In this document: in pieces, positions 1 to 64,000 of the stretch
Numbering within the stretch: the stretch's first letter is position 1
How the letters are laid out: every line of letters starts with the position of its first letter
Source: Phycisphaerales bacterium
GTDB taxonomy: Bacteria; Planctomycetota; Phycisphaerae; Phycisphaerales; UBA1924
Direction: 5' to 3'
NCBI GenBank assembly: GCA_029260345.1
Contig: JAJDDK010000006.1
Location: forward strand, 248,001-312,000
DNA length: 64,000 nucleotides
Notes under the pieces: generated by a model
The model's input: only the letters and a program-made list of their open reading frames with translations
Databases searched by the model: none
What the model was told of the DNA's origin: nothing
Program-made: the position numbers and the translations under genes

Positions 1-1236
1 ACGGAGGTCGGATTGCAGGATGCGCCGTGGCTGCGGCTGACGTTTGACGAGGTGATCCTGTCCGGCGATCAGAAACTCGGCGACGACGCGTTCCTGTGGA
101 TCACGTCGCTCGCAGATGGCGCTGTGCAGATCCTGACGCAGCGCGATCTTGAGCGATGGCAATACACGACGGCCTATTTCAACGGCGACCGCGTGCGCGT
201 TGAATTGTTCGCATATCCCGGCGCTGGGAAGAATCGTTTGAAAATGGACACCATGATGGCGGGTCCGCCGTCGGACGTGACGCCATTCTCATTGTGTGGA
301 CCGGATGATCGCGCGTTGTCCACTGACGGCCGAAGCGCTCGCGTGCTGCCGGCGCAGTGCACCGTTTTCATGATCAATGATCCATTGAAGAACTTCCTCA
401 CCGCTGGTCATTGCGCCACGGCGCTGCAAGTGGTGCAGTTCAATGTGCCGATGTCGACCGAAGGGGGCGGTTTGCAGAATCCGCCGCCGGAAGATCAATA
501 CCCGGTGGACCCCGCGTCCGTTCAGTTTCGGTTCCAGGGCATTGGCGACGATTGGGCGCACTTTGGCGTGTTCCCGAACTCGAATACGGGCTTGATGCCG
601 TATCAGGTCTCAGGCGCAGCATTCCCAATGGCGAACACGGCGCCACCGGTCCTGAATCAGACGATCCGCATCACCGGCTATGGCACAGATACGACGCCCG
701 CCACTTACAACTCCGTCCAGCAAACCAGCAGCGGTCCGTACGTTGATCGTTTTGGGACAGTCATTCGTTACGCCGTTGACACCACCGGTGGAAATTCAGG
801 CTCCGCGGTCATCGATACAACCACTCTTCTTTGCATCGGCATTCACACCAATGCCGGCTGCACGACCTCCGGTTCGGGATCTAATCAAGGAACGGCGATT
901 CAGAATCCGAATCTGAAGAACGCCATCAACAATCCGCAAGGCATCGCCGCTTCCGCTGATTGCAACAACAACAGCGTTCCTGACTTTGTCGATATCGAGC
1001 AAGGCGCTGATGACTGCAACAACAACGGCATTCTTGATTCGTGCGAATCGCTGAATATTCCCGGTGACCTGAACAACAACAACTTGGTGGATGGCGCCGA
1101 TCTTGGCATCATGCTCGCTTCGTGGGGCCAGTCCGGCGTGGCGGCGGACATCAATGGCGACAACATCGTTGATGGCGCTGATCTTGCGAAGCTGCTGTCC
1201 AACTGGGGCACGTACTGCGACATCTTCGGCAACTGA
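1..1236 (+). CDS. Secreted trypsin-like serine protease with C-terminal dockerin-like domain (5' end missing)
   Basis: The reading frame is open to the window edge, so the N-terminus, probably with a signal peptide, lies upstream. Counting codons from base 1, a chymotrypsin-fold triad is visible: His137 in FLTAGHCA, Asp183 or Asp184 in GDDWAHFG, and Ser266 in GGNSGSAV. The product is therefore probably an active extracellular endopeptidase. After the protease domain come Asn/Asp-rich Ca-binding segments (DCNNNSVPDFVD, DCNNNGILDSCE) and then two dockerin-like loops (GDLNNNNLVDGADLGIML and DINGDNIVDGADLAKLL), each ending in WG. The dockerin-like tail probably mediates Ca-dependent attachment; its partner is unknown. 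A shared hairpin follows the stop. Substrate is unknown. Confidence 0.85.
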   Translation, partial: TEVGLQDAPWLRLTFDEVILSGDQKLGDDAFLWITSLADGAVQILTQRDLERWQYTTAYFNGDRVRVELFAYPGAGKNRLKMDTMMAGPPSDVTPFSLCGPDDRALSTDGRSARVLPAQCTVFMINDPLKNFLTAGHCATALQVVQFNVPMSTEGGGLQNPPPEDQYPVDPASVQFRFQGIGDDWAHFGVFPNSNTGLMPYQVSGAAFPMANTAPPVLNQTIRITGYGTDTTPATYNSVQQTSSGPYVDRFGTVIRYAVDTTGGNSGSAVIDTTTLLCIGIHTNAGCTTSGSGSNQGTAIQNPNLKNAINNPQGIAASADCNNNSVPDFVDIEQGADDCNNNGILDSCESLNIPGDLNNNNLVDGADLGIMLASWGQSGVAADINGDNIVDGADLAKLLSNWGTYCDIFGN

Positions 1237-1262
1237 ATAGTCGCGAGCAAAACACGTTGAAT

Positions 1263-2948
1263 TTATGCAGGCCCGGCGTTCGCGTCGGGCCTGTTTCGTT
1301 CCAGCAGCCAGCCGATCTCCGGGGCGCGAGTCGCAATGGCCACGATGACAAACGCGGCGCCTCCGGCGCTGACGCAGACGCTGAGCCGCAGGAACTGAAT
1401 CCACCAGTCACCATCCGCCGGCAGCGCCCAGCCGGCGGCAAGAACGGCGATCGCCATCGCTCCCGTTGCGACCAAGGTGCGACCAACTGGAGTGACGAGC
1501 GCCGCCGTGCGAGATCCATCACCGAATCGTCGTCGGCAGATTACGGCCAGCACGGCACACTGGCCGATGGCGCACGCCGTGGTGGACCACGCCAGTGCGG
1601 CTTCACGCAACACCCAAATCAGTGAAACATTGAGGATGAAATTGACGCCAATCGTGACGAGGGACACGCGCACCGGCGTGCGGGTGTCTCCGTGCGCGTA
1701 CATCGCGCGCGTGAAGACATGAATCAGCGCAAACGCCCAGATTCCCGGCGAATACCCGAGGAGCACGCTGGCCGTTCGAAGCATGGCCTCATCGGAGAAT
1801 TCGCCACCGCGATAGATCACAGCGATCAGCGGCTCGCGAATCAACGCAAGGCCGACGGAAGCGGGCACACCGATGAACAGGCTCAGCCGCAGACCGCGCA
1901 GGAGCGTGTCGCGAAACGCCTTCGGCTCGTTGATGGAGCGCGACAGCATCGGAAAAACAGCGGTGGCGAGCGCGATGCCAAATACACCAAGTGGGAAGTG
2001 GTAGAGGCGTTGCCCGAAGAAGAGGATGGAGTTTGAGGCTTCATCCAGTGGGTAGGTGATCGCGCTTGTCAGGAATGGAATCGAGATCGTCGGTCCGACC
2101 AGGACAGGCCAGCTCGCGATCAATCCGTCGATCAGTGTGTTGATTTGCAGCGCGCTCATGCCGATGGCGACGGGCGCCATACGCCGGAGGGTGCGCCGAA
2201 TTTCAGGCCGCACGGATTCAGTCCGGGCGTGAATGCTCGGACGATGGCGCCTCAGCGCCGCTAGCGACCACCCCACCTGGAAGACGCCGGCGATCAGGAC
2301 AGCAATAGCGACGGCATAGATGGCAGCCGTGGTTCCGGCTTCGAGCCAGAAGGTCCACGTCGTCGCGGCGGCAATGATGCAAAGATTGACGAGGATGGGC
2401 GCCGCCGCAGGCACTCCGAATCGGTCGTGGCACTGAAGCATGGATCCGAAAATGGCCGTAGTGCACACCAGCGGCATGAACGGGAGCATGATCATCGCCA
2501 GGCGCAGGGCGAGGCCGTCTTCGGCGCCGACTCCCGCCAGCACGAGCACACCCAGAATCACTTCACCAGCGATGGTCGCGCCGATCAGCCACAGCGAAAC
2601 GATTCGCACCATCGCGCCGGCAAAGGCTCCGGCCCGCGGAGGGTCAGCATCTGTGAGCCGCGCATATTCAGGAAGAAATGCGGCGGACAGGGCGCCTTCA
2701 CCGAAGAGGCGTCGAAAGAGATTCGGTAGAAGAAACGCGAACGCAAACGCGGACCAAATGGCCCCCGCGCCAAAGATCCGCGAGCAGACCGCATCGCGCG
2801 CGAGGCCACTGAAGCGGCTCAGCGTGGTGAGGGATGCGATGACTCGGAGAGCCGAGCCAACACGCGGCGCCTGACGAGGCGCCGCTGGCGGCTGCGCTTC
2901 GGAATCACTGGACGACGCCTCAGGATTTGGCGGAGATGCGACGGTCAC
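1263..2948 (-). CDS. murJ: Lipid II flippase MurJ (MviN family)
   Basis: This 561-residue, highly hydrophobic protein belongs to the MOP exporter superfamily. MurJ flips the peptidoglycan precursor lipid II across the inner membrane. The family signature lies near the N-terminus: LSRFSGLARDAVCSRIFGAG, then LLPNLFRRLFGEGALSAAF with PEYARL. About 14 membrane segments follow, as expected. Residues 1-30 are a Pro/Ala/Gln-rich cytoplasmic extension. The start is GTG at 2948; the ATG a few bases upstream is out of frame and stops at once. The 3' end lies inside the hairpin shared with the protease gene. Its presence indicates that the cell makes peptidoglycan. Confidence 0.93.
   Translation of the reverse strand: MTVASPPNPEASSSDSEAQPPAAPRQAPRVGSALRVIASLTTLSRFSGLARDAVCSRIFGAGAIWSAFAFAFLLPNLFRRLFGEGALSAAFLPEYARLTDADPPRAGAFAGAMVRIVSLWLIGATIAGEVILGVLVLAGVGAEDGLALRLAMIMLPFMPLVCTTAIFGSMLQCHDRFGVPAAAPILVNLCIIAAATTWTFWLEAGTTAAIYAVAIAVLIAGVFQVGWSLAALRRHRPSIHARTESVRPEIRRTLRRMAPVAIGMSALQINTLIDGLIASWPVLVGPTISIPFLTSAITYPLDEASNSILFFGQRLYHFPLGVFGIALATAVFPMLSRSINEPKAFRDTLLRGLRLSLFIGVPASVGLALIREPLIAVIYRGGEFSDEAMLRTASVLLGYSPGIWAFALIHVFTRAMYAHGDTRTPVRVSLVTIGVNFILNVSLIWVLREAALAWSTTACAIGQCAVLAVICRRRFGDGSRTAALVTPVGRTLVATGAMAIAVLAAGWALPADGDWWIQFLRLSVCVSAGGAAFVIVAIATRAPEIGWLLERNRPDANAGPA
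1268..1300. terminator. Hairpin shared by convergent genes
   Basis: An 11-bp GC-rich stem with one G-U pair (CAGGCCCG arm at 1268-1275, CGGGCCTG arm at 1286-1293) is followed by TTTCGTT on the + strand. It lies about 30 nt after the protease stop. It also contains the last codons of the convergent murJ gene, whose TAA is at 1263-1265. It probably ends the + strand transcript; function on the - strand is weaker because that side is only AT-rich. Confidence 0.6.
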
Positions 2949-2960
2949 GCATCCATTGTC

Positions 2961-3001
2961 GACAAAAATAGAAATCCCGCCCCACGAGTGGGGGCGGGAT
3001 T
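2961..3001 (-). terminator. Rho-independent terminator of the PEP-CTERM-type gene
   Basis: A stem of at least 11 bp (AATCCCGCCCC at 2973-2983 pairing with GGGGCGGGATT at 2991-3001) is followed, reading the - strand, by CTATTTTTGTC. It lies about 50 nt downstream of the stop at 3054 and just upstream of murJ, so it separates the two transcripts. Confidence 0.85.
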
Positions 3002-3053
3002 CTGATCAGCGACGGAAAATTCGAGAAGGGAGGCTATTTCTCGAACGGATTGG

Positions 3054-3707
3054 TCAGCGCTTGCGGCGACCAACCAGGACGATTCCGCTCAGGCTGGCCA
3101 GCGCGATAGCGCCGGGCGCCGGGATGGCGGAACCGGAAATCTGAATACCGAGAACCTCGCCGGGTGCGAATGATGCATAGGTTGCACCAAAGGGCGAATC
3201 GCCGGAAGCCACGACGGCGCCGCTTCGGTCACCAAGCTCGATGGATCCTGCTTCACCGGGACGACGGATCTTCAATCCCTGCGTGCCGTTGGAGCCAATG
3301 AGGAGGAAGTACTCACCCGCCTCAGAAAGCGTCGTGCCGCTGAGATCAAAGTTGTGCCACGACGCGATGCCGCCGGCATCAGGGGTCATGTCGAACGTCT
3401 GATTAAAGAACACGTTGGCGCCAGCGCCAAGACTGTCAGCGATCCAGAGCGTGACGGAGTCGCCGGTGGGGCTGTCCGCCAAGATGGAGACGGAGTCAAG
3501 ATTGACGCCTTCGGTGACGTTGAACGCCTGTGTACGGAGAACGGCGCTGCCGTTGCTCGTAATGTTCGCTTTGTCGAAGCTTCCAGTTGTCGGGATGGAT
3601 TCTGTTGCCGCAAAGCCAGCGACAATGAATCCTGCATGGGCCTGACTCGCCACCGCCGCACTCGCACCGAGCGCAAGGGTGGACAAAACAATGCTGCGCA
3701 TTTTCAT
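3054..3707 (-). CDS. Exported protein with PEP-CTERM-like sorting tail
   Basis: The protein has 217 residues. A Sec signal peptide (MKMRSIVLSTLALGASAAVA, cut near SQAHA-G) precedes a beta-rich mature region with no family I recognise. The C-terminus is a sorting tail: IPAPGAIALASLSGIVLVGR followed by RKR, meaning a P-x-P-G-A motif, one membrane-length stretch and basic residues. In the PEP-CTERM/exosortase system such tails are processed and direct proteins to the surface or exopolysaccharide. GGAGAG lies 7 nt before the ATG. A terminator follows, and repeated ATAAACCC half-sites lie upstream, so it is probably a monocistronic regulated gene. Its function is unknown. Confidence 0.8.
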   Translation of the reverse strand: MKMRSIVLSTLALGASAAVASQAHAGFIVAGFAATESIPTTGSFDKANITSNGSAVLRTQAFNVTEGVNLDSVSILADSPTGDSVTLWIADSLGAGANVFFNQTFDMTPDAGGIASWHNFDLSGTTLSEAGEYFLLIGSNGTQGLKIRRPGEAGSIELGDRSGAVVASGDSPFGATYASFAPGEVLGIQISGSAIPAPGAIALASLSGIVLVGRRKR

Positions 3708-4146
3708 TTGAATCTCTCCTGTGCGCGGCTCGACACCACCCCGTAGGGATGACGGCGTCTTTTTGTGCCGCTGATCTGACTCTCTTCTCTGCGTTCCCGA
3801 TGTGCGGTCGGAAACTGGTTCCCTGTGCTGCCTATAGAAGTACCACAGCGCATAAACCCAGTCAAGATAAACCCTTCGAAAGACAAAAAAGATTGCGGTG
3901 ATCGGACATGCCAGCCGTTAAGCCCGATAAGGACTGGGTTTATCGCTGCCCCGATGGCCCCTGGTTGTCCCGATTCTGAGAGATGGACCGATACCCAGAT
4001 CGGTCTTGGCTGCGCACATTTCGCATTGCCGATCAATCGCGCAATTTGAGGCTCATCTCATCAATAGATCGCGGGATGGAATCGGCGCTTCCAAGCGGCC
4101 TGCCACGGTTGTCGGACCCTTCGACGTGGCGCCTTTCGTCCGTACC
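3708..4146. other. 439-bp intergenic region upstream of the PEP-CTERM-type gene
   Basis: No convincing gene is present; the 110-codon frame on the - strand here has no family features. The region holds the putative promoter (TTGACT, 17 nt, TACTTC, reading the - strand) and three copies of ATAAACCC described separately. The half nearer parA shows nothing recognisable. Confidence 0.5.
3852..3943. promoter_or_regulatory. Candidate operator: 12-bp inverted repeat with a third half-site
   Basis: ATAAACCCAGTC at 3852-3863 recurs exactly as its reverse complement GACTGGGTTTAT at 3932-3943. A shorter direct copy, ATAAACCC, sits at 3867-3874. On the - strand the proximal copy runs into a TTGACT box that could be the -35 of the gene starting at 3707. 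The arrangement suggests binding sites for a dimeric regulator; the regulator is not identified. Confidence 0.4.
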
Positions 4147-5061
4147 TCAAGTGCTGCTAGCCGCAGGTGTGACGTCACGAACAATGATCTCTGGCTCGTG
4201 CGCCGTCGCGGGCCCGCTTTTCTGTGCATTTTCAAGAGTATGAAGCACGACAGTCGCAAGTTCCAAATAATCCGAAGCGCCAGGCGCCTGCGGCGCATAC
4301 TCGAAAATCGTTTGACCGAAACTCGGCGATTCGGCAAGTTTGATGTTGCGCCGAACGCCGGGACGGAACACTTGGCCGCCAGACCACGGCGCCCCTGTAT
4401 TTGCAGCGTTTTCGAAGAATTCGTCGAGGTCCGAAACGACTTCTTTGCCGTGCGTGGTTTGCTCTTCGTGCATGCATAACACCACACCGGCGACCTTGAG
4501 TTGCGGGTTGACCTGGCTCGACATCAGCCGCACCGTTTCCAGCAATTTGCTGACGCCCTGCAGCGCGAGGAAGTGCGCCTGCATTGGAACGATCACCCGA
4601 TCAGCCGCGGCCAGCGCATTGAGCGTGAGCAGGCCGAGCGACGGCGGGCAATCGATGAACACAAGATCAAATTGGCCAGCGAGATTCGCGATGGCCTCTT
4701 TCAGGCGATCGTGCCGCCGCTCCGCCGAAGCAAGTTCCACTTCCACCGCCGCGAGGTCGACTTCCGCAGGAAGGATGGCGAGGTGGTCACGTGAATCAAG
4801 GACCGATGCTTTGACCTTCTCAGGTTCGAGCAGGGCGTCGTAGACGGAAGCCGCCAGTTCGCTGGGATCATGCCCGAGATGCAGCGTCGCGTGGGCTTGG
4901 GGGTCCATGTCGATGACGAGGACGCGATGGCCCGTTTCCGCAGCGGCAGCGGCGAGATTCACAACAGTGGTGGTCTTCCCAACGCCGCCCTTCTGGTTCA
5001 TGAAGGCGACGACAATGGGGGGCGACGAGTTGGGCGTCCGTGCGGTGTGCGTGTCAGCCAT
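4147..5061 (-). CDS. parA: ParA/Soj-family partition ATPase
   Basis: This 304-residue protein is a P-loop ATPase of the ParA/MinD class, which forms ATP-dependent dimers on DNA and positions chromosomes or other cargo. The deviant Walker A motif KGGVGKTTT lies at about residues 25-33, preceded by FMNQ. Walker A' (VLVIDMDPQAHATLHLG) and Walker B (FDLVFIDCPPSLGLLT) follow in normal order, with the usual VIVPMQAHFLALQGV segment. The start is set by GGAGGG just upstream of the ATG, with TACACT 26 nt further up as a likely -10. No parB is adjacent in the window, so this may be a solitary ParA with its own cargo rather than the chromosomal pair. Confidence 0.9.
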   Translation of the reverse strand: MADTHTARTPNSSPPIVVAFMNQKGGVGKTTTVVNLAAAAAETGHRVLVIDMDPQAHATLHLGHDPSELAASVYDALLEPEKVKASVLDSRDHLAILPAEVDLAAVEVELASAERRHDRLKEAIANLAGQFDLVFIDCPPSLGLLTLNALAAADRVIVPMQAHFLALQGVSKLLETVRLMSSQVNPQLKVAGVVLCMHEEQTTHGKEVVSDLDEFFENAANTGAPWSGGQVFRPGVRRNIKLAESPSFGQTIFEYAPQAPGASDYLELATVVLHTLENAQKSGPATAHEPEIIVRDVTPAASST

Positions 5062-5149
5062 GGTCCCTCCGTGGTCCAGCGCCGCCCAGTGTACCGCCGG
5101 GCGAAGAACCGCATGGAAACCGTGTCGCGGCTCATTCGCCCGGATGGCC

Positions 5150-5155
5150 TACGCT
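5150..5155 (+). promoter_or_regulatory. -10-like element 9 nt before the CPBP gene (leaderless type)
   Basis: TACGCT ends 9 nt before the ATG at 5165 and no Shine-Dalgarno sequence is visible. This matches the close-spaced -10 pattern seen before many genes in this window and supports the start at 5165. Confidence 0.4.
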
Positions 5156-5164
5156 ACGCGACGC

Positions 5165-5860
5165 ATGCAGGAATCCAGCGAGTCAGTTCAGGAAAAGACC
5201 GCCGGGATGCCCCGGGCCTGCGCGTGGAGACGAGCCGCGCGGCTCTTTGAACTCGTCGCCGTTTTCATCGCGTTGCCGACGGCGTTTCGCCTGGGATACA
5301 TCGACCTGCCGCTCATCGGCGCGATCGTGCTGATGGCGGTCGCCGCTGCGGCGGTCCTGCTCTTCGATCGGAGCTTCGACCGGCGGTCACTGTGGCGCAC
5401 GGAAACGGTGCGACGCGAGTTGCCGCGCATTCTGGTGATCTTTGCGATCGCCGCGACGCTCGGCGCCATCATCGTGCTCACCTCATCGCGAGAACAATTC
5501 CTCGAACTGGCGAGGCACAAGCCGGGCCTTTGGGCCGCGATCATGGTGCTGTATCCGGTTTTCAGCGTGTATCCGCAGGAGATTGTATTTCGCGGATTTT
5601 TCTTTCACCGCTACGCGCCGCTTTTTCGACATCCGTGGGCGTTGATCATCGTCAGCGCGTTCGTCTTCGGATACGTCCACCTGGTGATGGGCAATGCGCT
5701 CGCGGTTGTGCTGTCCGCGATTGGCGGCGTGCTCTTTGGATGGACGTACCTGCGCACGAAATCGCTTCCGGCCGTTGTGGTGGAACATGCGCTGTATGGG
5801 TGTTTCATCTTCACGGTCGGGCTGGGGCGATACTTCTATCTCGCCCCACCCGGACCGTGA
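5165..5860 (+). CDS. CPBP-family intramembrane protease (CAAX/Rce1-like)
   Basis: The protein has about 231 residues and six to seven membrane segments. The CPBP signature is present: motif 1 is PQEIVFRGFFFHRY, motif 2 is FGYVHLVMGN with the conserved His, and motif 3 is VVEHALYG. Motif 1 has QE where most members have EE, and the PQE..FR form marks a recognisable subfamily. Members are intramembrane endopeptidases, some of which act on prenylated or peptide substrates; the substrate here is unknown. Earlier in-frame starts exist (for example 5144), but 5165 fits the -10-like element. It diverges from parA. Confidence 0.75.
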   Translation: MQESSESVQEKTAGMPRACAWRRAARLFELVAVFIALPTAFRLGYIDLPLIGAIVLMAVAAAAVLLFDRSFDRRSLWRTETVRRELPRILVIFAIAATLGAIIVLTSSREQFLELARHKPGLWAAIMVLYPVFSVYPQEIVFRGFFFHRYAPLFRHPWALIIVSAFVFGYVHLVMGNALAVVLSAIGGVLFGWTYLRTKSLPAVVVEHALYGCFIFTVGLGRYFYLAPPGP

Positions 5861-5866
5861 ATGAAA

Positions 5867-5951
5867 AGGCCGCGGTGGGATTCGAACCCACGACTGGCTT
5901 TCGCCAAACGGATTTGCAATCCGCCCCCTTGGTCCACTCGGGCACACGGCC
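5867..5951 (-). tRNA. tRNA-Cys (anticodon GCA) with a long variable arm
   Basis: Reading the - strand, a 7-bp acceptor stem (GGCCGTG with CGCGGCC, one G-U pair) encloses a D-arm containing CCGAGTGG, an anticodon stem-loop with loop TTGCAAA, and a T-arm with loop TTCGAAT. The anticodon is GCA and the discriminator base is U, both cysteine identity elements. CCA is not encoded. Unlike ordinary bacterial tRNA-Cys it has a 16-nt variable region (5892-5907) that folds as TGGC-GAAA-GCCA, and a three-pair D-stem with a G13-A22 mismatch. Both are features of class II tRNAs such as Ser and Leu. The length without CCA is 85 nt. Confidence 0.88.
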
Positions 5952-5968
5952 AGGATTCTGAGCCAGCG

Positions 5969-5997
5969 ACGCTATGAAGGCGCCGCCCGCCGGTCAA
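5969..5997 (-). promoter_or_regulatory. Sigma-70-type promoter of tRNA-Cys
   Basis: On the - strand TTGACC (5992-5997), a 17-nt spacer and TAGCGT (5969-5974) precede the tRNA 5' end by 17 nt, which would leave a short 5' leader for RNase P. Confidence 0.65.
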
Positions 5998-6075
5998 GCC
6001 CGCCCGATCGTGTCGGCCGCGTTCGGTCGAGACCGATAAAGTGGAAACGGCTCGAAGTTCTGCGGAGGCGACTCG

Positions 6076-6927
6076 ATGATGGTCCGATCGAAAATGCGAA
6101 TGGTTTGTCTGCTCACCATGGTGATTCTGCCGATGTGCGAAGCGCCGCTCTACGGGCAGGACGACAGCCAGCGCGACCGTCGCCCGGTGCGCATCTCGCG
6201 CGGGCTGCTGCATGAAGGCGCATTCCTGGCGGATCAGCCGGGTCGTCTCGTCGAACTGGAGCAGGGGGGATCAGCGTTTGTCTTCGATCGCAACGCTGAG
6301 GGGCGCGCCACGCCGCCGATGGCGGTGTTCCCGTGTACGACCCTGATGCGCATGGAGCAGATCCGCGAAGCCCGCGAAGGCGACGTTCGGTTCCGCATCA
6401 GCGGGCAGGTGTTCATCTACAAGAATCGGAATTACCTGCTGCCGACGTATTATCGGGTGCAATCAACGGAGGCCGCGCCGGTTGAGCCCGATGAACCCGC
6501 CGCGCCCGTCGTCGACGACCCGGCACTGGAAGCGGACCCGAGCGTCGAGACCCTGATCGAAGCGCTGGAGGACTTCACCCCGATCTCACGCGGTGAAGGC
6601 GATGAACTCATGCTTCCGTCTGCGGACCTGTTGAGCGACAGTTCCTTCCTCAAGCCGCGGCGCGGACAGATTGTGCGAAGTGTCGGCGGGTCATTGGCGT
6701 TCGCGATAAACAATGATGTGGATGAGGCGTCGGAATTTGATGTTCCGATGCCAATATTGCCGTGCCGCTCGCTCACCATGATTGAATCGTTGCTGGAGGA
6801 GCACGGCGCCGACAGCTCGTTTGTTTTGAGCGGACGAGTCTTCCTGTATCGCGGTCAGAATTATTTGTTGCCATCAATGGTGCAGTTGCAGCTTGATCGC
6901 ACGAGCGGTCTGACCTCCGCGCAATAA
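6076..6927 (+). CDS. Exported protein with an internal duplication
   Basis: The protein has 283 residues. GGAGG lies 8 nt before the first of two adjacent ATGs. A signal peptide ends near the APLYGQ-DD junction. The mature protein contains the same module twice. Module 1 spans about residues 38-135 (FPCTTLMRMEQI, then FRISGQVFIYKNRNYLLPTY). Module 2 spans about 175-280 (LPCRSLTMIESLLEE, then FVLSGRVFLYRGQNYLLPS). Each module has one conserved Cys. An acidic Pro/Ala linker joins the copies. I do not recognise the family; the pattern P-C-x-x-L ... S-G-x-V-F-x-Y-x-x-x-N-Y-L-L-P could serve as a search profile. It is probably periplasmic or surface-exposed. Confidence 0.75.
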   Translation: MMVRSKMRMVCLLTMVILPMCEAPLYGQDDSQRDRRPVRISRGLLHEGAFLADQPGRLVELEQGGSAFVFDRNAEGRATPPMAVFPCTTLMRMEQIREAREGDVRFRISGQVFIYKNRNYLLPTYYRVQSTEAAPVEPDEPAAPVVDDPALEADPSVETLIEALEDFTPISRGEGDELMLPSADLLSDSSFLKPRRGQIVRSVGGSLAFAINNDVDEASEFDVPMPILPCRSLTMIESLLEEHGADSSFVLSGRVFLYRGQNYLLPSMVQLQLDRTSGLTSAQ

Positions 6928-7086
6928 GAACGCCAATTTCGTTATCGGCGGTTCGGTCTGGTCCGGCGAGGCAGCACGGGCGGGTCGCTCTCATGTCAAG
7001 ACAGGCGCTCTGTACGCCGATTCGCGGCTGGGAAAGCTGCGCTGTGGTCGGCTGCGCCGGCGGCACGCGCCCCAGGGAGAGATGCG

Positions 7087-7689
7087 ATGTCCGGAACCGC
7101 AAATGGCAAGGAGGACTGGCGCGACAAGCACATCTTCACGACCGGTGAAGCGGCGAAGATTTGCAACGTCAGCCAGCAGACCATCATCCGGTGCTTCGAC
7201 AGCGGACGCCTCGAAGGCTTCCGAGTGCCGGGCTCTCGGTTCCGCCGGATTCCCCGCGCTGAACTTGTGCGGTTCATGAAGAAGAACGGAATCCCGACGG
7301 ATTCCATGGAGTCCGGTCGCACCCGCGTGCTTGTGGTTGATGACGATCCCGAAATCGTCGCCGTGCTGCGCGAAGCGCTCGAGCGCGATTCACGCTTCGA
7401 AGTGGAAACCGCCGCGTGCGGCTACGACGCCGGACTGCTGACCGAGTCCTTCAAGCCGCACGTCATTCTGCTGGACTACATGTTGCCGGACATCAACGGC
7501 AACCTCGTGTGCAAGCGCGTGCGTGAGAACCCCGCGCGGGCCGACACGCGCATCATCGTGGTTTCAGGCGTCGTCAAGCACAACGAAGTCGACGCGCTGC
7601 TCAGCGCCGGCGCCGACGAATTTGTGCGCAAGCCGTTTGACGTGAACGCCCTGATGGATCGCATCGACGAACTCGCCACCGCGAAGTGA
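7087..7689 (+). CDS. HTH (excisionase/MerR-like)-receiver protein
   Basis: This 200-residue response regulator has its DNA-binding domain first. Residues 10-70 form an excisionase-type winged helix-turn-helix (TTGEAAKICNVSQQTIIRCF, then GRLEGFRVPGSRFRRIPRAE). Residues 78-198 form a receiver with intact signature residues: the DDD acidic pocket in VVDDDPEIV, the phospho-acceptor Asp in ILLDYMLPD, Ser in IIVVSGV and Lys in VRKPFD. Phosphorylation probably controls DNA binding or dimerisation. GGGAGAG precedes the ATG. The kinase gene begins 20 bp downstream, making a partner pair likely. Most response regulators carry the receiver at the N-terminus, so the order here is reversed. Confidence 0.88.
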   Translation: MSGTANGKEDWRDKHIFTTGEAAKICNVSQQTIIRCFDSGRLEGFRVPGSRFRRIPRAELVRFMKKNGIPTDSMESGRTRVLVVDDDPEIVAVLREALERDSRFEVETAACGYDAGLLTESFKPHVILLDYMLPDINGNLVCKRVRENPARADTRIIVVSGVVKHNEVDALLSAGADEFVRKPFDVNALMDRIDELATAK

Positions 7690-7709
7690 GCAGCGCCCGC
7701 TGAGCGATC

Positions 7710-10007
7710 ATGCCAACCGTCAATGATCCAACCCGTGCCAAGCGAATCGAGCTCATCCTGCGCGAGGTGGACACCATTCCCACCCCGTCGCCGATCGCAC
7801 TGAAACTCCTGAGCCTTGCGTCTGACGACGGCGCCGAAGTTTCGGAAGTCGTCAGCCTCATCGAATCCGATCCCGGCATGACCGCGCGGCTGCTCGGCCT
7901 GTGCCGCCGCTCCGTGACCGGCCTTGGCAGCTCCGTCACCACGGTGAATCGCGCGGTGGTCATGCTCGGTATGGACGCCGTCCGCGCCATGCTGTTGAGC
8001 GTCGATATTCACGAATTCATGCTGGCGAGGCGCGATGAAGAACTCGACGGCGCCACGGACGATGCCCAGGACGAGGTGCACATCGATCGCATGGGATTGT
8101 GGCGCCATGCGCTGGCTGTCGCATGTGCCTCAGAACGTATTGTGCAGACACACGCCGAGCGATTCAGCGATGTGAAGCCCGACGAAGCCTTCGTGTGCGG
8201 CCTCCTGCATGACATTGGAAAGATCGCGCTGGACCTCATGCTGCCGCGATCGTCTTGGAAAGCCGTGCAACTTGCCCAGCGGCGCGGCGAATCGCTCGCG
8301 TCCATCGAAAAACTGCTCATCGGCATCGATCACACACTCGTCGGCAAACGACTCGCTGAGCGATGGAATCTGCCGGAGCTCATTCGCGATGTCATCTGGC
8401 TGCACGGGCGGCTGCCGCGAGCAATTCCTGATTTGCCCCACAAGCGGATGATCGGTGTCGTCAGCGCCGCCGACGAGATCGCGCGCATGATGCACGTGGG
8501 CGTGTCCGGAAATGGCGCCATGCCGATGTCGCTGGCGCGCATTGCGTTAACGTGGGGATTTGAAGCCGAAAAACTCGAACAGATCGCGGTGTCATTGCAC
8601 ACGCGCGTCAGCGTGCGCAGCGGTCAGCTCGGCATGGATCAAACCCCGCCGACGGAGCTTCTGGTGCAGTCCCTCGGTGTCGCCAACCGGACACTTGTTC
8701 AACTCAACGACCGACATCGCAAGCGGACGCAGCGGCAACTCCAGCTCGAAACGACGTTGAAATCATTGCAGGGTTTCAGCGCGGCGCTGATGGAGTCACC
8801 GACACCGATGGACGTGATGCATCGTATTGCGGAATCCGGCCGCGCCATGTTTGACGGCGAGCGCGTGGTGGGGCTGCTGCGCGTGGATGACGCAACGGCC
8901 TGGTCACTGGCTCTGATCGACGAAGACGGTCGAATTCGCCGCACCACGCACGCTGCCATCGGGCTGGACAGCGCCGCGCTTCACACGGACGGGCGCGCTG
9001 TTGAAGAATTGCCGGGCGACGTTCTTCGCCGCATCGCCGACGCTTTGTCCCTTGAAGATTCGGACGTCAAAAAACTCAGCCCGATGGTGCTGCATTCCAA
9101 CGAGCACAGCGGCGCGGTGATGCTCCACGCCTGGCGACTCGACCGAGAGCGCGGCGCCGCGATCGCCGCCTGGCGAGCCGCCATGAGCGCCGCCCTCGAG
9201 CGGGAACGCGCCGATCGACTTTTCGAAGATGTCACCGAAATGAATCGTGAGATCGTCGCGGCTCAGGCGCGTGCGTCCGAGATCGAAAGCTACGCCCGCC
9301 TTGGTGAACTCAGCGCCGGAGCCGCTCACGAGATGAACAATCCGCTCGCGGTGATCAGCGCCCGTGCGCAACTGTTGCGCGAGTCGATGCAGCCGGGACC
9401 GCACCGCGACGCCGCCGACACCATCGTGTCCTCCGCAAAGCGGTTGTCGGATCTCGTTGCAGGACTGCACTTTGTGGCGTCTCCACCGGCGATCAAACGA
9501 AAAGCTGTGGATTTGACGGATCTGCTTCCACGCATGATTCGAAAAGTGCGTCAAGCGCGAAGCGAAGTCGGACTTGAGACAATTCCCGTTCGATTGATGG
9601 TTCGGGGACCGCTTCCGCCCGCATATTTGGATGGCGCGCTTTTCTCGGTCGCGGTCGAAGAATTGGTTTTGAACGCGATGGAGGCGCCAGAATCGCATCA
9701 CGTTGAACTTCACGTTCAAACTGATGAGGAAGATGACCGACTGATGGTGTCGGTGCAGGACGATGGACGTGGCATCCCGCCGGAAGTCCTCGCACACGCC
9801 GTCGATCCGTTCTTCTCAAGCAAGGACGCCGGTCGACGGACTGGGATGGGGTTGGCAAAGGTGCGCCGAATCGTGGAACTCCACGGCGGCCGCTTCCAGC
9901 TACTTCCCGGAGCCGATGGACGTGGCGCGGAGGCGCGAATCACGCTGGATGCCTGGAGACCGGAGCACTTGAAGCAGAGCACGACGACGGCATCGGCCGC
10001 GGCGTGA
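7710..10007 (+). CDS. HDOD-GAF-histidine kinase hybrid sensor
   Basis: The protein has 765 residues and no membrane segment. Residues 1-260 form an HDOD domain, starting with a TIPTPSPIALKLLSLASDD segment and keeping an HD pair in GLLHDIGKIALDL. Residues about 340-510 look like a GAF sensor domain. A coiled linker leads to a HisKA dimerisation helix with His540 in GAAHEMNNPLAV, then a HATPase_c domain with N655 in ELVLNAMEA, DDGRGIPPE, DPFFSSK and GMGLAKVRRIVE. It should autophosphorylate on His540 and pass phosphate to the upstream HTH-receiver. HDOD fused to a kinase suggests cytoplasmic integration of a signal with motility, surface or second-messenger state; the ligand is unknown. Confidence 0.88.
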   Translation: MPTVNDPTRAKRIELILREVDTIPTPSPIALKLLSLASDDGAEVSEVVSLIESDPGMTARLLGLCRRSVTGLGSSVTTVNRAVVMLGMDAVRAMLLSVDIHEFMLARRDEELDGATDDAQDEVHIDRMGLWRHALAVACASERIVQTHAERFSDVKPDEAFVCGLLHDIGKIALDLMLPRSSWKAVQLAQRRGESLASIEKLLIGIDHTLVGKRLAERWNLPELIRDVIWLHGRLPRAIPDLPHKRMIGVVSAADEIARMMHVGVSGNGAMPMSLARIALTWGFEAEKLEQIAVSLHTRVSVRSGQLGMDQTPPTELLVQSLGVANRTLVQLNDRHRKRTQRQLQLETTLKSLQGFSAALMESPTPMDVMHRIAESGRAMFDGERVVGLLRVDDATAWSLALIDEDGRIRRTTHAAIGLDSAALHTDGRAVEELPGDVLRRIADALSLEDSDVKKLSPMVLHSNEHSGAVMLHAWRLDRERGAAIAAWRAAMSAALERERADRLFEDVTEMNREIVAAQARASEIESYARLGELSAGAAHEMNNPLAVISARAQLLRESMQPGPHRDAADTIVSSAKRLSDLVAGLHFVASPPAIKRKAVDLTDLLPRMIRKVRQARSEVGLETIPVRLMVRGPLPPAYLDGALFSVAVEELVLNAMEAPESHHVELHVQTDEEDDRLMVSVQDDGRGIPPEVLAHAVDPFFSSKDAGRRTGMGLAKVRRIVELHGGRFQLLPGADGRGAEARITLDAWRPEHLKQSTTTASAAA

Positions 10008-10044
10008 GTTTGAGGAATGCCGCCCGCGAGGTTGAGAGGAACCC

Positions 10045-11199
10045 ATGCCGACGCCATCGCCTGATCAGGACCGACCGAATTTGCCGCTCACTGGCGCTTC
10101 TGCGCCGGGAAGCGAGTCGATCGAGGTGTCTTCAACGCCCGCCCGCGTGTTGATCCTGGAATCGGAAGCCCGAACACGGCGCGGCCTCGCCGGGCTCCTT
10201 CGCCGGCACGGCTACGAATGCGACCCCGTGTCGCGCGTCGCCGAAGCCATGGGCGCCATCGCGGGCGCCGACTACGACGTCGCCATCATTGGCATGCGTC
10301 TTCGTGACGGGTCCGGCGCCGAAGTGCTTCGCAGCGTGCTGGATCGATCGCCAATCACCAAAGTCATCATGCTCGGCGATGAGCCGATGCTCAACGACGC
10401 CGTCACCGCGATGCGGCTGGGCGCCGTCGACCTTCTCGGACGACCGATCGACGACAAGGAAACGCTCGCCAGTGTGGCCAGCGCCGTGCTTCGCTCACGC
10501 GAGGACCGCGCCCAGGATTCTCGGCTTCGCAAGCTGCAGCGCTTGTGCAATGTGCTTGGCAGCAGCCGCGCCAGTGAATCGGTGCAGGTCGGCAAACTGT
10601 GCGATGAACTCGAAACCACGTGTGAAGAATTGAAGGATCACGTGCAAACGCTCAAGCTCGCGTCTGAATTCAAGGCGATGATCGATCAGGAGCTGGACAT
10701 CGAAGCGGTGCTCCGAGCGTCGCTCGAGTACATGCTGCGAAAGACCGGCCCGACGAACGCCGCGATCTACCTGCCGAGTAATCACAGTGATTTCAGCCTC
10801 GGCGCGTACGTGAATTACGACTGCCCCAAGGACGCTGCAGACGTGCTGCTCGATCATCTCGCGGACGTGCTGGCGCCGCAGTTCGAAGAGCTTGAACATG
10901 TGCTGGTGATGGACAGCGAAGACGATCTCGAAGAGCACCTCGGCGACGATGCAAACTGGCTGGCCGATTCACGAGTGATCGTGTTCTCATGCCGCCATGA
11001 AAACGAATGCCTCGGCGTCGTCACGTTCTTTCGTGACCGCGAGAAGCCGTTCCCGGAGGACCTGCTGCCTCAACTCGCGGCGATGAAGGACATCTTCGCG
11101 CAGCAGCTCGCCAAAGTGATTCGCGTGCATCACCGCGCCATCGTGGACAACGACTGGCTTGGCGCTGACGACGCGGATGACTACGGATTGGCGGCGTAA
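10045..11199 (+). CDS. Degenerate receiver-GAF protein
   Basis: The protein has 384 residues. Residues about 33-155 align with a CheY-like receiver, but every signature residue is changed: the acidic pair is E39-S40, the phospho-acceptor position is Gly83 (AIIGMRLRDGSG), the Thr/Ser position is Gly111 (VIMLGDEP) and the Lys position is Arg133 (LLGRPID). It cannot be phosphorylated in the normal way. A coiled-coil segment (about 160-225) leads to a GAF-like domain (about 230-370). GAGAGGA precedes the ATG, and the gene starts 37 bp after the kinase, so it probably acts in the same pathway as a scaffold or ligand-sensing partner. Confidence 0.85.
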   Translation: MPTPSPDQDRPNLPLTGASAPGSESIEVSSTPARVLILESEARTRRGLAGLLRRHGYECDPVSRVAEAMGAIAGADYDVAIIGMRLRDGSGAEVLRSVLDRSPITKVIMLGDEPMLNDAVTAMRLGAVDLLGRPIDDKETLASVASAVLRSREDRAQDSRLRKLQRLCNVLGSSRASESVQVGKLCDELETTCEELKDHVQTLKLASEFKAMIDQELDIEAVLRASLEYMLRKTGPTNAAIYLPSNHSDFSLGAYVNYDCPKDAADVLLDHLADVLAPQFEELEHVLVMDSEDDLEEHLGDDANWLADSRVIVFSCRHENECLGVVTFFRDREKPFPEDLLPQLAAMKDIFAQQLAKVIRVHHRAIVDNDWLGADDADDYGLAA

Positions 11200-11221
11200 C
11201 GACCTCGGCGGAAGCGAAGAA

Positions 11222-12745
11222 CTATTCGCTTTCGTCCTTGGTGAAGTCGATGACGCGCACCTGGGGAGACGCGTCATCGTCGTCATCAAAGTCTGTAAAT
11301 GAGACCGCTTCGTGCCGGCGTTGCCCCGGCTTGTGCCGGTCTTCTTGCGCGCGCCCGCGGATGAGGAGCCGAATCGGCACTTCTTCGAACGGCGTGCGCT
11401 CGGCGAGTCGGTTCAGCAAATATCGCTCATATTGCGGTGTGAACAGATCCGCATCGTTGACCTTAAGCACAATCGTCGGGGGCGCCACCGCCACCTGCGA
11501 GACGTAATAAATCTTCGCCTGCTTGCCGAGCTTCGAGGTCGGGCCGCGATGGGTGAGGATGTCCTCGAAGATGCGGTTGAGCGTCGAGGTCGACACACGC
11601 TCGCGAGACTGCTCGAAGAGTTCAAAGGCGAGTTCGACCGCGTCGGCCACGCCCTTCTTTTCCGTTGCCGTCGTGAAGACGATTGGGCATTGATTCAGGC
11701 CGACCATCTCTTTGGCGAGATACTCGCGGTAATGCTCTGGCGTAATCGGCTGGCCCTTGCGGTCCTTGCGATTCTCAGCCAGATCCCACTTGTTCACGAT
11801 GATGATGCAGGGCTTGAAGCGATCGAGAATCTGCTTGCAGAGCTGCTTGTCGACCTTTGAGACTTTTTCCGTCGCATCAATAATGAGCAGCACCACGTCA
11901 GCACGATCGATGCTCTGAATCGAACGCTGCTGCGCGAAGAACTCGATGCGGTCCGGAATGCTCTTGCGGCGGCGTACACCGGCCGTGTCAATCGCGACGA
12001 ACGTGCGTCCGTCCATCTCGAAGCGAACGTCGATGGCGTCGCGCGTCGTGCCGGCAATCTCCGAAACAATCACTCGCTCTTCGCCGGCCAGCGCATTGAC
12101 GAGCGTGGACTTGCCCGCATTGCGTTTGCCGATGATGGCAATCTTCATTTCCGGAAGCGCATCATCCGGTCCGACGGCAACGGGCACGACGGCGTACAGC
12201 CGCTCCATCATGTTGCGCCGCATGTATTTCGTTTGCGCCGACACCATCATCGGTTCACCGAACCCGAGGGCGGACGCCTCGGCGGCGTACGGCTCCCAGT
12301 TCTCAGCGTCCACCTTGTTGGCGACCATCAAGACGCGCGTGTCGGCGCGGTCCGCTTTCTCACGCAGCACCTGTGCAAAGGTCTGGTCAAGTGCGGTGAT
12401 GCCCGCCTGCGCATCAACGACAAACAGAATGAGATCGCTGGTGCGCACCGCGTGCTCGATTTGTGCTTCGATCGCGCCGGAAAGTTTTGAGAGGTCCTCG
12501 CCAATCTCGTTGAAGCGCGCCCCTTCGGCGGTGTAGACACCGAAGCCGCCGGTGTCGATCACCTCCATGAGCTTCGGCGCCTCGGTCTTGAGCGGCCCGA
12601 TCAGCTCAATGACGGCCGCGACGCGATCACGCGTGACGCCGGGGGTGGAGTCCACAATGGACACCCGCTCCTTCGCAAGCATGTTGAGAAGGGAGGACTT
12701 GCCGACGTTAGGCCGGCCGACGATGGCGATCCGGGGGAGGGACAT
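11222..12745 (-). CDS. der: Ribosome-assembly GTPase Der (EngA)
   Basis: The product has about 507 residues with two tandem GTPase domains, a hallmark of Der, which acts in late 50S subunit maturation. G1 motifs are GRPNVGKSS at the start and GKRNAGKST in the second domain. G3 appears as DTGGFG and DTAGVRRR, and G4 as NKVD and NKWD. A KH-like C-terminal domain follows, then an acidic tail rich in Asp. The reading frame extends 38 codons upstream, but MSLPRIAIVGRPN at 12745 is the natural start, 7 nt after a TACTAT element. The gene lies 25 bp from the end of the ABC exporter gene on the same strand. Confidence 0.93.
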   Translation of the reverse strand: MSLPRIAIVGRPNVGKSSLLNMLAKERVSIVDSTPGVTRDRVAAVIELIGPLKTEAPKLMEVIDTGGFGVYTAEGARFNEIGEDLSKLSGAIEAQIEHAVRTSDLILFVVDAQAGITALDQTFAQVLREKADRADTRVLMVANKVDAENWEPYAAEASALGFGEPMMVSAQTKYMRRNMMERLYAVVPVAVGPDDALPEMKIAIIGKRNAGKSTLVNALAGEERVIVSEIAGTTRDAIDVRFEMDGRTFVAIDTAGVRRRKSIPDRIEFFAQQRSIQSIDRADVVLLIIDATEKVSKVDKQLCKQILDRFKPCIIIVNKWDLAENRKDRKGQPITPEHYREYLAKEMVGLNQCPIVFTTATEKKGVADAVELAFELFEQSRERVSTSTLNRIFEDILTHRGPTSKLGKQAKIYYVSQVAVAPPTIVLKVNDADLFTPQYERYLLNRLAERTPFEEVPIRLLIRGRAQEDRHKPGQRRHEAVSFTDFDDDDDASPQVRVIDFTKDESE

Positions 12746-12752
12746 AGGGCGG

Positions 12753-12758
12753 ATAGTA
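12753..12758 (-). promoter_or_regulatory. -10-like element 7 nt before der (leaderless type)
   Basis: TACTAT on the - strand, then 7 nt, then ATG. No Shine-Dalgarno sequence is present. It lies between the ABC exporter stop and der, so der may be transcribed independently. Confidence 0.5.
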
Positions 12759-12770
12759 GGCGTGGGTTGG

Positions 12771-14606
12771 TCAGGCCGTCGCCGCGACGAGCTGGGTGCG
12801 GGCGAGAGTCTGGTAAAGGGGCGAGGATTCAAGAAGCTCCTCGTGCGTCCCGGCGTCAACGATGCGGCCTCGGTCCATCACGATGATGCGGTCAGCGCTG
12901 ACCACCGTGCTCAGACGGTGGGCGACGATCAGGCAGGTGCGTCCCGAGGAAAACTCGGCCAGGGCGTCGGCGATGTGATGCTCGCTGTCCGCATCGATCA
13001 TGCTGGTCGCTTCATCGAGAATGAGAATCGCTGGGTCACGCAGGATCGCGCGGGCGATCGCGAGACGCTGTCTTTGGCCGCCGGAAAGCGTGGCGCCCTG
13101 TTCGCCGACGCGGGCGTCGTATCCGCCGGGAAGCCTCATGATGAAGTCGTGCGCGCGGGCGCGTTTGGCGGCGTCAATGATCTGTTGTTCAGTTGGGGGC
13201 TCGGCGGGCGAGCGTCGCCCATAGGCAATGTTTTCGCGAATCGACCCCCGGAAGATGACCGTTTCCTGGGTGACCACAGCGATCTGCCGGCGCAGGCTGC
13301 GAAGATCAACCTTGGAAATGTCCTTGCCGTCAATCAACACGCGGCCGGACTGCGGCTCAAACAAACGCGGCGTCAGCGAAAGCAGCGATGTCTTACCGGA
13401 CCCGTTCGGACCCACAAAGGCGTACGTCGCACCGTGCGGGATTTTCACGGTCACACCGTCCAGCGCCGGCTCTTCCGACTCCGGGTAAACGAGCCGCACA
13501 TCTTCGAAGACCACAGACTCGCGATGGCGCGGCAATCGCGGCATACGACCATCTTTCGATCGGTTCGTCCACATCGGCTCCGGCAATTCACTTTGAAGCT
13601 CGAGCAGACGAGTCGCCGCCGCTTCCGCAATTTGAACTTCCTGCACGGCGCGCGTCACCGGTTTGATGGAAGCTCCGCCAAGCGCCAGCACGACGATCGT
13701 CGAGATAAAGACGTCCGGTTTGATTGACCCGTCAATAATTGGCTTCGAGGCGAGGACGACCAGCGCGCCCAGAAAAATGACGGTGATGGTTTCAACCAGC
13801 GGTGAGCCAAATGCCCGCGTTAAGTGCGTTCGAAACTGTTCACGAACGGCGCTGGCGTTGTGCACCTGGAATCGATTGAGTTCGAGCCGTTCATTGCTGT
13901 AGACCTTGACGACGCGCAACCCCTGAAGCGCTGCATTTGCCGAGTTCAGCAGTTCGGACTTGGCGAGCATGGCGCCGCGCGAGGCACGGCGAACCCGTTT
14001 GCCGAGTTTGCGGATGATCACGTACAGAACCGGCGTGATCAGCATCGCGGTGAGCGAGAGCCGCCAATCAAGAATGAAGGCGACCACAATCGCGGCGATG
14101 CCCTTGGTGACCTCCGCCGGGAACTTGCTCGTCAGCGCGACGAAGCCGCCCAGCAAAACATCGGTGTCGTGCATGATGCGACTGACGACATCGCTCGAAC
14201 GACCAACAATGCGGCTGAGCGGCAAGTGCAGGGTGTGCCGGAAGAATCGGCGTCGGATGCCGCCAATGGTCTGCACGGACAGATAGGACGACATCGCAGC
14301 GTGACTGAAATTCGCAAAGCCTCCGAGAATGGTGAGGAGCGCCACGCCGCAAATCAAAACCACAAGCGACTGAAACCGGTCCGTCGGAAGCAAATCAATA
14401 ATGCCCGGCCCGAGCCAGGATGCTTTTTCTGCCGCGATGGATTGCAGCGACGGTGATCCTTCGAAGAGCATGATGCGAAGGATCGGTGCAAAGGCCAGCA
14501 GCCCAGCCCCAAGACTGGACGCCGAAACAAACGCCATCACCATCGCCATGGTGAGCATGACGGGCCGGTCGGCGAGGCGGCGGGCAAAGAACCAGAAGTT
14601 CGACAT
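12771..14606 (-). CDS. MsbA-type ABC exporter (fused permease-ATPase)
   Basis: The protein has 611 residues. The N-terminal half has six membrane helices of the ABC type I exporter fold. The C-terminal half is a complete nucleotide-binding domain: Walker A GPNGSGKTS, Q-loop VVTQETV, signature LSGGQRQRLAIARA, Walker B ILILDEATSMID and switch His in IVAHRLST. Such half-transporters work as homodimers; MsbA relatives flip lipid A core or other lipids. The lipid-linked context of the region (murJ, an LptE-like gene) makes a lipid or glycolipid substrate plausible but unproven. A GATACT element lies 9 nt before the ATG. Confidence 0.88.
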   Translation of the reverse strand: MSNFWFFARRLADRPVMLTMAMVMAFVSASSLGAGLLAFAPILRIMLFEGSPSLQSIAAEKASWLGPGIIDLLPTDRFQSLVVLICGVALLTILGGFANFSHAAMSSYLSVQTIGGIRRRFFRHTLHLPLSRIVGRSSDVVSRIMHDTDVLLGGFVALTSKFPAEVTKGIAAIVVAFILDWRLSLTAMLITPVLYVIIRKLGKRVRRASRGAMLAKSELLNSANAALQGLRVVKVYSNERLELNRFQVHNASAVREQFRTHLTRAFGSPLVETITVIFLGALVVLASKPIIDGSIKPDVFISTIVVLALGGASIKPVTRAVQEVQIAEAAATRLLELQSELPEPMWTNRSKDGRMPRLPRHRESVVFEDVRLVYPESEEPALDGVTVKIPHGATYAFVGPNGSGKTSLLSLTPRLFEPQSGRVLIDGKDISKVDLRSLRRQIAVVTQETVIFRGSIRENIAYGRRSPAEPPTEQQIIDAAKRARAHDFIMRLPGGYDARVGEQGATLSGGQRQRLAIARAILRDPAILILDEATSMIDADSEHHIADALAEFSSGRTCLIVAHRLSTVVSADRIIVMDRGRIVDAGTHEELLESSPLYQTLARTQLVAATA

Positions 14607-14615
14607 CAGAGGGGA

Positions 14616-14621
14616 AGTATC
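14616..14621 (-). promoter_or_regulatory. -10-like element 9 nt before the ABC exporter (leaderless type)
   Basis: GATACT on the - strand lies 9 nt before the ATG at 14606. It has the same position as other close-spaced elements here but a weaker first base. Confidence 0.35.
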
Positions 14622-14692
14622 GGGCGTGAAGGACCAAGCGGCAAACGGAGGCTCATTCAGTCGAAAAGGCGGATCACACCGGGATGCGCTCT

Positions 14693-16081
14693 TTACGACT
14701 GCGAATAGGCGGATTCATACAGTTTCGAGAGATCGCGCCAGAATGTCGGATAGGTCTTTGCCACACAGGCCGGCTTGGCGATGAAGACATTGGGGCGACG
14801 CAAGCCGATGAGCGCGAGCGACATTGCCATCCGGTGGTCGTTGTACGTGTCAAACGTGACGGGTAATTCAGATTGATCCACTGGAACGGTGGGGGTGATC
14901 GACAGTGAATCCCCCGTGGCGTGAATCTCGATCTCGAGTTTGCTGAGTTCAGCAACGGTCGCCGCCAGACGATTGCATTCCTTCAGCGGAAGTGTCGACA
15001 GCCCGCCGATCTTGGTTTCCCCGTCCGCAAAACAAGCGACGGCGGCAAGCGTCATCGCTGAATCCGGCATGTCCGAAAGATCTTCGCTCACGGCGAACAG
15101 GTGGCCGTCCGGAGGCGCCGCGACTGTTGTGGAGTCATCGTGCAGGGTGACATGAGCGCCGGCGCGGCCGAGGAGCGTCGCGAAGTGCGCATCCCCCTGA
15201 ATGCTGTCCGTCGTGATTCCTTCGACATCGCAAGACGATCCGGGCGAGATCGCTGCGGCCGCCCAGAGGTAGGTGGCGCCGCTCGCGTCAGGCTCGATGG
15301 TGAGGTCAAACGCCTGTAGGGGGCCGGGCGCCACGACCATCGAGGTGAGATCATCGAAAGCGCTGATGTTCGAAGCGCCCAGTCGCTGCAACAGTGTCAG
15401 CGTCATGCGCAGGTATGGGCGGCTGATGGGTTCCTCCGCCAAGTTGAGTGAGATTCCCTCAAGCGTCCACGGCGCGACCATGAGCAGCGCCGACAGGAAC
15501 TGACTCGACGCCTGGGCCGGAAGGCGCAGCGATCCGCCCGCGAGTTTGCCGCCGCCTTCGGCCGGAAGGATCCGGATCGGCGGAAAACCGTATTCACCCA
15601 GGAAATCCACACGTACGCGCATGGCGCGAAGCGTCGCGGCGAGTCCGCCGATCGGTCGCTGCCGCATGCGCTCGGAGCCGTCAATGATCGTCTCACCCGA
15701 GGCGAGCCCCGCGACAGCGGTCAGAAAACGAACCGCCGTGCCGGCGTTCGCAAGATGAAGTTCGCCGGCGCCGCTGGGCCTGCCGCCAACGCCATCGATG
15801 CGAAGGAGATCACCTTCTTCGCTGTCCGACACCATGTGAAGATCAGCGCCAAAGCGCCGAAGCGCCTCGACCATCACTTCGGCGTCTTCGGCGTCGAGGA
15901 GTGGGTCTTTCAAGAAGCTGGCGCCGCGAGCAAGCCCCGCCAGAACCAGCGCGCGATTGGTGAGGGACTTGGATCCCGGCGGTCGGATTGATGCCTTGAA
16001 GGCGCCGGGAAGCGGTTGCAGCGGAAGCGGATCAGGGAGATCCGCCAAGGGCTGACGCAGCATTTCGATAAAGGAGCGCAC
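14693..16081 (-). CDS. aroA: 5-enolpyruvylshikimate-3-phosphate synthase
   Basis: AroA transfers enolpyruvate from PEP to shikimate 3-phosphate in aromatic amino acid synthesis. The 462-residue protein carries the family motifs: PGSKSLTNRALVLAGLARG near residue 36, LANAGTAVRFLTA near 110, QRPIGGLAATLRAM near 140, DSAMTLAAVACFADG near 335 and LKECNRLAATVAEL near 365. It is slightly longer than usual because of an N-terminal extension. The start is probably GTG at 16081, 9 bp after the GroES-like gene; an in-frame ATG lies 18 nt later. The short spacing implies co-transcription with that gene. Confidence 0.93.
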   Translation of the reverse strand: MRSFIEMLRQPLADLPDPLPLQPLPGAFKASIRPPGSKSLTNRALVLAGLARGASFLKDPLLDAEDAEVMVEALRRFGADLHMVSDSEEGDLLRIDGVGGRPSGAGELHLANAGTAVRFLTAVAGLASGETIIDGSERMRQRPIGGLAATLRAMRVRVDFLGEYGFPPIRILPAEGGGKLAGGSLRLPAQASSQFLSALLMVAPWTLEGISLNLAEEPISRPYLRMTLTLLQRLGASNISAFDDLTSMVVAPGPLQAFDLTIEPDASGATYLWAAAAISPGSSCDVEGITTDSIQGDAHFATLLGRAGAHVTLHDDSTTVAAPPDGHLFAVSEDLSDMPDSAMTLAAVACFADGETKIGGLSTLPLKECNRLAATVAELSKLEIEIHATGDSLSITPTVPVDQSELPVTFDTYNDHRMAMSLALIGLRRPNVFIAKPACVAKTYPTFWRDLSKLYESAYSQS

Positions 16082-16090
16082 GCCGCGCCC

Positions 16091-16426
16091 TCAATCCTTC
16101 CCGCCGTCGGACTCACGTCGAAAGACGGCGACAATGTCTTCAACCGGAATTACGAACAGGCGATTATCGCCTTCGAAATCAACCGGGATGCCCTGCTTCG
16201 GGTTGAACAGCACTCGGTCGTACTGGCGAATCGGGTAGTCATCATCCTTCGCGACTTGCGCAGAGATGCTGACGATGCGCCCAGTAATCGTCGGAATTTC
16301 AATTTTGTCGGGAAGATGAATGCCCGCTTTGGTCTGCTTGCGATCTTCATCCTTTCGAATGAGAACGCGGGCGCCGATGGGTTCGACAACTTCGAGCGAT
16401 GCCGTTGTTTTCTTGGCGTTGGCCAT
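16091..16426 (-). CDS. groES: GroES-like co-chaperonin (Cpn10)
   Basis: The 111-residue protein fits the Cpn10 fold. It has VEPIGARVLIRKDEDRKQT near the N-terminus, a mobile-loop segment KAGIHLPDKIEIPTI where GroEL would bind, a GRIVSIS strand and YDRVLFNPKQGIPV near the end. Co-chaperonins cap the GroEL folding chamber. No groEL is next to it; its neighbours are aroA and ftsH. It differs enough from classical GroES (a longer N-terminus, K-I-E-I-P in the loop) to be a secondary copy. Transcription probably begins at a TACACT element 9 nt upstream. Confidence 0.8.
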   Translation of the reverse strand: MANAKKTTASLEVVEPIGARVLIRKDEDRKQTKAGIHLPDKIEIPTITGRIVSISAQVAKDDDYPIRQYDRVLFNPKQGIPVDFEGDNRLFVIPVEDIVAVFRRESDGGKD

Positions 16427-16435
16427 ATCGAGGGC

Positions 16436-16441
16436 AGTGTA
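16436..16441 (-). promoter_or_regulatory. -10-like element 9 nt before groES (leaderless type)
   Basis: TACACT on the - strand lies 9 nt before the ATG at 16426 with no Shine-Dalgarno sequence between. Confidence 0.45.
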
Positions 16442-16559
16442 GGGGAGGGTGGCGGCGCACGTCAGGCGCGGCGAAGTACGAATTTCGCTTTTCGTTGATG
16501 TGCGTCTTTGCAGGAATCCGCTTCCTGACGGGCGCGGTTCGGATTGGCCTTGGCGCTTT

Positions 16560-18599
16560 TTAGGCGGGCGACGGCATCAGGCCCGGCGGCGTGTCGTCAT
16601 CCGTCTTGGGCTTTGGCTTGATGAGGCCCTTCTGGTCGGGCGCCAGCTTCTTGGCTTCGGCCGCGAGCAGATCGCCGACGGTGGGCTTGGAAAGCTCCTC
16701 ACCGCGCATCAGCTTCTCGACCTCGTCCGCATTCAGCGTCTCGTGCTTGAGTAGCGCCTGAGCGACGCGTTCGACCTGATCCCAATGTTCCTTCAGCAGG
16801 CTCTTCGCTTCGGCGTACGCCTCATCAATGATGCGACGGACCTCATCATCCACCAGCCGCGCCGTTTCCTCTGAGTATTCGCGATCAGACGTGTATCGCT
16901 CCTGCCCATCCGCCTCGGCGTAGCGCACAAAGCCGAGCTTCTCGCTCATGCCCCATTCAAGAATCATGGCGCGCGCAATGCGCGTGACCTGCTGGATGTC
17001 CATGGAGGCGCCGCTGGAAACGTCACCCGTTTTGATTTCTTCAGCGATCCGTCCGCCGCACGCGACGCGCATCATCGCGTGAAGCCACTTGACACCATAG
17101 GTGTAGCGCTCCTTAACCGGCAACGTCATGGACGCACCGCCCGTTTCGCCACGCGGGATGATCGTCACCTTGTGAAGCGGATCGGCGTGTTCAAGAAGAA
17201 CTTGCAGCACTGCGTGGCCGGCTTCGTGATACGCCGTCGCGACGCGTTCTTCCTCTTCAACAACGCGGCTCTTGCGCTGCCTGCCGAACTTCACCTTGTC
17301 GCGGGCTTCTTCGAGGTCCGCCTGTTCGATGAAATCTTTATCGGCGAGCGTCGCGATGATCGCGGATTCATTGATGATCGCCGCCAGTTCGGCGCCGCTG
17401 AACATGGGCGTGCCGCGAGCGATGCGTTCAAGGTCTACATTCGGGCCGAGTTTCACTTTGTTGGCGTGGACGCGCAGGATCTGAAGTCGACCCTTCACAT
17501 CCGGGAGCGGCACGATGACTTCGCGATCAAATCGGCCGGGGCGCGTCAGGGCCGGGTCGAGCACGTCAACACGGTTGGTCGCGGCAATGACAATGACCTG
17601 GTCTGAAGTTTCAAAGCCGTCCATTTCGACGAGGATCGCGTTGAGCGTTTGTTCACGCTCGTCGTGTCCGCCGGATGAGAACCCGGCGCCGCGCTTGCGT
17701 CCGACGGCGTCAATTTCGTCAAGGAAGATGATGCACGGCGAGCTTTCCTTCGCGGTCTTGAACAGATCACGCACGCGGCTGGCGCCGACACCAACAAACA
17801 TTTCTACGAAGTCTGAACCGGAAATCGAAAAGAACGGAACGTCCGCTTCGCCGGCGATCGCTTTGGCAAGCAGCGTCTTGCCGGTGCCGGGAGGTCCGAC
17901 CAGCAGCACGCCGCGCGGGATGCGCGCGCCAAGGCGTGTGAACTTCTTGGGGTTCTTCAGGAACTGGATGATCTCATCGACTTCGTCTTTGGCTTCTTCA
18001 ATGCCCGCAACATCCTGAAACGTGATGTTGGTCATCTCTTTGTGGAAGACGCGGTGCTTTGAGCGCCCAAAGTTGCCGAGCATGCCCGCGCCGCCTCCGG
18101 CGCCGCGCAAGCCGCGCAGGATGACGACCCAGATAATCACGATCAGCAGAATCGTGATCAGCAGCGGATTGAAGAGGATGAGTTGCCAAAGCGGGGGCCC
18201 GCCGGCGTCCTTGAACTTGCCGCCGGTCAGATCGTTCAGCCATTCGGCGTATTTGTCTTTGATCTTGGGATCGATGGTGAGGCGGACCTGCCGCTGTGGC
18301 CCATCAACGCCCTGATTTCGAACCGCCGTGATCTCGCGGTCATGAAGCTCAACCGTGCCGTCCTTGATCTCGCCCTGAACGTAGAGATTCTTGAATTCGT
18401 CCCAGCCGCCGAGCGTCTCAACCTGGCCACTCACGTTCTGGAAAATCAGAACGAGCATGGCGACGAGGACGAACACCATGACCCAGCCAAAGAGGCCGCG
18501 GCTGAATCGATTGCCGGGCGGGGTCGCGGGCTTTTTGCCCTGCGGGTCGCCGTTGTTGCGATTCGGGGAATTTGGATTGTTTTGGGACGGATCAGGCAT
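16560..18599 (-). CDS. ftsH: ATP-dependent zinc metalloprotease FtsH
   Basis: The 679-residue membrane-bound AAA+ protease degrades misfolded membrane proteins and selected regulators. After a Pro/Asn-rich N-terminus come a membrane helix (about 33-52), a periplasmic segment and a second helix (about 155-175). The AAA domain has Walker A GPPGTGKT, Walker [16 protein letters not shown] and the second region of homology [19 protein letters not shown]. The zinc site is HEAGH near residue 455 with the later acidic ligand region. All key residues are intact. The 130-bp gap to groES shows no strong terminator. Confidence 0.95.
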
Positions 18600-18700
18600 G
18601 CAACGCTCGGTAAGTGGTCGGTGGACGTGCTATCGGTCGTTTTCGGGCGGTTCTTGGGGCTAGATTCGGCCTTTATCGGGCAAGGATAGGCCCCGTCGCG

Positions 18701-19219
18701 TCACCAGTCAGAGCGAAGTTCGGCCACGACATCCCGTGCCATAGCCTCGATGGCGCCAAATTCGCCAATCTCGATCGACTCACTGATGCCCCGCGTCGGA
18801 ATAAAGGTTCCTTGGGCACGGAAGTCGCTCCGAGCCACCAGCGGCTCCCGCGATCGATTGTTGCGCCATTCGAAATCGACCGCGAAGTCAAATGCCATCT
18901 GCTGAACGAGGCCTGTGGTGTCGTCGGTCGAGAGCTTTCGGAGCTGCGCTTCAGTGATGGTGCCGGTGAGCGTGGTGGAACCGCCACTGCTCACGACGAC
19001 CCACGGCGTCGATCGTTCAATTTCCTTGATGATCGCTTCCGTAAGCTGCGCTTCGAGCCCTGGGTAAAAGGTTCGATTGTTCCATACAGGGACAGAGACC
19101 GATCGCACATCGGAACGGAAGCCGCCGCCCATCGCCCACCCTTGACTCGGGTCTGACGAACAACCAGTAACGAGCGCCGTCAGGATGAGGAGCGCCGCGC
19201 CGCGCCAAATACGCTTCAT
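18701..19219 (-). CDS. LptE-like outer-membrane lipoprotein
   Basis: The 172-residue protein has a lipoprotein signal peptide ending in the lipobox LVTGC (Cys at about residue 20). The mature region resembles the LptE/RlpB family: VRSVSVPVWNNRTFYPGLEA, then LTEAIIKEIERSTP, then a beta-rich segment around TTLTGTITEAQLR. LptE plugs the LptD channel that delivers lipopolysaccharide to the outer leaflet. The assignment is by pattern, since the family is divergent. Its ATG overlaps the TGA of the upstream TPR gene (ATGA), so the two are translationally coupled and probably both serve the outer membrane. Confidence 0.75.
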   Translation of the reverse strand: MKRIWRGAALLILTALVTGCSSDPSQGWAMGGGFRSDVRSVSVPVWNNRTFYPGLEAQLTEAIIKEIERSTPWVVVSSGGSTTLTGTITEAQLRKLSTDDTTGLVQQMAFDFAVDFEWRNNRSREPLVARSDFRAQGTFIPTRGISESIEIGEFGAIEAMARDVVAELRSDW

Positions 19220-20262
19220 GGTGTTTCCTCGTCCGTCGGTCCTTCGACTTCGACCTCAACCTCTTCGACCGGCCCGATCACTTCGACCTCTTCAGTGATC
19301 CAGCCATGCTTCTCCATGATTTTCAGAGCTTCCACGGCCGCCGTCGTATTCGGATGTTTCTGCAAAAGTCGCCGAAATGTGAACCGCGCGGACACCATGT
19401 CGCCTCGTTTGATGTACCACTGGCCGTTGACCAGAACCTGATCCGCGAGTGCATCGTCAATACGAACAATGAGCCGCTCGTCGAGACCTGTTTTCTCCGC
19501 GTCAACGGGGAAAAGGCGCTCGAATGTTCGCGTCTGTTCGCGCGCGTCAAGCAATGTGGATCCGTCGTACTGCGGTCCTTTGTACTGCGCGACGTTGGCG
19601 CGAATGCGCCGTTCCATCGCGCGCTTAATGTTTGGTCCGTTCGGATAATTGAGGACGTACAAGTCGTAGGCAATGGCCGCGAGCTCCAGCCGCTTTTGCC
19701 GGTAGTAGTAATCGGCAAGCTCGATGGCGGCGCGTTCGGCAAGTTCGCTCCCTGGCAAACGCTCCTGCACACGAATCAATGTTTCCTCAGCGATGCCGCC
19801 GGTGCCGAGGAGGCGAAGACCGAAAAACTTTCGGCGCAAGCCATTGGCGTACTCGATAGCGATGTTGAGTTCGCGTTCGATCGCGAGGACAAATTCCTCA
19901 CTCTGCGGAAAGCGCTGAATCACTTGCCGTTCGTAGTCGTGCAATGCCTTGAACTCGTTGCCCAATTCATACCATGCGTCGCCGCGCAGGAGATAGGCAC
20001 GCGGAAGGTATGGACTGTCTGAACGTTTGTTGGCGCTGATCCAGGATTCGACCATGGAGAATGCGGCTTGCGGCTGATCCGCGACCAGCAAGGCAGACAC
20101 TTCCGCCATGACGGCTTCGTCGCTGCCCGGCTCAGGCGTATGGCCCTGAGCCCAATCGCCGGTTTCATCAAGGATGAATTCCGTGCTCTGAGCAAGGGCC
20201 GACCCGGCGAGGAAAAGGCACGCCGCGAAGATCAGGATTCGCTTCCCTGCGGAGGTGATCAT
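19216..20262 (-). CDS. Exported TPR protein, BamD/YbgF-like
   Basis: The 348-residue protein has a signal peptide (MITSAGKRILIFAACLFLAG, cut near SALA-Q). It then has several tetratricopeptide-type helical pairs: a PYLPRAYLLRGDAWYELGNE repeat with LHDYERQVIQRFPQSEE, ELADYYYRQKRLELAAIAYD with YVLNYPNGP, and a final repeat near RFTFRRLLQKHPNTTAA. The tail is acidic and Val/Glu-rich. The helical layout resembles BamD, the outer-membrane assembly lipoprotein, but there is no lipobox Cys. It overlaps the LptE-like gene by 4 bp, which supports an envelope-assembly role. Confidence 0.75.
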   Translation of the reverse strand: MITSAGKRILIFAACLFLAGSALAQSTEFILDETGDWAQGHTPEPGSDEAVMAEVSALLVADQPQAAFSMVESWISANKRSDSPYLPRAYLLRGDAWYELGNEFKALHDYERQVIQRFPQSEEFVLAIERELNIAIEYANGLRRKFFGLRLLGTGGIAEETLIRVQERLPGSELAERAAIELADYYYRQKRLELAAIAYDLYVLNYPNGPNIKRAMERRIRANVAQYKGPQYDGSTLLDAREQTRTFERLFPVDAEKTGLDERLIVRIDDALADQVLVNGQWYIKRGDMVSARFTFRRLLQKHPNTTAAVEALKIMEKHGWITEEVEVIGPVEEVEVEVEGPTDEETP

Positions 20263-20313
20263 GTCGTGAGGATACCGGCTGGGGCCCGCCGCGCCGCTCG
20301 TTGGGGCGGATGG

Positions 20314-21579
20314 TCACCGACGCGGATTGCGGGCTTTGGCGCGCCGGGGGTCGAGGCGCCGACCCGACTCTGATGGCGATGCGTCACCATTCGGCGGCGT
20401 CTGTGACTGGGCATCTGATTCTTCATCGTGCCCATCGTTCGAATGGCTCGGCGTCTCAGGCGGTTCCGGCTCTTCAGATCCCTCGGGGGCGGCGCCAATA
20501 CGAGCAAAAATCATGCGGCCTGCACTCGTCTGGATCGTGCTGGCCACCGTGAGCCGTACTGTCTCTCCAATATGAGCGGCGCCGTCCTCCGCGACGACCA
20601 TCGTCCCGTCATCGAGGTACCCGACCGCCTGGGTTGATTGTTCACCGGGACGAACCAGACGGACATCGAGCGCTTCTCCAGTCACCACGCTTGGTCGCAG
20701 CGCCTGAGCCAGCTCGTTCAGATTCAAGACGGTCATGCCCTGAATGCCGGCGACCCGATCAAGGCCGGAATCGGTGGTGACAATCATGGCTCGCATCATG
20801 CCCGCGAGTTCAATCAACATTTGATCGACGCTGGCGCCGGGCACATCCGTCTCGTCAATTTTGACTTCAACACGCGCTTCGCGTTGTAGTTTGGTGACGG
20901 CGTCCAGCCCGCGCCGGCCGCGAGCACGCTTGAGCTTGTCACCCGAATCCGCAAGGCGCTGCAATTCCGAAAGCACGAAGTGTGGCACCACGATGGGCCC
21001 CTGCACGGCGGCGCACTGCACCATGTCAAGAATGCGTCCATCAATGAGCGCGGACGTGTCCAGCAGCAAAAGCTTTGGGCCGCGAATCTGGCGGGAGAAT
21101 TCGACGTAGGGAATGACGAGTCGAAACTGATCCTGCGTCTGAAGGACGATGCTGACGCACAAGTACGTGGCGCCAATCCCAAGGAGAATCTTGATCGTGC
21201 TGACGATGCGCAAGCCTTCGATTTCGTAGGCCTCGGCGAGGCGGTCAATCAGGAACGAAAACGCGATCGACGCGACCACGCCGGCGACAATCCCGAAGAA
21301 CACGCCTGAAACCGTCGCGATCTTTTTCTCCGGCGTCAGGATGTCAATGGCGATCACGCCAAAGGCGAGGGTCAGCGCGAAGAGCAGCACCCACGGCCAG
21401 CCGGTGACCAGTCCGATGGCCAGTTCGCCGAGGTCGCTGGGGTCCTGTCCGACATCCAGCACATAGAAGAACGTCACCAAGATGATGACGGCGATCAGCA
21501 CGATCCGGAGCAGCCGCAACAGCGCGGAGCGGCCGGCGGCGGAGGGTTCATTTTTCCAGTCGCGTGGGGAGTCGGGCAT
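20314..21579 (-). CDS. PIN-TRAM membrane protein (YacL-like)
   Basis: The product has about 421 residues. Four membrane helices (about residues 17-150) precede a PIN nuclease domain (LLLLDTSALIDGRILDMV, later KIDETDVPGASVDQML and IVTTDSGLDRVA) that keeps the acidic residues of the active site. A TRAM RNA-binding domain follows (GEALDVRLVRPGEQSTQAVG, then VAEDGAAHIGETVRLTVAS). The tail is a disordered Pro/Ser/Glu/Arg-rich segment. Family members are proposed membrane-tethered ribonucleases. The start MPDSPRDWKNEPS at 21579 is chosen over a longer frame because TACACT lies 7 nt before it. Confidence 0.85.
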   Translation of the reverse strand: MPDSPRDWKNEPSAAGRSALLRLLRIVLIAVIILVTFFYVLDVGQDPSDLGELAIGLVTGWPWVLLFALTLAFGVIAIDILTPEKKIATVSGVFFGIVAGVVASIAFSFLIDRLAEAYEIEGLRIVSTIKILLGIGATYLCVSIVLQTQDQFRLVIPYVEFSRQIRGPKLLLLDTSALIDGRILDMVQCAAVQGPIVVPHFVLSELQRLADSGDKLKRARGRRGLDAVTKLQREARVEVKIDETDVPGASVDQMLIELAGMMRAMIVTTDSGLDRVAGIQGMTVLNLNELAQALRPSVVTGEALDVRLVRPGEQSTQAVGYLDDGTMVVAEDGAAHIGETVRLTVASTIQTSAGRMIFARIGAAPEGSEEPEPPETPSHSNDGHDEESDAQSQTPPNGDASPSESGRRLDPRRAKARNPRR

Positions 21580-21586
21580 CGGTCGT

Positions 21587-21592
21587 AGTGTA
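21587..21592 (-). promoter_or_regulatory. -10-like element 7 nt before the PIN-TRAM gene (leaderless type)
   Basis: TACACT on the - strand, a 7-nt gap, then ATG at 21579; no Shine-Dalgarno sequence. Confidence 0.5.
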
Positions 21593-21756
21593 CGCGGCGA
21601 GTAGGGGGGCGGATCGTGGCACCGAAGGCGCCACGGCGAACGGTGCAACGAGCTGCCCAAATTCAACGTACTTCAAACCAAAGCCATTGATCCTGCATCG
21701 AAAGTCGGGGATCTTGGGGAGTCCGAGCGCACAACGCGCGAGAAAGGAACATCCCT

Positions 21757-22428
21757 ATGCATCGTTCGTTCGTTCCAATGGCGATCGCCAGCGCGGTCGT
21801 TCTGGGGTCCGCTGCCTACTTCGCAAAGTCCGGCAATCTGAATCCCCCCGCAGGCGCGGTGAGTCCGACCGGTCACACGGTCACGGAGATCTATGACGCC
21901 ATCGGGGCGCTCTCGGCAGGAAGCGGCGGAACTCCGCTTCCGACGGCGGAAATTCGCGATGTCATCGCCGTCACGATCCGCGGCGCATCGCAGGGCTTTT
22001 TTCCCGGCGACGACAATGTCTTTGGCCAGGCCAACTCCATTCAGGTCACGTCGTATGCCGCGAACGTGGTAGTCCCTGTGGACCAGGGCGGCGGATCGAC
22101 AAACGGGCAGCGGGTCTACGGCCCCATCGTCTTTCGGAAGCAGATCGACAAGACCACGCCATTGTTCCATAGGTCCGTTGCAATAAACGAGCCGATCGTT
22201 CGAGCAACGTTCCAGTTTTTCCGGACCGACTCCAGCGGCGCTCCGGCGTCGTACTACACGGTTGAGATCGAGGACGCCCGGATCGTGGGCATCCAGACCA
22301 TGACGACCGAGATAGGGCCGAGCATGCTTGTCCACGAGGAGGAGATCTCCATCACCTTCCGTGAGATCACGTGGACGCATGTCACGGGCGGCACAACCGC
22401 CACCGACATGATCGACTCCGGACCGTGA
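21757..22428 (+). CDS. Exported Hcp-like tube-protein homologue (orphan)
   Basis: The 223-residue protein starts with a signal peptide or membrane anchor (HRSFVPMAIASAVVLGSAAY). The rest matches the Hcp (TssD) fold: an early VTSYAANVVVP strand, YGPIVFRKQIDKTTPLFHRS where Hcp proteins have a K-x-I-D-K-x-x-P-x-L motif, RATFQFFRTDSSGAPASYYT, VEIEDARIVGIQT and the final EISITFREITWTHVTG. Hcp forms hexameric rings in type VI secretion tubes. Classical Hcp has no signal peptide, and no other T6SS gene is nearby, so this is more likely an extracellular or periplasmic Hcp-fold protein. AAAGGA precedes the ATG. About 100 extra residues precede the core match. Confidence 0.7.
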   Translation: MHRSFVPMAIASAVVLGSAAYFAKSGNLNPPAGAVSPTGHTVTEIYDAIGALSAGSGGTPLPTAEIRDVIAVTIRGASQGFFPGDDNVFGQANSIQVTSYAANVVVPVDQGGGSTNGQRVYGPIVFRKQIDKTTPLFHRSVAINEPIVRATFQFFRTDSSGAPASYYTVEIEDARIVGIQTMTTEIGPSMLVHEEEISITFREITWTHVTGGTTATDMIDSGP

Positions 22429-22725
22429 TTCTCGCAAAGTGCTGAAACCAGCGCCGAGGTGGAGCCTCTGAATTCAACCCGGTGGAGAAGCCGCCGGATG
22501 ACATCGGCCCATGCATGCTCGTCGAGGGCGTGATTGGAGGCGGCGCTCGTCTGCGCATACACTCCGCCCCGCGACGTCGCGAGGTTGGCGACCGGGCCCG
22601 GTGCGCGGGTGTCCCGTGAACCTGGTCAGAGCCTGACCGCAGCAGCCATAAGCGGCCGATGTCCGGCGCCGCCGGTGTCCTGGTCGCCAACTCCGCGACG
22701 TCATTGTGAATGATGGGGAATTCGG

Positions 22726-23274
22726 ATGGCGTTTTTGAAGATTGTCGCGCTGTCCATCGTTTCGGCCGTTGTATTCGGCGTTGTGCATGACATGGTGACG
22801 GCTCACATTTGCCTTGAATATTTCACCATTGGCCATGTCAGGTTGTTCAAGAGTGACATTCCGGCGCTTCACGCGCTTGGTTGGGGTGTGATTGCGACCT
22901 GGTGGATGGGCGCGGCGCTTGGCGTCCTCGTGGGAAGTGTCGCGCGCATCGGTCGATGGCCAAGACTCGGAGCCGCAGATCTCATTCGGCCCATCAGTCT
23001 GGTGCTCCTCCTTATGGGCGGAGCGTCGTTTATCACAGGCGCCGTGACATTCTTGATTGCCTCAAATGATTGGGTGGCGATGATCGGGCCAATGGCCGAC
23101 CGCCTTGATCCAGCGATTCACGATCGATTCTTAACCGATCTCGCAGCCCACAACGCGGCGTATTTCAGTGGTGTGCTTGGTGGATTCGGCTTATGCGTTT
23201 GGGTGATTTGTGTGAGGTTTCGCCGCAAAAAGAACTCTCTTGGTGATGTGATCGACCCCGTCCTTTCCGACTAA
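22726..23274 (+). CDS. Four-helix membrane protein of unknown function
   Basis: The 182-residue protein has four predicted membrane segments: near residues 5-22, 52-70, 88-112 and 145-165. The first loop holds the distinctive DMVTAHICLEYFTIGHVRLF, which I associate with a widespread family of uncharacterised bacterial membrane proteins. The C-terminus is short and basic (RFRRKKN). The His and acidic residues of the loop could bind a metal, but this is a guess. It sits 25 bp before dnaX on the same strand, with dnaX having its own Shine-Dalgarno sequence. The 297-bp gap before it shows no other gene. Confidence 0.65.
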   Translation: MAFLKIVALSIVSAVVFGVVHDMVTAHICLEYFTIGHVRLFKSDIPALHALGWGVIATWWMGAALGVLVGSVARIGRWPRLGAADLIRPISLVLLLMGGASFITGAVTFLIASNDWVAMIGPMADRLDPAIHDRFLTDLAAHNAAYFSGVLGGFGLCVWVICVRFRRKKNSLGDVIDPVLSD

Positions 23275-23299
23275 ACTTTCGAAGGATCGACGAAACGCC

Positions 23300-24925
23300 A
23301 TGTCCTATACCGTCCTCGCACGCCGCTATCGCAGCCAGTCCTTCGACGAAGTCGTGGGGCAGGAAGCCATTGCGCGGACGCTGGAACGGGCGATTGAACA
23401 GGATCGCGTCGCCCACGCCTACCTCTTCGTCGGCACCCGCGGCGTCGGCAAGACCACCATGGCCCGCCTTCTCGCCAAAGCCCTCAATGGCGGCTCGGCC
23501 GAGGTGGACCAGGCGATCATGACCGGGCAGGACACCGACGTGATCGAGATCGACGCCGCCAGCAATCGCGGCGTGGACGAGGCCCGCGACCTCATCGCCA
23601 ACTGCGTCTACCGGCCGATGCGCGGGCCGTACAAGATCTACATCATCGACGAAGTCCACATGCTCACGCGCGAGGCGTTCAACGCGCTCCTCAAAACGAT
23701 GGAGGAGCCGCCCTCGCATGTGAAATTCATTCTGTGTACGACTGAGCCGCACAAAGTGCCGCCGACGATTCAGTCGCGCTGCCAGCGGTTCGACTACCGC
23801 AACATCTCGACGGACGAGATCGCCAAGCATCTCGAAAGCGTCATCAAAACGGAAAAGATGAAGGCGGATACGGACCTCGTGCGCACGGTGGCACGCATGG
23901 CGGCGGGATCGATGCGCGACGGCTTGTCGCTCATGGATCGCGTGATGGCGTCGACGCCCAAGGGCGAAACGATGTCCGTGGCGCAGCTCGAAAAATTGCT
24001 TGGCCTGCCGGAGCGTGATGTGCTGCTTTCGCTGATCGAAGCGATGGCGGCGCAGGATGCGCGGGCCGCGCTGGAAACCTCGAATGAACTGCTCTCGCGG
24101 GGTGTGTCCCTGGAGCAGGTGATTGATTCAATCGTAGACACACTGCGTGACCTCATGGTGCTGGCGGCGTGCGGCGGAGAATCAGATCTTGTTGACCTCG
24201 CTTCGACTTCGCGTGAGCGGGCCTTGAAACTCGCCGCACAGTTGTCGGCGCCGGGTTTGATTCACATGATCGGGCAGTGCGAGGGTGTGGCGCGGATGAC
24301 GAAGTCGTCGTCAAACCCCCGGGCGCTCTTTGACGCGTTGATCATTCGGCTCGCCATGACGGAGCAAATCGCGGATATCGCGGCTCTGCTCAAGGGCGGT
24401 GGGGGGCCGGCGGCGTCACCTCAAAAAAAAAGCGATGAGCCGGCGCGACGCGTAAGTGCACCCGCCGCTCGCGGACCAGTCGCTCCGGCGCCCGTTGCGT
24501 CAACCGCGCCGAAAGCCTCAGTGGTCGCCACGAGCGAGCCGACCGATGCATGGTCCAAAGTGTGTGCGGCAGCGCAAGCGAAGACCACCACACGCGTGCT
24601 TGTGCAATCATTGCAAGCCATCACCATCGAACCGGGCCGGGCCGTGTTGCGAGCCAATGATCCGCGCCAGCTTGCGTACGCCAAGTCGCAGTCGGAGCTT
24701 CTCGCAGCGCTCTTCCGCGATGCAGTCGGGCATCCAGTGAAAGTCGAGTTCGAAGGTGAGAGCGCATCGGGCGCCGCGCCCGCATCGGTGGTGAATGATC
24801 CGATCCTCGAACACGAATTGGTGCGCAAGGCGATTTCACTCTTCGACGCAAAAGTTGTAGCCATCGAAAAAGACGCGGCAGCAGAGCCAAAGGAAGACGA
24901 GACCAAATCCGAACCGCGCCCGTAA
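23300..24925 (+). CDS. dnaX: DNA polymerase III subunit gamma/tau
   Basis: The 541-residue clamp-loader ATPase loads the beta clamp and joins the polymerases at the fork. The N-terminus is YTVLARRYRSQSFDEVVGQE, followed by Walker A GTRGVGKTT, Walker B IYIIDEVHMLT and sensor 1 CTTEPHKVPPTIQSRCQRF. The usual four-Cys zinc module between LAKALN and DVIEIDAASNRG is missing; about 17 other residues stand there. A run of nine A at 24423-24431 (codons 375-378) is a likely frameshift or slippage site that would yield a short gamma form. The tau-specific tail starts near residue 410. AAGGA precedes the ATG. ybaB follows. Confidence 0.93.
   Translation: MSYTVLARRYRSQSFDEVVGQEAIARTLERAIEQDRVAHAYLFVGTRGVGKTTMARLLAKALNGGSAEVDQAIMTGQDTDVIEIDAASNRGVDEARDLIANCVYRPMRGPYKIYIIDEVHMLTREAFNALLKTMEEPPSHVKFILCTTEPHKVPPTIQSRCQRFDYRNISTDEIAKHLESVIKTEKMKADTDLVRTVARMAAGSMRDGLSLMDRVMASTPKGETMSVAQLEKLLGLPERDVLLSLIEAMAAQDARAALETSNELLSRGVSLEQVIDSIVDTLRDLMVLAACGGESDLVDLASTSRERALKLAAQLSAPGLIHMIGQCEGVARMTKSSSNPRALFDALIIRLAMTEQIADIAALLKGGGGPAASPQKKSDEPARRVSAPAARGPVAPAPVASTAPKASVVATSEPTDAWSKVCAAAQAKTTTRVLVQSLQAITIEPGRAVLRANDPRQLAYAKSQSELLAALFRDAVGHPVKVEFEGESASGAAPASVVNDPILEHELVRKAISLFDAKVVAIEKDAAAEPKEDETKSEPRP
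24423..24438 (+). other. A9 slippage site in dnaX with stop in the -1 frame
   Basis: The 0-frame reads CAA AAA AAA AGC. Slipping back one base, or adding one A to the mRNA, gives AAG CGA TGA, so a protein of 379 residues ends at 24436-24438. Losing one A instead reaches TAA eight codons later, at 24453-24455. E. coli and Thermus dnaX make gamma at comparable A-runs, by ribosomal frameshifting and by transcriptional slippage respectively. Confidence 0.65.
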
Positions 24926-24990
24926 GGAAGCGCTTTCCGACAAGAACGACGATATCGGGCGCCAGATTCACTTCGCCCAGAGACCCAACC

Positions 24991-25353
24991 ATGTTCGACC
25001 AATTCAAAACCATGGGCGCCCTCGCCGGGCTGATGAAGAATAAAGATCGCCTGCACGAAATGGGCGAGGAGCTCAAAGCGCGGCTCGCCGACGTGCGCGC
25101 CACAGGCGAGGCCGGCGGCGGCGTGGTGCGCGTGGTCGCGTCTGGTGATTTTCAGATCGTCGAAGTCAAGCTCAACGAAGCCGCGGCCAGCGCAAGCGAT
25201 GATCGTTCGCGGGAAATGCTTCAGGATCTGATCGCCGAGGCGTCCAACGAAGCGCTCCGCCGCGCCAGAGCGCTGGCGCAGGGCGAAGTGGCGCGCATGG
25301 CGGATGAACTCGGCCTGCCGGGCATGCCGGGGCTCACCGGTTTGCTGGAATAG
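24991..25353 (+). CDS. YbaB/EbfC-family nucleoid-associated protein
   Basis: The protein has 120 residues, the normal length. The N-terminal helix MFDQFKTMGALAGLMKNKDR is followed by the conserved strand region GEAGGGVVRVVASGDFQIVE and VKLNEAA, then a helix with LQDLIAEASNEALRRARALA and a GLPGMPGLTGLLE tail. YbaB proteins are small DNA-binding dimers. The order dnaX-ybaB-recR is widespread in bacteria; here recR is displaced by the reverse-strand FG-GAP gene. Confidence 0.92.
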   Translation: MFDQFKTMGALAGLMKNKDRLHEMGEELKARLADVRATGEAGGGVVRVVASGDFQIVEVKLNEAAASASDDRSREMLQDLIAEASNEALRRARALAQGEVARMADELGLPGMPGLTGLLE

Positions 25354-25374
25354 ATCGCGACCGAACCGCTGTCC

Positions 25375-27882
25375 TCATGGAATCAAAGTCCAGTTGGCAA
25401 GCAGCTGCGCGAGGTCGGCCCCATTAATCAGTCCATCGCTGTTGAGATCGGCCGCGGGGTTTGCGATTGGATCACCCCACACAGAAAGCAGCGCTGCGAG
25501 GTCCGCGCCATTCACGATCGCATCGCCCGTGAGGTCGCCGATGCACGTAGGCATCTCAATTTCGAATAGATACGCCCGGCCCGCATTGTCTCCGCCATTT
25601 GGTTGAAGTCCGACGAGCGCACGGGCGCCGTCCACCGCGACGGCGGTCCCGAGATCGGGATTGACGCTCGCCAGCACCGGGATGATTTTCGCCGTCTGCT
25701 GGCCCGTACTTGCGTCAAACACATACGCCGCGCTGAAGTCAGCGTTGTAGGCGCCGACAACAACGTCTCCACCGCGCACCGCGACGGAAGTCCCAAAAAC
25801 ATCGCCCGCAGCGCCGTCGATCGGAACCAGCTTGTGCAGCTGCATTCCTGTTTGCCGATCGAAAACGTAGGCCGAACCGACGGATTGATTTTCCTGAAAA
25901 TCACCAGTGGAGACGACGGCCACGAATGACTCACCAATGGCGACGTGTCGGCCAAAGCTTTCGAACGCCCCGCCATCATCGGGCAAGAGCTTCATGAGTT
26001 GCTGACCGGTCATCGCGCTGAAGAGATACGCAGAGCCCGAGGAGTTTCCGAGATCGTCATCACCCATGGCGCCCACAACGACCGTGTCGCCATCAATACC
26101 GACGGAAAATCCAAAGAAATCAGACGACGCCGGGTCCGTTGGCGCAAGCTCAGTCATGAATTGTCCATTCACGGCGTTGACGAGGTACGCCGTTCCCGCA
26201 CTCAGTCCGTTCTCGTCATGGCCGGAAGCGCCGATCACAGCGATTCCATCGCTGATTGAGACCGATGCGCCAAATGAATCGAATGAAAGTCCATCAACGG
26301 GCAAGAGCTTGAAGAGCTGCTGCCCGGTCATGGCATTGAACAGGTACGCCGACCCGGCGCCCGGGCCGTTGTCGCTGTCTTCGCTGGCGCCGATGATCGC
26401 TGTTGTGCCGCTCACCGAAACCGAGATTCCAAACTGCTCAAATGGCCCGCCATCCAGCGGAAGTAGCTCGGCGAATTCCATCCCGGTGATCACGTTGTAC
26501 GAATACGCCGCGCCGGAGCCTTCGCCGTTGTCCCCATGATTGAATGCGCCGACCACACCGATGTCGCCGCTCAATGCGACAGCCGCGCCAAACTGATCAA
26601 AGCTCGCGCCATCTGAAGCGGTGAGTTCATTCGCCAGACTCCAGCCCCCGGACAAGATGTTTTCGAAAACGTAGGCGGCGCCGGATTCGGCAAATGGGTC
26701 GTCGTGAAATCGTGTGCCAACGATCAGTGTCACGCCATCAAGCGCCAGCCCTTCGCCGAACCAATCATTCGCGGCGCCGTCGGATGCCCCAACCTGCGCC
26801 AGCTGGAATCCAGTCGTGGTGTCGAACACATACGCCATGCCGGCATCCGTGTCGGTCATGTCGCGATGACTGGCGCTGACGACCGCGGCGCCGCCGTCGA
26901 CGGAGACGTCATGCCCGAACCAGTCGCCCGGTGCAGGGCTCGGCGCCGCAAGGCGGAATGTCTGTGCCCAATCGCCGAGGCTGTCTTCCCGAAAGACGTA
27001 CGCGGCGCCGGAATCAACGCCCGCCACGTCATCAAAGAAGGCGCCCACGAGCGCCGTGTCTCCATCGAGCGAAACCGAATTGCCGAACCACGCATCGCCG
27101 GTGGGCACGAGGGGAATGAGTTTGTCGATTTCAATCCAAACGCCGGCGCCGTTGTCGCGGAAGATATACGCGCTCCCCGCTGCGTCAGCGCCGTCGTCAT
27201 CGAGCGGGGCGCCCACAAGGGCTGTGTCACCGCAGACCGAGACGGCGTATCCAAACAAATCGTTCGGCGCCGCATCGGACGCCTTGAGCTTCGCGACTTG
27301 CGTCCAGTTGCCCAAGCCGTCGTCTTTGAACACGTATGCCGCGCCGGAATTATTGCCGCCTTCATCGTCGAGCCGGGCCCCCACGAGCGCCACATTCCCA
27401 TCGATGCTCACGGATTCACCGAACGAGTTCTCGGGCGCGCCGTCGAGCGGAAGGAGCTTGGCAATCTGAATGCCTGTGGTTGCGTCGAAGATGTACGCTG
27501 ATCCGGACGCATCACCGTTGTCATCATCGAACGGGGCGCTGATGAGGATCCGATTCCCATCGATGGAGACGGCAAAGCCAAATTCATCGAGCGCGGCGCC
27601 ATCATCGGCGAGCAGCTTGAGAAATGGCGCTCCCGTGGAAAGGTTGACCACGTACGCGGCGCCGGATCGATCGCCGTTGTCGTCATCGTTGCGGGCCCCG
27701 ACGACGGCGAGATTCCCACTCACGCTGACGCGAAATCCGAACTCATCCGCCACGGCGGCGTCGAGCGGCGTGAGCTTCAGATTCTCAGTGAGCACCAACG
27801 GCTGCGGCGCTGCGATTGAGAAGGAGGCAAGCGTAAGGGCGCATACGACAATTACGCTGACATGGAAAAAGGCCAGACGCAT
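25375..27882 (-). CDS. Exported FG-GAP repeat protein with dockerin-like domain
   Basis: The product has about 835 residues from MRLAFFHVSVIVVCALTLAS (signal peptide, cut near IAA-P). I count 14 consecutive FG-GAP-like repeats of about 45-50 residues, each of the form D-G-x(4)-FG-x-x-V-S-x-x-G-x-x-x-x-V-G-A ... G-x-A-Y-x-F. Seven such repeats normally build one beta-propeller, so 14 suggests two propellers in tandem. The C-terminus is a dockerin-like pair (GDLTGDAIVNGADLAALL, then DLNSDGLINGADLAQLL). It is probably a surface adhesin or matrix protein that binds Ca in its D-x-D-x-D-G-like loops. It lies inside the dnaX-ybaB-recR cluster on the opposite strand. Confidence 0.85.
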   Translation of the reverse strand: MRLAFFHVSVIVVCALTLASFSIAAPQPLVLTENLKLTPLDAAVADEFGFRVSVSGNLAVVGARNDDDNGDRSGAAYVVNLSTGAPFLKLLADDGAALDEFGFAVSIDGNRILISAPFDDDNGDASGSAYIFDATTGIQIAKLLPLDGAPENSFGESVSIDGNVALVGARLDDEGGNNSGAAYVFKDDGLGNWTQVAKLKASDAAPNDLFGYAVSVCGDTALVGAPLDDDGADAAGSAYIFRDNGAGVWIEIDKLIPLVPTGDAWFGNSVSLDGDTALVGAFFDDVAGVDSGAAYVFREDSLGDWAQTFRLAAPSPAPGDWFGHDVSVDGGAAVVSASHRDMTDTDAGMAYVFDTTTGFQLAQVGASDGAANDWFGEGLALDGVTLIVGTRFHDDPFAESGAAYVFENILSGGWSLANELTASDGASFDQFGAAVALSGDIGVVGAFNHGDNGEGSGAAYSYNVITGMEFAELLPLDGGPFEQFGISVSVSGTTAIIGASEDSDNGPGAGSAYLFNAMTGQQLFKLLPVDGLSFDSFGASVSISDGIAVIGASGHDENGLSAGTAYLVNAVNGQFMTELAPTDPASSDFFGFSVGIDGDTVVVGAMGDDDLGNSSGSAYLFSAMTGQQLMKLLPDDGGAFESFGRHVAIGESFVAVVSTGDFQENQSVGSAYVFDRQTGMQLHKLVPIDGAAGDVFGTSVAVRGGDVVVGAYNADFSAAYVFDASTGQQTAKIIPVLASVNPDLGTAVAVDGARALVGLQPNGGDNAGRAYLFEIEMPTCIGDLTGDAIVNGADLAALLSVWGDPIANPAADLNSDGLINGADLAQLLANWTLIP

Positions 27883-28123
27883 GGTGATCTCGCTGTGAGG
27901 GATTGGGTCGATGCCAGTGAAGCCGAAAGCGAATTGCTGGCCGGCGACAAGGGCGATTCGCCTTGACTTCGGTTCATCAGCGTACTGCCGGGATGGCGCA
28001 ACCCCACGCACAATCCGCGACGATTGGAAAATAAATGTTGATTGGCGCTGCCGAATCGCGACTCGAAGTCCGGGGCGGTTGTCGCTTGTCAGACTCGCTC
28101 GAGTCGTCCAGCCGCTACAGAGT

Positions 28124-28129
28124 TAGGAT
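28124..28129 (+). promoter_or_regulatory. -10-like element 9 nt before recR
   Basis: TAGGAT ends 9 nt before the ATG at 28139. The AGGA inside it could alternatively act as a Shine-Dalgarno sequence, so leaderless initiation is less certain here than elsewhere. Confidence 0.4.
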
Positions 28130-28138
28130 GATCCAGCT

Positions 28139-28819
28139 ATGAGCGATGGACGAACCTCCAAATCAGTTCGTGAGACGGGCGACCGTCGAACGTCGCGCTC
28201 GCCATATCCGCGCGCGGTCGACGAGCTGATCGACCAGTTTGCAAAGCTCCCCGGCATCGGCCGGCGCACGGCGGAGCGTTTGGCGTTTCACATCCTGAAG
28301 TCGAGTGAAAAGGAAGCGATGGGTTTGTCGCAGGCGGTCGCGGATGTAAAGCGCACTGTCCGCCACTGCTCCATTTGCTTCAACCTCACCGACCAGGATC
28401 CCTGCCCGATTTGTTCGGACGAGCGTCGCGAGCGCGGCGTCATCCTCGTCGTTGAACAACCCAAGGACCTCATCGCGCTCGAACAAACCGGACTGCATCG
28501 CGGCGTCTACCACGTGCTTATGGGGCATGTCAGCCCGCTGGATGACATTGGCCCGGAAGACCTCACCATGTCCGAACTGCTGCGGCGGATCGATGCGCCG
28601 GCGAAGAACAGTGGGGGCATCAAGGTCACCGAAGTGGTATTTGGGCTGAATCCGACGCTTGAAGGCGACGGCACGGCGCTCATGCTGGCCGATGAAATTC
28701 GCAAACGTGAGGTGACTGTCAGCCGTCTGGCGCGGGGGCTGCCATCCGGCAGTCAACTTGAGTATGTGAACAAGGCGGTGCTGGCCGATGCGCTGCAGGG
28801 GCGGCAGAAGATGGAGTGA
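28139..28819 (+). CDS. recR: Recombination protein RecR
   Basis: RecR acts with RecF and RecO to load RecA on gapped DNA. The 226-residue protein has a helix-hairpin-helix region (FAKLPGIGRRTAERLAFHIL), a four-Cys zinc finger (CSICFNLTDQDPCPICSD) and a Toprim domain (VILVVEQPKDLIALEQTGLH, then YHVLMGHVSPLDDIGPEDL). The last third has the usual ATP-independent ring-contact residues (SRLARGLPSGSQLEYVNKAV). A 25-residue Ser/Arg-rich N-terminal extension is unusual. It is separated from ybaB by the reverse-strand FG-GAP gene and so has its own promoter. Confidence 0.94.
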   Translation: MSDGRTSKSVRETGDRRTSRSPYPRAVDELIDQFAKLPGIGRRTAERLAFHILKSSEKEAMGLSQAVADVKRTVRHCSICFNLTDQDPCPICSDERRERGVILVVEQPKDLIALEQTGLHRGVYHVLMGHVSPLDDIGPEDLTMSELLRRIDAPAKNSGGIKVTEVVFGLNPTLEGDGTALMLADEIRKREVTVSRLARGLPSGSQLEYVNKAVLADALQGRQKME

Positions 28820-28954
28820 TGAAGACGGGCAACACGCCCATCCTGCCTCCACAATTCCATTTTGAGGCAGAACGCACAGCTCGGAGAGCGGCGCCACCCC
28901 CGAGCGCCCCAATTGCTTTTGAAAGCCGCATGCAAACTCGGCGCCGATCCGATC

Positions 28955-28960
28955 TAGTAT
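28955..28960 (+). promoter_or_regulatory. -10-like element 9 nt before rpoN (leaderless type)
   Basis: TAGTAT, a 9-nt gap, then ATG at 28970. There is no Shine-Dalgarno sequence. Confidence 0.45.
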
Positions 28961-28969
28961 TGACGACCA

Positions 28970-30514
28970 ATGAGCGGAATGGGTTTCAACACGTCGCAGC
29001 ACATGCGGATGGGCCAGCAGATGAAGCTGGCGCCGCGGGTGATCCAATCGATGGAGATCCTGCAGCTCGCGCTGCCGGCGCTGCAGGAGCGCATCGACCA
29101 GGAGCTGGAGTCCAACGTCGCGCTGGAAACCTACGACCCGGCGACTGATGGGGATGAGGCCACCCCGCGCGAGGACACCGGGCCGGATCTGGAGCGCGAA
29201 CTCGATGTCGGCTCCGGCACGAGCGAAGGGGACTTTGCGCGGCTCGACGCAATGGAGTCCTCTTACGAGGAAGCCTTCGACAACGAATATTCCGCCGCCC
29301 GCGTCCGCCGCGAAGAAAAAGAATACATCCCGTTGCACCAGAAGTCCCGCATGGCGGGCGAACGCGACGCGAAGATGGACGCAATGGCCAACACAGCGGC
29401 GCCCGGCCCGTCGCTGACACAGCAGCTTTCTGAACAATGGTCACTCTCAGATGTCGATGAAGACACGAAAGCGCTGGGGTCGCTGATTCTCGAGTTCATC
29501 GATGGAGACGGTTATTTGCGCACCGACCTCGGCACGATCGCCGAACGCGCGAACATGAACGGTGCGGCGCCGACCGTCGAAGAACTCGAAACAGCGCTTC
29601 AAAAAATGCAGCGCGTGCTGGACCCGACCGGTGTCGCCGCGCGTGACGTTCGCGAATGCCTTTTGCTTCAACTCGATGCCATCGAGGAGGAAGAAGGCGA
29701 TGACGACGAACTGGATCATGTGCGGGCGCTCATCAAGGATTACTTGGAAGATTTGTCGCACAATCGCATGCCGCGCGTCGAGCAGCTCAGCGGGCTCACG
29801 ATGGATCAGATCCGCGAGGCCATGAAGTGGATGCAGCGGCTGAGTCTGGCGCCGGGGCGGCAGCTCGTCGATGAATCGCCGCAGATCATTGTGCCGGACG
29901 CGATTGTTGAATACGACGAGGACAACGATCAGTATGTCGCGTACATGACGGACGGCCGCATTCCCGGACTGCGCATCAATCCCGCGTACAGCGACATGGC
30001 GAAGGATCGAAACGTCGAAAAAAAGACGCGGGACTTCATCAAGACGAACCTTTCAAATGCGCACTGGCTCATCGATGCGCTGAATCAGCGCCGGCAGACG
30101 TTGCAGCGCGTCCTCAATGTCGTGCTGACGGCCCAGCGCGATTTCTTTGATTACGGCCCGGCGGCGCTCAAGCCGTTGCCGATGACGCAGGTGGCTGATC
30201 AACTCGGCGTGCATGTGGCGACAGTGTCGCGCGCGGTGGCGGGGAAGTATCTGCAAACGCCGCGCGGCGTGTTTCCGCTTCGCAAGTTCTTCACCGGCGG
30301 CATGCAGAACGAGTCCGGTGAAGATGTCTCGTGGGATTCGGTACGAGCGGCGCTGCAGGAAGTCATTGACGGCGAGGACAAATCCAAGCCGTACAGCGAT
30401 GAAGCGCTCGTTGAAGAGTTAAAGAAACGCGGGCTGGATATTGCGCGGCGGACAGTGGCAAAGTACCGGGCGCAGATGGATGTGCCGTCAGCGCGCATGC
30501 GCAAGCAGTATTAA
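28970..30514 (+). CDS. rpoN: RNA polymerase sigma-54 factor
   Basis: The 514-residue sigma-54 directs polymerase to -24/-12 promoters and needs an AAA+ activator. Region I is Gln/Leu-rich (RMGQQMKLAPRVIQSMEILQ). An acidic linker (about 50-110) precedes the core-binding region. The helix-turn-helix region lies near VADQLGVHVATVSRAVAGKY, and the C-terminus has the RpoN box ARRTVAKYRAQM. It is of normal length. No enhancer-binding activator is in the window. A GC hairpin with a T-rich stretch follows. Confidence 0.94.
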   Translation: MSGMGFNTSQHMRMGQQMKLAPRVIQSMEILQLALPALQERIDQELESNVALETYDPATDGDEATPREDTGPDLERELDVGSGTSEGDFARLDAMESSYEEAFDNEYSAARVRREEKEYIPLHQKSRMAGERDAKMDAMANTAAPGPSLTQQLSEQWSLSDVDEDTKALGSLILEFIDGDGYLRTDLGTIAERANMNGAAPTVEELETALQKMQRVLDPTGVAARDVRECLLLQLDAIEEEEGDDDELDHVRALIKDYLEDLSHNRMPRVEQLSGLTMDQIREAMKWMQRLSLAPGRQLVDESPQIIVPDAIVEYDEDNDQYVAYMTDGRIPGLRINPAYSDMAKDRNVEKKTRDFIKTNLSNAHWLIDALNQRRQTLQRVLNVVLTAQRDFFDYGPAALKPLPMTQVADQLGVHVATVSRAVAGKYLQTPRGVFPLRKFFTGGMQNESGEDVSWDSVRAALQEVIDGEDKSKPYSDEALVEELKKRGLDIARRTVAKYRAQMDVPSARMRKQY

Positions 30515-30558
30515 GTGTTTAGCGAGCCGGTCAACGTCAAATGACATTTCAATGACAA

Positions 30559-30600
30559 CCGGGCCGGGGACGGCCCGGCTCGCTGCGTGTTTTATTTTTT
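30559..30600 (+). terminator. Probable terminator of rpoN
   Basis: An 8-bp stem CCGGGCCG/CGGCCCGG with a GGGA loop (30559-30578) is followed 13 nt later by TTTTATTTTTT. The T-run is farther from the stem than usual, so efficiency is uncertain. Confidence 0.55.
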
Positions 30601-30610
30601 CAACGTATTT

Positions 30611-32443
30611 TCACTTCGTACCGGCCAACTTGCGAACCGTCTGATCAAACGTCTTCACCATGCTGGCGTGCAGGCTGTAGATGATGACGAAGTAAACGGC
30701 CGCCGCCGCAACAGCGCCGACAAGGAGGGATGCCTGCACTGCCGCACGCCCTCCATTGGCGCTGCGCAGCGTGTTGAAAGCGCCACGGTCCGGATCCACG
30801 ATGGTGAACACGGCCGCCGCCGGGTTCAGGCACGTCAGCGCCGGACCCACGATGGCGATGTCCGAACCGGCCTTCCACGCGCAGGCGCCGACAATGCCCG
30901 TGATCACCGCGACCACGCCAAACGTCTTGGTGACCGAGGCGACAGTGCCTTTGCTCTTGAGCGACCATTGCAGCCCGATCACGACGCAGAACGCCATGAA
31001 CGGCACCACCACCAGTGGCGCTACAATTGCACCTTCCGGCAGGATCAACGGAAGATTGATGGTTTGGCCGGCCGGAAGCGCCGTCGGGAAAATAACCTGA
31101 TTGCCGAAGCCATCAAAGAGCACATAGATCGCCGCGATCGCAATCGTGCCCAGCGGAACGGAAAGCATCGGCGTCAGAAAACTCACCAGCCCGCGGAGTT
31201 TGCCGCCGAGGTACTGGCTCGGTGTCAGCGGCGTAATCAAAAGAAGATCAAGCGTTCCATCTTCTCGTTCGCGCGACACCGCCGTGGATGACATATTGAT
31301 CGCGATGAGCGTGATGACGGCGATTTCAGACCAGACCGTCGCCAGCAGCGCGAATCGGTAATCGGTCGGGGTCCAGGCGCCGGAGTGAAACATCACGAGC
31401 ATCACGAAGCCCCAGATAAATCCAGCCCCGATGAAGCTCCAGCGTGTGATGACTTTGGGAAGCGTCGAAGCGCGTGCCGCAGCCTCGCGCCATGCGACCG
31501 GGTTGTGCCAGACGGAGCGCGAAGCACGAAGGCGTTCACCCGAATCGCTGACGGTGCCGCCCTTGCGCCACAGCGTGCCGCCGGCGGCGCCGACGCGCCG
31601 CACCATGATCGTGCTGATGGTCATCATCAGCAGGCTCGATCCGCCTGAGACAAGGCACCACGCGAGCACGGGTGAGCCATACCACAGGCGCGGCAGCCAC
31701 GACATGGCGCCAAGCGTTGCGGTGTCCGGGCGCGGGTAATTCGATGGTTCAAGCAACGCCTGCAACGCGAGGAACGGATTAAGCGGCGTCAATATGGTGA
31801 CGCCTCCACCGCCGCGAGGGCGCAGCCACACATCAATCGCGCCCGTCACGGCGAGATAGCTGATCGCGGAAATATAAAACGCAAAGACGGCGCGGCGCCC
31901 GGCCAGTCGTGACACGCTGAGCGTGATGGCGATCGACCCGACCAAGAGCGCTGCGCATCCGGCGATGGCATAACTGGCAAAGATGGAACTGGCTGGTACG
32001 CCGCCGAAGTACTGCGTAATCGCAAAGAGCGGGAGCGACGAGAAGAGCAGGGCCAGCACAAAGAGCAGCCGCCCGAAGAGATTTCCGAGCACAATCTGCC
32101 CGGCCGAAAGTGGCGTCGTCAGGAGAATGTCCCACGTGCGCGGATTCGCTTCTTGCGCAATCGCACCCGCCATGAAGACCGGCGCCAGCACACAAATCAG
32201 ACCGATCTGGAGATAGGCAATGAGTTCAAAGCTCGAGGCGCCCGCGTTGGCCAGTTCGGTGTAGCTGAGCTGCCCGCCGCCGGGGCCGAGTAGGAGGGTC
32301 CACAACAACACCACGATCAGGACGCCGATGTACCCAGTGCGGATGTAGAAATGGCGCATGCGGCGAGAGCCGCCCTGCACGAGCCTGACGCAGATCGGGT
32401 TGGTGGGTCCAAGCCTGAGGAACCAGCGGAGAATCGCGGGCAT
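30611..32443 (-). CDS. ABC-2-type permease with two fused modules
   Basis: The product has about 610 residues and roughly twelve membrane segments. The ABC-2 coupling-helix signature appears twice: ANPRTWDILLTTPLSAGQIV with LGNLFGRLL at about residue 105, and REREDGTLDLLLITPLTPSQ with YLGGKLRGLV at about residue 400. It therefore looks like two permease modules in one chain, which could work with one ATPase dimer. No ATP-binding partner is adjacent. Relatives occur in NosY/Gld-type exporters; the substrate is unknown. MPAILRWFLRLGP at 32443 is preferred over an upstream frame because TACCAT lies 6 nt before it. Confidence 0.75.
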   Translation of the reverse strand: MPAILRWFLRLGPTNPICVRLVQGGSRRMRHFYIRTGYIGVLIVVLLWTLLLGPGGGQLSYTELANAGASSFELIAYLQIGLICVLAPVFMAGAIAQEANPRTWDILLTTPLSAGQIVLGNLFGRLLFVLALLFSSLPLFAITQYFGGVPASSIFASYAIAGCAALLVGSIAITLSVSRLAGRRAVFAFYISAISYLAVTGAIDVWLRPRGGGGVTILTPLNPFLALQALLEPSNYPRPDTATLGAMSWLPRLWYGSPVLAWCLVSGGSSLLMMTISTIMVRRVGAAGGTLWRKGGTVSDSGERLRASRSVWHNPVAWREAAARASTLPKVITRWSFIGAGFIWGFVMLVMFHSGAWTPTDYRFALLATVWSEIAVITLIAINMSSTAVSREREDGTLDLLLITPLTPSQYLGGKLRGLVSFLTPMLSVPLGTIAIAAIYVLFDGFGNQVIFPTALPAGQTINLPLILPEGAIVAPLVVVPFMAFCVVIGLQWSLKSKGTVASVTKTFGVVAVITGIVGACAWKAGSDIAIVGPALTCLNPAAAVFTIVDPDRGAFNTLRSANGGRAAVQASLLVGAVAAAAVYFVIIYSLHASMVKTFDQTVRKLAGTK

Positions 32444-32449
32444 GAGTCG

Positions 32450-32455
32450 ATGGTA
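32450..32455 (-). promoter_or_regulatory. -10-like element 6 nt before the ABC-2 permease (leaderless type)
   Basis: TACCAT on the - strand, a 6-nt gap, then ATG at 32443; no Shine-Dalgarno sequence. Confidence 0.4.
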
Positions 32456-32932
32456 GCCGCAGAATGCGTCGTTGGCCCGGTGCGACGGCGCCTGCTGGGG
32501 AGCGCCGCTATGATGCCGAAATCGGGCGGCAAACGCCCGCGCTTCACTGCCGGCGCCCCAACTGGATGGACACGGGGCCCGTTTCGCTCGCCTTTTTGAT
32601 CGCCTCGAGTTTGCTCGTGCGGCGGGATGAGGGCGGCCCGTCATCGGGCTTTTGACGATGGCGGCATAGATTCAACCTGGACGTGCGACCCTTCACTCTC
32701 GCATCGATTTCATGCAACCGTACACGCGTTCAATTCGATTCCGAATTCCAATGAGGAACCGCGCGCCTGCGCGGCGACTTCGGAACGCGTATTCCCATTC
32801 GGTTCAATCGTCCTTGCTGGGGGATCGACTGCGCGGCGACTGACGCGCGACGCCCCTGACCGTGTCCGCTCGTGAGACGTCAGCCTGCGCTGAAGCGCGG
32901 ATGGTGCGCCCGTTCAAAAAGGGTGCACACTC
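32456..32932. other. Long intergenic region between the ABC-2 permease and rny
   Basis: The region lies between divergent genes. I see no supported gene or RNA. Near the rny end an 11-codon frame (ATG at 32901) has a TGA that overlaps the rny ATG; it may be a chance frame or a short coupled leader. AAGGG about 10 nt before the rny ATG is the likely ribosome site. Confidence 0.4.
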
Positions 32933-34534
32933 ATGAGCGGGATGGCGAACATACTCGGACAAACCAGCGGATCGGGCGGGACCATGCTCGTTCTTGTTGG
33001 CCTTGGCGCGCTGGTCGTCGGCGTCGTCGCGACGCTTGTTGCGGTGCGATTGATGGGCGGCCGACTGGTTGCCCAGTCTCGCGCCGAGGCGAATCGGCTT
33101 ATCGAATCGGCGAAATCGGAAGCCAGCAACGAAGCGCAGCGCGTTCGCATGGACGCCGAAAAGGAAGTGCTGGAGCGATCGCGCGCCTTCGAAAAGGAAA
33201 TGGACGGTTCGCGGACCGAATTGCGCGAGCAGGAGCGCCGACTGACCAAGCGGGAGGACGTCCTCGACCGCAAAATGGACACGCTCGGCGTCAAGGAAGA
33301 GCAGCTTTCCAAGGAAGCGGACCGGCTCCGAACCCTCGAACAGAAATTGAAGATGCGCGATGAAGAGCTGGAGCGGCTGATCGAGCGGCAAACCGACGAA
33401 CTGACCAACGTCGCTCAGATGAGCCGCGAGGACGCCAAGGAGCTGCTTCTGCAACGCATTGAGGAGGAAGTGCGGCACGATGCGGCCCACCTCACACGCC
33501 GCATCACGGAAGAAGCCGAAGAGGGCGCCAAGGAGAAAGCCCGAGAGATCACGATCCAGGCGATCCAGCGGTTCGCGGCGGACATCGTTTCCGAATCCAC
33601 GGTCAGAACGGTGCCGATCCCCTCTGACGACATGAAGGGGCGGATCATCGGCCGTGAAGGCCGCAACATTCGTGCGATCGAAAAGGCCACCGGCGTGGAC
33701 ATCATCGTGGACGACACGCCCGGCGTGATCGTGGTGTCCTGCTTCGACAAGGTGCGCCAGGCGATCGCGGCCGAAGCACTGACCAAGCTGATTTCAGACG
33801 GGCGTGTTCATCCGGCGCGCATCGAAGAAGTCGTCGCGCAAGTGCAGAAGGAAGTCGCCGAAGCAATCACCAAGTTCGGCCGTGATGCGGTGCTCGAAAC
33901 GAACTTGCGTGGCGTGCATCCGAAGATTTCCGAAGCGATGGGCAAACTGCACTACCGCACAAGCTATGGCCAAAACGTTCTGCGCCACTCGATCGAAGTC
34001 GCATTCATCAGTCAGGTGATCGCCGATCAGCTTGGTCTCGACGGCGCCGTCGCTCGTCGTTGCGGATTCCTGCATGACATCGGCAAGGCGATGGACCACG
34101 AAGTCGAAGGCGGTCACCCGAAGATCGGCATGGACTTCGCCAAGCAATTCGGCGAGAAAGACCCGGTGCTCAATGCCATCGGCGGTCACCACGCGGACAT
34201 CCCTTCAACGAGTTTCTACACGCCGATCGTGATGGCGGCTGATGCGCTTTCGGGCGCCCGGCCCGGCGCGCGCCGCGAATCGCTGGAGCGCTACATCAAG
34301 CGGCTTGAGCAGCTTCAGGAAATCGCGCTGGATCAGGAGGGCGTCGTCGAGGCGTACGCGATTCAGGCGGGCCGCGAAGTGCGCGTGATGGTGGACGCCA
34401 AACGCATCGGCGACGATGAGGCGTACCTCATTGCGAAACGCGTTGCGGATCGCGTCGCCGACGAAATGACCTTCCCCGGCGAAATCAAGGTGACGGTGCT
34501 CCGCGAAACGCGGGCCATCGAGATCGCCCGCTGA
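32933..34534 (+). CDS. rny: Ribonuclease Y
   Basis: RNase Y is a membrane-tethered endoribonuclease that starts mRNA decay. The 533-residue protein has an N-terminal membrane helix (about 18-40). A long charged coiled coil follows (about 45-200), then a KH RNA-binding domain (KGRIIGREGRNIRAIEKATG). The HD catalytic domain has GFLHDIGKAMDHEVEGGHPK and the second metal site GGHHADIP. Domain order and length are normal. mnmA starts 19 bp downstream, with its own -10-like element. Confidence 0.94.
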   Translation: MSGMANILGQTSGSGGTMLVLVGLGALVVGVVATLVAVRLMGGRLVAQSRAEANRLIESAKSEASNEAQRVRMDAEKEVLERSRAFEKEMDGSRTELREQERRLTKREDVLDRKMDTLGVKEEQLSKEADRLRTLEQKLKMRDEELERLIERQTDELTNVAQMSREDAKELLLQRIEEEVRHDAAHLTRRITEEAEEGAKEKAREITIQAIQRFAADIVSESTVRTVPIPSDDMKGRIIGREGRNIRAIEKATGVDIIVDDTPGVIVVSCFDKVRQAIAAEALTKLISDGRVHPARIEEVVAQVQKEVAEAITKFGRDAVLETNLRGVHPKISEAMGKLHYRTSYGQNVLRHSIEVAFISQVIADQLGLDGAVARRCGFLHDIGKAMDHEVEGGHPKIGMDFAKQFGEKDPVLNAIGGHHADIPSTSFYTPIVMAADALSGARPGARRESLERYIKRLEQLQEIALDQEGVVEAYAIQAGREVRVMVDAKRIGDDEAYLIAKRVADRVADEMTFPGEIKVTVLRETRAIEIAR

Positions 34535-34541
34535 AGCCGCC

Positions 34542-34547
34542 TACGAT
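34542..34547 (+). promoter_or_regulatory. -10-like element 6 nt before mnmA (leaderless type)
   Basis: TACGAT, then GTGGCC, then ATG at 34554. The GTG at 34548 is in frame but directly abuts the hexamer. There is no Shine-Dalgarno sequence. Confidence 0.4.
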
Positions 34548-34553
34548 GTGGCC

Positions 34554-35702
34554 ATGACCGGCTCTCGCGGAAAAGCGCTTCTGGCGATGAGCGGCGGTGT
34601 GGATTCCTCCGTCGCGGCGGCGCTATTGCTGCGCGACGGGTGGGATGTGGTCGGCTGCTTCATGCGCCTGGGCTCGCCGGGGGAATCGTTTGACCTGATG
34701 ACGACCGCCGAGACGTGCGATCCCCGATCGCTCAAGATTGGCAAGCAGGGGTGCTGCTCCGTCGGTGATGCGCACGACGCGAAACTCGTCGCCGCAGAGC
34801 TTGGCATTCCGCTGTACGTGTGCAATTTCAAGCGCGACTTTGGTCGCATTATGGATTACTTTGTTGATGAGCATATCGCCGGGCGCACGCCGAACCCATG
34901 CGTGCGCTGCAATGACTGGCTTAAGTTCGGAAAGCTCCATGACTACGCGAAGCAGATTGGCGCGGATGTTGTCGCGAGTGGTCATCACGCTCGGATCGTG
35001 AAGAACGTCGCCGGCGCGGAACTGCATCGCGGCGTGGACGAACCAAAAGATCAGTCGTATGTACTGTTTGGCGCGCCTCGGGCGCGGCTCGATGAGATGC
35101 TCCTGCCTGTCGGTGAAATGGCCAAGGCGGAAGTGCGCGATCGCGCTGAGGAACTCGGTCTCCCCGTCTTCGACAAGCCGGATTCGCAAGAGATTTGTTT
35201 TGTGCCGGACAATGACCACGCCGCATTTGTGGAGCGCCGCGCGCCGGAGCTGCGTGTGCGCGGGCGCATCCTTGACACGGCGGGGCGCGAGGTCGGCGAA
35301 CACGACGGGCATCACCGATTCACGATTGGTCAGCGGCGCGGCGTTGGCGTCGCCGTCGGCAAGCCGGTTTACGTTGTCCAGAAGGATCCCGTCGCCAACA
35401 CCATCACCGTGGGGGATCGCCCGGATCTTGCGATTGACTCATTGACGGCTCGACAGACGAACTGGTTGGTAGATGACGCTGAACTCGCGGAGCTTGGGGC
35501 CGGAGCGCCTGTTCAGGTGCAGTACAGAGCCCACGGTGAGGTCGCCCGCGGCACGCTCGAAATCGACGCCGCTCAGGACCAATTTCACGTGCGATTCAAC
35601 TCGCCCGTTTTTGGCGTGGCGCCCGGCCAGGCGGTGGTGTGCTACGACGAAAATAGGTCCAGCCGCGTGCTGGGCGGGGGGTGGATCGAGCGACTCGGCT
35701 GA
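34554..35702 (+). CDS. mnmA: tRNA-specific 2-thiouridylase MnmA
   Basis: MnmA puts sulfur on U34 of tRNA-Lys, -Glu and -Gln. The 382-residue protein has the PP-loop SGGVDSSVAAALL, then the nucleophile Cys in NPCVRCND and the second catalytic Cys in SQEICFVPDN. A longer than usual insert (residues about 40-80, with SLKIGKQGCCSVGDAHD) replaces the plain loop. The C-terminal beta-barrel is typical (HRFTIGQRRGVGV). It follows rny by 19 bp. Confidence 0.93.
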   Translation: MTGSRGKALLAMSGGVDSSVAAALLLRDGWDVVGCFMRLGSPGESFDLMTTAETCDPRSLKIGKQGCCSVGDAHDAKLVAAELGIPLYVCNFKRDFGRIMDYFVDEHIAGRTPNPCVRCNDWLKFGKLHDYAKQIGADVVASGHHARIVKNVAGAELHRGVDEPKDQSYVLFGAPRARLDEMLLPVGEMAKAEVRDRAEELGLPVFDKPDSQEICFVPDNDHAAFVERRAPELRVRGRILDTAGREVGEHDGHHRFTIGQRRGVGVAVGKPVYVVQKDPVANTITVGDRPDLAIDSLTARQTNWLVDDAELAELGAGAPVQVQYRAHGEVARGTLEIDAAQDQFHVRFNSPVFGVAPGQAVVCYDENRSSRVLGGGWIERLG

Positions 35703-35708
35703 GTGGCT

Positions 35709-35714
35709 TATAAT
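35709..35714 (+). promoter_or_regulatory. Consensus -10 box upstream of the tandem secreted genes
   Basis: A perfect TATAAT lies a few bases after the mnmA stop. No clear -35 is seen. A start about 7 nt later would leave a 5' leader of roughly 135 nt before the gene at 35856, longer than most here. Confidence 0.45.
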
Positions 35715-35855
35715 CCCCGTTGAAACCGGGAATCGAGGCCCCGGAATAAGGTGGCGGCGAGGGGCGTGATGTGTCCCGACGCCGAATTGATTGGAGAGGC
35801 GAGGGTCGTCACACTTCAGTCTGCTATTCCCACAAACTTTGCTGGAGAGATTCAA

Positions 35856-36299
35856 ATGCAGATTCATCGATACGGACTGGCGATTCTTGCAAGCGGGGCG
35901 CTGCTTTCTGGTGTTGCCGGCGCCGTCGTCGCAAGCTCACATGGTGTTGCGGCGCCGGTCGCGACTTTCTTTGACGACGACCCCGTCACGGGTGACTGGG
36001 ACGCCGTGCTTTCGTCCGACATGATGCCGGAAGATCAGGAAGTCCTCGTCACGCTGGAGCTCGATGGCGACACCGTCACCGGCGGCTTTACCGCGCAAGG
36101 CGAAACCGCGCCGTTCGAGGGTGAGTGGGACGCGGATTCCGGCACCATCACCGGCGTATTGACCGATCCCGATCAGGGATTGGAATTCGACGTCGAATTG
36201 ACCATCGACGGCGACGAAATGACCGGCGTCATCACCATCGAGATTCCTGAACCTGAAATGACGATCATTCTCGATCTGACGGCGACACGCGCCATGTAA
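35856..36299 (+). CDS. Small exported acidic protein (paralogue 1)
   Basis: The product has 147 residues. GGAGAG lies 8 nt before the ATG at 35856, which decides the start over longer frames. The signal peptide is MQIHRYGLAILASGALLSGV, cut near the VVAS region. The mature part is Asp/Glu/Thr-rich and beta-predicted, with repeated short strands of the type LELDGDTVTGGF, SGTITGVL and LTIDGDEMTGVI. It shares the pattern V-x-G-x-W-x(12)-P-E-D-x(5)-V-T-L-E with the next gene. No known family is recognised. It may be a lipocalin-like or meander-type binding protein. Confidence 0.7.
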   Translation: MQIHRYGLAILASGALLSGVAGAVVASSHGVAAPVATFFDDDPVTGDWDAVLSSDMMPEDQEVLVTLELDGDTVTGGFTAQGETAPFEGEWDADSGTITGVLTDPDQGLEFDVELTIDGDEMTGVITIEIPEPEMTIILDLTATRAM

Positions 36300-36354
36300 G
36301 ACGGAATTCCATGACGGTCGCTGAAACGGAGCGATCGGAAACACCAAACAGAAT

Positions 36355-36406
36355 CGCGGGGATGCGGCGTGAGTCAATTCTGATTCGGCGCGTGCCCCGC
36401 GTTTTT
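36355..36406 (+). terminator. Terminator between the tandem secreted genes
   Basis: CGCGGGG (36355-36361) pairs with CCCCGCG (36395-36401) around an inner partly paired loop, and TTTTT follows directly at 36402-36406. The second paralogue starts 21 nt later, so some read-through or a separate promoter is needed for its expression. Confidence 0.65.
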
Positions 36407-36426
36407 CAATTGAAGGAGCGATTCAC

Positions 36427-36849
36427 ATGAAATGCTGCACTCTTTGTCTCTCGGCGTTCGCCGTTTCCGCGGCGGTTGTCACTGGCGTTTCCGTCGCCGT
36501 CGCTTCGCATGAAGCGCCGATTCAGTCCGTCCTCTTTGCCGACGTCATCAGCGGATCGTGGGAAGGGTTCGCTGTTGGCGATCAACTTCCAGAGGACCTG
36601 CCGCTGTGGGTCACGCTTGAAATGGATGAAGAGGGTGATGTGGTCGGCACGTTCGGCACGCCGGACGGCGATGCGCCTTTTGCAGGATTCTTCGATGACG
36701 AAGAGAAAATCCTTACGGGCATGGTGACGCCGCCTGACGCCAGTTGGGAATTGGAATTGTCGCTGGACGGCGACACACTCGAAGGTGAAGCAACGGAAAC
36801 GAATAGCGGAATGGTCGTGACAGTGACGCTGACGCGCAGTGACGAATAA
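36427..36849 (+). CDS. Small exported acidic protein (paralogue 2)
   Basis: The 140-residue protein is a diverged copy of the preceding gene. It has a signal peptide with three Cys (MKCCTLCLSAFAVSAAVVTG), then ISGSWEGFAVGDQLPEDLPL and WVTLEMDEEGDVVGTF, matching the paralogue's GDWDAVLSSDMMPEDQEVLV segment. The end is again a strand of the type VVTVTLTR. AAGGAG lies 8 nt before the ATG. The function is unknown; a small secreted beta protein is likely. Confidence 0.68.
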   Translation: MKCCTLCLSAFAVSAAVVTGVSVAVASHEAPIQSVLFADVISGSWEGFAVGDQLPEDLPLWVTLEMDEEGDVVGTFGTPDGDAPFAGFFDDEEKILTGMVTPPDASWELELSLDGDTLEGEATETNSGMVVTVTLTRSDE

Positions 36850-36902
36850 GCGCGATCATATTCGTCACATCGAGTGCGCAATTGGATCCGGAGTAACTTG
36901 AA

Positions 36903-37481
36903 ATGAAACGATGTCCGTGGGCATCGTCTGATTTGGCAGTCGCCTACCACGATGAGGAGTGGGGCAGGCCGGTTCATGACGACCGCGTCCTGTTCGAATT
37001 CCTGATTCTCGAAGGCGCCCAGGCCGGCTTGAGCTGGGAAACCATTCTCAAGAAACGCGATCACTATCGCACCGTGTTCGACAATTTCGAACCGGGGTTC
37101 GTTGCGCGATACAACAAGCGAAAAATTGAATCCCTCTTGAAAGATCCCGGCATTGTGCGCAATCGACTCAAAGTCGAATCGTCCGTGCGCAATGCCAAGG
37201 CATTTCTCAAGGTGCAGGAGGAGCATGGCGCTTTCGGCGCCTACCTCTGGGAATGGGTGGACGGCGCACCGGTGCAAAGCCGCATCAAGAAACCTGCTGA
37301 CATCCCAGCGACGTCGCCGCTGTCCGATCGCATCAGCAAAGACCTCAAAAAGCGAGGCTTCAATTTTGTCGGCTCCACCATCATCTACGCCTATTTGCAG
37401 GCCGTGGGCGTGGTGAATGACCATTTGATTTCATGCCCGCAATACGCCGCCGTGCAGCGGGTCGCCGCCGCGCCCCTATGA
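36903..37481 (+). CDS. tag: DNA-3-methyladenine glycosylase I
   Basis: Tag removes 3-methyladenine from alkylated DNA. The 192-residue protein has the zinc-site start RCPWASSDLAVAYHDEEWGR (Cys4 and His17 as ligands) and the second half NDHLISCPQY (His and Cys ligands). Between them are the catalytic pocket segments LILEGAQAGLSWETILKKR and FNFVGSTIIYAYLQAVGVVN. Its length is typical. GGAG lies before the ATG. The PhzF-family gene starts 9 bp after the stop, with its -10-like element overlapping the tag stop. Confidence 0.93.
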   Translation: MKRCPWASSDLAVAYHDEEWGRPVHDDRVLFEFLILEGAQAGLSWETILKKRDHYRTVFDNFEPGFVARYNKRKIESLLKDPGIVRNRLKVESSVRNAKAFLKVQEEHGAFGAYLWEWVDGAPVQSRIKKPADIPATSPLSDRISKDLKKRGFNFVGSTIIYAYLQAVGVVNDHLISCPQYAAVQRVAAAPL

Positions 37482-37482
37482 T
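37477..37482 (+). promoter_or_regulatory. -10-like element 8 nt before the PhzF-family gene (leaderless type)
   Basis: TATGAT overlaps the stop codon of tag and ends 8 nt before the ATG at 37491. There is no Shine-Dalgarno sequence. Confidence 0.4.
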
Positions 37483-37490
37483 TTGACGCC

Positions 37491-38294
37491 ATGCCGATAC
37501 CGCTCCTTCAAATCGACGCATTCGCGGCTGAGCCATTCAGCGGCAATCCTGCCGCAGTGTGTTTACTCAATCGCCCCGCGCCGGATGAGTGGATGCAGTC
37601 GCTGGCGATGGAAACGAACCTGTCGGAGACAGCGTTCATTGAGCCGCGCAGTGACGGAGCATTTTCGCTGCGTTGGTTCACGCCGACCGTCGAAGTGGAC
37701 TTGTGCGGGCATGCGACGCTCGCCGCCGCGCACGCCGCATGGGAATGGGATCTGAAACGCGGCGACGAGCCCGCTCGCTTTCACACGCGCAGCGGCGAAC
37801 TGGTGTGCCGACGCGACGATGAATTGATTGCCCTGGATCTGCCGGCGCATCCGCCGAAGGAATACGACAATTTCGATGCGGCCGAGCGAGTGCTGGGCGT
37901 TCGTCCGAAATGGCTCGGCATCGGCGCCCAGCAAAAGCTGATCGCGCTGCTCGAAGACGAGTCCGCGGTGCGAACGGCGTCGCCCGACCTGCGCCTGCTC
38001 AAATCACTGCCCTATCAGGGCTGCGTCATCACCGCGCCGAGCGATGACGATCGGTTCGACTTCGTTTCGCGCTTCTTCGCCCCGGCCGTCGGGGTTGATG
38101 AAGACCCGGTGTGCGGCTCAGCGCACTGCGCGCTCGGCCCATATTGGGCGGAGCGGCTCGGCAAGTCCGAACTCTTGGCGCATCAGATTTCCGCTCGCGG
38201 CGGCGTGCTTCGCGTGCGCCCAAAGGGATCGCGCGTGGAGCTTGCCGGGCGCGCAGTCACCATCCTGCGCGGCGAAGTCCTCGCGGACTATTGA
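37491..38294 (+). CDS. PhzF-family isomerase/epimerase-like protein
   Basis: The 267-residue protein has the diaminopimelate-epimerase-like fold of the PhzF family. The N-terminus is QIDAFAAEPFSGNPAAVCLL, with the conserved Glu in NLSETAFIEP, then FTPTVEVDLCGHATLAAAH, and in the second half GVDEDPVCGSAHCALGPYW. PhzF itself isomerises a phenazine precursor, but most members are uncharacterised and no phenazine genes are nearby. It is probably cytoplasmic. Confidence 0.88.
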   Translation: MPIPLLQIDAFAAEPFSGNPAAVCLLNRPAPDEWMQSLAMETNLSETAFIEPRSDGAFSLRWFTPTVEVDLCGHATLAAAHAAWEWDLKRGDEPARFHTRSGELVCRRDDELIALDLPAHPPKEYDNFDAAERVLGVRPKWLGIGAQQKLIALLEDESAVRTASPDLRLLKSLPYQGCVITAPSDDDRFDFVSRFFAPAVGVDEDPVCGSAHCALGPYWAERLGKSELLAHQISARGGVLRVRPKGSRVELAGRAVTILRGEVLADY

Positions 38295-38322
38295 ATTGTT
38301 CGAGTGAACGTCGAGTTCTGAC

Positions 38323-38982
38323 TTAGCGGCGTCGACGACCTGCGAGCACGCCCAGTCCCACCAAGCCGAGTGATGCAGCGCCTGGAAGCGGAGCGACCGT
38401 TCCACCCCACGGTTCATTCATGAACGCATCGCTTTCTTCATCGTCACCGATGGATCGAACGTGGAAACCGATCATGAATGATTGGTCCTCAAGCGCGGAT
38501 TTCACATCGTCAAAATCCATTCCGACATTCAGCGTCATGCGAATGCGGACGAGATCGTCGGAATGATTGATGCCATTGTTGGGATTTCCCTGCGCATCGG
38601 CGAGGAATCCGAGTGAAACCGTGAACGGCGGATCCGAAGACGCTCCACCGGGAAGATCGCCGGGGCTCGCTGAGCCGAACGAGAACGAGACGCCGACCTG
38701 TTCAACAATGGAGCCCGCACTAAACAATGCGGACGGGTTCCCGTTGCTGAAATAGATCTCGCTGATTGAAGACTGGATGCCGACTGAATTCGTGATGATG
38801 AAGTCCACGACCGTCATGTCGCCTGCGACTTCACTCACGCTCACCGAAAACTGTGACGCGACATTCTCATCCGCATTGTTGGAAATGCGAACGAACGAAA
38901 GATCGACACTCGCGGCATTGGCCAGCGGCGCTGCCAAAACAGCGGTGGCGAATCCTGCCAAAACACAAATGGCGCACTTCAT
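38323..38982 (-). CDS. Exported protein with PEP-CTERM-like tail (paralogue A)
   Basis: The product has about 219 residues. GAGAGA lies 8-10 nt before the ATG at 38982. The signal peptide is MKCAICVLAGFATAVLAAPL, cut near ANA-A. The mature domain begins ASVDLSFVRISNNADENVAS and includes SISEIYFSNGNPSALFSAGS, GSASPGDLPGG and FLADAQGNPNNGINHSDDLV, all shared with the gene at 39183. The end is APLPGAASLGLVGLGVLAGR plus RRR, a sorting tail. No characterised family is recognised; it is a surface or matrix protein by inference. Confidence 0.78.
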   Translation of the reverse strand: MKCAICVLAGFATAVLAAPLANAASVDLSFVRISNNADENVASQFSVSVSEVAGDMTVVDFIITNSVGIQSSISEIYFSNGNPSALFSAGSIVEQVGVSFSFGSASPGDLPGGASSDPPFTVSLGFLADAQGNPNNGINHSDDLVRIRMTLNVGMDFDDVKSALEDQSFMIGFHVRSIGDDEESDAFMNEPWGGTVAPLPGAASLGLVGLGVLAGRRRR

Positions 38983-39113
38983 CTTTGCTCTCTCCCGGAT
39001 CTGGCCGCGCGAAACATACACGCAGCCGAAAGTCTCCAAGAGTAAGAATGGTGGGGATTTCGGCAAAGTCAAGGGAGGAACGCACTAGCGGCCGAAAATG
39101 GTCGTTCACGCCC

Positions 39114-39148
39114 AATAAAAACTGCCTTGGAGCGACTCCAAGGCAGTT
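39114..39148 (-). terminator. Terminator of paralogue B gene
   Basis: A perfect 13-bp stem (39120-39132 with 39136-39148, loop CGA) lies 35 nt after the stop of the gene ending at 39183. On the - strand it is followed by TTTTATT. Confidence 0.85.
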
Positions 39149-39182
39149 GGTGAAACGCGAAGTTCTGGTTGACTCTATGGAG

Positions 39183-39848
39183 TCAACGCCGGCGTCGAAC
39201 GCCTGCCAAGGCTCCGAGGCCGGCCGCGCCGAGCAGCATCGGTGACGGCAGCGGGACCATTGGTCCGCCTTCGGTGGGTGTGCGATTCACAAACGAATCG
39301 CTATTGCCGTCCTCGCCGATGGCGCGGACATGAAATCCGATGCGTAGCGCCGTCGTGCTCAGTGATGCAAGCACATCGCTGTACGATACGGCGTTCTGCA
39401 ATGAGAATCGGAATCGAACAAGTTCGTCGTTGTCATTCAAGCCCTTGCTGGGGTTTCCCTGCGCATCGGCGAGGAATCCGGGCGTGACATCGAATGATTC
39501 CGTCATGGAGTTTCCGCCCGGCAGATTGCCGGGGCTGCCGCTTCCATAATTGAATTGCGTGCCGATTTGTTCGACAATTGAGCCGCTCGTGAACAGGGGT
39601 GAACTCGAGCCGTTATCGAAGTAAATCTCGCTGATAGACGATGCGACGCCAACATTGTTTCGAAAGACAAATTCGACGACTGAACTATCGCCGGCGACTT
39701 CCATCATCGTCACCTTGAACTGCGACTCGACGTTTTGCGACGAGTTGCTCGTGATGCGCGAGAATGAAATGTCCACACTGTCGGCGAATGCTGCACTGTT
39801 GAATGCAGCAGCGACAGCCATAGTCGTAAGAATCGTTTTGCTGTTCAT
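39183..39848 (-). CDS. Exported protein with PEP-CTERM-like tail (paralogue B)
   Basis: The product has about 221 residues. GGAGAGAAAG lies just before the ATG at 39848. The signal peptide is MNSKTILTTMAVAAAFNSAA, cut near FA-D. It aligns with the preceding protein along its length: SVDISFSRITSNSSQNVESQ, SISEIYFDNGSSSPLFTSGS, GSGSPGNLPGGN and FLADAQGNPSKGLNDNDELV. The tail is VPLPSPMLLGAAGLGALAGV plus RRRR, with P-S-P in place of P-G-A. The two genes are a tandem duplication with separate promoters. A TTGTAA/TATTAT promoter lies upstream. Confidence 0.78.
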   Translation of the reverse strand: MNSKTILTTMAVAAAFNSAAFADSVDISFSRITSNSSQNVESQFKVTMMEVAGDSSVVEFVFRNNVGVASSISEIYFDNGSSSPLFTSGSIVEQIGTQFNYGSGSPGNLPGGNSMTESFDVTPGFLADAQGNPSKGLNDNDELVRFRFSLQNAVSYSDVLASLSTTALRIGFHVRAIGEDGNSDSFVNRTPTEGGPMVPLPSPMLLGAAGLGALAGVRRRR

Positions 39849-39903
39849 TCTCTTTCTCTCCAGTCGGCCAGCCCCATGTGCCGAGACCCCTGCCGACACC
39901 GAG

Positions 39904-39931
39904 ATAATACGATTCCGCAAGGCCTTTACAA
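39904..39931 (-). promoter_or_regulatory. Sigma-70 promoter of paralogue B
   Basis: On the - strand TTGTAA (39926-39931), a 16-nt spacer and TATTAT (39904-39909). The leader to the ATG would be about 50 nt and includes the Shine-Dalgarno sequence. Confidence 0.6.
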
Positions 39932-40052
39932 CTCTGATTTACGTCCTTGGGACACGAGCGGTCACGCTATGCCGCTTGTATGGAACATGAGTTTGCATGT
40001 CCGAAAGCGAGCCAAATTTGCGCGTCTGGACGCCTATTTTCCCGGACCCGTG

Positions 40053-40595
40053 TTAATCGAGTTCGAGCTCGATTTCGATGTCATCGTCCGTGTCAGCAAT
40101 GCCGTCTGGGCCATCGCTGATAACGCGCAATTTCTGCGTCTGGCCGTCAATTTCGATCCGGTACGGGCGGCCCCAGTGGTCATTCAAAGTGTCCGTTTCG
40201 AGCCCGGTCACTTCACCGATTGAGCTCGGGAGCGCCTGATGTTCGGATTGATATTCGATCACGGCCTCGCGAATCTCGAACGCATCAATGCCCGCATCAA
40301 TGTATCCCTGACCACCGACCAGGCCTGCGATGAGAGCGAAGAGAACGCCAATCCCGACGAAGACGAAGATCACGATCGCCCAGATGCTGCCGATCAGGCC
40401 GATGACGAATCCAGCGATCGCCAAGCCTTTAGGCTGCCGGAACATCGCAATGAACGACATGATCAGGCCAACCGGTGAGAGCAGGCCGCACGACAAGAAT
40501 CCAACCAGAGACACAATGAACCCTGCCAGCCCGAGGCCGTTCGTTTCAGGGGATCGTTGAGGCGCTGCGTTCATTGGTTCGTGAGCTTCATTCAT
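40053..40595 (-). CDS. DUF4190-like membrane protein with GspG-like C-terminus
   Basis: The 180-residue protein starts with a hydrophilic 20-residue segment. Two to three membrane segments follow (about 22-45 and 55-92) in the DUF4190 style (GLAIAGFVIGLIGSIWAIVI). After residue 100 comes a soluble domain with EYQSEHQALPSSIGEVTG and then HWGRPYRIEIDGQTQKLRVI with SDGPDGIADTDDDI. This matches the C-terminal calcium-site region of GspG major pseudopilins (D-P-W-G-x-P-Y ... S-x-G-x-D-G). It may sense or dock with a pseudopilus; the role is unknown. Confidence 0.65.
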   Translation of the reverse strand: MNEAHEPMNAAPQRSPETNGLGLAGFIVSLVGFLSCGLLSPVGLIMSFIAMFRQPKGLAIAGFVIGLIGSIWAIVIFVFVGIGVLFALIAGLVGGQGYIDAGIDAFEIREAVIEYQSEHQALPSSIGEVTGLETDTLNDHWGRPYRIEIDGQTQKLRVISDGPDGIADTDDDIEIELELD

Positions 40596-40682
40596 TGGAT
40601 TGCCACCTTGCTGTGCGATGCCATCTTCATCGGGTGTCGCCGTCGGTTTTCTTGGGAATTGAGCGATTTTGCTTCCGCGGCG

Positions 40683-41678
40683 TCAGTTGCGGAATTGCGT
40701 GTGGCATTCGGAGCAGCTTGCATTCACACGGGCGTACCAGCGTTCAGCGGCGGAACGATTTCCGTCGACAATTGCGTTTTCAAGCTCCGTCGCGGCGAAA
40801 ACGGCATCGTTGAGGATGGCGTCGAACGTCATCTGCGCCGTGGGCGCCACCATCATGTCGTCCTCGTCCGCGGTGGCGACCATGGCGCCGACCGCGCCGG
40901 GACGCACCGCATAGCCGGATTCATGCGAGGCTCGAAACAGATCCACAAGCATGCCCGCCTCCGCCGCCGGCACGAGGTCCGGGTGATCCTGCGGCACACC
41001 CCAGTTCGACGCACGCACCACTTTCACCTGATCCCACGTGCGCCCGATGCGCGACATCGATTCGACAAACCCGGCGACCTTGACGACTTCAGGAAGATCC
41101 TCACCACGACGATCGTCGCCGTCCCAGTTGATTTCGCGCGCCCGCTCGGCGGATGCGAACAGCCCGGAATACGCGGAGGACGTTCCCGCCAATTCAAGGA
41201 ACGAGACGGCTTCGTCATTGGTCATTTCGCCGACGCACACCATGCCGACCGCGATCGCCGCCGGGCCGCGATGCTTGCCGTGGAAACAGTGGACGTAAAT
41301 CGGGCGTGGCAAGTCGCGCATGGCAAGCGCAAGCTGTTCAGCGTTTGCCTGCGACACATCGTCGTACCCGAATGGAATGTGGACGTAGCGCATGCCGTGC
41401 TCGCGGGCGTAACCGATCTCCGGCGTGGCGCCGTCTACGGAGATGACTGTCTTCACGCCCATTTCTTCGAGCGCTGCAAACGCGGATTCTGTGAGCGGCG
41501 CTGAGCCATTGATCACGCCGCCGGGCAGGATGAAGACATTGTGAAGCCCCGCTTCGTGCGCGACTTCGATCGTTGCGATTTCATCACTCGTCGCTGCGCT
41601 GGTCTTGTGATCAGTTGAACATGAGGCGGCTGCGCCCAGGAGCACCACGGCAAGTGCAGCGATGAATGCGTTCTTCAT
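40683..41678 (-). CDS. Lipoprotein fusing a tyrosine-phosphatase-like domain and a CxxCH motif
   Basis: The product has about 331 residues. A lipoprotein signal (MKNAFIAALAVVLLGAAASC) places it at the membrane, outside the cytoplasm. Residues about 45-165 resemble dual-specificity phosphatases: LPGGVINGSAPLTESAFAAL, then GVKTVISVDGATPE, and the P-loop HCFHGKHRGPAAIAVG, which fits HC-x5-R. The last 50 residues form a helical region ending in NASCSECHTQFRN, a CxxCH motif as in heme c proteins. The combination suggests an extracytoplasmic phosphatase-fold domain linked to a heme; activity is unproven. An alternative GTG start lies 8 codons upstream. Confidence 0.72.
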   Translation of the reverse strand: MKNAFIAALAVVLLGAAASCSTDHKTSAATSDEIATIEVAHEAGLHNVFILPGGVINGSAPLTESAFAALEEMGVKTVISVDGATPEIGYAREHGMRYVHIPFGYDDVSQANAEQLALAMRDLPRPIYVHCFHGKHRGPAAIAVGMVCVGEMTNDEAVSFLELAGTSSAYSGLFASAERAREINWDGDDRRGEDLPEVVKVAGFVESMSRIGRTWDQVKVVRASNWGVPQDHPDLVPAAEAGMLVDLFRASHESGYAVRPGAVGAMVATADEDDMMVAPTAQMTFDAILNDAVFAATELENAIVDGNRSAAERWYARVNASCSECHTQFRN

Positions 41679-41799
41679 GACGAGAAATCTAGCAAAATTC
41701 ACTCAATGGGGGGAGTCAACACCTCGGGCCATTTCGGTACCCTTGTTGTTTGATCTCGCCGCAGCGCCCCGGCGCGGCATTCATTGAGAGGACTGAGCC

Positions 41800-42327
41800 A
41801 TGGCAAATGCAGAGATGGATCAAGCCGCGATGATGGAGGCGTGGGCGAAGGCCGGCACGCCGAACGAGCGTCATCAGGCGCTGGCGCCGATGGTGGGGGA
41901 ATTCGCGGCGGAAGCGAAGATGTACATGGGCGGACCGGAGGCGCCGCCGGAGGTTTCGAAATGTGAATCCAGCAACGAATGGATCCTCGGCGGGCGGCAA
42001 CTGCGCACGACATTCAAGGGCGATTTCGGCGGTCATCCCTTTGAAGGCGTCGGCTACTTTGGTTTTGACATTCCGCGCGATGTGTACGTCGGCACATGGA
42101 TGGACACCATGTGCACGATGATCATGTTCCACGAAGGTCCGCACACGGGCGACGACAAGGTCATCGAAATGCGCGGCGAATTCGTCAACGCGATGGGACA
42201 ACGCATCAAAGACCGCCATGTGACGCGCATCAAAGACAATGATCATCACACGTTTGAAATGTATCACACCGGCCCCGACGGCAACGAAATGCTGGTGGGG
42301 GAGATCAGCTACACGCGAAGGAAATGA
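41800..42327 (+). CDS. DUF1579 family protein
   Basis: The 175-residue protein matches the DUF1579 pattern: HQALAPMVGEFAAEAKMYMG at about residue 25, NEWILGGRQLRTTFKGDFGG, FEGVGYFGFDIPRDVYVGTW and a final beta meander. No signal peptide is visible, so it appears cytoplasmic. Its biochemical function is unknown. GAGAGGACT lies 8 nt before the ATG. The 120-bp gap to the divergent phosphatase gene holds both promoters. Confidence 0.78.
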   Translation: MANAEMDQAAMMEAWAKAGTPNERHQALAPMVGEFAAEAKMYMGGPEAPPEVSKCESSNEWILGGRQLRTTFKGDFGGHPFEGVGYFGFDIPRDVYVGTWMDTMCTMIMFHEGPHTGDDKVIEMRGEFVNAMGQRIKDRHVTRIKDNDHHTFEMYHTGPDGNEMLVGEISYTRRK

Positions 42328-42378
42328 TGCGCCGTTGAATCGTCGTCCGTGATGTTCCCATGCTCACGAGCCCGGTCG

Positions 42379-42384
42379 TATACT
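42379..42384 (+). promoter_or_regulatory. -10 element 7 nt before the CNNM/CorC-type gene (leaderless type)
   Basis: TATACT, a 7-nt gap, then GTG at 42392. TTCCCA 18 nt further upstream could be the -35. This is the clearest leaderless-type promoter in the window. Confidence 0.55.
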
Positions 42385-42391
42385 CCGAGCC

Positions 42392-43426
42392 GTGAGTTGG
42401 AACATCACACTCCTGCTGATTTATCTGAACCTCGCGGTGTCGGTGTCGTTTTTGTGCTCGTTGTGCGAAGCGAGCCTGCTGACTCTGACGCGGGCTGATG
42501 CAGAATCGCTGGCACGTAAGCGGCCGCGCATTGGCGCGAAGCTCAAGGCGATGAAGCAGGACATTGATCGGCCGCTCGCGGCGATTCTCACGCTCAATAC
42601 GATCAGTCACACCGTCGGCGCCGCGGGCGTGGGCGCGCAAGCGACGATTGTCTTTGGCGGGTGGGTTGGTTTGACCAGCGCCGTGCTCACACTCATCATC
42701 CTTGTCGTCAGCGAGATTGTTCCCAAGACCATCGGCGCCGTGCATGCGCGGCGGGTCGCGCCGTTTTGCACCATTGTCGTGCACTGGATGATTTTGATTT
42801 CGTATCCGATCGTCTGGGCGCTGGAGTTGCTTGGGAAATTGTTGAAAGGCCGAAACCGCGAGCAGTCACCAACGCGCGAGGAGATCCTCATCCTCGCCGA
42901 GATGGCTCGCATCGGCGGCGTTCTGGACCGCGATGAACAATCCGTCATTGCGAACATGCTGCGCCTGCGCGAGATTCGGGCGGAGGAAGTGATGACGCCG
43001 CGGACGGTGGTGTTCATGCTGGATGCGCGCTCGACGGTGCAGGAGGCGCTCGATCATCATCCGCGAATACAGTTCAGCCGCATCCCGGTCATGGGCGACG
43101 GTCCCGATGATATTCGTGGCCTCGCGCTGCGCACGGATATTTACGAAGCCGCCGCGGCCGGCAAACGTGATCTTTCGATCGAAAGCCTGAAGCGCGACAT
43201 CGAGGCCGTGCCGGCGACGGCGAAGCTGATGGACGTGCTGAAAACATTCGCTGAAACGGGGCATCATTTATTCCTCGTCGTCGATGAGTACGGCGGCACG
43301 GCGGGCGTGATCGCGCTAGAGGACGTCATCGAAACAATGCTCGGGAAAGAGATTGTGGACGAGACGGACCCGGCGCCGGATATGCGGAAATTGGCGCGAC
43401 GAGCGCGCAAGAGGCGGAAGGGCTGA
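42392..43426 (+). CDS. CNNM/CorC-family transporter (DUF21-CBS)
   Basis: The 344-residue protein has a DUF21 membrane domain (about residues 5-150, with LCEASLLTLTRADAESLARK and ILVVSEIVPKTIGAVHARRV) followed by a pair of CBS domains (VMTPRTVVFMLDARSTVQEA, then HLFLVVDEYGGTAGVIALED). Members are linked to Mg2+ or Co2+ efflux and to tolerance of metals. The third, CorC/HlyC-type domain is absent, and the protein ends in a basic tail (RKLARRARKRRKG). The start is GTG. Palindromic repeats begin a few bases after the stop. Confidence 0.88.
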   Translation: MSWNITLLLIYLNLAVSVSFLCSLCEASLLTLTRADAESLARKRPRIGAKLKAMKQDIDRPLAAILTLNTISHTVGAAGVGAQATIVFGGWVGLTSAVLTLIILVVSEIVPKTIGAVHARRVAPFCTIVVHWMILISYPIVWALELLGKLLKGRNREQSPTREEILILAEMARIGGVLDRDEQSVIANMLRLREIRAEEVMTPRTVVFMLDARSTVQEALDHHPRIQFSRIPVMGDGPDDIRGLALRTDIYEAAAAGKRDLSIESLKRDIEAVPATAKLMDVLKTFAETGHHLFLVVDEYGGTAGVIALEDVIETMLGKEIVDETDPAPDMRKLARRARKRRKG

Positions 43427-43432
43427 TCCCTT

Positions 43433-43467
43433 CCCCTCCCGCCCCGCGGGAGGGGTTAGGGGAGGGC
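43433..43467 (-). repeat. Solitary palindromic module (3' type, inverted)
   Basis: A perfect 10-bp stem CCCCTCCCGC/GCGGGAGGGG with a CCC loop (43433-43455) is followed by TTAGGGGAGGG. It matches the 3' module of the composite elements B and C, read from the other strand. It sits next to element A and could also act as a terminator for the CorC-type gene. Confidence 0.75.
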
Positions 43468-43475
43468 CGTCTTTT

Positions 43476-43623
43476 CCCCCTCCCGCCCTGCGGGAGGGGG
43501 TAGGGGGAGGGCTATAGAACTACACCCTTCTTCATGTCTCCTCGCGCTGTCAACGTTCGAGGCGAGAAGAAGTAGTAGAAGCAGTAGCCCCCTCGTCAAT
43601 CCTCCCCCGCAAGACGGGGGAGG
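43476..43623 (-). repeat. Composite palindromic element A (inverted copy)
   Basis: This 148-bp element, read on the - strand, has three parts: a 5' module (CCTCCCCCG/CGGGGGAGG stem), a spacer of about 80 bp that is itself an imperfect hairpin, and a 3' module (CCCCCTCCCGC/GCGGGAGGGGG stem). The spacer aligns with that of element B (shared GAGGGGGCTACT and TAGCCCTCCCC ends, related middle). Its 5' module ends 6 bp from the stop codon of the DUF559 gene. Confidence 0.8.
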
Positions 43624-43629
43624 AGGGGA

Positions 43630-44001
43630 TCAGGTCTCCCGAAGCTCTTCAATTCTCTGCTGAATCATCCGAAGCACACCAACAAGATTGCGGCTGACAT
43701 CACTCGCCGTCACTCGAATGATGTGCAGTCCATGATCCCGCATCCAAGCATCACGCTCGGCGTCGTAACCAAGCCGTCCGTCATGCGCGCGGCTGTCGAT
43801 CTCAATAACGAGTTGACATTCTGAACAATAGAAGTCCGCAATGAACGGACCGATCGGATGCTGGCGACGGAAACGAACGCCAAGGCCGCGCCGGCGCAGT
43901 CGTGACCAGAGAATGCGCTCAGGAGGCGTGGTGTTGCGGCGGAGTCGCTGCGCGCGGAGCTGCGTTTTGTATTCCGGTTTTGGAAGACGGCGATTTGGCA
44001 C
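43630..44001 (-). CDS. DUF559 endonuclease-like protein
   Basis: The 123-residue protein belongs to DUF559, related to Vsr and other PD-(D/E)XK nucleases. It has KTQLRAQRLRRNTTPPERIL near the N-terminus, then RFRRQHPIGPFIADFYCSEC with the first Asp, and QLVIEIDSRAHDG with the E-x-D pair of the active site. The final part is DAWMRDHGLHIIRVTASDV. Catalytic residues appear intact. The start is GTG, with TACACT 6 nt upstream. The gene is enclosed by inverted copies of a GC-rich composite repeat. Members of the family are often found near such repeats in my recollection, which I cannot verify here. Its target is unknown. Confidence 0.88.
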   Translation of the reverse strand: MPNRRLPKPEYKTQLRAQRLRRNTTPPERILWSRLRRRGLGVRFRRQHPIGPFIADFYCSECQLVIEIDSRAHDGRLGYDAERDAWMRDHGLHIIRVTASDVSRNLVGVLRMIQQRIEELRET

Positions 44002-44007
44002 GCGAAG

Positions 44008-44013
44008 AGTGTA
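44008..44013 (-). promoter_or_regulatory. -10-like element 6 nt before the DUF559 gene (leaderless type)
   Basis: TACACT on the - strand, a 6-nt gap, then GTG at 44001; no Shine-Dalgarno sequence. It lies outside the repeat modules. Confidence 0.45.
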
Positions 44014-44039
44014 ATTGATGGAAGGAGACCTTCCGCCCT

Positions 44040-44076
44040 CCTCCCCCGCCTTGCGGGGGAGGACCGAGGAGGGGGC
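44040..44076 (+). repeat. Solitary palindromic module (5' type)
   Basis: CCTCCCCCGC/GCGGGGGAGG stem with a CTT loop (44040-44062), followed by ACCGAGGAGGGGGCT. It matches the 5' module of elements B and C in the same orientation and lies directly before element B. Confidence 0.75.
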
Positions 44077-44086
44077 TCTCTGACCT

Positions 44087-44232
44087 CCTCCCCCGCCCCG
44101 CGGGGGAGGACTGAGGAGGGGGCTACTCCGTCTACCAATCCTTCACGCCTCAAACGTGAACAGTGCAATGAGGAATGTAGAAGGGAGTAGTTCAGTAGCC
44201 CTCCCCTAGCCCCTCCCGCGAGGCGGGAGGGG
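44087..44232 (+). repeat. Composite palindromic element B
   Basis: This 146-bp element has a 5' module (44087-44109), an AT-richer spacer (about 44110-44195) and a 3' module with CCCCTCCCGC/GCGGGAGGGG around a GAG loop (44210-44232). With element A it forms an inverted pair around the DUF559 gene. The spacer keeps GCTACT near its left end and AGTAGCCCTCCCC at its right end. Confidence 0.8.
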
Positions 44233-44246
44233 AGGCAGATTGGCCT

Positions 44247-44397
44247 CCTCCCCCCGCCTTGCGGGGGAGGATTGAAGAGAGGGTTCCTCCTTCTATTTCG
44301 TACTACCCAGCCTCCTCGCGCTATTGCTCCGAACGAGGCAAGTAGGAGCGGTAGCCGGAGTAGCCCTCCCCCAGCCCCTCCCGCAGGGCGGGAGGGG
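44247..44397 (+). repeat. Composite palindromic element C
   Basis: This 151-bp element lies in direct orientation with B. Its 5' module has one extra C in the left arm (44247-44270). The spacer contains CCTCCTCGCGCT and GAACGAGGCAAG, an imperfect internal hairpin related to that in element A. The 3' module is at 44375-44397 with an AGG loop. Confidence 0.8.
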
Positions 44398-44469
44398 GGG
44401 CCGACTAATTCCGTTCTAACCATGTCCACTTTTTTGTGGAGCACAACGCAAAGACTGGTCGCACAAACA

Positions 44470-45030
44470 TCAGGGTTTGTGCATTTCAAAATGGAGAAGT
44501 TGAACCGTCCGCAGCGACAGCACAAGGTGCCGACCCCAATGGTTCGCAAGTCCCCAATTCAGATCCCATGCAGCGTCAACTCTTGCGATGTCAGATCCCA
44601 GATTCCATACTCGCTCTGCGCTTCGGAGATCTCTATACAAATCAACAAGGTCATCCCAAAGCATCCAAATACGGTGACCCTCGTCGTTTTCGCCGCTTTC
44701 CTCAAGCTCAACTTTGGCTGCATCAAGATCCGGCTTCAATTGTGTGTGTAGACGGCGCGAAATGTCTTGCGTCTCCTTGGTGTTTACTCGCAACTCATGG
44801 AATTCCTTATCTTCCTGCGGCTTTAGCTCAACCGTAAAGGCACAAATATCAAACAACGTTTCTGAGCGTCCAGCAAGTCGGAACAGCAGGCGGAACAAAC
44901 GCTCATAAAAATATGGCTGTGAATACTCTGTCTCAATATTCTCAATGAAGTCGCAGTAATCTTTAGCGACTTGGAGAAACGCCACCATTGTGGCCACGTC
45001 TTCTCTGTGAAGGGGTTCAAATCTTGACAT
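44470..45030 (-). CDS. DUF5063-like protein
   Basis: The product has about 186 residues. It begins MSRFEPLHREDVATMVAFLQ, then VAKDYCDFIENIETEYSQPY; the helix with YCDFIEN and the C-terminal NHWGRHLVLSLRTVQLLHFE match the DUF5063 layout as I know it. The protein is soluble, helical and acidic. Its function is unknown. Its start lies 4 bp after the putA stop on the same strand, with GAGG before the ATG, so it is the second gene of a putA operon. Its codon use is less GC-biased than that of putA. Confidence 0.65.
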   Translation of the reverse strand: MSRFEPLHREDVATMVAFLQVAKDYCDFIENIETEYSQPYFYERLFRLLFRLAGRSETLFDICAFTVELKPQEDKEFHELRVNTKETQDISRRLHTQLKPDLDAAKVELEESGENDEGHRIWMLWDDLVDLYRDLRSAERVWNLGSDIARVDAAWDLNWGLANHWGRHLVLSLRTVQLLHFEMHKP

Positions 45031-45034
45031 GACC

Positions 45035-48000
45035 TCACAACTCCGGCGCAAACCCCCGCCGCATCATGTTCTCGCACGATGCTCTTGGCTCCACGAACTG
45101 GTACAGATACTCCGCCCCGCCCGCTTTGCTGCCGACGCCGCTCATGCCGAAGCCGCCGAAGGGTTGGCGGGCGACGAGGGCGCCGGTGATGCCTCGATTG
45201 AGGTAGAGGTTGCCGACGCGGAACTCGCGCTTGGCGCGCTCCAGGTGGCTGGGCTTGCGGCTGAAGACTCCCCCGGTGAGTTTGTAGGGTGAACTGTTGG
45301 CGAGTTCGAGCGCTTCGCCGAATGTCTTGACCTTCATCACCGCCAGCACCGGGCCGAAGATCTCTTCGCGCGCAATGGCGTGATCGGGCTGCACCTCCGC
45401 GAAGATGTGCGGCGCCACGTACGGCTTGCCGACTTTCTCTTCCAGCCCTGCGGGAATCTCCATGCCCAGCGCGAGGCGCGACTGCTCCTTGCCCTTGGCG
45501 ATGTAGTGCTCGCACTTGTTCTTCGCTTCGGCATTAATCACGGGGCCGATGTCGGTTGATTGTGACGCGGGGTCGCCGATGACCAGCGTGCGCGTCGCTT
45601 CGACGAGGCGGTGCAGGAAAAGGTCATACGCGCTTTCGAGCACGATCACGCGGCTGCACGCGGAGCACTTCTGCCCCTGAAAACCAAATGCGCTGGTGCG
45701 CACGCCCATCACGGCTTCGTCGAGGTCGGCCGAAGCATCGATGATGAGCGCATTCTTGCCGCCCATTTCGCAGACGACTTTCTTGACGTGGTGCTGGTCG
45801 TCCGGCGTGGCGCCCGCGGCTTGAATAATGTCCAAACCAACGGCTTTTGAGCCGGTGAAGGCGAGAATCGCGACGCGCGGATCGCGGACGAGCGCTGCGC
45901 CCGTCGTTTCGCCGGGCCCGGGCAGGAAGTGCAGCGCTTCGCGCGGACAGCCTGCTTCGTACAGAATGTCCGCCATGATGCGCGCGATGCCGGGCGTCTG
46001 TTCGGCGGGTTTGACCACGACGGTGTTGCCGGTGACGAGCGCGGCGGTCGTCATGCCGGTGCAGATTGCCAGCGGGAAGTTCCATGGGGAGATGACGGCT
46101 GCGACGCCGCGCGCCTGATGCCACGTTTCGTCGAGTTCGCCGATGAATCGTCCGACGCGCTGGCGGTCGAACAGCGGCACGGCGAGGCGCGCGTAGTACT
46201 CACAGAAGTCGATCGCTTCGCAGACATCGGCGTCGGCGTCGCGCCAGCACTTGCCGTTTTCTTTGATGATGACGCCGGACAGGCCGTCGCGCTGTTCGCG
46301 CATGATCTGAGCGGCGCGGGTGAGAACGGCGGCACGCTCGCGCGGGTCGGTGTCGCGCCACGTCATGAAGTATTCGTGCGCCGTCGCGACGGCTCGTGCC
46401 GCATCTTCCGGCGTGCTGTCGTTGGCTACACGCGGAACAGTTGCGTTCTTCACCGCGGCGCCAAATCGTTCGCGGTCTCGCGCGATCGCGAAATCGCGCA
46501 TGGACTCGTTCATGAACGGCCGCTCATCGCCGACGCCCATGACCGCCGGCGACATGCCGTGTCGTTCGCGCGCACTGGAGAGGTCGGAAGGTGAGGGGGA
46601 GCCAAACGTGGACGACGCCTGATCGCGCGCCAGCGGCGCATGCGGATTGCGCAAGAGCTGTTCATCGCTCGCGTTGTCGAGGAAGCCCGCTTTCAGCCAT
46701 GATTCATTGGAGGTGTTCTCAAGGAGGCGGCGCACGAGGTACGCCATGCCGGGGATCATCTCGCCGACGGGGACATACTCGCGCACGCGCAGGCCCATCT
46801 CGGCCGCGGCGTCCTTGAGCTGATCCGCCATGCCGTGCAGCATTTGCAGTTCGATCGCTTCGCGCGGCAGGCCGCGACGCTCAAGGCCTGCGAGTCCGAA
46901 CGCGATGGAGCGCACGTTGTGCGAACCGAGTGCGAGTTTCACGCCGCCTTCACCTGAGGCGCGCGGCGTTGAATCCAGGAAGATGTCCGTCATGCGCTCA
47001 AAGCACGCATCGCTGTCACGCTTGATGGACCACACGGGGCACGGCCAGCCCATTTCTTCGGAGTGAATGGTTTCGTAATCCCAGTAAGCGCCTTTGACGA
47101 GACGCACGGTGACGACGCGTTTGGCTTTCTTCGCCCATTCGCTGACACGCCGCGCATCGTCATCGCCGGAGCGCAAATACGCCTGCATGGCAATGCCGGC
47201 GTGGAAGTCGATTTTCTCGCAACAGCGCTGGAAAAGCTCGATGGTGAGGTCTTTGAGCTCGAACTGCTCCATGTCGAAGTTGATGAAGACGCCCTTGTCA
47301 CGTGCGAGTTCGAGGATGGGGAGCAGGCGCGTCATGACGTCGCGGATCGCGCCTTCGGTGTCGATGGGGTCCGTCATGCCGGAGAGCGAACTGATTTTGA
47401 TCGACACGTTGACGCGCGGCGCCTCGCCGAGATGGTCGCGCTCCAGGCGGTCATTCGCGGGCCAGCCCTTCACCGCGTCGGGAAGATTGGAGACGAGATC
47501 GAGGTACTTGGCTTTGTATTCATCAGCTTCGTAGCTGGAGATGCACGCTTCGCCGAGCAGGTCAACGCTGAATGCGATGCCGTCGTCCCAGAGCTTCTTG
47601 AGCGTCGGCACCGCGGAGAGCGCATCGGTTCCCGCGATGAAGCGCTCGGCCATGCCTTTGATCTGTTTGGCGGTTGTGTTTGCGAAGATGGTTTTGGCGG
47701 CGCCGCCCGCTTTCAGGCCGATCCCGAATCCGGGAGGGGGGGTCACGCCGGGCTGACTCATGTAATCGAGCAGGTGATCGTGCACCGACTCGGGCGTGGT
47801 GAGCGTTGGGAAGGCATCGACGAAGCGGAAGAGTTGAACCTTGAATTCGCGGTCCTTCATGGACCAGTCCATGAGTTTGTCCGACCAGAACTGACGCGAC
47901 AGCAGCCCGGTCTTGCGCTTGCGCGCGCGATCGAGCATGTCTACACCCAGGGCGAAAATGCGGGCGTCATCGGCGTCTGTCGCGGCGGGCGCCAGAGGCT

Positions 48001-48049
48001 GACCGACTTCGAACGGTCGCTTGGGCGCCTTGCGGGAAAAGATCGGCAT
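45035..48049 (-). CDS. putA: Bifunctional proline dehydrogenase / P5C dehydrogenase
   Basis: The enzyme oxidises proline to glutamate in two steps. The product has about 1004 residues. The N-terminal half is the FAD-dependent proline dehydrogenase barrel (VRLVKGAYWDYETI, then LALGSHNVRSIAFG and YVPVGEMIPGMAYLVRRLLE). The C-terminal half is the NAD-dependent aldehyde dehydrogenase with the general base Glu in VVCEMGGKNALI and the catalytic Cys in FQGQKCSACSR. It lacks the DNA-binding ribbon-helix-helix domain of enteric PutA, so it is not an autorepressor. MPIFSRKAPKRPF at 48049 follows AAAGGA. The DUF5063-like gene is cotranscribed. Confidence 0.94.
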   Translation of the reverse strand: MPIFSRKAPKRPFEVGQPLAPAATDADDARIFALGVDMLDRARKRKTGLLSRQFWSDKLMDWSMKDREFKVQLFRFVDAFPTLTTPESVHDHLLDYMSQPGVTPPPGFGIGLKAGGAAKTIFANTTAKQIKGMAERFIAGTDALSAVPTLKKLWDDGIAFSVDLLGEACISSYEADEYKAKYLDLVSNLPDAVKGWPANDRLERDHLGEAPRVNVSIKISSLSGMTDPIDTEGAIRDVMTRLLPILELARDKGVFINFDMEQFELKDLTIELFQRCCEKIDFHAGIAMQAYLRSGDDDARRVSEWAKKAKRVVTVRLVKGAYWDYETIHSEEMGWPCPVWSIKRDSDACFERMTDIFLDSTPRASGEGGVKLALGSHNVRSIAFGLAGLERRGLPREAIELQMLHGMADQLKDAAAEMGLRVREYVPVGEMIPGMAYLVRRLLENTSNESWLKAGFLDNASDEQLLRNPHAPLARDQASSTFGSPSPSDLSSARERHGMSPAVMGVGDERPFMNESMRDFAIARDRERFGAAVKNATVPRVANDSTPEDAARAVATAHEYFMTWRDTDPRERAAVLTRAAQIMREQRDGLSGVIIKENGKCWRDADADVCEAIDFCEYYARLAVPLFDRQRVGRFIGELDETWHQARGVAAVISPWNFPLAICTGMTTAALVTGNTVVVKPAEQTPGIARIMADILYEAGCPREALHFLPGPGETTGAALVRDPRVAILAFTGSKAVGLDIIQAAGATPDDQHHVKKVVCEMGGKNALIIDASADLDEAVMGVRTSAFGFQGQKCSACSRVIVLESAYDLFLHRLVEATRTLVIGDPASQSTDIGPVINAEAKNKCEHYIAKGKEQSRLALGMEIPAGLEEKVGKPYVAPHIFAEVQPDHAIAREEIFGPVLAVMKVKTFGEALELANSSPYKLTGGVFSRKPSHLERAKREFRVGNLYLNRGITGALVARQPFGGFGMSGVGSKAGGAEYLYQFVEPRASCENMMRRGFAPEL

Positions 48050-48135
48050 GAAGGGTCCTTTCGGGCGTCGAACGGCGCGATGGGCCGCGCCGTGAGCCGC
48101 AATCGTAGCAGGACCGGGCGGGCTTTCCGGGGCGG

Positions 48136-48141
48136 TAGGAT
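48136..48141 (+). promoter_or_regulatory. -10-like element 6 nt before the VOC gene
   Basis: TAGGAT, a 6-nt gap, then ATG at 48148. AGGA within it might also serve as a Shine-Dalgarno sequence, so the leaderless reading is tentative. Confidence 0.35.
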
Positions 48142-48147
48142 GAGCGC

Positions 48148-48579
48148 ATGGCGCACCCATTTCACCTCGCGTTTCCCGTGCATGACCTTGCCGCCGCTCG
48201 TGATTTCTACGGCCAGTTGTTGGGCTGTCCGGAGGGGCGCAGCAGCGACCGGTGGATCGACTTTGATCTGTTCGGCCATCAGATTGTGGCGCACCTGGCG
48301 GACGGGCAACGGACGGGCGAACCGCCTATTCCATCGTCGAACGCGGTGGATGGGCATGATGTGCCGGTGCCGCACTTTGGCGTGGTGCTGCCGATGGATG
48401 AATGGACAGCGCTGGCGGATCGCCTGAAGCGCGCCGGCGTTCGGTTTGTGATCGAACCGTATGTCCGCTTCAAAGGCGAACCGGGCGAGCAAGCGACGAT
48501 GTTCTTCCGCGACCCATCCGGCAACGCGCTGGAGTTCAAAGCATTCGCGGACCAGTCCAAGCTATTCGCGAAGGACTAA
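48148..48579 (+). CDS. VOC-family (glyoxalase/dioxygenase fold) protein
   Basis: The 143-residue protein has the paired beta-alpha-beta-beta-beta modules of the vicinal-oxygen-chelate fold. It begins with [20 protein letters not shown] (metal-ligand His) and ends with [20 protein letters not shown] (Glu ligand); a middle His lies in [14 protein letters not shown]. Members include glyoxalases and ring-cleaving dioxygenases; the substrate cannot be told. It diverges from putA with about 100 bp between. Confidence 0.88.
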
Positions 48580-48684
48580 CCCGAACCGTCCCGACGAGTC
48601 AGGTTCAGGAAGCGGTTTTCAGTTCAGTCGAATATTTGAGTTGAGTGATGCCGCGCCTGCGACAATCGCGAGCGCATTCTCAAA

Positions 48685-49176
48685 TCACGGTTCCAGAATG
48701 TAGTAATACCGAGCCTCTGCGAGTTTCTGAAACGAACCACTATCAAGCGTTCCGTTGTCAAAGATGGCGTCGACGACCACCATGAATTCATCGTCCTGCG
48801 TCTGTCCAGTGCCGTCGAAATGCACACCAACGGCAGACGTAATGCCGCTTTCTTCGAATTCAACATCCCACACGCCGCCGATGGGCGTCGGGCTTTCCCA
48901 TTGGTGCGGCTTGATGTACGAGGCAAGCTCCGGCGGAAGCATGCCGCTGGAGGCGTCGCCGGGCCAGTTCCCGTTTTGCACGCGATACAGCTCGCACGCC
49001 GAGGCGAGCGTCTTGACATTCGTCGCGAACGCCTTCTGTCCGGCCTCCGTGCCGGCATTGGCAAAGGCAGTCGTGATGATCGCGGCGAGCACACCGAGAA
49101 TCACCACCACGATCAGAAGTTCGACCAACGTGAACGCATGAATCCCGCGAGTGGATTGATTCGCCTTGCGAAGCAT
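48685..49176 (-). CDS. Type II secretion pseudopilin (GspG-like)
   Basis: The product has about 163 residues from MLRKANQSTRGIHA, with AGGAGG 9 nt upstream. The class III prepilin signal is [20 protein letters not shown], meaning a short basic leader, the cleaved bond before Phe and Glu at +5. The soluble part has SACELYRVQNGNWPGDASSG, like GspG. It ends in a region with WDVEFEESGITSAVGVHFDG. It would be assembled into a pseudopilus that pushes exported proteins across the outer membrane. No other secretion genes are adjacent. Confidence 0.85.
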   Translation of the reverse strand: MLRKANQSTRGIHAFTLVELLIVVVILGVLAAIITTAFANAGTEAGQKAFATNVKTLASACELYRVQNGNWPGDASSGMLPPELASYIKPHQWESPTPIGGVWDVEFEESGITSAVGVHFDGTGQTQDDEFMVVVDAIFDNGTLDSGSFQKLAEARYYYILEP

Positions 49177-49384
49177 GGCGTCGTCCTCCTCATGAGTGGG
49201 CGGCCACAAGCCGCACGTTGCATGGAATATCGACGCATCTAGAGGCGAAATACGTGCCCGATCGGCGATCAAAGACTTTTCGGGCGTGCGCAACATGAAC
49301 CTCTTGACTCATGCGCACGACGTGCGGACCGATAGCCGCGACGGCGTCAATATCCTTCACTCTCGCAAAAGTCCGAAAAATGTC

Positions 49385-49412
49385 TTGACGCCTCGCGATC
49401 GGCGCGCATAAT
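49385..49412 (+). promoter_or_regulatory. Sigma-70 promoter upstream of the leader frame
   Basis: TTGACG (49385-49390), a 16-nt spacer and CATAAT (49407-49412). It is one of the best sigma-70 matches in the window. Transcription would start about 25 nt before the ATG at 49445. Confidence 0.6.
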
Positions 49413-49444
49413 CCTCGCCTCGTTCCAGTCCAGGAGTTCGCCGT

Positions 49445-49534
49445 ATGCAGAGGTTCCAGAAAACCACATTCGATCAGATCGATCCGTCGCGTGTTGTCGC
49501 GGCGTCGCTCGGATCGCGCGCGCACGGCGGCTGA
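49445..49534 (+). CDS. Possible 29-residue leader peptide
   Basis: AGGAG lies 9 nt before an ATG that opens a 29-codon frame (MQRFQKTTFDQIDPSRVVAA at the start, then a Ser/Arg/Gly-rich end). It sits between a good promoter and the gene at 49663. A GC-rich hairpin (CGCCCGC/GCGGGCG, about 49541-49557) follows the stop. The layout resembles an attenuator or a small regulatory protein. It is too short for family assignment and could be chance. Confidence 0.4.
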   Translation: MQRFQKTTFDQIDPSRVVAASLGSRAHGG

Positions 49535-49662
49535 CCTCGGCCCGCCCGCGCCGCGGGCGAACGATTCCAACACACACGCACAACTTCATCGATTCACGCT
49601 GTTTCTGCGCGCCGTCTTCTGGGGATGGCGCGCGGAACGACTCTGTTTGAAAGGGAGCAGTC

Positions 49663-50031
49663 ATGAGCGCCAAGACGCTCAAGGCGGTGCGAATTCTCGC
49701 GCCGGAGGACATCGCAATCGACCAGTGGGTCGCCGTTCACACGATGACGGCGGAGTTCTATCCGTGCTGGGCCATCGAATCGCCGTCGGACATCGATCGC
49801 ATTCGCATGGTGCGCTTTGATTACGCGCCGGACGATGCGGGCCAGCCGCTGCGTGTGATCGATGTGTGCTTGCCGTATGTGTTCGTGAAGAGCGTGAATG
49901 GCGCCGCTCGCGTGCTTGACCTTCGCAGTGTGACGCTTGTTGCGGTGTCGCCGCGCTTTGCGCGAGCGGTGCGCAAATGCGCTCGCGAATCAACGCGAAA
50001 CGCGAAGGCCAAGCCCTGCGATTCGTCGTAG
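49663..50031 (+). CDS. Small soluble protein of unknown function
   Basis: The 122-residue protein has no signal peptide or membrane segment. AGGGAG lies 5 nt before the ATG. It contains APEDIAIDQWVAVHTMTAEF and YPCWAIESPSDIDRIRMVRF, then VIDVCLPYVFVKSVNGAARV and LDLRSVTLVAVSPRFA. The C-terminus is basic (KCARESTRNAKAK). It looks like a small beta-barrel fold and could bind nucleic acid, but I do not recognise the family. It has its own promoter (49385) and terminator (50044). Confidence 0.68.
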   Translation: MSAKTLKAVRILAPEDIAIDQWVAVHTMTAEFYPCWAIESPSDIDRIRMVRFDYAPDDAGQPLRVIDVCLPYVFVKSVNGAARVLDLRSVTLVAVSPRFARAVRKCARESTRNAKAKPCDSS

Positions 50032-50043
50032 GGGACTCTTACA

Positions 50044-50077
50044 GCCGCGCCGGGGCGATGGCTCCGGCGCGGCTTTT
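50044..50077 (+). terminator. Rho-independent terminator
   Basis: A perfect 10-bp stem (GCCGCGCCGG with CCGGCGCGGC, 50044-50073) is followed by TTTT. It lies 12 nt after the stop of the gene at 49663. Confidence 0.85.
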
Positions 50078-50118
50078 CAATTGGACACGACAATATGTTG
50101 CGAGGCTAGACTCTCGCC

Positions 50119-50334
50119 GTGGGAGTGATCGCTTTTTCCATTCTGGGAACCGTTTTCGGCTTCGTTCCAACGGGGCTGGTGGCGACTGGCCTTGCTGCAG
50201 CAGCATTTTGCGTGCGGCATGATGAAGGCCAGCGCGCGGCGTTTCGCCGGCAGGCGGTGTGTTGGTGCTGGGTCACGGTTGGAATTGGGATTCTGATCGA
50301 AGCGCCCGTCGTCGCCGCGATCGCGATGCATTAA
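50119..50334 (+). CDS. Small two-helix membrane protein
   Basis: The 71-residue frame opens with GTG. It has two hydrophobic segments (VIAFSILGTVFGFVPTGLVA to about residue 30, and WCWVTVGIGILIEAPVVAAI near 50-69) joined by a charged loop CVRHDEGQRAAFRRQ. The positive-inside pattern places the loop in the cytoplasm. Such frames are often real in planctomycetes, but no family is recognised. No Shine-Dalgarno sequence is visible. Confidence 0.5.
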   Translation: MGVIAFSILGTVFGFVPTGLVATGLAAAAFCVRHDEGQRAAFRRQAVCWCWVTVGIGILIEAPVVAAIAMH

Positions 50335-50444
50335 CCAGAGCCGCGAGCGCAAGCGACCGGTCGCAGATGCGCGACTGCCACTGTGGCTCCCGTCTGACCA
50401 AGGACGCTTTTCAAGATTCGAGCAACTCGAAGCGTCGAGGACGC

Positions 50445-51164
50445 TCACTCAGATGCCAACGCCGGAGCCTCATGCAATGTGCGCTCAATTTCTCCGGCTT
50501 CCGCATCGGCCCCAATCGCATCGTCAAGTAAATACATTCCGACGGCGGTCCGCCGCAACGCCGTCAGCATGCCGCCCGTCCCCAACGCGGCGCCGAGATC
50601 ATGCGCCAAACTTCGGATGTACACACCCTTGCCGCAGCGCACGTCGAGCATGAGCCGCGGGAATTCGTATTCGAGCACTTCGATTGAGTGCACGATGACT
50701 CGCCGCGCCGGGGGCCGTTCTACGAGTTCGCCCTTGCGCGCGAGTTTGTAGGCTCGTTCACCATCGATATGGACCGCCGAATACACGGGTGGTTGCTGCT
50801 CGATTTCCCCAATGAATGCGTCCAGCGCTCGGCGCACTTTCTCCAGCGGCGGGGGAGTCGCAACCGTGACCGACTCGATCACACCTTCCGGATCATCCGT
50901 GGTTGAGACGGCCGAAAGATCGACGGTTGCGAGGTACCGTTTGTCCGTCGCCATAAGCTGCGGGATCGCCTTCGTCGCCGTTCCAAGCGCGAGCACCAGA
51001 ACGCCGCTGGCGAAAGGGTCAAGCGTGCCCGCGTGCCCGACCTTGGCGCCGCCCGTCTTGCGGCGCACATCGCGGCAGATCGCGAACGACGACGGCCCAA
51101 CGGGCTTATCGATCACGAGCACGCCGTTGAGGTCAGGGCGCAGGTTCTTGGGGCGGCGGGGCAT
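50445..51164 (-). CDS. truB: tRNA pseudouridine(55) synthase TruB
   Basis: TruB makes pseudouridine 55 in the T-loop of most tRNAs. The product has about 239 residues. It has GVLVIDKPVGPSSFAICRDV and VGHAGTLDPFASGVLVLALG, which holds the catalytic Asp, then QQPPVYSAVHIDGERAYKLA and VRCGKGVYIRSLAHDLG. The order and length are normal. MPRRPKNLRPDLNG at 51164 is chosen because TACACT lies 7 nt before it. No rbfA or infB is adjacent. Confidence 0.93.
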   Translation of the reverse strand: MPRRPKNLRPDLNGVLVIDKPVGPSSFAICRDVRRKTGGAKVGHAGTLDPFASGVLVLALGTATKAIPQLMATDKRYLATVDLSAVSTTDDPEGVIESVTVATPPPLEKVRRALDAFIGEIEQQPPVYSAVHIDGERAYKLARKGELVERPPARRVIVHSIEVLEYEFPRLMLDVRCGKGVYIRSLAHDLGAALGTGGMLTALRRTAVGMYLLDDAIGADAEAGEIERTLHEAPALASE

Positions 51165-51171
51165 GGGGGCG

Positions 51172-51177
51172 AGTGTA
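51172..51177 (-). promoter_or_regulatory. -10-like element 7 nt before truB (leaderless type)
   Basis: TACACT on the - strand, a 7-nt gap, then ATG at 51164; no Shine-Dalgarno sequence. Confidence 0.5.
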
Positions 51178-51214
51178 GGCTGCAAGGGCGTGGGTCATTG
51201 GCGCCCCGCCCCGC

Positions 51215-51243
51215 CTGACGCGCAATGAGAAGGGGGCTACACT
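51215..51243 (+). promoter_or_regulatory. Promoter of tRNA-Ser
   Basis: CTGACG (51215-51220), a 17-nt spacer and TACACT (51238-51243) lie 17 nt before the tRNA. The same TACACT hexamer occurs before several leaderless-type genes. Confidence 0.6.
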
Positions 51244-51260
51244 GCCCGCCCGAATCAGCC

Positions 51261-51347
51261 GGAGAGGTGTCCGAGTGGCTGAAGGAGCGGCATTGGAAAT
51301 GCCGTATACGGGCAACCGTATCGGGGGTTCGAATCCCCCCCTCTCCG
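51261..51347 (+). tRNA. tRNA-Ser (anticodon GGA)
   Basis: Acceptor stem GGAGAGG/CCTCTCC, a D-arm with CCGAGTGG, an anticodon loop TTGGAAA (anticodon GGA, reads UCC/UCU), a long variable arm (TACGG-GCAA-CCGTA) and a T-arm with loop TTCGAAT. The discriminator is G, as expected for serine. CCA is not encoded. The length without CCA is 87 nt. Confidence 0.95.
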
Positions 51348-51402
51348 CTTTCAATGTTTGGATGATGCGGCGCCGCTTTGGGAGTACCCCAGACCGGCTG
51401 AG

Positions 51403-52659
51403 TTACTCCAGTTCCTGAATCTTCTCTTGGTCGTATTTTTCGATTCGATTGATCACTTTGAATATTGCTATTCGTTCTTCGTCGCTCAGCGCTTCGTCAT
51501 ACTCCGCGATGAAAAACAAGAGCTTCGAATCGATTCGATCGAGGTCTACATCGTCGTATCGTTTCAGGTCATTGACGAGGTCCAGCAGGTCGTCCGAAGT
51601 TGAAAATGGCCACGAGTGCTCGAAGAGCTGCCGCCGAAACTTCTCCAAGTAAACCTGCGCGACCCACTCGGCCGGCCATTCGCGTTCCATGACGCCTTGG
51701 ATTTTTGCCATGCTCGGAGCAGCTTCCGTGTATCCAAGTCGCGGCGGCGGCTCCCATTGTGGTGGGTAGTCGTCGTGTTGATGCGCGGACATCACGGCCA
51801 ACGCTTTTTCAACTTGGCCGCTATTCAGAAGACTCTCCACTTCATGCCGGCGCATCTGTTCGGGCTGTGTGATGAAAAGCACGGGCGCCCAAACGAGCAC
51901 GGATACTGAGGCAAGCCATATGAGCCCTTGTGATCGATTCGACGATGCATATTCGCTCAAGTCCGGCCACTTTGGTTTAAAGAAAAAGAGACTGATCAGT
52001 GAGCCAAGAATCCAGATGGGAGCGGTCAAAAATGAAAGAATGAGCAGGTTGAAGACTGTGTCAGCGATTAGTTGATCCCGAGCAGAATGCCGAATCCCGC
52101 CCATGACATCAATTACTGGAATTTCCACGAACTGGACGACGAAAAATACAATGATGTCGGCGAAAAGCATGACAAGAAACCATGCCGGTACGAAGGCGAC
52201 TCCGTAGATCACGCTAATAACGCGCGTGATGAGTAGAACTCGCCAAAACGACACAATTGCGAGCATGGTTAGATTGGCGCTAACGGCGTCAACCGGCGAC
52301 AAAAAGCGCTCATATGGAATGGCGTAGAGCCAAGCCAGCGGCGCTGTCATCCAAAAAAGAGTCATGAAGACGCGATACAACTGAGGAGATGGTGGGCTCT
52401 CAATACCCGATCGCAATTTTGAGTTGATGGTCGCAGTCTGCACAATGAGAAACAGAATCGTCCCTGTGGCGAGCGACGCCGCGAGCGGTCGCAACACATG
52501 CCACGGTTCATGCACCAGGTCTTCGCCGTCATACTCGCGCGCGAATCCGGCTGAGATGACAAACAGAATGGCGCAGGCCAGCGACCAGCGCGACGCTGCG
52601 ATCTCGAGAATTGCGGCGCGAGAGCCGATCAGGAATCGAGGAAGTGTTGATGCTTTCAT
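51403..52659 (-). CDS. Multi-pass membrane protein coupled to a radical SAM gene
   Basis: The product has about 418 residues. About seven membrane segments lie in residues 25-290, including TLFWMTAPLAWLYAIPYERF, which I associate with planctomycete membrane proteins of unknown role. The last 130 residues are soluble, with VMSAHQHDDYPPQWEPPPRL and a helical acidic tail (LSDEERIAIFKVINRIEKYD). The ATG at 52659 overlaps the TGA of the upstream radical SAM gene (ATGA), so translation is coupled. The pairing suggests the two work on the same substrate. Confidence 0.72.
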   Translation of the reverse strand: MKASTLPRFLIGSRAAILEIAASRWSLACAILFVISAGFAREYDGEDLVHEPWHVLRPLAASLATGTILFLIVQTATINSKLRSGIESPPSPQLYRVFMTLFWMTAPLAWLYAIPYERFLSPVDAVSANLTMLAIVSFWRVLLITRVISVIYGVAFVPAWFLVMLFADIIVFFVVQFVEIPVIDVMGGIRHSARDQLIADTVFNLLILSFLTAPIWILGSLISLFFFKPKWPDLSEYASSNRSQGLIWLASVSVLVWAPVLFITQPEQMRRHEVESLLNSGQVEKALAVMSAHQHDDYPPQWEPPPRLGYTEAAPSMAKIQGVMEREWPAEWVAQVYLEKFRRQLFEHSWPFSTSDDLLDLVNDLKRYDDVDLDRIDSKLLFFIAEYDEALSDEERIAIFKVINRIEKYDQEKIQELE

Positions 52660-53966
52660 AAGGTGAGCGACGAATTGCCTCTCCAAATGTGGCGCCGCTT
52701 TGATTGGCGTCGGCGTGACGCTTGTGGCGCAAACGTTCGCGCGATAAGCGACGTAAATGCCGATTGTAATTCCGCTGGCGACATATGACTTGGTTGATGC
52801 GTCACATCAAACAAGGTGTGATGCGACCAATCTCGATCGGGCAGAAGTCTCCCTTGCGATTGCAGTTTCTGCCGAAGGGCCGTGCCGGGAAACGGTGTCT
52901 GAAGCGTGAGTTGGACATCGGCGCACGGGTCATTCTCAAGAAACGCGCTCAGTCGATCGATTGATTCGTGCGTCTCGCCCTCGCTTCCCACGATATAGCA
53001 CCCGATGACGATGACGCCTGTGGATTGAATCGACTCGATCGCGTCCATGATACGAGTGATGGACGTACGCTTGATTCCCATTCCACCGTGCTGGTGCACC
53101 AATGATTCAATGCCGACGAGGACTTGCACACACCCCGAATCAGCAAGTCGTCGAAGCACATGAGGGTTCTCGCCAACTCTCCAGTCCGCCTCAGTGAACC
53201 ACTTCAGACCGGAGTCACCCAAGGCGTCGAGCAGGTCGTCGTGTGGTCCTCCGAGTGCAAACGTGTTGTCATCGGCGAGTTCAATGCAAGCGGAGGGATC
53301 AATCTTCGCGATCGCGGCAAGCTCCTCGCGGATTCGAAGCGCTGGCTTGCAGCGGAACGGGCCAAGAAGGCGACTGGCGGCGCAAAAGTCGCACGCGAGC
53401 GGGCAGCCACGGGTCGCTTGCATCGTGAGACGCGGCCTCGTTGAAGGGCCCAAGAGATCAAGTCGTGGAAGTGGCGCTTGCGCGAGATCAAATGCGCCGG
53501 ATGCTTTATATCGAGGGCGAAGGGCGCCGCGCTCCGCATCTGACAGCAATTCAAGCCAAACCGGCTCGCCTTCACCAACCACGATTGCGTCGGCGTGTAA
53601 CGATGCTTCATCCGGTGCAGCAGTCACATGCAGCCCGCCGAGCACCACTCGAATGTCATTTGAGCGCAGATGACTCGCAAGCTGATAGGCCTCGAGGATT
53701 GAAGCGGTCAGTGCGGAGATCGCGACCAGCGTGGGTCGTTCGCCAACAATTTGATGCACCAAATCATCGTTGGCTGAACGCGCCTCATGCAATGACATTG
53801 TCCAGTGGTCTGGCGTCATGCCCGCGAGCGTGAGCAAACCTAGTGGAGGCAAAGCGCTGATTGCCGCAAGTCGAGATTGCAAACCCGGGAGCGACATGCC
53901 GAGCGATGCGAGTTCAGCCTCTCGAACCCGAATTCCGGAAAGCGCGACAAACGAAATGTGCGGCAT
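52656..53966 (-). CDS. B12-binding-domain radical SAM protein
   Basis: The product has about 436 residues from MPHISFVALSGIRVREAELA. Residues about 40-180 form a cobalamin-binding-like Rossmann domain (VVLGGLHVTAAPDEASLHAD, then AIVVGEGEPVWLELL). The radical SAM domain has the cluster motif RGCPLACDFCAASRLLG (Cys-x3-Cys-x2-Cys), then ACIELADDNTFAL, VLVGIESL and GCYIVGSEGETHESIDRL. Such enzymes perform methylation or other radical chemistry on lipids, peptides or small molecules; the substrate is unknown. It is coupled to the downstream membrane-protein gene. An upstream TTG frame exists but is unlikely. Confidence 0.85.
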   Translation of the reverse strand: MPHISFVALSGIRVREAELASLGMSLPGLQSRLAAISALPPLGLLTLAGMTPDHWTMSLHEARSANDDLVHQIVGERPTLVAISALTASILEAYQLASHLRSNDIRVVLGGLHVTAAPDEASLHADAIVVGEGEPVWLELLSDAERGALRPRYKASGAFDLAQAPLPRLDLLGPSTRPRLTMQATRGCPLACDFCAASRLLGPFRCKPALRIREELAAIAKIDPSACIELADDNTFALGGPHDDLLDALGDSGLKWFTEADWRVGENPHVLRRLADSGCVQVLVGIESLVHQHGGMGIKRTSITRIMDAIESIQSTGVIVIGCYIVGSEGETHESIDRLSAFLENDPCADVQLTLQTPFPGTALRQKLQSQGRLLPDRDWSHHTLFDVTHQPSHMSPAELQSAFTSLIARTFAPQASRRRQSKRRHIWRGNSSLTL

Positions 53967-54080
53967 TTCAATCCCCAAACTTGGAGGAGTCTGCACCACA
54001 CTATTCGGAAAGGGCCGTTCGGGGGTTCGCGCGCAGTTCTCGCTCCACGCGATTCGGCCCCGCAATGACTGAGTGGCCAA

Positions 54081-54117
54081 AATGAAAAACAGCGCGGAAC
54101 CGACTTGATTCCGCGCT
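54081..54117 (-). terminator. Terminator of the DEAD-box gene
   Basis: AGCGCGGAA (54091-54099) pairs with TTCCGCGCT (54109-54117). On the - strand it is followed by GTTTTTCATTTT. It lies about 28 nt after the helicase stop. Confidence 0.82.
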
Positions 54118-54144
54118 GGAGTTCACCCAGAAAAAGGTTGTCAA

Positions 54145-55542
54145 TCAGCCGTTGCGCGAATTGCGTTGCGGGCCGCGGGCGCCGCCACCCGTTCGGGTGC
54201 GGTTCTTCTTCTTGCCGCGGTTGTTGAATCCGCCCGGTCCGCCGTTGCCGCGATTGCGACCGCGGCTGCCGCCGCCATCGCGCCCGCCTCGTTCGGAGGC
54301 ATCGCGAACGCCGGTGCGCTCGCGGCGTGCCGAACGCTCGGGGCGATCATTGCCTGCTTCGCGGTCACGCGGGGGCGCTGCCTCAATCGGACCCGCCGAG
54401 CCGTCGTCCGCCATAGGGGCCAGACGTGAACCGGTCAGTCGTTCGATGGCGCGCAGGAAGCCGCGCTCTTCGGAATCGCAGAATGAAATCGCGATGCCCG
54501 TGGCGCCGGCGCGGCCGGTGCGCCCGATGCGGTGCACGTACACCTCAGGCTCATTCGGCAAATCGAAATTGAACACGTGGCTGATGCCGTCCACGTCGAG
54601 GCCGCGAGCCGCGACGTCGGTGGCGACGAGCACTCGTGATCGGCCGCGGCGGAAGCCGTCAAGCGCCCGCTCGCGCTGTGCCTGTGACTTATTGCCGTGA
54701 ATCGAACCTGCCGGAATGCCGGCGAGCCCGAGCTTCTTGCAGACTTTGTCCGCGCCGTGCTTGGTTCGAGTAAAGACGAGCGCGCGTTCGATGGTGTTGC
54801 CGCGGAGCAGTCGCTCCAGCGTGTTCTGTTTCTCGGCGCGATGCACCATGTGAACGCTTTGTTCGATCATCGGCGCCGCCGAAGCGACCGGCGTCACGGC
54901 GACGCGCACCGGATTGTTCAGCAGTGATTCTGCGAGTCCCTGAATGGACTTGGGCATGGTGGCGGAGAACAGGAACGTCTGGCGCGTCTTGGGCAACTCG
55001 GCCGCGATCTTGCGGATCGGCTGAATGAATCCCATGTCCAGCATGCGATCCGCCTCGTCGAGCGCGAAGCACTCCACGCGGGACAGATCGACGAGACCCT
55101 GGTTCATCAGGTCCTGCAAGCGTCCGGGCGTCGCAATGACGACATCTACGCCGCGATTGAGGGCTCGGGCCTGATGGTATTGCTTGACGCCGCCAAAGAT
55201 GACGACGTGGCGCAGACGCGTAAAGCGGCCGTAGGTGCTGAAACTGTCTGCGATTTGCGAGGCCAGTTCCCGGGTGGGGCTCAGCACGAGGGCGCGGATT
55301 GCGACCTTTCCGTTGCCATCGCGGGGCGGTTTGGAACTGTGGAGGCGCTGAATGATCGGCAGCGCGAACGCGGCAGTCTTGCCGGTTCCCGTCTGCGCAC
55401 AACCAAGCATGTCCCGTCCGGCAAGCGCCGGTGGAATCGCCTGTTCCTGAATTGGTGTCGGTTGTTCGTACCCTGCGTTGCTCAAAGCGCGCTGCAGGTC
55501 GTTGGAAAGTTCAAACGTAGAAAAGTGAGTCAAGACGGACAT
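54145..55542 (-). CDS. DEAD-box RNA helicase (RhlE-like)
   Basis: The 465-residue helicase unwinds RNA, often in ribosome assembly or cold adaptation. The core has the Q-motif region [17 protein letters not shown], motif [12 protein letters not shown], motif Ia PTRELASQI, motif Ib TPGRLQDL, motif [13 protein letters not shown], motif III SATMPKS, motif [14 protein letters not shown], motif [14 protein letters not shown] and motif [12 protein letters not shown]. The last 90 residues are Arg/Gly/Asn-rich (RGG-type) and probably bind RNA. The RRM-protein gene lies 138 bp upstream on the same strand. Confidence 0.94.
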
Positions 55543-55608
55543 ACTCCATAGCGCCGAAACCTGTTCGGCAAAGATGAAGGCGCCGCCGCAAGATGCGTCA
55601 AACGGCGC

Positions 55609-55628
55609 CGGCGCGTCGGAACGCGCCG
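55609..55628. other. Hairpin between the RRM and DEAD-box genes
   Basis: CGGCGCGT/ACGCGCCG stem (8 bp) with a CGGA loop. It has only a short T-stretch on the - strand, so it may be a weak terminator or a processing site. Confidence 0.35.
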
Positions 55629-55680
55629 ACGCTGCGATTGATTCAGTTATGAATAGCCAGGGCCCTGTGGCCCAGATTGC

Positions 55681-55986
55681 TTACCAGCGACCGCCGCCAC
55701 CGCCGCCGCCACGGTGGCCACCACCGCCGCCGCCGCCACGATTCTCGCGGGGCTTGGCTTCGTTGACGGTCAGATTGCGGCCGCCGAATTCCTTGCCGTC
55801 CAGAGCGCTGAGCGCCTGGGAGGCCGCAGACTTGTCCGGCATTTCGACGAAGCCGAAACCGCGCGGGCGACCGGTGTCGCGGTCCGTGATCAGGGTGACA
55901 TCGTCAACCTGTCCGTGCTCCGCAAAGAGGTCACGAATGTCGTTCTGCGATGCGTCAAAAGGGAGATTTCCCACATAGATCTTCAT
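55681..55986 (-). CDS. RRM-domain RNA-binding protein with glycine-rich tail
   Basis: The 101-residue protein has one RNA recognition motif, with RNP2 IYVGNLPF at the start and RNP1 RGFGFVEM near residue 43. The tail is a Gly/Arg/His run ending in GRW. Such small bacterial Rbp proteins bind single-stranded RNA and are often cold-induced. AGGAG lies about 9 nt before the ATG. An AT-rich region with TATACC and a CCCGC/GCGGG hairpin lies upstream on the - strand. The helicase gene is downstream in the same direction, an RNA-remodelling pair. Confidence 0.92.
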
Positions 55987-56275
55987 GATGAAGACTCCTG
56001 CCCCGAAGCGATGATTCCGAACGAGACCTTCAGGGCGGATCTATGTCGGAGAGAGACTGTCCTGCCCGCATACGCGCGGGAGCCACAGCCGTCAGAAGCG
56101 GATCATAGGGTATATCGGCCCTTGGGGCGATATTTGTCCCCGGAATCTTGAAAATCGCATTTTGCACCCCGTGGCGACGGGTCCCGGGCCAGTGTTCCAT
56201 GAAGATTGCGCAAGGCCTTCCGGCCGAGGCGTTAAAGCCATAGACAGAGAACCCGCCCGGCCCGACGCTTTTCGC

Positions 56276-57856
56276 ATGTCTATGTGTGCAACGCGCGTGG
56301 CGCTCCTTGGAGCGGCGATTTCGGTTGGTTTGCAATCTCCGGCCGCCGCTGAGCCGGGGCTGGTGTTCCGCGCAAGCGTCCCGATCCCTGCGGCCGAAAT
56401 CCCGGCGTACGACGCCGCCGCCAACATGCTCTACGTCACCGCGGGCGATCGTCTCGCCATGCTGCACCTTGGGGATGGAGATGCGTCGCTGGTGCGCTGG
56501 ATCGAAGTCGCGGATGCGATTGGCGCCTTGCCCAGCGATTCATTTGCAATCAATCATGTCTCGGTCGACCCCGCGGGACGCGCGTTCGCCGCCGTTGCGG
56601 TCAGCCCTTCGAACCCGGCGTCGCGCACGGGATGGGTTGTCTTTGTCTCAACAAGAACAGGCGCCAACTGCGGCGCGGTGTCCGTTGGGTACTTGCCCGA
56701 TGCGCTGGCGTTCACGGCTGACGGGGCGCAACTGGTTGTCGCCAATGAAGGCGAAGCGGTTGAACTGAATTCCGGCGCCGTCAGTGATCCGGCGGGTTCA
56801 GTCAGTGTGATTGATCTTGCGCATGTGCGCTCCGCTATGGATCTGACGAAGTTGTCGTGGAATGATGTGCGCACCGTCACATTCGGCGGCGCCGCCCTTG
56901 ATATAGCGGTGACGGGGCACGATCCCAGCACGGCGCTTCGCATCCATCCTGCGAACCATTCAACCCCGGCGCTGGACATTGAACCAGAGTCCATCACGAT
57001 TTTCGATGGCGTTGCGTACATCACGCTTCAGGAGAACAACGGGGTCGCCGCGCTGGATCTTGAATCGCTTCAGTGGCGCTACATCCGAGCGCTCAAGCCG
57101 ATCCGTCAGCCGCTGGATCCATCAGACCGCGACGGCGGCGCCAACGTCGGATTCGTCATTGATGCGCTCCCCATGCCCGACATGCTCGCTTCGTTTCAAT
57201 TTCGCGGCGAGACGTTCCTGGTGATGGCCAACGAGGGCGACCGCCGTACGGGCGCTTTAAAGGACACCATTCGGCTTGGCGATCTCGCCGGAGATGGAAA
57301 GTTGTCCCCCCAAGCGTTGAGTCAGATCAATGTGAGTGAAGAAGGCGCCGGCCGACTGAACGTGTGCTCGTTCACCGGTGATCTCGATGATGATGGTGTG
57401 ATTGAGGCGCCGCACGCGCTTGGATCGCGCAATCTGGCGGTGTGGCGTGCCGACACACTTCAGCTCGTCGGGCACACGACGTCAAACTTTGAATCGATGT
57501 TGGCGGAACTCGCGCCATCGCACTTCAATGCCGACAACGAAGACCCCAATACGCCCGACACTCGATCTGATGATCGCGGCCCCGAGCCGGAAGGTCTCGC
57601 CATCGGCGAATACGGGAACAATCGCATGCTCGCGTTTGTTGGTCTGGAGCGCCCCGGCGCCATCGCCATCGTGGACATCACGGATCCATTCGCCGTGCGC
57701 ACAATAGACGTAGTTTCGACCGTTCAATGGAATCTGCGCGGGCCGGAAGGTTTGCTCTATCTTCCGGCCGCGCACAGCCCCACAAATCATCCAATGTTGA
57801 TCGTCGCGTTCGAAACGTCGGGAGACATCGCGGTCTTCGACGTCATTGATCGCTGA
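56276..57856 (+). CDS. Exported choice-of-anchor I-like beta-propeller protein
   Basis: The product has about 526 residues. The signal peptide is CATRVALLGAAISVGLQSPA, cut near AAA-E. The body resembles choice-of-anchor I proteins: repeated blades such as ALAFTADGAQLVVANEGEAV, VMANEGDRRTGALKD, the RGPEPEGLAIGEYGNNRMLA segment and the final RGPEGLLYLPAAHSPTNHPM. The name means that homologues carry various sorting tails; this copy has none and ends shortly after the last blade. It is probably periplasmic or released. The start is either ATG at 56276 or at 56282. Confidence 0.8.
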   Translation: MSMCATRVALLGAAISVGLQSPAAAEPGLVFRASVPIPAAEIPAYDAAANMLYVTAGDRLAMLHLGDGDASLVRWIEVADAIGALPSDSFAINHVSVDPAGRAFAAVAVSPSNPASRTGWVVFVSTRTGANCGAVSVGYLPDALAFTADGAQLVVANEGEAVELNSGAVSDPAGSVSVIDLAHVRSAMDLTKLSWNDVRTVTFGGAALDIAVTGHDPSTALRIHPANHSTPALDIEPESITIFDGVAYITLQENNGVAALDLESLQWRYIRALKPIRQPLDPSDRDGGANVGFVIDALPMPDMLASFQFRGETFLVMANEGDRRTGALKDTIRLGDLAGDGKLSPQALSQINVSEEGAGRLNVCSFTGDLDDDGVIEAPHALGSRNLAVWRADTLQLVGHTTSNFESMLAELAPSHFNADNEDPNTPDTRSDDRGPEPEGLAIGEYGNNRMLAFVGLERPGAIAIVDITDPFAVRTIDVVSTVQWNLRGPEGLLYLPAAHSPTNHPMLIVAFETSGDIAVFDVIDR

Positions 57857-57869
57857 ATTCGGACTTCGT

Positions 57870-59384
57870 TCAACCCCAGTTGGCGAGAAGCGCCGCCAGG
57901 TCGGCGCCGTCGACAACGCCGGTGCAGTTCACGTCTGCGATGGGATCATCCGAACCCCAATTGGCGAGCAACGTCGCCAGATCTGCACCGTTGACGACGC
58001 CATCGCCGTTCTGGTCCGGCGCGACGCCGAAGCCAAGCGACACGCGATGAGCAGAAACGTCTTCAGAAGTGATTTCATTCGGGGTGTCACCCGCGTTCAT
58101 GTTCGTCATCGCCAGCGCCTGCTGAAACGCGCGATCCTCAAACCGATATTTGAGCATCGGCGTCACGCCATCCGGGCACACGACCATGAAGGTTTCGTCG
58201 AGCGAGGCGCCTTCGAGCGCACAGATCAGCGCGAAATCCTGCACGTCCGCAACACCGTCAAAGTTGAAGTCGCCGGGCTCAAATCGGAATTGCGCAATGA
58301 CCGGCCCGCCCATACCGGAGAGATCAGCGTCATTGAACGAACCCGGCGTCATCGTAAAACCAGCGGTGTTGAGATCGTCAAACAAATATTGGCCGCCGTT
58401 GGAGGCGCACCCGGCGTTCGGATCTTCCGGGTCGCATGATCCGTCATAGCCGGGCCCGTTCGGATCGGTAGGTGACTTGCTCTGAATCAGGCCGTCCACA
58501 TCAACGCCGTGGTTGTATTCCAAACCAACGGTCGAGATCAGATCGCCATACACAAACTCTTCGTCCGCCATGCGCGTCGGCACGACTTTGCCTGCCGAGT
58601 TGAAGCGGCTGCCGATTTCGGGATTCACCATGTACAGCGCAATGCGGCTCACGCCGTCCGGATTGAAACCGTTCGTGTCAGAGATCTCCTGTTCACTTGA
58701 GCGTGTGTATTCCTTGCCGCCCTGATGCGACCACGCGACGGAGTCCACAATCTGAATCGATTCGATCACCTGGGCGCCGGGAGCGCCTCCCACCGGGGAC
58801 TCGACGCCGCAATCCAGGTTGCTGTCAAAATCCACGTCCGGATTGATGTCTTTGCGGAAGGCGTAGCCGGGCAGGTACATGCTCATGCCCGTGTCATCAT
58901 CGATCATGTGGTTTGGACGCTTGCGCACGAGGAGATACGTCGACGAATTGTCATTCGCGAGTTTTCCTTGTGTATCGCTGGTTGGAATGTGCGCCGAAGC
59001 AAATGAGGCGCCCGTCGTTTCCGGATCGAGAAGCGCAGGAATGTTCGATACGCCAAAGGTGTTCGTGCCATAAAGCACGAGCAGCCCGTTCGCTCCAAGT
59101 GACAACCCATCGAGCGAGAATGCTTCATCAATCTCGGCGTAGCGCTCTGACGCGACATCGGGAATCCCGTCGCCGTCCTCATCGCGACCGCCCTTGATCA
59201 GCGCAATCGCGTAGCCGGTCAGGTCCATATTTGGCTGGCCGTAGAGTTCCAGATACTCCCACACGTCATCCGTGGTGCCGCCGCCCGGCGGATTCTCCAG
59301 CACTTCGTTGATGACGACTTGTCCGTACGTTGCCGCTGAAAGCGCGGCGCCGGCGCACGCGCCGAGAATGAAACCCCATTTCAT
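57870..59384 (-). CDS. Exported lamin-tail-domain protein with dockerin-like tail
   Basis: The 504-residue protein has a signal peptide (MKWGFILGACAGAALSAATY, cut near GQ). A lamin-tail-like domain follows, with VVINEVLENPPGGGTTDDVW, EYLELYGQPNMDLTGYAIAL and the Ca-rich DEDGDGIPDVASERY. The middle region is rich in Asp and Gly. Before the end lies GDFNFDGVADVQDFALICAL, a dockerin-like single loop. The end is a pair of loops (DQNGDGVVNGADLATLLANW and DVNCTGVVDGADLAALLANW). It probably sits at the surface via Ca-dependent contacts. It is convergent with the preceding choice-of-anchor gene, only 13 bp away. Confidence 0.82.
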   Translation of the reverse strand: MKWGFILGACAGAALSAATYGQVVINEVLENPPGGGTTDDVWEYLELYGQPNMDLTGYAIALIKGGRDEDGDGIPDVASERYAEIDEAFSLDGLSLGANGLLVLYGTNTFGVSNIPALLDPETTGASFASAHIPTSDTQGKLANDNSSTYLLVRKRPNHMIDDDTGMSMYLPGYAFRKDINPDVDFDSNLDCGVESPVGGAPGAQVIESIQIVDSVAWSHQGGKEYTRSSEQEISDTNGFNPDGVSRIALYMVNPEIGSRFNSAGKVVPTRMADEEFVYGDLISTVGLEYNHGVDVDGLIQSKSPTDPNGPGYDGSCDPEDPNAGCASNGGQYLFDDLNTAGFTMTPGSFNDADLSGMGGPVIAQFRFEPGDFNFDGVADVQDFALICALEGASLDETFMVVCPDGVTPMLKYRFEDRAFQQALAMTNMNAGDTPNEITSEDVSAHRVSLGFGVAPDQNGDGVVNGADLATLLANWGSDDPIADVNCTGVVDGADLAALLANWG

Positions 59385-59430
59385 GAACTCTCTCCTCGTT
59401 GGATGTGGTCACTGGATACAACCAGTCACG

Positions 59431-60396
59431 TCAGTGAAATCGCGTGCCGCCCCCGTTGAGCCAGCCGCCGAACAATTTGCCTTCGATTTCGTCGTTGTAG
59501 CGCAACCGAAAAGCGCCATTCTCTTGCACCAGGTCATGGCCCAATTCGCCGTCACGCATCGTGTCGCGGAACGACTCCACATGACCATCCGCCATCACCA
59601 TCTGGCAGAAGACTTTGTCATGCTGCGCATTGGGAAGTTGAATAAATGAGTTCTTTCCATGCGCCGGGCCGAAGTCGGTGTACTTCTGCATGTTCCACAC
59701 GTCACCGTCGAAGCCGACTGGACCGTCGCCAAGGTGCTTTGTCGTGCGATGTCCTTCGCCATTGATGGCGATGATCTCGCTGGCGTCCGTGGTGGCGTCG
59801 CCAAACAGTGGCACTTGCGTCGCCGAGACGTTGTCGCCGAGGTAGCGCGAATTCAAAGGCCCGATCACACTGTCGGTGCGTTTCGGATCGAGCCCGCCGT
59901 TGTAATTGTCGTTCATGCCGGTGTACGCCATGAACCACGACTGGACGTAGTTCGTGTTGAAGCCGCGTTCAATCAGTTGGTCGCGCTCTTCTTCCGAAAA
60001 CGGCTTGAACGGGTCGTCGTTGAGGCGATCAAGTCGCAGCGACTGGCTGTATTGAGCCGGATTGGTCGGGCACAGCATGTTGCCCGGCACGCCGTAATCG
60101 CCGAGTACGAAATCAGCGACCCAGCCTTTTTCATCCACCGCGCCATAGCCGCGCCTCATGCGATTATCAAAAGGCCCGCTGCAGTAGTCCCCGTGATGTC
60201 CGGTCGCATACGTCAGCGAAGCCTGCCCGAGTTGACGCAGGTTCGACGCACAAGATGTCTGCCGCGCTGTTTCCTTCACGCTTCCCAGCGCCGGCAGCAA
60301 CAACCCCAGTAGCAGCGCAATGATTGAGATCGAAACCAAAAGCTCCACGAGCGTAAACGCGCGGCGCCCGCCCCCACGATGTGCAGTGTTCTTCAC
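59431..60396 (-). CDS. Prepilin-like protein (DUF1559-type)
   Basis: The 321-residue protein has a prepilin leader and N-methylation segment: [20 protein letters not shown] (cleavage before Phe, Glu at +5). This is followed by [20 protein letters not shown], typical of the DUF1559 or general-secretion H-like proteins that are abundant in planctomycetes. The C-terminal domain ends with [18 protein letters not shown]. The start is GTG; TATACC lies 8 nt before it, again a leaderless-type arrangement. It is a single gene between two exported proteins. Confidence 0.82.
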
Positions 60397-60404
60397 GGGT
60401 GCGA

Positions 60405-60410
60405 GGTATA
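60405..60410 (-). promoter_or_regulatory. -10-like element 8 nt before the prepilin-like gene
   Basis: TATACC on the - strand, an 8-nt gap, then GTG at 60396. The last base departs from the TAnnnT form seen elsewhere. Confidence 0.3.
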
Positions 60411-60654
60411 AATCATGAAGCGATGAGGCTTGCGAAGAATTGGCGCAGTTTTCGTGAAGAATCCGTCAGAGCGTTGTGTTCGCGCCGCTTTGTCATCTTT
60501 GCAAATCCTTCAACATCTCTTGATCCGACCTGCGCACACGATCGCCATTGTGGCCGCCTGCATTCGGCAAGAGGGAACATTCCTGCGGCGCGCGTCGCAG
60601 GGGATACGCCGAATCGCATTCATCACTCGCATGTGTTTATGAGGAGAGGCACGA

Positions 60655-61302
60655 ATGAAGGCATCCACAACGATCACCGCTCTTGGCGCCGCGCTGTTTG
60701 CCGCGTCCGCCGCGTCCGCTCAGCTTGTCATTACCGAGATCTGGCAGGGCGTGGACGGCCCGGACCACACGACGGATTGGTTCGAGCTCACGAACTTCGG
60801 AGCGACGGATCTCGACATTACTGGCTGGGTATTTGACGACGAGTCCGCCGATCCGGTGGAAGGCGCCGTCTTTGAAGGGCTCACGACGATCGCCGCGGGC
60901 CAGTCGGTGATCTTTGTTGAAGGTGGCTCGGCGGAAGCCGCACTCTTTGCGCAGGTCTGGAACCTGAACCCGAACACGCAAGTTGGCTGGCACGACGGCC
61001 CGGGCCTCGGCCAGGGCGGCGATGCGGTTTTCATCTTCGACGGCGCGGCGCCCAGCGCCAACGTCATCGCGAGCCAGGCCTTTGGCTCCACCAGTGGCGG
61101 ACAGTCCTGGTTCTGGAATCCGACCACGATGTCCTGGAACGATGAACTGAGCATCGCCGGCCAGTTCGGCGCGTACGAGTCCAACTTCGGCCCGGACACC
61201 ACGTTCCCCGCCGTCGGCTCGCCCGGCTTGGTTCCGACCCCCGGCACGGTCTCGATCTTCGCGATCGGCGCCATGGGCGCTCTTCGCCGCCGCCGCAACT
61301 AA
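60655..61302 (+). CDS. Lamin-tail-domain protein with PEP-CTERM-like tail
   Basis: The 215-residue protein has a signal peptide (MKASTTITALGAALFAASAA, cut near SA-Q) and a lamin-tail-like domain (LVITEIWQGVDGPDHTTDWF, ELTNFGATDLDITGWVFDDE, SVIFVEGG). The end is PTPGTVSIFAIGAMGALRRR plus RN, a P-x-P-G-T sorting tail. GAGGAGAGG lies 6 nt before the ATG. A strong terminator follows. It differs from the dockerin-bearing lamin-tail protein at 57870 in its anchoring, so this fold is attached in two ways here. Confidence 0.82.
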   Translation: MKASTTITALGAALFAASAASAQLVITEIWQGVDGPDHTTDWFELTNFGATDLDITGWVFDDESADPVEGAVFEGLTTIAAGQSVIFVEGGSAEAALFAQVWNLNPNTQVGWHDGPGLGQGGDAVFIFDGAAPSANVIASQAFGSTSGGQSWFWNPTTMSWNDELSIAGQFGAYESNFGPDTTFPAVGSPGLVPTPGTVSIFAIGAMGALRRRRN

Positions 61303-61334
61303 GGCACCCACATCCATCCAATGGATTCACCACT

Positions 61335-61372
61335 GCGAGCGATGCGTCGAAAGGCGCGCCGCTCGCTTTTTT
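61335..61372 (+). terminator. Rho-independent terminator
   Basis: GCGAGCG (61335-61341) pairs with CGCTCGC (61360-61366) around a partly paired loop and is followed by TTTTTT. It lies 33 nt after the lamin-tail gene stop. Confidence 0.85.
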
Positions 61373-61582
61373 CATGTCCCCATCGCGGTTGCGTGTCCAT
61401 TCGCGGGCACTTCCGAAAATTCATTGCGCACCGAGCGCCCAACCAGCGTTTCCCCTAGTGGACAGTTTTCGAGGGGCGACTTCTCGCAGTGGTGTGGGAA
61501 TCCCGTTGAAGCAGCGCAAGAAAGCACTGCGGCGCGATCGTGGCGCGCCGGCTGCACTTTTCACGAGATAGGGAGAACTGAA

Positions 61583-63274
61583 ATGAGCATCCTGAAGAAA
61601 CGGCGTTCGAGGATGAAGTCCGTATGCGGCCTAGCGGCTCTTGCGGCAATGGCGTTCGCAGGGCCGCGCGCCATGGCTGGTGGCTCGAGCTTTGGCATCA
61701 ATATTGACATCCAGCCAATGGTCATCGATGCCCTCCCCGATTCCACGTACGGCGCCGCATCTGGGCAATCCGGATTCTGGAACCCAATCAATCCAACCAA
61801 TTCACCATCCGCGTCATTTTCGCTACTCAATCTTGCAGGCGCGCCTTCCGGCGTCACGATTCGTCAGACACTCGGCGGGAGCAACACGCGCCTTCAGTGT
61901 GTCGGCGGACTTGTGTCCATCCAATGGTCGAAACTCATGTGCGATCACGCGTTCAACGTCGCCGGCGTCGTCAACCCGATCGAGTACGAATTCAACAACG
62001 TCCCCGCAGGCACGTATGACCTATATACGTACGCGTGTCTTCCGGGCGACTCTTTTCAGCCCGGCTTCGCCATCGGAGTCTGGGTCAACAATGTGTATCA
62101 GGGCACGTCATTCATTAGCGGCGCCGTCACTACATCCACCTTTCAAGAAGGACGCACGCACGACATCCGCAACATCACCGTCGGTGCTGGTCAGCCGGTG
62201 CGTGTTCGAGTCTTTGACACCTCGGGCGAATTCGGTGATCCGACCGGTCTCAACGGTTTCCAGCTGGTGAAGCTCGGAAGCTTGAACGCCGCGATCACCG
62301 ATCCGACCAACATCGAATGCGTTTGCGATCCCGTGCAGATCACCGGCACGGCGTCCGGCGCTGGATTCAGCAGCTACAAACTCGAATGGTCGCAGACCGG
62401 CAACGACCCTTGGACGACCATCGTCTCATCGAATAGCCCCGTGACCAACGGCACGCTCGGCACATGGAACGCCGGCGCGCTGGCCGAAGGCTATTACACC
62501 ATTCGCCTCACCGTGCAGACCGGCGGCGGACTCTCTGAAACGGCGACGACCACGGTCTATCTGAATCAAGACTTTGATCCCATTGATCTGCGCTCGCCGG
62601 TCGCGGGCCAGATTTACGGTGGCAAAGTCTGCTTCGACGGCACCGTGTGGGACCAGTGCTTCTCGCGCTATCAGGTGAAGTACACCGCGCCGGGCGGCGG
62701 ACTCTTTGATGTTGATCCGGGGCAGCCCAACTATTTCACACCCGTCATCAACGATCCCCTCGCTTCGTGGAGCACGAACGGCCTGCCTGACGGGAATTAC
62801 ACCGTCAACGTCACCGGTTTCAACACGTGCGGCGACACCGAACAGGCCAGCGCTTCCATTCAGATCGACAATACGCTTCCGGTCGGCGTCATCACACTGC
62901 CGGCGCCGTGCAGCTCTGATTGCGGCCTCATCAACATCGTCGGCACCGCATCCGACGCCAACCTCGACTTCTGGACGCTGCAGTACGCCGGCGCCGGGCA
63001 GTCCAACTGGGTCACCATCGCAACGGGCACGACCAATGTCATCAGCGGCGTGCTTGCTGAATGGGACACCAGCAATCTGCAAGGCTGCTGCTATGCCCTG
63101 CGGCTGCTCGTCTACGACAAGGCCATCGTGAATTGCGGCTCGTCGCGCAACGTCACCGAATTCGTGCGCACCTTCCACGTCGGCAACCCGCTCGACATCA
63201 ACGGCGACGGCCAAATCAACGGCGCCGATCTCGCCGGACTGCTCGCCAACTGGGGCCCGGTCTGCGAGAATTAA
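61583..63274 (+). CDS. Exported multi-domain protein with Ig-like repeats and dockerin-like end
   Basis: The product has about 563 residues from MSILKKRRSRMKSVCGLAAL (signal peptide, cut near AMA-G), with GGGAGAA 7 nt before the ATG. An N-terminal jelly-roll-like region (about 30-220) precedes three Ig-like repeats, each with a line like LGTWNAGALAEGYYTIRLTV, LASWSTNGLPDGNYTVNVTG and LAEWDTSNLQGCCYALRLLV. Cys pairs are frequent (CVCDP, CSSDCG, CCY), suggesting disulfides. The tail is one dockerin-like loop, DINGDGQINGADLAGLLANW. It is probably a surface binding protein. A terminator with a 13-bp stem follows. Confidence 0.8.
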   Translation: MSILKKRRSRMKSVCGLAALAAMAFAGPRAMAGGSSFGINIDIQPMVIDALPDSTYGAASGQSGFWNPINPTNSPSASFSLLNLAGAPSGVTIRQTLGGSNTRLQCVGGLVSIQWSKLMCDHAFNVAGVVNPIEYEFNNVPAGTYDLYTYACLPGDSFQPGFAIGVWVNNVYQGTSFISGAVTTSTFQEGRTHDIRNITVGAGQPVRVRVFDTSGEFGDPTGLNGFQLVKLGSLNAAITDPTNIECVCDPVQITGTASGAGFSSYKLEWSQTGNDPWTTIVSSNSPVTNGTLGTWNAGALAEGYYTIRLTVQTGGGLSETATTTVYLNQDFDPIDLRSPVAGQIYGGKVCFDGTVWDQCFSRYQVKYTAPGGGLFDVDPGQPNYFTPVINDPLASWSTNGLPDGNYTVNVTGFNTCGDTEQASASIQIDNTLPVGVITLPAPCSSDCGLINIVGTASDANLDFWTLQYAGAGQSNWVTIATGTTNVISGVLAEWDTSNLQGCCYALRLLVYDKAIVNCGSSRNVTEFVRTFHVGNPLDINGDGQINGADLAGLLANWGPVCEN

Positions 63275-63313
63275 CCGTACGTTGAACGCATTCAAGCGTA
63301 AGTGACCACGCAC

Positions 63314-63348
63314 GCGGGAAGTGACGGACATCGTCGCTTCCCGCTTTT
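63314..63348 (+). terminator. Rho-independent terminator
   Basis: A 13-bp stem with one U-G pair (63314-63326 with 63332-63344) is followed by TTTT. It ends the transcript of the Ig-like protein gene. Confidence 0.88.
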
Positions 63349-63473
63349 CATTGACTCGGTCATGTTTCGTGTCTCACAACACCATCAAATCGACACGCAA
63401 GCGCAAATTTGAGATTGATCCTTGCATGAACGGCACGAAGCTCGCAAGGTGAAAGAATTGCGAAAGGGGCGAT

Positions 63474-63920
63474 ATGGATCAGCAACAACGAGCAAATCTG
63501 ATCGCGACCATTCGATGCCTCGCGATCGCATTCGCCGTCGCAATAGGCGTCGGCGCTGTCGGCGGCGCCATCAATGGCTGGGCCATCGGTGAATACGACG
63601 AGTACATCATCGAAAAACGCCAGCAATACGACGATGCCAACACGACACTCAAACGGTACGCGCGCTACAACACGCTGCAATTCATGTTGCCGCTCGCCAT
63701 CAGCGGGTTTGTCGCCATGGTGCTGGTGAGCCGCATCGCGAACGTAGAGGGATACATCGCGCTACTGCCAATCGCAGCGGGCGCGGGCGCCGGATGGTTG
63801 GTCGGTCAACTTGTCGGCGGCGCGGTGGGGGAGCAATGGGCCGAAGTCGAGAGCGCGCTGGTGCTCCCAGCCATCCTCTTTGTCGTCGTGCCCACCATCA
63901 AGATCGTCAAGGACTATTGA
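63474..63920 (+). CDS. Four-helix membrane protein of unknown function
   Basis: The 148-residue protein has about four membrane segments (near 14-33, 68-88, 92-115 and 122-142). A hydrophilic loop with EYDEYIIEKRQQYDDANTTL lies between the first two. The third and fourth are Gly/Ala-rich (AAGAGAGWLVGQLVGGAVGE), a pattern of tightly packed helices. AAAGGGG lies 6 nt before the ATG. No family is recognised. The remaining 80 bp of the window show no gene. Confidence 0.65.
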   Translation: MDQQQRANLIATIRCLAIAFAVAIGVGAVGGAINGWAIGEYDEYIIEKRQQYDDANTTLKRYARYNTLQFMLPLAISGFVAMVLVSRIANVEGYIALLPIAAGAGAGWLVGQLVGGAVGEQWAEVESALVLPAILFVVVPTIKIVKDY

Positions 63921-64000
63921 TCGCCATGCGGCGAGACCGGCTGCCCACCTAAGCCGCACAATCCTCACCCAATGCAAATCGAATCCGCCGCAAATCATTC

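Follow-up and report, generated by a model that had tools for sequence, protein, structure and literature searches.

The window analysed here is a stretch of 64,000 nucleotides corresponding to C6:248001-312000 of a 3.4-Mb source genome in 8 contigs. It carries a small DUF559 gene surrounded by palindromic repeats, and the block is made up as follows:

Ends at 43426: CNNM/CBS-domain gene, the left neighbour of the DUF559 block
43433-43467, plus strand: single module, left; hairpin CCCCTCCCGC..GCGGGAGGGG at 43433-43455, tag TTAGGGGAGGGC at 43456-43467
43476-43624, plus strand: composite A; left part with hairpin at 43476-43500 and tag to about 43512, then the spacer; right part with tag at 43586-43599 and a gene-facing hairpin of the CCTCCCCCGC type at 43600-43624
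43630-44001, minus strand: DUF559 (PF04480) nuclease gene, 123 aa, GTG start
44039-44077, plus strand: single module, right; hairpin CCTCCCCCGC..GCGGGGGAGG at 44039-44063, tag CCGAGGAGGGGGCT
44086-44233, plus strand: composite B, inverted relative to A; hairpin at 44086-44110, tag at 44111-44124, spacer, tag at about 44197-44208, hairpin at 44209-44233
44247-44398, plus strand: composite C, more diverged than A and B; hairpin at 44247-44271, tag, spacer, tag at about 44360-44373, hairpin at 44374-44398
44470-45051: DUF5063 gene, directly past composite C

The modules each comprise a hairpin and, to one side of it, a G-rich tag; two single modules and three composites make up the block. Composites have the order hairpin-tag-spacer-tag-hairpin, the tags of A, B and C facing the spacer. 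Between 43433 and 44398 of the window there are eight hairpins, each of one of the two named types. The exact palindrome patterns occur 2 and 4 times in the window against a mean expectation of 0.00, and neither was found in 100 window shuffles. An initial annotation had described the DUF559 gene as enclosed by inverted composite repeats. This was confirmed, as 43443-43626 and 44084-44267 are inverted copies, forming arms of 184 nt that are 72% complementary. The further details of that description, namely the inversion of copy A relative to B, the gene being faced from either side by a CCTCCCCCGC-type hairpin, and the close abutment of the left repeat on the stop codon, were borne out; the last left hairpin ends at 43624, and five bases separate it from the stop codon. 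Folding of the element as single-stranded DNA, a check proposed in the same annotation, gave z-scores of -6.6, -6.4 and -3.1 for A, B and C, respectively (C folded from 44249 to 44398), the predicted shape featuring two outer hairpins and a central stem built from tags and spacer. Terminal inverted repeats around the gene, as expected of insertion sequences and MITEs, are present in the window and at several other loci. The region 43300-44500 has no Rfam match above the gathering score.

The 123-aa protein matches the Pfam DUF559 model over residues 13-117 with 99.4 bits (cut-off 20.6). Residues D56, E67, D69, H73 and D80 are invariant across 50 sequences; in 17 further sequences, E67, H73 and D80 are invariant and D56 and D69 nearly so. 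Foldseek searches with an AF2 model of the window protein (pLDDT 92.6) retrieved N. gonorrhoeae 3hrl (E 1.8e-6), the catalytic domain of the homing endonuclease I-Bth0305I (3r3p, E 2e-4), which was also matched at an HMM E of 0.0004, and Vsr (1vsr, E 0.025). The modelled protein has a PD-(D/E)XK/Vsr-like fold, its acidic residues being conserved in the alignments, and the 3r3p match gives it the fold of EDxHD homing endonucleases. EDxHD enzymes have been grouped with homing endonucleases and linked to two-metal hydrolysis (PMC3943268). In a 2005 paper, YcjD of E. coli was assigned to the PD-(D/E)XK nucleases, and its profile was found to detect Vsr (PMC1189080).

Two other roles were considered for these proteins and rejected. 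For a defence-system reading, PADLOC returned only weak hits with the window protein (E 0.0026 and 0.0046) and no hit with a second DUF559 protein of the same genome. Phage or plasmid cargo was dismissed as well, since relatives of the second protein are rare, occurring in 39 of 72,556 plasmid records (some of the 39 being chromosome-sized) and in 2 of 50,697 phage records.

Copies of the repeats are dispersed in the source genome, where the exact CCTCCCCCGC..GCGGGGGAGG palindrome occurs 25 times, against 0 occurrences of a reversed control. BLAST searches with a 227-base query containing composite C returned at least 60 matches, or at least 35 places when matches within 1,200 bp are merged; both counts are lower bounds, as 40 of 49 candidates were scored. 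Among the 35 places, one is the window locus and one adjoins the second DUF559 gene (C2:109674, L001). The latter is flanked by a different composite family with at least 91 matches (40 of 117 candidates scored). Each DUF559 gene is thus flanked by its own family, and members of both families are present at some places. The window repeats, being multi-copy, dispersed palindromes in inverted doublets, have the organization of REP/BIME elements. The two families are often adjacent as mosaics, for instance at C5:235011-235501, C4:375496-375870, C5:641639-643261, C6:228563-229126 and elsewhere.

Genes of other nuclease families in the phylum of the window were used as controls. After loci with stretches shorter than 3,000 bases had been dropped (6 of the 44 DUF559 and 8 of the 30 GIY-YIG loci), at least one palindrome with pyrimidine-rich arms was found within 300 bp of the domain at 35/38 DUF559 loci versus 1/22 GIY-YIG loci, and palindromes on both sides at 24/38 versus 0/22. 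Only one of nine weak or long-frame DUF559 matches (L062-L066, L070-L073), seven of which are in frames longer than 1,000 aa, has palindromes; hence, only some DUF559 contexts seem to show the link. Within 100 bp, palindrome density is 5.71/kb at 21 DUF559 genes versus 0.79/kb at 19 genes of the Y1_Tnp (RAYT) family, and past 500 bp it falls to 0.05-0.24/kb for both. The source genome has three Y1_Tnp matches, and no such palindrome lies within 400 bp of the one examined (L179). Another locus of the phylum, L180 (G072:C66:13146-13909), has a DUF559 gene with a partial Y1_Tnp match immediately next to it.

The presence of the gene is also reflected in whole genomes. Among 294 phylum genomes, five with only weak or long-frame DUF559 matches were set aside, and the palindrome excess (count minus reversed-pattern control) is at least 10 in 27/43 genomes with stand-alone DUF559 versus 23/246 without. 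An excess below 5 was found in 14 of the 43 DUF559 genomes, eight of which belong to one family (f50). DUF559-free genomes with an excess of at least 10 include two, G023 and G209, from the family of the window.

Named loci were also surveyed, using the best 80 of 213 relatives that a single scan found for the second DUF559 protein. According to record titles, the 80 loci come from Planctomycetota, Alpha-, Beta-, Gamma- and Deltaproteobacteria, Chloroflexota, Nitrospirota, Bacteroidota and others. At 64 loci, the DUF559 gene is small (ORF <700 nt), and pyrimidine-arm palindromes within 100 bp of these genes reach 6.13/kb upstream and 4.00/kb downstream, with 0.03-0.17/kb past 500 bp. Other hairpins show little or no rise (2.5 and 2.1/kb near versus 1.5-2.2/kb far). 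Four of the 64 genes are too close to a contig end, and 60 were counted against 395 control ORFs of at least 600 nt from the same loci. Of the DUF559 genes, 46/60 have at least one palindrome within 200 bp, compared with 26/395 controls (Fisher 6e-32), and 14/60 versus 0/395 have palindromes on both sides (Fisher 1e-13); no palindrome was found within 200 bp of the remaining 14/60 small DUF559 genes. By group, the counts are 14/15 in Brevundimonas, a single genus that supplies a quarter of the counted genes, 9/13 in other Caulobacterales, 5/7 in other Alphaproteobacteria, 6/9 in Beta- and Gammaproteobacteria, 2/3 in Deltaproteobacteria, 4/4 in Planctomycetota, 5/7 in Chloroflexota, 1/1 in Nitrospirota and 0/1 in Hydrogenedentota, with none scored in Bacteroidota. 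Palindrome modules adjoin DUF559 genes far more often than control genes. The enrichment whose absence would have refuted the initial annotation is present in named loci of several phyla, in the 294 phylum genomes, and in the comparisons with Y1_Tnp and GIY-YIG genes.

Inverted similarity between the left and right 200 bp exceeds the 99th percentile of controls at 23 of 74 scored loci (80 given); taken alone, it is a weaker signal than the palindrome counts and is not general. Comparing protein distances with palindrome k-mers by a Mantel-type test at 51 loci yielded a rho of -0.33 (far flank, -0.22; permutation p 0.001), a result that we do not count as evidence because it is confounded by taxon.

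Modules are oriented with respect to the gene. Using a tag expression of our own definition, the nearest palindrome could be oriented at 29 of 41 loci on the left and at 20 of 22 on the right, and its tag points at the gene in 26/29 (binomial p 1.5e-5) and 15/20 (binomial p 0.04) cases, respectively. The simplest unit, found in G073, has one module per side in the order hairpin-tag, gene, tag-hairpin. The window is an exception, in that the tags nearest the gene point outward, indicating that the gene sits between composites and not inside one.

The other 16 of the 80 named loci have ORFs of at least 700 nt, and 10 of these feature an in-frame pyrimidine-arm palindrome within 300 bp upstream of the assumed start of the DUF559 domain. 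At L113:9731-11659 (candidate division KSB1), DUF559 is in frame inside MnmE (mnmE); as we read the sequence, it appears to be preceded by a short initial piece of the TrmE N-terminal domain and followed by the remainder. At L123, L128 and L173, DUF559 occurs in a DNA methylase together with an intein C-terminal region that scores above the NCBIfam cut-off and below that of the Pfam intein model. The frames of these three loci encode runs such as PASGEGMGGAE, which may be translated repeats. At these and other named loci, intein-like inserts in DNA methylase genes have DUF559 as their nuclease domain, and runs of apparently translated palindromic repeats are found beside it in the same frame.

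In E. coli K-12, the gene that separates sapF from fabI, ycjD, belongs to DUF559 (Pfam 167 bits) and adjoins the same type of composite. In strain 2017-02-2CC, a clean composite follows ycjD, consisting of CCCTCACCCC plus hairpin, spacer, and hairpin plus TTAGGGTGAGGGG. The ycjD-type composite may be the repeat known as box C. A sapF-ycjD-fabI query is at least 80% covered in 3,330 of 5,426 genomes. According to a published survey (PMC12817139), ycjD occurs in phylogroups A, B1 and C, as well as ST69 and ST182, eefRABCD being absent there. The composite occupies a median of 18 places per genome having any (range 1-37), and 60 records were sampled at even steps out of 5,393. As a stand-in for the ycjD locus, we used a full composite match (at least 80% covered); five inspected hits carry ycjD, and one (strain ES1), which does not, was counted with the records lacking the stand-in. 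Of the sampled records, 38 contain the stand-in, with a median of 20.5 places (13-36), and 22 lack it, with a median of 4 (1-16); 9 of the latter still have 11-16 places, including three O157 records with 14. The copy number in E. coli follows the ycjD locus, but the relation is confounded by lineage, and the genomes are non-independent. Strain ES1 (L289) carries a full-length composite between cpxA and yiiM and has 16 places; its best match is not at ycjD.

The DUF559 gene of Sinorhizobium sp. K101 (Pfam 114.5 bits) is enclosed by two composites whose inverted ends read GCCCCTCACCC..GGGTGAGGGGC, and in S. meliloti Ak57 the right composite is cut where an IS4-type gene follows. Pieces of the Sinorhizobium query, mostly modules, match 93 plasmid records (60 of them listed) from Sinorhizobium, Rhizobium, Shinella and two others; 4 of the 93 cover 80% of the region. 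On pAQ6 of PCC 7002 (L221), a DUF559 gene is found amid CCCC..GGGG palindromes. The pAQ6 repeats, CCCCTAAATCCCC..GGGGACTTTCTACTGG and CCCCC..GGGGGTTAGGGGGC, are an AT-richer relative of the pattern.

Sites differing in repeat content were compared in genus g24 and at two E. coli loci, none of which revealed a clean empty site or a target duplication; the mobility of the gene-bearing unit is therefore only inferred. The left flank of the G073 element is matched in all six g24 congeners, the orthologous site of which holds other DNA. Judging from translations, the site seems to be occupied by an SDR-like ORF in three congeners and by a short stretch of unrelated DNA in a fourth; in the remaining two the right flank has no match, and one of these seems to have an SDR-like ORF further on. 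At the E. coli yijF-gldA locus (L229, L232, L233, L236), the same flanks enclose, depending on the strain, either a ycjD-type composite or a different element, presumably REP-like. At sstT-alx (L227, L234, L235, L237), a K-12 derivative and an O157 strain carry the full composite, while two other strains have a single chimeric hairpin. The 75-bp difference is flanked by GGGAGAGGG and could be explained by simple deletion between the GGGAGAGGG repeats.

On balance, we favour the view that a stand-alone DUF559 gene and its adjoining pyrimidine-arm palindromes constitute one mobile or self-copying unit. From the association, the inverted modules, the dispersed gene-free copies, the tag polarity and the fold, we infer that DUF559 cuts the modules and that the cutting spreads them. 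DUF559 would act as a Vsr/EDxHD-type nuclease that recognizes the module, probably as a hairpin or cruciform, and nicks or cuts it, and copying or movement would then start via repair or recombination. The gene-bearing form would be autonomous, and the gene-free composites its non-autonomous version. Such a unit would work like REPIN/RAYT with an unrelated, non-HUH nuclease, YcjD and the composite repeat being the E. coli pair. The initial annotation had likened the layout to REP/BIME elements with a RAYT transposase, or to a nuclease gene mobilized with its own repeats. The enrichment at DUF559 genes supports this interpretation, movement being conjectural. A literal RAYT system is not supported, given the lack of palindromes around the one Y1_Tnp gene of the source genome that was examined.

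The strongest competitor, to which we give a smaller though real chance, is that the nuclease gene homes into palindromes spread by something else. DUF559 would cut the repeat, the gene would be copied into the break together with its repeat arms, and the repeats would be target and not product. The match to a homing-endonuclease fold and the occurrence of DUF559 inside inteins and mnmE speak for homing, as do the repeats in genomes lacking the gene, both in the phylum (23/246 with excess of at least 10) and in the 9/22 E. coli records without the stand-in (11-16 places). Against this, the repeat excess follows DUF559 presence, and Y1_Tnp, a known REP mobilizer and the only other mobilizer considered, shows no comparable enrichment. 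The same genes bear on the most improbable of the alternatives, in which RAYT moves ordinary REP/BIME elements and DUF559 is a passenger. It would accommodate the inverted palindrome doublets and the three Y1_Tnp matches of the source genome, but is disfavoured by the low palindrome density at the 19 Y1_Tnp genes of the phylum, compared with the 21 DUF559 genes, and by the bare surroundings of L179. RAYT as the main mobilizer was rejected because the Y1_Tnp genes examined are without enrichment.

It is also unlikely that palindromes simply pile up, with no functional link, in insertion-tolerant or recently gained regions populated by small accessory genes. DUF559 is indeed patchy (20/41 genomes), and the two repeat families of the source genome cluster at shared places, but small GIY-YIG (1/22) and Y1_Tnp genes lack palindromes, the enrichment is gone within 300-500 bp, and tags are preferentially oriented to the gene. 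A role of DUF559 as a Vsr-like nuclease in mismatch repair or genome maintenance, with palindromes as terminators or regulators of its gene, appears slightly less plausible still. Caulobacter VsrA, which has a DUF559 domain, has been put forward as a very short patch repair enzyme (PMC12907096); however, the repeats are multi-copy and dispersed, flank the gene left and right and also occur within coding frames, and hairpins of other types show little enrichment.

Bacterial genomes commonly contain palindromic intergenic repeats, and for many families no enzyme is known. If DUF559 is the enzyme behind the pyrimidine-arm class, a family of unknown function would gain a role and several orphan repeat families a common origin, with a homing-type nuclease driving a multi-copy repeat population and not a single allele. 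The broader proposal, which we regard as evenly poised, is that DUF559 is a second, non-HUH enzyme class spreading REP-like palindromes across phyla. It would explain orphan families such as the ycjD composite, with gene-bearing units autonomous and gene-free doublets their derivatives, and the same unit would in addition have inserted itself into inteins and, in frame, into a housekeeping gene. The model is directly testable in E. coli K-12, where ycjD adjoins a composite whose copy number varies by strain. The literature searched, mostly titles and the beginnings of abstracts, with subscription journals largely outside, reports no link between DUF559 and palindromic repeats.

Among known systems, REPIN/RAYT is similar in having inverted palindrome doublets with a spacer, dispersed and with a nuclease gene beside copies, and in that a genome can hold several families, every one of them close to the enzyme that belongs to it (PMC3116915). 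For REPINs, putative intermediates have been described among population sequencing reads (PMC3116915). It differs in the enzyme, which is a Y1 HUH transposase in REPIN/RAYT and a PD-(D/E)XK/Vsr-like DUF559 protein here. REP palindromes carry tags of the GTAG/CGTC classes at their foot (PMC3733652); the tags described here, TTAGGGTGAGGGG in E. coli and TTAGGGGAGGGC in the window, are recognized by presence and not by class.

The fold of the nuclease domain is shared with the homing endonuclease I-Bth0305I (3r3p, EDxHD), and DUF559 is found in inteins as well. Unlike I-Bth0305I, which has an extended DNA-binding region (PMC3943268), stand-alone DUF559 proteins consist of the nuclease domain only and lie beside multi-copy palindromes. 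Vsr (1vsr) has a related fold and Caulobacter VsrA contains a DUF559 domain, but Vsr repairs T:G mismatches in methylated motifs (PMC12907096), and a search of the text of that paper for "palindrom" gave no occurrence. RIMEs, the rhizobial repeats, are mentioned in PMC2573895. The composites beside ycjD and beside the DUF559 gene of Sinorhizobium share the hairpin-plus-tag build. They resemble E. coli box C and rhizobial RIME in being GC-rich palindromic intergenic repeats.
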